Shown piece after piece: positions 1 to 14,382 of a DNA stretch of 14,382 nucleotides. This DNA is from Chitinophagaceae bacterium. GTDB taxonomy: Bacteria; Bacteroidota; Bacteroidia; Chitinophagales; Chitinophagaceae. The stretch lies in assembly GCA_026785745.1 (NCBI GenBank), contig JAJAZO010000482.1, forward strand, positions 1 to 14,382, read 5' to 3'. The position numbers were made by a program, and so were the translations under genes. Every line of letters begins with the position of its first letter. Position 1 is the stretch's first letter. The notes below the pieces were generated by a model. That model saw nothing but the letters and a program-made list of their open reading frames with translations. It searched no databases and was not told the DNA's origin.

Positions 1-63
1 GTGTTAGGAGGCATTAATTTTTTGTCAAAGTGGGTTTCTTCTGTTGATACAACACAAGCAGTC

Positions 64-2988
64 TTAGAACTTATTCTGCATCTGCTGATTGAGGAATGCT
101 TTATAAGCCTCAACATCCTTATTAGCCTTTAGCAAACCTAAATTTTGATCTGTTATAATTAGGAAGTAGTACCTGCCACTCTTTAACCAGGGAAGAATAT
201 CGAAAGCCAGTTTAGGCCTGGTGCTTTCTATATAGGTCAGTGCCTCCTGGGTATCTTTAAATGGCGACATCAGCAGGAAGCGGTTGCTCTTGTCAATTTC
301 CACCAATTCATTTCTCATGGTCTTATTATAATAAGTTTGACTGTTAAAACGGGTAAAGGCAGTCTTTGCTTCATTACAAAAAACAGGATCTACCTGAGAG
401 AGTACCATTACTACATAACAAGGCTCAGCAGCATTAAATAGATAGGCCGGAGTGCCGCTTACTGGTGGAGCAGTATTTGTTACCGGTTTGGGATTATTGT
501 TTGCTACCACCGGTTGTGTTTTCACAGAATCTGTTTTTCGTTGTACAGGCGGAATTGTTACTACCGGAGGAGTAACGGTTGTACTACCATCAGTGTTGCG
601 GGTAACAACAAGATTACTTAACTCTGTTTCTATTTGAACCCTTCGTGTCAGCACAGTCAGCAGGTTAGTTGCCCTGATGGCAAGGGGTGTATTAGGAAAC
701 TGGCTTATGATAGAAGTCAATATAGTTCTTGCTGTGCTGTCATTTCTTTGTTTAATGTAGTAAACTGCTTCGATATAGAGTAACTGTGGTGTCCAGTAAT
801 TATTTCCATACTGGCTGTCAGCAATTTTCTTTTCCGCAATGGCCTGATCAAATTTTCCTTCTATAAACAGGTCATAGATTTTCTCGTAAGTTTTAGTGGC
901 ATCCGGATTAATTCCAGTGGATTTGGGGTTCTTTCCTGTATTTACAATAGTAGTAAAGTTGCTGCTGCCAAATTTGTCACCCATCAGTTTTTTAACAGCC
1001 GCCGCTTTTGCTGATTCTCCATTTTTATTATAACAATAATAAAGATTGAAAAGCACTTCATCCATTTTATCAAAGAGAGGGAAGCGGCTTCGAAGCTGCT
1101 CTAATGATTCTGTACCTGCTTTGCAATCTTCAATTTCCTGCACATATATTTTGCCCATTACAAACATAGCTTCCTGCAACGAATCATTTGATTGCTTTAC
1201 CAGCTCTGGTGTAAGCGGCAGGTTGGCATATAAATCTTCATAAGTTACTTCGCCTACTACTGTATTATCACGGCCGGGTCTGTTGTTATTTGTATTATCG
1301 CCCGGCTTGTTGTTACTGTTCTGTTGTATCGTTGCATTAAGGGTAGAGCTGCGCCTCCAGTTGTCAATATTAGGGCGGGTTCCCCACCTGGCTTTAAATT
1401 CAGTGGCACCCCTTGTTTTGGAAGCAGCATTATAAAAGTACCACTCACCTTTTGGTTGTGTTGCAGGGAAAAGGGCAGGCGCTGAAAAAGAAGGCCCGGC
1501 TACTATTGGGGCTTCGTCTTTCAACCCCTGTTTTTTACGGATTTCCTTTACCAGTTTTTTTACAAAATCTTTTCTTTCGTCTTCCTGCATAGCTGCGATG
1601 CGTTGCAGACTGTCCTGGCGTACAGCAATTTCAAAATTAGTAGCCAGGTTGCCCAGCATTGTTTTTCTTGTCTTAATATCATCCAGGTTTTTAAGGGTAG
1701 GGTCATCTAACCGCAGACTGTCGTAAAAGTTATAAGACTGGCGGTATTCTTTTCTTTCATACGAAAGTTCAGCCAATTGAAGAAAGGCTTTGTTTCGTTG
1801 AGCAGCATTATTGCTGGTGAATTCTGTACTCTTTTGCAAGAGTTTCATTGCTTCATCAATATTATTTCCTTCCAGTTGCATCTGTGCAGCCATATAGTAA
1901 ATAATATCCTGATATTCTTCATACTTATCCCTTTTGGCCATTTTCAGCAACTCCGCCACATTCTTGTCAATTGTTTTTTCGCCACCATCTTTATTTACCC
2001 TGATGGCATAGAGCCGGGCATAAATATCTAATATCGGGTTAGTAGTATGGCTGCTTACTTTTACATAATACTTTTCTGATTCTTTGTGATTGCCTGATAG
2101 CTCATATAGCTGAGCAGCAAGATATTCCCATCGGGCTTTTTCCTGCAGGTTAGTGGCGCTGCTTAATGCTTCTACCAGGTGTGTTGCGGCACTATCCCAC
2201 ATATTCTGTTTATAAAACCACAAAGACTGCACTTCATGCAAATCATTTTGTAAACGTTTTGGAAAGAGAGGATCGTTTCTCAATGTCACAATCATGCTGG
2301 CGGCTTCTGCCAATTGATCTTGTGCCAGAAAATTTCGTATTTGCCAGACAAATGCTTCATTACGGCTGGGTGGTTCAGAAAATAGTTTGCGGGGCAGGCT
2401 TTTCTTTTCTTTTGTAGAAATGCTGTAAGCAGAATTGCCGTCCATTTTACTTCCAATGGTACGGTAATAACCATCTTTTTCTTTTGGTGCAAAAGCATAA
2501 TTGATAAACTGGAACATCAGGTAAGCCGAATCAAATTTCTTTTGCAGGTAATAAGATGCTCCCCATAGCAGGTAAAGGTTATCTACCCAATCGTTTCGCA
2601 GATCATGCAGGGCTATACCGGTGGAAGATTTGTAGGTTATCGAATCGAGCTGAATGGAATCCTGTACCGTTGCCTCTAATGAGTAATTGTAAAAAGGTAA
2701 TAACTTGGTGTAATCATCCACAAAAGCCGTCTTGGCTCTTCCCAGTACCTCGTTCAGTTTATTATTGGCATTGAAATAATAGTTATAATGCGTTATTGTG
2801 TTCTGGATAAAACGCTTCGGCAAACCGAATTTGCCTTTATCCGATTTTTCAGATCGTAATACTCTTTCTTCGTATTCCTGTGGTTTCTTGATTTCGATAT
2901 CTACACCCTTCTGGCTGAAAGCAGGTAGGGAAGCCTGGCAAAGGATAATAAAGATAAAAGCAGTAAAAGTATATTGGTTGGGTCGCAT
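64..2988 (-). CDS. sprE: PorW/SprE-family TPR protein of the type IX secretion system
   Basis: A 974-residue exported protein. PorW/SprE proteins are periplasmic or outer-membrane-associated TPR proteins needed for type IX secretion and, in gliders, motility. Residues 1-26 form a Sec signal peptide (hydrophobic 8-24, cleavage near AFSQ). TPR-like helical pairs cover about 65-430 and 600-780. A charged helical stretch (460-490) precedes a W-Y-F-Y-N...RWG...DNWRRS segment (516-547), which I recognise as typical of PorW/SprE. Asn-rich (555-575) and Pro/Thr/Val-rich (800-848) linkers follow, then a C-terminal domain starting near EPCYVVMVL (855). The family is usually a lipoprotein, but no good lipobox is seen: Cys17 follows I-I-L. 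The gene is divergent from the bactofilin/AtpI operon, a neighbourhood I associate with this family. The ATG at 2988 gives a complete signal peptide. Family call from memory of motifs, not a search. Confidence 0.8.
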   Translation of the reverse strand: MRPNQYTFTAFIFIILCQASLPAFSQKGVDIEIKKPQEYEERVLRSEKSDKGKFGLPKRFIQNTITHYNYYFNANNKLNEVLGRAKTAFVDDYTKLLPFYNYSLEATVQDSIQLDSITYKSSTGIALHDLRNDWVDNLYLLWGASYYLQKKFDSAYLMFQFINYAFAPKEKDGYYRTIGSKMDGNSAYSISTKEKKSLPRKLFSEPPSRNEAFVWQIRNFLAQDQLAEAASMIVTLRNDPLFPKRLQNDLHEVQSLWFYKQNMWDSAATHLVEALSSATNLQEKARWEYLAAQLYELSGNHKESEKYYVKVSSHTTNPILDIYARLYAIRVNKDGGEKTIDKNVAELLKMAKRDKYEEYQDIIYYMAAQMQLEGNNIDEAMKLLQKSTEFTSNNAAQRNKAFLQLAELSYERKEYRQSYNFYDSLRLDDPTLKNLDDIKTRKTMLGNLATNFEIAVRQDSLQRIAAMQEDERKDFVKKLVKEIRKKQGLKDEAPIVAGPSFSAPALFPATQPKGEWYFYNAASKTRGATEFKARWGTRPNIDNWRRSSTLNATIQQNSNNKPGDNTNNNRPGRDNTVVGEVTYEDLYANLPLTPELVKQSNDSLQEAMFVMGKIYVQEIEDCKAGTESLEQLRSRFPLFDKMDEVLFNLYYCYNKNGESAKAAAVKKLMGDKFGSSNFTTIVNTGKNPKSTGINPDATKTYEKIYDLFIEGKFDQAIAEKKIADSQYGNNYWTPQLLYIEAVYYIKQRNDSTARTILTSIISQFPNTPLAIRATNLLTVLTRRVQIETELSNLVVTRNTDGSTTVTPPVVTIPPVQRKTDSVKTQPVVANNNPKPVTNTAPPVSGTPAYLFNAAEPCYVVMVLSQVDPVFCNEAKTAFTRFNSQTYYNKTMRNELVEIDKSNRFLLMSPFKDTQEALTYIESTRPKLAFDILPWLKSGRYYFLIITDQNLGLLKANKDVEAYKAFLNQQMQNKF

Positions 2989-3235
2989 TTTTAGTCTTAA
3001 TCTAAAGTCTTAATAACTGAATTTCAAACATTTTAGTATAAAAGCAGAGCTAAAAATCTCCCCATTATTTTCATTAATTGTGTTTAAAAATAAATAGCGT
3101 TGAATTCTGGCCGCTAATATCCTCAAATCACTCATAATCAGGCGAAAATAAGCCTTTTTTTTGACGGTAAATTGATGAACGGAAACTGGCAAAACCAGAG
3201 CCCATTACTTACCTTTAGTTTCCTAAAATTTGGTT

Positions 3236-3634
3236 ATGGTAAAATTAGATGCCGGATCCACCCTGAAAAGGCTCCGGAACCGCTACCGGCTGGTGGTGAT
3301 GAACGATGATACGTATGAGGAAGTAGTTACATTTAAGCTGTCCCGGTTAAGTGTTTATATCATGTTGAGCACCATTTTTGTATTGCTGGTAGGGCTAACA
3401 GTTGCTCTTATCGTTTTCACCCCGTTGAAGTATTATATTCCGGGAGCCGCAACTGATTATAAATCGGCAACTGAATTAAGGCAGCTAAAATACCAGGTGG
3501 ATGGATTGGAAAAACAAAACACCTATAATGTGCAGTATATTGAGGGCATTAAAAAAGCCTTGAGTGGAACTAATACCGTAAAATTAGACACCGTCAAACT
3601 TGATGTACCAAAAGCGGAACCCTCAAACGATTAA
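3236..3634 (+). CDS. short membrane-anchor protein, resembles the N-terminus of an M23 peptidase
   Basis: A 132-residue protein if started at the ATG 3236; a TTG two codons upstream (3230) is the alternative. It has a basic cytoplasmic start (LKRLRNRYRLVVMNDDTYEE), one membrane helix (about 41-63), a short FTPLKYYIPG motif just after it, a helical stretch (75-105) and a polar tail. This arrangement is what I recall at the N-terminus of Bacteroidota M23-family cell-wall peptidases encoded beside PorW/SprE, but no HxxxD or HxH zinc motif follows and the protein simply ends. It is the first gene of a dense operon, 9 bp before the bactofilin gene, so a role in anchoring envelope or cytoskeletal proteins is plausible but not shown. 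It may be a natural short form rather than a broken gene, because no peptidase remnant lies downstream. Confidence 0.75.
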   Translation: MVKLDAGSTLKRLRNRYRLVVMNDDTYEEVVTFKLSRLSVYIMLSTIFVLLVGLTVALIVFTPLKYYIPGAATDYKSATELRQLKYQVDGLEKQNTYNVQYIEGIKKALSGTNTVKLDTVKLDVPKAEPSND

Positions 3635-3643
3635 TTAATTTTT

Positions 3644-4054
3644 ATGTTCAATACTAAAAACAAAACTGACATGCAACAAGATAAAACGAATGGTGGCGGT
3701 GCCACACTAATTGGTGCAGGCACTACACTTAAAGGGGACATACACAGTAGCAACGACCTGCGGATAGATGGTACCGTTCTTGGTAATGTCACCAGTGCTG
3801 CAAAGATTATTGTTGGTAGCAGCGGAGTAGTAGAAGGAGATATTTCCGGCAACCAGGCAGATATTGTAGGAAAAGTGTCCGGCAATATCCGCTCAAAAGA
3901 ATTGCTGCAACTGCGGGGCGATTGTGTAGTAACAGGAAATTTGTATGCAGGAAAATTGCAGTTGGAACCGACCGCAACTTTCAATGGACAATGTCACATG
4001 GGTGCTAATATTGTAGAGATGAACAGCAATGAACAACAAGCCGCCATCAAATAG
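3644..4054 (+). CDS. bactofilin (polymer-forming cytoskeletal protein)
   Basis: A 136-residue protein with the bactofilin beta-helix (about 20-115), seen as short glycine-punctuated repeats: TLIGAGTTLKGDI, LRIDGTVLGNV, IIVGSSGVVEGDI, ADIVGKVSGNI, LQLRGDCVVTGNL. Bactofilins polymerise without nucleotides into filaments at the inner membrane and scaffold cell-wall enzymes. The polar tails on both sides of the core are typical. A second in-frame Met at residue 10 (3671) is an alternative start. The gene follows the membrane-anchor gene by 9 bp, and its 3' end overlaps the AtpI-like gene by 26 bp, which implies translational coupling. Confidence 0.92.
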   Translation: MFNTKNKTDMQQDKTNGGGATLIGAGTTLKGDIHSSNDLRIDGTVLGNVTSAAKIIVGSSGVVEGDISGNQADIVGKVSGNIRSKELLQLRGDCVVTGNLYAGKLQLEPTATFNGQCHMGANIVEMNSNEQQAAIK

Positions 4055-4259
4055 TAATAAACAGTTTTTTCTCCGGTATGCCAGCCTGGGCACCCAGTTA
4101 TTAGTGGCACTGGGACTGGCAGTATTTATCGGGTTGAAAGCAGATAAATGGCTGCACACATCACCATTGCTGGCCTGTGTCTTACCTTTAGTCACCCTCA
4201 TCGCTATTTTTTACAAACTGATGCGGGAAACAGCCAAATCACCAAAAGATGAAAAATAG
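4029..4259 (+). CDS. AtpZ/AtpI-family membrane protein
   Basis: A 76-residue protein with two membrane helices (about 17-36 and 45-62) joined by a short loop containing GLKADKW, the layout of the AtpI/AtpZ family, which assists assembly of the F-type ATP synthase c-ring or carries ions near it. It overlaps the bactofilin gene by 26 bp and the next gene by 11 bp. In many Bacteroidota the pair precedes atpB; here no ATP synthase gene follows within the window. Family call rests on size, topology and context. Confidence 0.82.
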   Translation: MNNKPPSNSNKQFFLRYASLGTQLLVALGLAVFIGLKADKWLHTSPLLACVLPLVTLIAIFYKLMRETAKSPKDEK

Positions 4260-4662
4260 TAAGCCCTGGTTTCCTTTACTGCTTCTGTTTGTTTTTTTGA
4301 ATACTTTTTTTTTGACGGGCAAAAATTTTCTGAACAAGCAGGGTGTTGACCACCTGGTGTTGATTGGTGGTAACCTGGTTTTATTCATTGCAACTGCTTT
4401 ATCGTTTTATATCTCCCATAAATCAATTACTTCAAACAATCCTAATTCTTCTGTCCGGTCTTTATATGGAAGTTTTATGATAAAATTTTTCCTTATCGCT
4501 ATTGCCGCTTTTATCTACATTATGGTGGTTAAAAAGAATGTCAATAAACCAGCATTGGTAATTTGCATGGGCCTTTACCTTGTTTATTCTTTTGTGGAAG
4601 TAGCATCATTGCAGAAATTGTTGAAACAAAAAAAGCAGGATTCGGTTGCCGGAAATCAATAA
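4249..4662 (+). CDS. four-helix membrane protein, AtpI-associated
   Basis: A 137-residue membrane protein with four predicted helices (about 7-23, 36-55, 74-93, 101-120) and a Lys-rich cytoplasmic tail. It overlaps the AtpI-like gene by 11 bp. Its size, topology and position match the uncharacterised membrane protein that often sits between atpI and atpB in Bacteroidota, so a role in ATP synthase assembly is a reasonable guess. There is no catalytic motif. The next gene begins 52 bp downstream. Confidence 0.8.
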   Translation: MKNSKPWFPLLLLFVFLNTFFLTGKNFLNKQGVDHLVLIGGNLVLFIATALSFYISHKSITSNNPNSSVRSLYGSFMIKFFLIAIAAFIYIMVVKKNVNKPALVICMGLYLVYSFVEVASLQKLLKQKKQDSVAGNQ

Positions 4663-4714
4663 AACTTGTCAGACAGGAATGATAAGACGACAGACCAAGT
4701 GAAGAAAAAAAAGA

Positions 4715-5344
4715 ATGCCTAAAAAAGAAGTTCCCATTGACCATTTACAAAATTATTTGCCTCCCGGCACAGGCGATGGTGTAACGGCTTATCTGCAACA
4801 ATACAAAGTACATTTAACGATTGCCAAAGAACGAAAAAGCATTTTAGGTGATTATCGCCACCGCACCCATCATGCCAATCACCGCATCAGTGTAAACGGC
4901 AATCTCAATAAGTTTTCTTTCCTTATTACTTTGTTACATGAATTAGCCCACTTGCTCACTTTCGAGCAGCATAGTAATAGAGTACTCGCACATGGCAAGG
5001 AGTGGAAAATGATATATGGGCAATTGCTGAAACAGTTTTTGGAAAGCCGGGTTTTTCCGGCCGACATTGAAAAGGAGTTATTGCAATCATTAAAAAACCC
5101 TGCTGCCAGTAGCTGCGCCGAAGATGGTTTGTTGAGAGCCTTAAGAAAGTATGACGTAAAGGAAAACCATCATCAATTAATTGAAGAAATACTGCCCGGT
5201 GCTTTTTTTAAAATAAAAGATGGCAGGGTATTTCAAAAAGGGGAGAAGCTGAGAAAAAGATTTAAATGCAGGGAAGTAAAAACCGGAAAAATGTATTTGT
5301 TCAGCCCGGTATACGAAGTCGAGTTAATGAGTCGGGAATCTTGA
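4715..5344 (+). CDS. SprT-like zinc metalloprotein
   Basis: A 209-residue protein with the SprT-like gluzincin signature HELAH (75-79) followed by HGKEWK (His93 as probable third zinc ligand). The N-terminal half (25-60) has the mixed strand/helix build of the SprT core. The C-terminal part (185-205, RKRFKCREVKTGKMYLFSP) looks like the place of the usual zinc ribbon but holds a single Cys, so that ribbon appears lost. SprT-like proteins are putative proteases; eukaryotic SPRTN cuts DNA-protein crosslinks, and the bacterial role is unclear. The gene starts 52 bp after the membrane-protein gene and may be the last member of that operon. Its final codons lie inside a palindromic repeat (5329-5409), so the last few residues may be acquired. 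Confidence 0.88.
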   Translation: MPKKEVPIDHLQNYLPPGTGDGVTAYLQQYKVHLTIAKERKSILGDYRHRTHHANHRISVNGNLNKFSFLITLLHELAHLLTFEQHSNRVLAHGKEWKMIYGQLLKQFLESRVFPADIEKELLQSLKNPAASSCAEDGLLRALRKYDVKENHHQLIEEILPGAFFKIKDGRVFQKGEKLRKRFKCREVKTGKMYLFSPVYEVELMSRES

Positions 5345-5409
5345 GCCGATAGTCGGGAGTAAATACATCTCTTTTGGAGTCTGACTCCCGACTCAAGGCT
5401 CCTCACTCC
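5329..5409. repeat. palindromic repeat between convergent genes, possible bidirectional terminator
   Basis: AGTCGGGAGT (5351-5360) and ACTCCCGACT (5384-5393) are perfect 10-bp arms; with the outer GAGCC/GGCTC pairs the stem becomes 18 positions with 15 matches around a 23-nt loop. A related word, GAGTCGGGAATCTTGAGCC, lies at 5329-5347. The repeat reaches into the 3' ends of both the SprT-like (+) and GNAT (-) genes and codes for their last residues (SRES and RSLE). No long T-run follows on either strand, so termination is a guess. Confidence 0.7.
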
Positions 5410-5891
5410 AAACTGCGAAGCATCCACAAACTGCACCCGGTATGTCCGCTATTACCCATTGGCCCTTTTAAATACTCAAAACCAAATTTTGCATACACTT
5501 TCACTGCCTGTTTCAGTTCCGGCATCGTTTCCAGGTACACTTGCTTATAACCGGCTTCATTAGCAAAGGCTAAACTTTTTTCTATCAATGTTCTGCCAAG
5601 ACCAGTACCCCTTGCCAGCGGCCGCAAATACATTTTTACCAATTCACAAGTAGCATCAGGCAATCCATCGGTTGGATAAATACCACCACCGCCAACTATT
5701 TCACCATCCAGCTCAGCTACAAAATAAGCAGCACCTTCTTTTTGAAATAATTCATACAAGGCATCTGTTGTTGCATCATAATACACGGTACCGGGGTGAT
5801 TGGCACCAAATTCTGCCAATGTATCTTTTACAATTTTGGAAAGAAAAGGATTATCTGCCGGCTGAATAGTGCGGATGGAAAGGTTATTCAT
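5403..5891 (-). CDS. GNAT-family N-acetyltransferase
   Basis: A 162-residue single-domain GNAT protein, which transfers an acetyl group from acetyl-CoA to an unknown amine. The acetyl-CoA pyrophosphate loop is visible as RPLARGTGLG (90-99) and begins the helix RTLIEKSLAFA. Strand 4 is VAELDGEIVGGGGIYP (58-72). The C-terminal motif B region is KQVYLETMPELKQAVKVYAKFGFEYLKGP (116-144). Length is normal for the family. The start at 5891 lies only 4 nt after a perfect TATATTTG box, so translation may be leaderless. The gene converges on the SprT-like gene; its stop lies in the palindromic repeat. The substrate cannot be told. Confidence 0.93.
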   Translation of the reverse strand: MNNLSIRTIQPADNPFLSKIVKDTLAEFGANHPGTVYYDATTDALYELFQKEGAAYFVAELDGEIVGGGGIYPTDGLPDATCELVKMYLRPLARGTGLGRTLIEKSLAFANEAGYKQVYLETMPELKQAVKVYAKFGFEYLKGPMGNSGHTGCSLWMLRSLE

Positions 5892-5895
5892 TTTG

Positions 5896-5903
5896 CAAAT
5901 ATA
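5896..5903 (-). promoter_or_regulatory. probable -7 box of the GNAT gene
   Basis: On the minus strand this reads TATATTTG, a perfect match to the Bacteroidota -7 consensus TAnnTTTG, 4 nt before the ATG at 5891. The expected start of transcription would fall on or very near the start codon. I saw no convincing -33 element. Confidence 0.55.
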
Positions 5904-5972
5904 ATATGCTAATTAAAACCAGGAACAATGTAACTTTAAAGAGTCGGCTTCCGGTAACCGTATAATTTGTAA

Positions 5973-5990
5973 ATACCCTATATTGGGTAT
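5973..5990. promoter_or_regulatory. near-perfect palindrome, candidate operator
   Basis: ATACCCTATATTGGGTAT is an 18-bp dyad (6-bp arms ATACCC/GGGTAT around a symmetric ATAT core) in the 239-bp gap between the GNAT gene and the secreted Tyr/Trp/Cys-rich protein, 140 bp before the latter's start. A second small dyad, CGGTAACCG, lies at about 5952-5960. It may be a regulator site; none is identified. Confidence 0.35.
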
Positions 5991-6130
5991 ATTCGTATAG
6001 ATTTAATGGCCTTATTTTTACATAAGAGATTTGAAATATATTTTTTCATCATATAGGGATCATTACTCCGTATCGAAAAAAGGAATACATTTAAACAGTC
6101 ATTAATTTTTATCACCCCAAAAAAACAATT

Positions 6131-6520
6131 ATGAAAAGGATCAAACTCTTATTTTCTGCCACAATGCTGCTGATGGCTTCAGTAGCATTTGGACAAACAG
6201 AAAAAAATGTATCTGCTTTCAAAGAAGGTACAACATTAACCGATTCGGACATAGGTTTTTTAAGCCTTGTTTCGAGTGCAGCTCTTGATGTTAGCCGCGG
6301 TGCATCTGACAGAACAGCCACTATCAGCGGTGTAACTTACAGAACCGGTCAGGTGCTGACCAGTGCAAATGCCAAATCAATTAACAAGGCAGTTAAAGCA
6401 TTCCGGAAGAATTACAAAGCTCCTGAAGGTTCCCGTGGTGCAGGCCTTTGTTACTACTGGTACTACTATTGTGATGGTTGGGGATATTGCTATTGGTACA
6501 AGTATTGGTACTACTGTTAA
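6131..6520 (+). CDS. small secreted protein with Tyr/Trp/Cys-rich C-terminus
   Basis: A 129-residue protein of no family I recognise. Residues 1-21 form a clear signal peptide (KRIK start, hydrophobic core, cleavage near AFG-Q). A soluble middle part (23-100) is Ser/Thr/Ala-rich with a basic helix (82-97). After an EGSRGAG hinge (99-105) the last 23 residues (107-129) contain 11 Tyr, 4 Trp and 4 Cys, with four other residues, and the protein ends on Cys. The four Cys could make two disulfides, bind metal, or be modified. The gene stands alone with 239 bp upstream and a strong terminator 9 bp downstream, so it is its own transcription unit. The reading frame is supported by the signal peptide and by the stop lying just before the terminator. 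An adhesive, metal-binding or peptide-product role is only a guess. Confidence 0.85.
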   Translation: MKRIKLLFSATMLLMASVAFGQTEKNVSAFKEGTTLTDSDIGFLSLVSSAALDVSRGASDRTATISGVTYRTGQVLTSANAKSINKAVKAFRKNYKAPEGSRGAGLCYYWYYYCDGWGYCYWYKYWYYC

Positions 6521-6528
6521 GAAATTTC

Positions 6529-6557
6529 AAAGCCGGTTCAATTGAGCCGGCTTTTTT
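6529..6557 (+). terminator. intrinsic terminator of the secreted-protein gene
   Basis: A 12-bp stem (AAAGCCGGTTCA with TGAGCCGGCTTT, one G-T wobble) closes on a 2-nt loop and runs into a row of T. It begins 9 bp after the stop at 6520. The stem could also act on mtaB transcripts coming from the other side, although there the T-run is poor. Confidence 0.9.
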
Positions 6558-6578
6558 ATTCTCTGCAAAGTGGTGTTA

Positions 6579-7886
6579 TTATATTTTCCACTCCACCACC
6601 TCATTTTCCCATTCGGGGCGGTAGGGTGTAGCAGCTTTAATATAATTATCTGTATAGCCCTCAATCATATCGTTCTTATCTTTTCCTTCAAACAGTACTT
6701 TGCGGATTTGCCCTGCATGTTGTTGAGTAAAGTATTGCAGTTTCATGTAAGAAAGATTGCGCAGCGTTTTGTTCCTTTCATTACGGATATTAACGGGAAT
6801 AACCGGCTTCAAGGTTAGTGCATGAGTGTTATTCCTTTCAGAATAAGTGAATACATGCAGATATGAAATATCTAAGGAATGAAGAAAGTCAAATGTTTCT
6901 TTAAAATCTTCATCGGTTTCGCCGGGAAACCCTACGATAACATCCACTCCAATAGCACAATGAGGCATTAATGTTTTAATCAATGCAACTCTCTCTGCGT
7001 ATAGTTCTCTTTTATACCGCCGACGCATTAATCCTAGAACTTTATTGCTGCCACTTTGCAATGGAATATGAAAATGAGGCATGAATTTATCACTGTTGGC
7101 AACAAACTCAATTATCTCATTCGTCAATAAATTCGGTTCAATAGAAGAGATACGATAACGTTGAATACCTTCTACCTCTTCAAGAGCTTGTATAAGACTA
7201 AAAAAGTTTTCTTTCTTTAAAGTTTCTAAAGTCCCCTTTAGAGCCTGTCCCGACAATGCGAGAGGGTTTGGGGGTTCAAAATCCCCAAGGTTTACACCCG
7301 TTAACACTATTTCCTTTACACCATGTTTAGCTAAATGTTTAACATTCTCCAGCACATTTTCTATGCTATCACTCCTGCTTTTCCCTCTTGCCATCGGGAT
7401 AGTGCAGAAGGAACAATTATAATCGCAACCATCCTGTACTTTTAAAAAAGTTCTTGTTCTGTCATTCACCGACCAGGAAGAATGAAAGCCGGATACTTCT
7501 TCAATATCGCAACTACAGATTTTTGCCGAATCGCCTTTCACCAGTTCACGGATATGATGGACTATATTAAATTTTTCCGCAGCACCTAATACTAAGTTCA
7601 CCCCCGGTATTTGGGAAATTTCTTTTGGTTTTAATTGGGCATAACAACCAGTAATGACCACAAAACTTTCTGGTGCTTTTCGTTGTATCCGGCGTACCAA
7701 CTGGCGGCATTCTTTATCTGCATTGTCAGTAACGGAACAGGTATTGATTACATACACATCTGCCAGGTCATCAAAAGCCTTTTTCTCAAAACCTTCATTT
7801 TCCAACAGGCGGGAAAGAGAAGATGTTTCGGAAAAATTGAGCTTGCAACCGAGGGTATGAAAGGCTACTGTTCTTGATTCTGCCAT
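6579..7886 (-). CDS. mtaB: tRNA t6A37 methylthiotransferase MtaB
   Basis: A 435-residue radical-SAM methylthiotransferase that turns t6A at position 37 of tRNA into ms2t6A. The N-terminal MTTase domain holds three cluster ligands Cys14 (LGCKLN), Cys50 (NTCSV) and Cys81 (GCYAQ). The radical-SAM cluster is C154-x3-C158-x2-C161 (DGCDYNCSFC). A TRAM-like end covers roughly 385-435. TLGCKLN and NTCSVTDNAD fit MtaB better than MiaB. Odd: residues about 204-225 (PPNPLALSGQALKG and neighbours) form an insertion between GVNLGDF and ENFFSLIQ that corresponds to a repeat element at 7212-7277. A TATCTTTG box lies about 70 bp upstream. It is transcribed alone and convergent to the secreted-protein gene. 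Confidence 0.93.
   Translation of the reverse strand: MAESRTVAFHTLGCKLNFSETSSLSRLLENEGFEKKAFDDLADVYVINTCSVTDNADKECRQLVRRIQRKAPESFVVITGCYAQLKPKEISQIPGVNLVLGAAEKFNIVHHIRELVKGDSAKICSCDIEEVSGFHSSWSVNDRTRTFLKVQDGCDYNCSFCTIPMARGKSRSDSIENVLENVKHLAKHGVKEIVLTGVNLGDFEPPNPLALSGQALKGTLETLKKENFFSLIQALEEVEGIQRYRISSIEPNLLTNEIIEFVANSDKFMPHFHIPLQSGSNKVLGLMRRRYKRELYAERVALIKTLMPHCAIGVDVIVGFPGETDEDFKETFDFLHSLDISYLHVFTYSERNNTHALTLKPVIPVNIRNERNKTLRNLSYMKLQYFTQQHAGQIRKVLFEGKDKNDMIEGYTDNYIKAATPYRPEWENEVVEWKI
7212..7277 (-). repeat. in-frame repeat insertion within mtaB
   Basis: On the minus strand this contains CCCAAACCCT, then about 20 bp with GTCGGGACAGG, then CTCTAAAGGGGACTTTAGA. The two outer parts match the plsC-end element (9377-9408: CCCCAAACCC joined directly to CTAAAGGGGCTTTAGA), so this copy looks like the same element with an internal extra segment. 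It adds about 22 codons without breaking the frame, between conserved parts of the radical-SAM domain. Confidence 0.65.
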
Positions 7887-7955
7887 GCAACTACGCCTAC
7901 TTGCTTAAAAGGAAAGCCGCAATAGTAAATGTGGCTTCGTCGCACAAGTAGAGGG

Positions 7956-7963
7956 CAAAGATA
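7956..7963 (-). promoter_or_regulatory. probable -7 box of mtaB
   Basis: On the minus strand this reads TATCTTTG, a perfect TAnnTTTG match, about 70 bp before the mtaB ATG. The region where a -33 element would lie is at the left end of the palindromic element at 7977-8095. Confidence 0.45.
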
Positions 7964-7976
7964 AGTAAGAACTAAT

Positions 7977-8095
7977 TCAGACACACGGATGACACGGATT
8001 TGACAGATTTAAGTTCCAACAGGGATAATCCAAAATTCAGCGAAGCAGAATATATCAGTGTTTATCCCTCCCATCTGCGACATCCGTATGCCTGT
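7977..8095. repeat. 119-bp imperfect palindromic intergenic element (REP/MITE-like)
   Basis: The outer arms (7977-7999 and 8073-8095) are inverted and imperfect over 23 positions, sharing CAG-CA and ACGGATG blocks. A further inner pair, AGGGATAA (8021-8028) and TTATCCCT (8062-8069), makes the whole a long hairpin. The left arm holds the tandem words ACACGGATG and ACACGGATT. The element fills most of the gap between mtaB and the DUF4258 gene and has no reading frame of note. It looks like a dispersed non-coding repeat, but copy number in the genome is unknown. Confidence 0.6.
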
Positions 8096-8125
8096 ATTTA
8101 ATACCCCACTATCACTGATTTACTT

Positions 8126-8133
8126 TTAATTTG
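8126..8133 (+). promoter_or_regulatory. weak candidate -7 box of the DUF4258-plsC-priA operon
   Basis: TTAATTTG differs from the TAnnTTTG consensus at one position and lies 17 bp before the TTG start at 8150. No clear -33 element was seen. Confidence 0.25.
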
Positions 8134-8149
8134 TACCAAATTATTTCCT

Positions 8150-8623
8150 TTGAACAAGAAATGGGTCCCCTATATCCTCATTGCGTTGATGGTAATTGCT
8201 ATTATTGTAATAAAGCAATATAAAAGTAGGGATACACCTGTCCCAAAACCAAGGGTTACCAATAATAATAAACCAAAAGATCCGGCTACAAACCCCACTG
8301 ACCGGGACAAAGGGTTTGACCGCCGTACCGCTTTGCTCGAATACAGTAACCATGCAAAATGCCGGATGCAATGCCGCAAAATTTCGCAGGCTGAAGTGGA
8401 AGAGATAATGCGGGATGGAAAAATAAATTACAACAAAAGTGATTTGCAAAATGCAAGATGCCCCCGGTATGCGGTGGAAGGGGTTACCAATGATGATCAA
8501 CGGGTGAGAATTGTGTATGCGCAATGTAATGAATCAACGACAGTGGTGACCGTAATTGATTTAGCAACAGATTTTAAATGCAGTTGCCCCGGTGATGATG
8601 ATAAATATAAAAACCGGAACTGA
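8150..8623 (+). CDS. membrane-anchored DUF4258-domain protein
   Basis: A 157-residue protein with one N-terminal membrane helix (7-21), a Pro/Lys/Asn linker (26-55) and a DUF4258-type domain (63-148), recognised from YSNHAKCRMQCRKISQAEVEEIMRDG (65-90; His68, Arg72, Arg76) and the strands RVRIVYAQ and TVVTVIDLATDF. DUF4258 domains are small and compared with toxin-like RelE/BrnT folds, but this anchored form is unlikely to be a free toxin. The start is a TTG; no upstream in-frame ATG exists, and this start gives the MNKKW basic end before the helix. Six Cys occur, ending with CSCPG. The stop overlaps the plsC start by one base (TGATG), so the two are translationally coupled. Confidence 0.82.
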   Translation: MNKKWVPYILIALMVIAIIVIKQYKSRDTPVPKPRVTNNNKPKDPATNPTDRDKGFDRRTALLEYSNHAKCRMQCRKISQAEVEEIMRDGKINYNKSDLQNARCPRYAVEGVTNDDQRVRIVYAQCNESTTVVTVIDLATDFKCSCPGDDDKYKNRN

Positions 8624-9420
8624 TGAAGCAATTGCTTAAGCCGCTACAATGGATTTACAGTATTTATGCCTTCATCATCTTCATTGCTGTAATGTTATTG
8701 ATTTTTCCATTTGCTATTCTCGCCAGTTTTTTTGGAGGGATAAGGGGAGGCAATATGGTAATGCGGCTTTGTATGCTCTGGGCCGACCTGTGGTTTTTCC
8801 TGATTTTTATCTGGCACAAAAAAATATATGAATCGCCGCATGATAAAAGCAAGCAATATATTTTCCTGACAAACCATATTTCATATATAGACGCAGCCAT
8901 GATTCCCAAAGCTTACCGCCAACCGGTGAGACCATTGGGCAAAATAGAAATGAGTAAAGTGCCGGTGTTCGGTTTTATTTACAGAAATGCAATTGTAACC
9001 GTTGACAGGAGCAGTGCTATTAACCGGGCAAACAGTGTACGGGTATTAAAATCATTGATCAATAAAGGTATTTCCGTATTGGTTTTCCCGGAAGGAACAT
9101 TTAATATGGGAACTACACCTTTAAAAGAATTTTATGATGGTGCATTCCGGGTGTCCATTGAAACGCAAACGCCGGTAAAACCTGTTTTGTTTTTAGATGC
9201 CTACCGCAGAATGCCGTATGAAAGTTTGTTTTCGATGAGTCCCGGCCAAAGCCGGATTGTTTATTTGGATGAAATAATTGTTTCATCTTATACGCTTAAA
9301 GATGTGGGAAGATTGAAGGATGAAGTATATGCCAGCATGGAAAAGAAGTTGATTGAGTATGATGCGGCGTGGAGAAAACCCCAAACCCCTAAAGGGGCTT
9401 TAGACTCCGATATAAATTAG
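8623..9420 (+). CDS. plsC: 1-acyl-sn-glycerol-3-phosphate acyltransferase (PlsC family)
   Basis: A 265-residue membrane-bound acyltransferase that adds the second acyl chain to lysophosphatidic acid. An N-terminal hydrophobic hairpin (10-38) and a second one (48-64) precede the catalytic motif NHISYID (H85-x4-D90), motif II VTVDRSS (125-131), motif III FPEGTFN (155-161) and a motif IV-like PVKPVLF (184-190). The length is normal. The last about 12 residues (QTPKGALDSDIN) are encoded by a repeat (9377-9408) and are probably not ancestral. The gene is coupled to the DUF4258 gene upstream, and priA starts 12 bp after its stop. PlsC homologues in this phylum can also act on other acceptors, so the exact substrate is inferred. 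Confidence 0.9.
   Translation: MKQLLKPLQWIYSIYAFIIFIAVMLLIFPFAILASFFGGIRGGNMVMRLCMLWADLWFFLIFIWHKKIYESPHDKSKQYIFLTNHISYIDAAMIPKAYRQPVRPLGKIEMSKVPVFGFIYRNAIVTVDRSSAINRANSVRVLKSLINKGISVLVFPEGTFNMGTTPLKEFYDGAFRVSIETQTPVKPVLFLDAYRRMPYESLFSMSPGQSRIVYLDEIIVSSYTLKDVGRLKDEVYASMEKKLIEYDAAWRKPQTPKGALDSDIN
9377..9408 (+). repeat. repeat element at the 3' end of plsC
   Basis: Contains AAAACCCCAAACCCCT then AAAGGGGCTTTAGACTCC. It supplies the last plsC codons. It shares CCCCAAACCC and CTAAAGGGG-CTTTAGA with the mtaB insertion and is the inverted counterpart of 9469-9493. Confidence 0.65.
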
Positions 9421-9432
9421 ATTTGCTATTGA

Positions 9433-11952
9433 ATGCAGCAGGAAATTATAAATATGAATGCAACCGGTTCCCCTTTAGGGGTGGAGGGGTTTTATGCCGA
9501 AATCATCATACCCGCCGCTTTACCTAAAAACTATACCTGGTCGGTTCCTGCCCATTTACTTGAAGCAGTAAAACCCGGTTGCCGGGTAGAAGTGAACCTC
9601 GGTAAAAGCAAGAAATATGCTGGCATTGTAAAAAGGTTACTGATAGATAAACCTGAGTTTATTGAAACAAAAGATATTCTGAATGTACTGGATGTGGAAC
9701 CGGTAGTGTTTGAAGAGCAGTTGAAACTATGGGAATGGATAGCTTCTTATTATATGTGCAGTGAAGGAGAAGTGATGGCAGCGGCGTTGCCCGCACATTT
9801 TAAACTCTCCAGCGAAACAATTATTGTTTATAATGAAGAATACGGCGATAATTTTTCGGCCCTCAATCATGATGAATATATTGTTGCAGAAGCATTGCTG
9901 ATAAAAAAAGAATTGCGGCTGACAGAAGTACAACAGTTGCTGGACTCATCCCATGCCCGCCTGCCGGACAGGCAGGTCTATCCGGTTATTAATAGCCTTA
10001 TCAATAAAAAAACCTGTTTTGTATGGGAAGCATTGAAACAAACCTATGCACCCAAAAAGGAAACGTATGTGCTGCTGAACCCGGAGTATGATAATGAAGA
10101 CAAACTCTCTGACTTGCTTAATAACTGGACAAAGGCTCCCAAGCAGATGGAACTCCTGCTCAGTTATCTACATTTGATGAAAACAGAAGGGGAGGTGGTA
10201 AAATTAACATTACTGAAAAAATCCGGGGCAACGGATGCACAGTTGAAAGGGTTGGTAGAAAAGAAAATCCTCTGGCTGGAGAAAAAAACTATTGACAGGA
10301 TAAAATACCTGCCCAAAAATGTGCAGATTGATTTTGAACTGAGCAAAGCACAGCAAAAAGCATTGGAGCAGGTAAAAGAACAACTCGGCGCAAAACCAGT
10401 TTGTTTACTTCACGGTGTAACTTCCAGCGGCAAGACAAATATTTATATCAAACTGATTGAAGAATATATCAAACAGGGCAAGCAGGTATTGTACATGTTG
10501 CCGGAGATTGCACTTACATCACAGGTGATACGAAGATTACAAAAACATTTTGGAGGCTACATTGGTATCTATCATTCCAAATTTTCGCAAAATGAAAGAG
10601 TGGAAATATGGAATAAAGTGAAAAATGGAGAACTGAGAGTGATACTTGGTGCAAGATCTTCAGTGTTTCTTCCGTATCAGAACCTCGGTATGATAATCTG
10701 CGATGAAGAAAATGATACTTCTTACAAGCAACAGGAACCGGCACCAAGATACAATGGCCGTGATGTGGCTATTTATTTTGCTTCCTTATTTAACGCCAAA
10801 GTTTTATTGGGAAGCGGTACACCATCCGTAGAAAGTTATTTTAACGGCAGTACCGGTAAATATGGTTTGGTAGAATTGCTGGTACGTTACGGTGATTTAA
10901 AATTGCCGCCGCTGGAATTTGTTGATACAAGAAAAGTTATCCAGAAAGACAGGTCAAAAGTAATGTTATCACCCCGGCTGATTGAAGCGGTAAATGAAGT
11001 GCTGGCAAGAAGCAAACAAATAATTCTTTTCCAGAACCGAAGGGGGTATGCACCATACCAGGTTTGTAGCACCTGCGGCTGGATACCGCAATGCAAATAC
11101 TGTGATGTATCGCTGACCTTTCATAAACTTAGTAATAAACTAATTTGTCATTATTGCGGCACTACATATCCGCCGGTACATACCTGTGCGGCCTGCGGCA
11201 GTGATAAGTTTACACAACGGAATTTCGGAACTGAAAAAATTGAAGAACAATTGCAGGAAACATTCCCCGATGCCAAAGTAGCGAGGATGGATATTGACAC
11301 CGTAAAAGGTAAAAATGCACATGATGTATTAATACAGCAATTTGAACAAAAGCGGATTGATATACTCGTAGGCACACAAATGGTGGTAAAAGGGCTTGAC
11401 TTTGATAATGTTGATTTGGTGGGCATATTAGATGCAGACGGGCTACTACATTTCGCCGACTTTAGAGTGAATGAAAGGGCTTTCCAACTGATAGAGCAGG
11501 TGAGTGGTCGTGCAGGCCGCAAAGATGAAATGGGAAAAGTATTAGTACAAACTTCTCAACCCACACACCCCGTATTACAATTTGTACATCAGCATGATTA
11601 TAAAATGATGTTTACCGAAGAACTAAAAAAGCGGAAAGAGTTTTTCTATCCTCCGTTCTCCCGTATCATTCATGTTACGTTCAAACATAAAATAAAAGAA
11701 GTAGTGGAAAGAGCAGCACTGCAATATGCCGAGGCAATGAAAGTTAAATACGGCCAGTATATCGTTGGCCCTGCTGAACCTGTTATCGGCCGAATAAGAA
11801 ACCAATACCTCGCAGAATTATTACTGAAACTGCCAAGAGATGGCAAAACGATTAATCAGTGTAAAAAAGATTTATTGGAACAAGTGGCTATACTGCATCA
11901 GCATAAGAGTTATCGGAGTGTGACGGTGGTGGCGGATGTGGATGCGGTGTAG
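9433..11952 (+). CDS. priA: primosomal protein N' (PriA helicase)
   Basis: An 839-residue replication-restart helicase. The N-terminal 3'-DNA-binding domain begins at FYAEIIIPAALPKNYTWSVP (20-39). Helicase motifs: Walker A GVTSSGKT (328-335), motif II DEEND (424-428, where DEEH is usual), LLGSGTPS (458-465), GTEKIEEQL (599-607), and QVSGRAGR (689-696). Eight zinc-binding Cys lie at 545, 548, 554, 557, 572, 575, 585 and 588. The protein ends in the conserved VADVD segment, so it is complete. The first about 18 residues come from a repeat (9469-9493), so the true start may be the ATG at 9433 or 9454. Residues 175-183 (RLPDRQ region) come from another in-frame palindrome. The gene follows plsC by 12 bp. 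Its last 65 bp recur twice downstream. Confidence 0.97.
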   Translation: MQQEIINMNATGSPLGVEGFYAEIIIPAALPKNYTWSVPAHLLEAVKPGCRVEVNLGKSKKYAGIVKRLLIDKPEFIETKDILNVLDVEPVVFEEQLKLWEWIASYYMCSEGEVMAAALPAHFKLSSETIIVYNEEYGDNFSALNHDEYIVAEALLIKKELRLTEVQQLLDSSHARLPDRQVYPVINSLINKKTCFVWEALKQTYAPKKETYVLLNPEYDNEDKLSDLLNNWTKAPKQMELLLSYLHLMKTEGEVVKLTLLKKSGATDAQLKGLVEKKILWLEKKTIDRIKYLPKNVQIDFELSKAQQKALEQVKEQLGAKPVCLLHGVTSSGKTNIYIKLIEEYIKQGKQVLYMLPEIALTSQVIRRLQKHFGGYIGIYHSKFSQNERVEIWNKVKNGELRVILGARSSVFLPYQNLGMIICDEENDTSYKQQEPAPRYNGRDVAIYFASLFNAKVLLGSGTPSVESYFNGSTGKYGLVELLVRYGDLKLPPLEFVDTRKVIQKDRSKVMLSPRLIEAVNEVLARSKQIILFQNRRGYAPYQVCSTCGWIPQCKYCDVSLTFHKLSNKLICHYCGTTYPPVHTCAACGSDKFTQRNFGTEKIEEQLQETFPDAKVARMDIDTVKGKNAHDVLIQQFEQKRIDILVGTQMVVKGLDFDNVDLVGILDADGLLHFADFRVNERAFQLIEQVSGRAGRKDEMGKVLVQTSQPTHPVLQFVHQHDYKMMFTEELKKRKEFFYPPFSRIIHVTFKHKIKEVVERAALQYAEAMKVKYGQYIVGPAEPVIGRIRNQYLAELLLKLPRDGKTINQCKKDLLEQVAILHQHKSYRSVTVVADVDAV
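9469..9493 (-). repeat. inverted copy of the repeat at the 5' end of priA
   Basis: On the minus strand it reads AAAACCCC, a 3-bp spacer, then ACCCCTAAAGGGGA, almost the same as the plsC-end copy. It codes for SPLGVEGF near the PriA N-terminus. With 9377-9399 it forms an inverted pair around the plsC stop and the priA start. Confidence 0.6.
9960..9976. repeat. small palindrome in frame within priA
   Basis: CCTGCC-GGACA-GGCAGG, 6-bp arms around a 5-nt loop. It codes for LPDRQ in a poorly conserved part of PriA between the DNA-binding and helicase domains. G+C-rich palindromes of this kind are scattered in many Bacteroidota genomes. Confidence 0.5.
11888..11952 (+). repeat. priA-tail direct repeat, copy 1 (native gene end)
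   Basis: The last 65 bp of priA, from CTATACTGCAT to the TAG stop. It recurs with 59/65 identity at 13257-13321 and in decayed form at 14078-14141, always in the same direction. Confidence 0.95.
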
Positions 11953-11984
11953 CATGTGAAAGCAGCGCAGAAAGAAGTAGTTTT

Positions 11985-13136
11985 TTAAAATAATTCATTC
12001 CAGGGCATTACCAGAATATTGCCACTTCTTTTTTGCATTGTTTTTCCACCATACACCAGTTGCTTCTCCTTTGTTTTTTTATTTAAGGAAGAAAAATAGT
12101 TAAGCCCTTTGAAAAAATCCTGGGCTATTGTTTCGCCGGCTTTTAACTCCATCGCAATTAGTTTACCTGCATTGTCAATAAGTATATCCACTTCATTTCC
12201 TGTTTTGTCCCGCCAGTAATAAAGATTATCCTGCTGTCCCTTATTCAACCGCTCCTTCAGTAGCTCACTCACTATCATATTTTCAAATAATGGGCCTTTC
12301 GCAGCATGTGTTATTATTTGTTTTGCGTTATTTATTCCCAGTAAAGAACAGGCAACTCCGGTATCATAAAAATATAGCTTGGGTGTTTTGATAATACGTT
12401 TATTAAAACTACCATGGTAGGGTTTCAACAGGTAAATAATAAAACTACTTTGCAGTATGCCCAGCCATGCCGTTACTGTCTTCTGGTCAATACCGGAGTC
12501 ATTACCCAGCGAAGTCATATTTAATATCTGTCCTGTCCTTCCGGCACAAAGCCGTAGAAACTTGGCGAATTGCGACAAGTTGCTGATATTTTTTAATTGC
12601 CTTACATCTCTTTCCACATAGGTGTCCAGGTAACCGGAATACCAGTCTGCCGGGTTTATTTTTTTAGCAATTACTTCAGGATACCCTCCGTTCAGTATAT
12701 GCCAGCTATATGCTGCTTTCAGTCTTTTACTTTCCTTTAGCTCTGCCAGCGACAGCGGTAGTAATTGCAGGTAGGCAATCCTGCCGGATAATGTTTGTGT
12801 GATATTTTCTTGTAACAGGAAGTTATTGGAGCCGGTTAAGATAAAGAGTCCTCTCTTTTTTGTTTCGTCTAATACCTGCTGCAGATAGGAGAAAAGGTGT
12901 GGAGCTCTTTGTATTTCATCTAAAATAGCCCCGGTTTTAAATTGTGCCAGAAATCCACGGGGATCTGCTTTGGCAAATTCAAGTACGTCAGGGTTTTCAA
13001 GTGATATATATGGTTTATGGGGAAATACTAATCTGCACAGAGTGGTTTTGCCACTTTGCCTGGGGCCCACCACCGCTATGCTGCGGAAAGTGGCCGCCAG
13101 TTTTTGTAATCTTGCTTCTGCAGTTCTCTTTATCAT
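11985..13136 (-). CDS. AAA ATPase with DUF4143 domain
   Basis: A 383-residue ATP-binding protein of the AAA_14/DUF4143 type. Walker A is GPRQSGKT (24-31), Walker B AILDE (70-74), sensor-like ILTGSNN (99-105). The DUF4143 region covers about 170-335, with YVERDVRQL (173-181) and YFYDTGVACSLLG (255-267). A nuclease-like core is visible as FENMIVSEL (284-292), NEVDILID (314-321) and AMELKAG (328-334; Asp317, Glu330, Lys332), like a PD-(D/E)xK fold. These proteins are common, patchy in distribution and of unknown role. The gene is the only content of the segment between priA-tail copies 1 and 2, in the opposite direction to priA, and a 39-bp palindrome lies 19 bp before its start. It appears intact. 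Confidence 0.93.
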   Translation of the reverse strand: MIKRTAEARLQKLAATFRSIAVVGPRQSGKTTLCRLVFPHKPYISLENPDVLEFAKADPRGFLAQFKTGAILDEIQRAPHLFSYLQQVLDETKKRGLFILTGSNNFLLQENITQTLSGRIAYLQLLPLSLAELKESKRLKAAYSWHILNGGYPEVIAKKINPADWYSGYLDTYVERDVRQLKNISNLSQFAKFLRLCAGRTGQILNMTSLGNDSGIDQKTVTAWLGILQSSFIIYLLKPYHGSFNKRIIKTPKLYFYDTGVACSLLGINNAKQIITHAAKGPLFENMIVSELLKERLNKGQQDNLYYWRDKTGNEVDILIDNAGKLIAMELKAGETIAQDFFKGLNYFSSLNKKTKEKQLVYGGKTMQKRSGNILVMPWNELF

Positions 13137-13155
13137 GCCATAAAGATAATATTAT

Positions 13156-13194
13156 TTTGGACAAATCCGGAATTCAATTCCGGATTTGTCCAAA
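13156..13194. repeat. 39-bp palindrome with 19-bp perfect arms
   Basis: TTTGGACAAATCCGGAATT, one central C, then its exact reverse complement. It ends 19 bp from the ATPase start codon and 62 bp before priA-tail copy 2. It has no T-run, so it is not a normal terminator. It may be an operator, a recombination or nicking site, or a cruciform. Confidence 0.85.
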
Positions 13195-13256
13195 CGGGTT
13201 CGAGCTTTAAAGCGATGCAGCATTATGGTTGAGTGAGAATTACTTACCAGGAAGTT

Positions 13257-13321
13257 CTATCCTGCATCAGCATAAAAGCTATAGAAGTGTGACGGTAGTG
13301 GCGGATGTGGATGCGGTGTAG
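13257..13321 (+). repeat. priA-tail direct repeat, copy 2 (synonymous variant)
   Basis: 59 of 65 bp match copy 1. Read in the priA frame it gives ILHQHKSYRSV...DVDAV and the stop, identical to PriA residues 820-839: all six substitutions are synonymous. Homology stops sharply upstream at CTAT. Confidence 0.92.
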
Positions 13322-13336
13322 GAAAAGTAGTTGCTA

Positions 13337-13663
13337 TTAAATAAGCCGTAAGTGCTGATTTTCTAATTTTACGTTGAAATGAATATCTGCTTTTAAGGCT
13401 TTGAAAACTTTAAGAACAGTATCAATAGTTGCACTGTTTGCACTGCTTTCCAGTTTGGATATTTGTGCTTTTTGAACACCTACCAATTTCCCTAGTTGCT
13501 CTTGTGTCAGGTTACGTTCCTGCCGGGCTTTTTTAATCATATGGCTCAACACCTCCATATTAAGTTTATATTCATAGTCCTCTCTTTTTTTAGTTCCTTT
13601 TTTCCCAATGAACTCATCCTTCATTTCATCAAGGGAATATGTTTTTGGCTTTATTTTTTTCAT
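13337..13663 (-). CDS. XRE-family antitoxin (HigA-like)
   Basis: A 108-residue protein starting at the ATG 13663; an in-frame ATG 18 codons upstream (13717) would overlap the toxin gene and seems less likely. The N-terminal part is basic (KKIKPKTYSLDEMKDEFIGK). A helix-turn-helix of the Cro/cI type covers about 43-97: ARQERNLTQEQLGKLVGVQKAQ, then ISKLESSANSATIDTVLKVFKAL. It begins 4 bp after the toxin stop, the toxin-first order of HigBA systems. It would bind and silence the toxin and repress the shared promoter. Flanked by priA-tail copies 2 and 3 together with the toxin gene. Confidence 0.9.
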   Translation of the reverse strand: MKKIKPKTYSLDEMKDEFIGKKGTKKREDYEYKLNMEVLSHMIKKARQERNLTQEQLGKLVGVQKAQISKLESSANSATIDTVLKVFKALKADIHFNVKLENQHLRLI

Positions 13664-13667
13664 ATAA

Positions 13668-14018
13668 TTATTTTTTTTGTTTAAAATGATTTCTGCGAAT
13701 ATTTTCGGCTTTGTCAATTTCTTTCTGTGGTACTTTATCCGTTTTTTTTATAATGCCGTGGGTTGCTAGGACTAGGGTATCTGTAATATCGGTTTTATCC
13801 CAAAAGGCTAAAAGCCGATATTGAAGATTTCTGTATTTTGTTCTGAACTCCCATATATTATTATTTAATTTTTTGAAGAGTTTCGGGTCATTTGTTTGTT
13901 CTGCTATGTTTAAGTTGTAAATTATTTTATCTGCCGCTTTTTCATCTATAGATTTCAAAAACTCCCTAACCTCTTCAAAGAATTCAGTTCTAAAGTATCT
14001 GACTCTGTTGCCATGCAT
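13668..14018 (-). CDS. RelE/HigB-type toxin (Gp49-like family)
   Basis: A 116-residue protein of the phage-derived Gp49-like/HigB toxin family, expected to cut mRNA on the ribosome. Seen: EFFEEVREFLKSIDEKAADKI (12-32), the core IWEFRTKYRNLQYRLLAFWD (54-73), and the family's typical end LATHGIIKKTDKVPQKEID (83-101) followed by KAENIRRNHF. A TATATTTG promoter box lies 4 nt before the ATG, suggesting a leaderless transcript that then runs into the antitoxin gene 4 bp on. The region is visibly richer in A+T than priA. Which Arg/Lys residues are catalytic I cannot confirm. Confidence 0.9.
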   Translation of the reverse strand: MHGNRVRYFRTEFFEEVREFLKSIDEKAADKIIYNLNIAEQTNDPKLFKKLNNNIWEFRTKYRNLQYRLLAFWDKTDITDTLVLATHGIIKKTDKVPQKEIDKAENIRRNHFKQKK

Positions 14019-14022
14019 ATTG

Positions 14023-14030
14023 CAAATATA
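14023..14030 (-). promoter_or_regulatory. probable -7 box of the toxin-antitoxin operon
   Basis: On the minus strand this reads TATATTTG, a perfect TAnnTTTG match, 4 nt before the toxin ATG. The expected transcription start falls at or close to the start codon. Confidence 0.55.
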
Positions 14031-14077
14031 ATAAACGGTTTCTAAATATAGAGACTATATTTTCTTATTACGAATTG

Positions 14078-14141
14078 CTATCCTGCATAAGAATAAAAGT
14101 TTCAGAAGTGTGAGGTGGTGGCAGATGTGGATGCGGTGTGA
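14078..14141 (+). repeat. priA-tail direct repeat, copy 3 (decayed)
   Basis: Matches the priA tail with about ten substitutions and a one-base deletion (GTGACGG to GTGAGG). In the priA frame it begins ILHKNKSFRSV, with amino-acid changes, then shifts frame and loses the stop. It looks older than copy 2. Confidence 0.8.
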
Positions 14142-14161
14142 TGTTCAGGGCTTATGCTTCC

Positions 14162-14285
14162 TTATCGCAGTAAGGATTTTAATTCTTCTATTGAGATTGC
14201 TTCTTTTCTTTTATGAATCATTGCATGACAGTTGGGGCAAACTGGTCTTAGGTCTTTTATTGGGTCAATTATAGATTCCTGACCA
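14162..14285 (-). pseudogene. C-terminal remnant of an HNH endonuclease
   Basis: On the minus strand this encodes ESIIDPIKDLRPVCPNCHAM, then IHKRKEAISIEELKSLLR and a TAA stop at 14162-14164. The CPNCHAMIH part is the C-terminal half of an HNH nuclease site (two zinc Cys plus a catalytic-site His), and IDPIKDLRPVC is the usual segment just before it. The first HNH His and everything upstream are missing. Homology ends where a repeat array (14286 on) begins, so an insertion has probably removed or separated the 5' part. An ATG at 14299 would give a 45-residue peptide, not a working nuclease. The stump lies 20 bp beyond priA-tail copy 3. Confidence 0.75.
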
Positions 14286-14382
14286 TGTTGACCCACCATT
14301 CCTATTCATGTTGACCCACCATTCTTGCATGTTGACCCACCTCAAAATAGTTTTGCTGGTGTTGTTTATTCTTGCATGTTGA
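14286..14382. mobile_element. probable end of an insertion sequence with repeated terminal motifs (runs off the window)
   Basis: CATGTTGACCCACC occurs at 14284-14297, 14307-14320 and 14328-14341, and a fourth copy starts at 14375 and is cut by the window edge. Several spaced copies of a terminal motif starting TGTTGA resemble ends of IS21-type elements, which carry multiple transposase sites. Its edge coincides with the break in the HNH gene. No transposase is inside the window, so the family is a guess. Confidence 0.5.

Follow-up and report, generated by a model that had tools for sequence, protein, structure and literature searches.

How small defence and toxin-antitoxin genes travel from one chromosome to another, with no mobile element in sight, is a long-standing question. 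The stretch of DNA analysed here (the window: 14,382 nt, the entire contig C482 of a Chitinophagaceae genome of 2.82 Mb in 483 contigs, 73% complete) raises it in a compact form, as copies of the 3' end of priA lie behind the gene itself, with such genes packed between them. Where did these copies come from, and what process could have strung them together with their cargo?

Anatomy of the array behind priA

The priA gene (9433..11952, plus strand) is intact and encodes 839 aa with the Pfam domains PriA_3primeBD, DEAD, Zn_ribbon_PriA and PriA_C. As the preliminary description had claimed, the last 65 bp of its functional end (11888..11952, plus strand; tail copy 1) recur twice downstream in the same orientation, at 13257..13321 (copy 2) and 14078..14141 (copy 3), both on the plus strand. 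The result is a set of direct repeats at the priA 3' end, attL/attR-like in arrangement, that leaves priA itself whole. Copy 2 is 91% identical to copy 1, and all 6 differences are synonymous. Copy 3 is the most decayed of the three tails: it has 64 nt (84% identity), has lost one base and carries one Gln-to-Lys change relative to the tail typical of the genus, codons being read by eye. A 23-nt tail probe allowing up to 3 mismatches matched the window three times against 0.00 expected (200 shuffles), and a search of the 73% complete genome with the 65-mer at E 0.001, as the description had proposed, returned the three window copies and no further ones.

The description also had the homology begin abruptly at CTAT in both downstream copies. 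This is true of copy 2 (p 0.32 for any extension), but copy 3, compared with priA of other species, may reach ~8 nt further upstream (p 0.06); the 17 nt upstream of copies 2 and 3 bear a slight likeness to one another (p 0.05). On the other side the homology goes no further than the stop codon, in the window as well as in the two further genomes, G355 and G356, treated below.

Pfam domains bear out the described gene content: an ATPase gene lies between copies 1 and 2, a toxin-antitoxin pair between copies 2 and 3. Cassette A is one AAA_14 + DUF4143 ATPase gene (11985..13136, minus strand; E 4.5e-51 and 2.4e-26) whose stop codon lies 32 nt past tail copy 1. It matches the PADLOC candidate profile PDC-S01 over its full length (E 1.4e-107, residues 1-382 of 383), which makes it a candidate single-gene phage-defence system. 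Cassette B is a putative HigBA-type toxin-antitoxin pair on the minus strand: a HigA-like HTH antitoxin (13337..13717; HTH_3, E 2.3e-12), with its stop 15 nt past copy 2 and its true start, judging from the ORF, probably at an ATG near 13663, and a Gp49/HigB-type toxin (13668..14018; PF05973, E 6.9e-16). Past copy 3, where the description placed an HNH nuclease remnant, there is indeed a gene end (cassette C remnant; 14162..14284, minus strand), its stop 20 nt past the tail, but its translation runs to just 40 residues and its HNH match (E 0.0085) falls under the Pfam cut-off. This HNH-like gene is interrupted by a 23-bp tandem repeat (CATGTTGACCCACC...; 14284..14341, no strand), perhaps, at a guess, the end of an insertion sequence. 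The genes are tightly packed between the tails. The priA cassettes measure 0.56-1.3 kb, each with one gene or one pair, and showed no remains of integration or transfer genes.

The priA end in other genomes

Among 202 distinct priA loci, a second tail was present in four: the window itself, a plain tandem duplication (L036; period 203 bp, taking in the priA tail) and two sister genomes of one distant Bacteroidetes genus, G355 and G356. The cassettes of these two genomes differ, one being RelB/RelE and the other a HEPN-like pair; the site is empty in a third genome of the genus, G364. Past the second tail of G356, a third tail did not rise above chance. Together with the single tail of nearly all relatives, the empty site and the alternative cassettes support the proposal of the preliminary description that insertion at the priA end was repeated, the newcomer supplying a priA tail; they suggest that newcomers repeatedly came with a priA end of their own and pushed the old one downstream. 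Neither the cassette A ATPase nor HigBA nor the HNH fragment had a match behind priA in 211 loci (E 0.01). In one genome, G272, a HigBA pair does lie ~6.5 kb behind priA, which we regard as chance neighbourhood: a murB-like gene directly follows priA, and no further copy of the priA tail turned up within 17 kb (best score 22, reverse control 21).

How unusual this is for a gene end was gauged with 4442 ORF tails in 220 loci around priA (any ORF, real or spurious, with 120 or more codons from stop to stop), which gave 14 same-strand repeats from 12 ORFs. By eye all but one were ordinary: tandem paralogues, antisense frames of repetitive genes, tRNA/IS200-type duplicates and L036. The exception, L100, is one unselected cassette case in 214 loci, some genomes being counted twice, so that priA stands out among gene tails by a weak contrast. 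Repeats also flanked HigBA at 4 of 23 loci as against 2 of 250 random windows, the latter unmatched for intergenic position (of 29 loci outside the window, 6 under 3.2 kb were dropped, including L244 with a 206-bp repeat). Since these repeats are mostly palindromes or dispersed, and the windows unmatched, we conclude nothing from them; a single-copy version of the L244 site was not found in 3 other genomes of its genus.

Divergence of the tails and origin of the array

Differences that are all synonymous, as are the six between copies 1 and 2, arose by chance in 9, 18 or 29 of 100,000 simulations, depending on the transition bias. The two copies thus appear formerly to have been separate functional alleles. 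Tails 1-3 differ from one another about as much as do the tails of different species. Across the 190 pairs formed by 20 relatives, the tail has a median identity of 0.77, against 0.30 for the 30 nt that follow, and a repeat that ends at the stop codon is what one expects if donor and host conserve coding DNA only. Synonymous differences combined with this limit make copy 2 look like a priA end that once worked in a diverged lineage rather than a neutral duplicate made in place. In G356, 5 of the 6 differences between its two tails within the last 75 nt are likewise synonymous (P 0.0022), and at the sixth it is the downstream copy that has the residue of the sister genomes; over the full repeat of ~105 nt the displaced copy has lost a base and gained three more substitutions, so it has drifted as well. 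The downstream copy of G355, with amino-acid replacements and a one-base insertion, shows no such signal.

Our best explanation, to which we would give an even chance, is that the array is the residue of successive insertions at the priA 3' end, each of which displaced the tail. From the divergence of the copies we infer that incoming DNA would have carried the priA end of a donor lineage, followed by a small cassette of defence or addiction genes; this donor end would have taken over as the working priA end, and the resident end, severed ~65-105 nt before the stop codon, would have shifted downstream as a relic. Displacement at each insertion would set the newest cassettes beside priA and leave the most degraded tail at the far end. 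The most likely engine would be homology-facilitated illegitimate recombination, with pairing by RecA within priA at one side and illegitimate joining at the other.

The spread of the junctions would fit tail displacement: they lie 65 nt (copy 2), 65-73 nt (copy 3), ~71-74 nt (G355) and ~105 nt (G356) before the stop codon, and apart from XerD-like genes in 3 of 214 loci no tyrosine recombinase was found beside priA. Against it, three of these junctions (copies 2 and 3, G355) fall within ~10 nt of one another, which a site-specific process explains better; none of the 211 loci proved to be a donor in which these cassette genes follow priA; and the G355 copy lacks the synonymous signal. Nor does the body of the window priA appear to contain a strong mosaic boundary. 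Its last 21 codons had the 4th lowest affinity of 810 windows to L022 and L023 in a post hoc test; these two are the closest by protein score, but judged by nucleotides across the gene L045 and L029 are equally close, and L045 (83% identical in the tail) was omitted from both groups. The same analysis found no shift in the priA of G355 and G356.

A site-specific process is the strongest competitor, and we regard it as possible if unlikely. The tail copies would be attachment sites, and the cassettes tiny integrative elements or shrunken remnants (CIMEs) carrying a priA tail, inserted serially by a site-specific recombinase since lost or acting from elsewhere. Gene-end direct repeats, an intact priA, tandem stacking and tight gene packing fit this, as do the junctions of copies 2 and 3, within ~8 nt of each other, and that of G355. 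The genome has 4 tyrosine recombinase matches, all on other contigs. PMC5704250 describes how elements that lack an integrase accumulate in tandem at gene ends. On the other hand, with the 4 matches as seeds, a search behind priA in 214 loci gave nothing but 3 close matches to a XerD-like protein and one weak match 12.6 kb away; there was no tyrosine recombinase in the window or in 185 kb of sequence covering the second genus and its family; and a search of the window's genome found no serine recombinase. The G356 junction also lies elsewhere. Eight pattern matches to a priA-like tail in viral contigs included 0 priA ends when the flanking peptide was judged by eye, and folding of the tails revealed nothing attC-like (z-scores -1.4 to 1.1).

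The preliminary description went further and raised the possibility of a dedicated cassette system docking at priA; against this stand the lack of an adjoining recombinase (of the tyrosine type searched for) and the G356 junction, ~30-40 nt off the others. The broader form of this idea, in which the priA end is a recurrent dock in Bacteroidota for recombinase-driven, integron-like miniature cassettes, the tail acting as attachment site for a cargo of single defence or toxin-antitoxin genes, strikes us as doubtful.

Distinctly doubtful, too, is long target duplication, in which a cassette inserts behind priA and makes a second copy, on the spot, of ~65-105 bp from the resident gene. Such a process has been proposed for restriction-modification units (reviewed in PMC3874152), and copy 3 and the downstream copy of G355 do have indels, as a neutral copy would. 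An unselected copy should, however, gain amino-acid changes and indels, whereas copy 2 has none beside its 6 synonymous differences, which conflicts with the plain duplication considered in the preliminary description; a homology limit at the stop codon would also be unexpected.

Mobility through RecA only, whereby a tail-flanked cassette leaves as a one-tail circle and re-enters another cell's priA within the tail, would account for divergent tails, stacking and the absence of a recombinase. We consider it very improbable: it leaves the first acquisition of a tail by a cassette unexplained, and 65 bp at ~90% identity is short for RecA exchange. An assembly artefact in the metagenome bin is scarcely credible, for although this array, like those of the two other cases, comes from a draft assembly, the same anatomy occurs in separate assemblies, and with copies 2 and 3 each joined to unique cassette sequence, the joining of strains at a common tail should not be able to build the chain.

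Wider meaning and comparison with known systems

If tails were displaced as we propose, a displaced gene end, kept as a relic, can reveal whether a newcomer brought foreign flanking DNA. The signature (a gene tail, a short defence cassette and a diverged tail copy reaching to the stop codon) is searchable at any gene, so that this route could be counted across genomes.

Integron gene cassettes carry one gene or operon per repeat unit in a direct-repeat array, as the priA array does. Unlike an integron, the priA array has no adjoining integrase (for the hallmark IntI, no tyrosine recombinase was found in the window) and no attC-like fold, and its repeat is a coding gene end. Among the titles and abstract openings covered, most subscription papers lying outside that scope, none describes defence or toxin-antitoxin cassettes at the priA end.

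The accretion of CIMEs and IMEs at gene 3' ends, as set out in PMC5704250, shares with priA the gene-end direct repeats, the tandem stacking and the lack of an integrase; the priA cassettes differ in their small size and content of one gene or pair, in the lack of integration or transfer relics and in having one junction elsewhere. The restriction-modification units reviewed in PMC3874152 are similar in their addiction or defence genes and in a duplication on the order of 100 bp, but at priA copies 1 and 2 have synonymous differences only, as separate functional alleles would. Closest to tail displacement are the arrays of displaced ends in T6SS effector-immunity and Rhs loci, for which PMC5361080 gives homology-facilitated illegitimate recombination as the explanation: there, as we propose for priA, a constant gene receives a new 3' part with cargo, the old part shifts downstream, and a serial array builds up. 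In those arrays the gene is a toxin gene and its variable end is itself the cargo, whereas at priA the housekeeping anchor is conserved, its end is preserved, and the cargo consists of unrelated defence and addiction genes.

Copies of the priA end and their cargo

In the window, priA (9433-11952, forward strand) is intact and has its full set of domains. The preliminary description held that its end, the last 65 bp (copy 1, 11888-11952), recurs twice downstream on the same strand, and both copies are present: copy 2 (13257-13321, forward) is 91% identical to the priA end, and copy 3 (14078-14141, forward) is 84% identical and one base shorter. When up to 3 mismatches are allowed, a 23-nt probe hits the three copies in the window and nothing else there (0.00 expected from 200 shuffles), and the 65-mer finds these three and no further match at E 0.001 in the assembly, which is 73% complete (483 contigs). 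Because the window is one complete contig, C482, the tail array may extend past 14382.

The cargo layout was largely as first described. Between copies 1 and 2 lies a single reverse-strand gene with domain matches to an AAA_14 + DUF4143 ATPase; it is a full-length match to the PADLOC candidate PDC-S01 (E 1.4e-107). The space between copies 2 and 3 holds a toxin-antitoxin pair, a Gp49/HigB-type toxin and an HTH antitoxin. The HNH nuclease remnant proposed behind copy 3 comes down to the final 40 codons of an HNH-like gene, with a Pfam HNH match (E 0.0085) under the cut-off. This gene is truncated near the contig end by a 23-bp tandem repeat (CATGTTGACCCACC..., 14284-14341), possibly an insertion-sequence end. 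All three cargo genes point toward priA, their stop codons lying 32, 15 and 20 nt past the preceding tail. A 99% identical copy of the ATPase (protein P0012) lies on another contig, of 2669 bases; the flanks of this copy could reveal a second strain's array. Elsewhere in the window, 6131-6520 (forward) encodes a secreted-looking small protein of 129 aa with a C-terminal run of Tyr, Trp and Cys (CYYWYYYCDGWGYCYWYKYWYYC).

Second tails at other priA loci

We compared the priA tail of each locus with that locus's own downstream DNA. A second tail was present in two of the 77 usable loci of the first set (L036 and L100; 80 obtained, 3 excluded for a missing gene end) and in one of 137 further genomes from this genus and family (G319; 140 obtained, 3 without a tail readable by script), whose contig is the same one as in L036. 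The window's own genus had none in 37 tested loci (40 obtained; 1.5 kb or more downstream in 34). The whole survey, including a second, distant Bacteroidetes genus and its family, covered 202 distinct loci having 500 bp or more of downstream DNA (1.5 kb in 191 of them). Four, the window among them, were positive, scoring 66-115 for the tail match, with 31 for the best non-positive and 32 for the best reverse-strand control. L036 holds a tandem duplication (6190-6640, period 203 bp) that spans the priA tail and downstream DNA; a third copy is partial, and cargo is absent. Any preference for priA is suggestive only: one unselected case in 214 loci versus none for the tails of other ORFs in that DNA.

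In many compared relatives priA is followed by variable small genes and then by an SDR-like and a murB-like gene (names given by eye to gene clusters in 17 and 20 of the 28 loci listed). The window's ATPase, HigBA and HNH fragment have no match at E 0.01 behind priA in 211 loci. In G272, from another genus of the family, a HigB relative (G272:C1:2360733-2361068) is found ~6.5 kb downstream of priA; there a murB-like gene directly follows priA, and no second priA tail occurs within 17 kb. At L244, a HigBA pair with a toxin 66% identical to the window's sits between 206-bp direct repeats (87.5% identical; 1139-1344 and 2258-2461), the right copy holding the start of a small gene. The repeat is possibly a long target duplication, but part of it recurs a third time nearby.

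Empty and alternative sites, the test set by the preliminary description itself, turned up in the second genus, an independent lineage. L100 (uncultured Bacteroidetes AM3_bin-0905, genome G355; PriA 45% identical to the window's) has priA, a RelB-like/RelE pair (PF18506, RelB-like and under its cut-off; PF05016; TIGR02385) and a tail copy ~560 nt past the stop codon; its genome holds these two tail copies and no others. The sister genome G356 (PriA 95% identical to that of L100) carries a ~0.9-kb cassette that does not align with the L100 cassette, and its tail copy ends 984 nt past the stop; neither of the two cassette genes has a Pfam match, and a distant relative of one carries a precomputed HEPN domain (PF05168). 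Cargo in this genus is co-directional with priA, opposite to the window's. In G364 (PriA 88%) a single tail is found in 4.7 kb, and L100 DNA beyond its repeat (from 117 nt on) aligns with G364 from 41 nt past the priA stop. The single tail of G364 and the unlike cassettes of L100 and G356 therefore show the same place empty once and filled by alternative cassettes twice. G356 was the one locus with a tail copy among 14 sampled from the genus (L100 lies outside the sample; two loci had <120 nt downstream), and 10 loci of the wider family had none within ~1.6 kb. Behind the second tail of G356 and before a peroxiredoxin-like gene (named by eye), its priA locus (L312, reverse strand) contains two overlapping small ORFs of 83 and 88 aa, 1043-1544 nt past the priA stop and without a Pfam match over cut-off; they may be an older cassette with a tail too decayed to recognise.

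Divergence of the tails

Judged by their sequences, the tail copies resemble functional alleles that have diverged. The 6 differences between copies 1 and 2 (65 positions) are all synonymous; simulated mutation of 6 positions left the peptide unchanged in 9, 18 or 29 of 100,000 trials under three transition biases. Over their last 75 positions the G356 tails show 6 differences. Five are synonymous (P 0.0022 for one or no amino-acid change), and in the remaining one the downstream copy has the sister genomes' residue. The full G356 repeat is ~105 nt long; in the displaced copy its upstream 30 nt have lost one base and carry three further substitutions. In copy 3 the Asn and Phe typical of the genus are retained, and relative to that type it has a single substitution and a missing base (by eye); the downstream copy of G355 is decayed, without usable synonymous signal. 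Repeat homology ends at the stop codon in the window, G355 and G356. Among 190 pairs from 20 relatives (19 congeners and a member of a sister genus) median identity is 0.77 in the tail and 0.30 in the next 30 nt, and homology ending at the stop is therefore expected of copies from different lineages.

Over its last 21 codons (rank 4 of 810 windows), the window's priA is unusually dissimilar to L022 and L023, the nearest relatives by PriA protein score. This is a weak signal, because L045 and L029 are equally close (whole-gene nucleotide identity 78.2 and 77.3, against 77.3 and 78.4 for L022 and L023), L045, 83% identical in the tail, was omitted from both groups of the mosaic comparison, the test was post hoc, and G355 and G356 show no corresponding shift.

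Origin of the array

Read from the anatomy, the resident priA was cut at least 65 nt before its stop and received a new end with cargo, its old end remaining downstream; two engines would produce this. We give about an even chance to displacement of the priA end through homology and illegitimate joining, in which the incoming fragment would pair with the gene on one side and join illegitimately on the other. In favour of such homology-facilitated illegitimate recombination we count the tiny cargo, the G356 junction, ~30-40 nt away from the other junctions, and the scarcity of recombinases near priA. Behind priA in 214 loci, tyrosine recombinases like the genome's four are limited to three XerD-like genes plus a weak match 12.6 kb off; none occurs in the window or in 185 kb of DNA of the second genus and its family, and the window's genome assembly has no serine recombinase. 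The same junction and scarcity speak against att-type site-specific accretion, in which each element carries the gene tail as its att site; we consider it rather unlikely, although the junctions of copies 2 and 3 agree within ~8 nt, that of G355 lies 71-74 nt before the stop, and accretion of this kind yields tandem stacks with integrase-less remnants (PMC5704250). In-place target duplication, with the cassette duplicating the resident priA end, appears improbable.

Insertions of R-M units accompanied by duplications on the scale of 100 bp have already been described (PMC3874152). In a mostly open-access literature we found no paper in which a housekeeping gene is followed by a stack of toxin-antitoxin or single-gene defence cassettes together with diverged copies of its end. 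The stacked, displaced gene ends of the array resemble those of T6SS effector-immunity and Rhs arrays, which PMC5361080 explains by homology-facilitated illegitimate recombination, a mechanism that its authors label putative.
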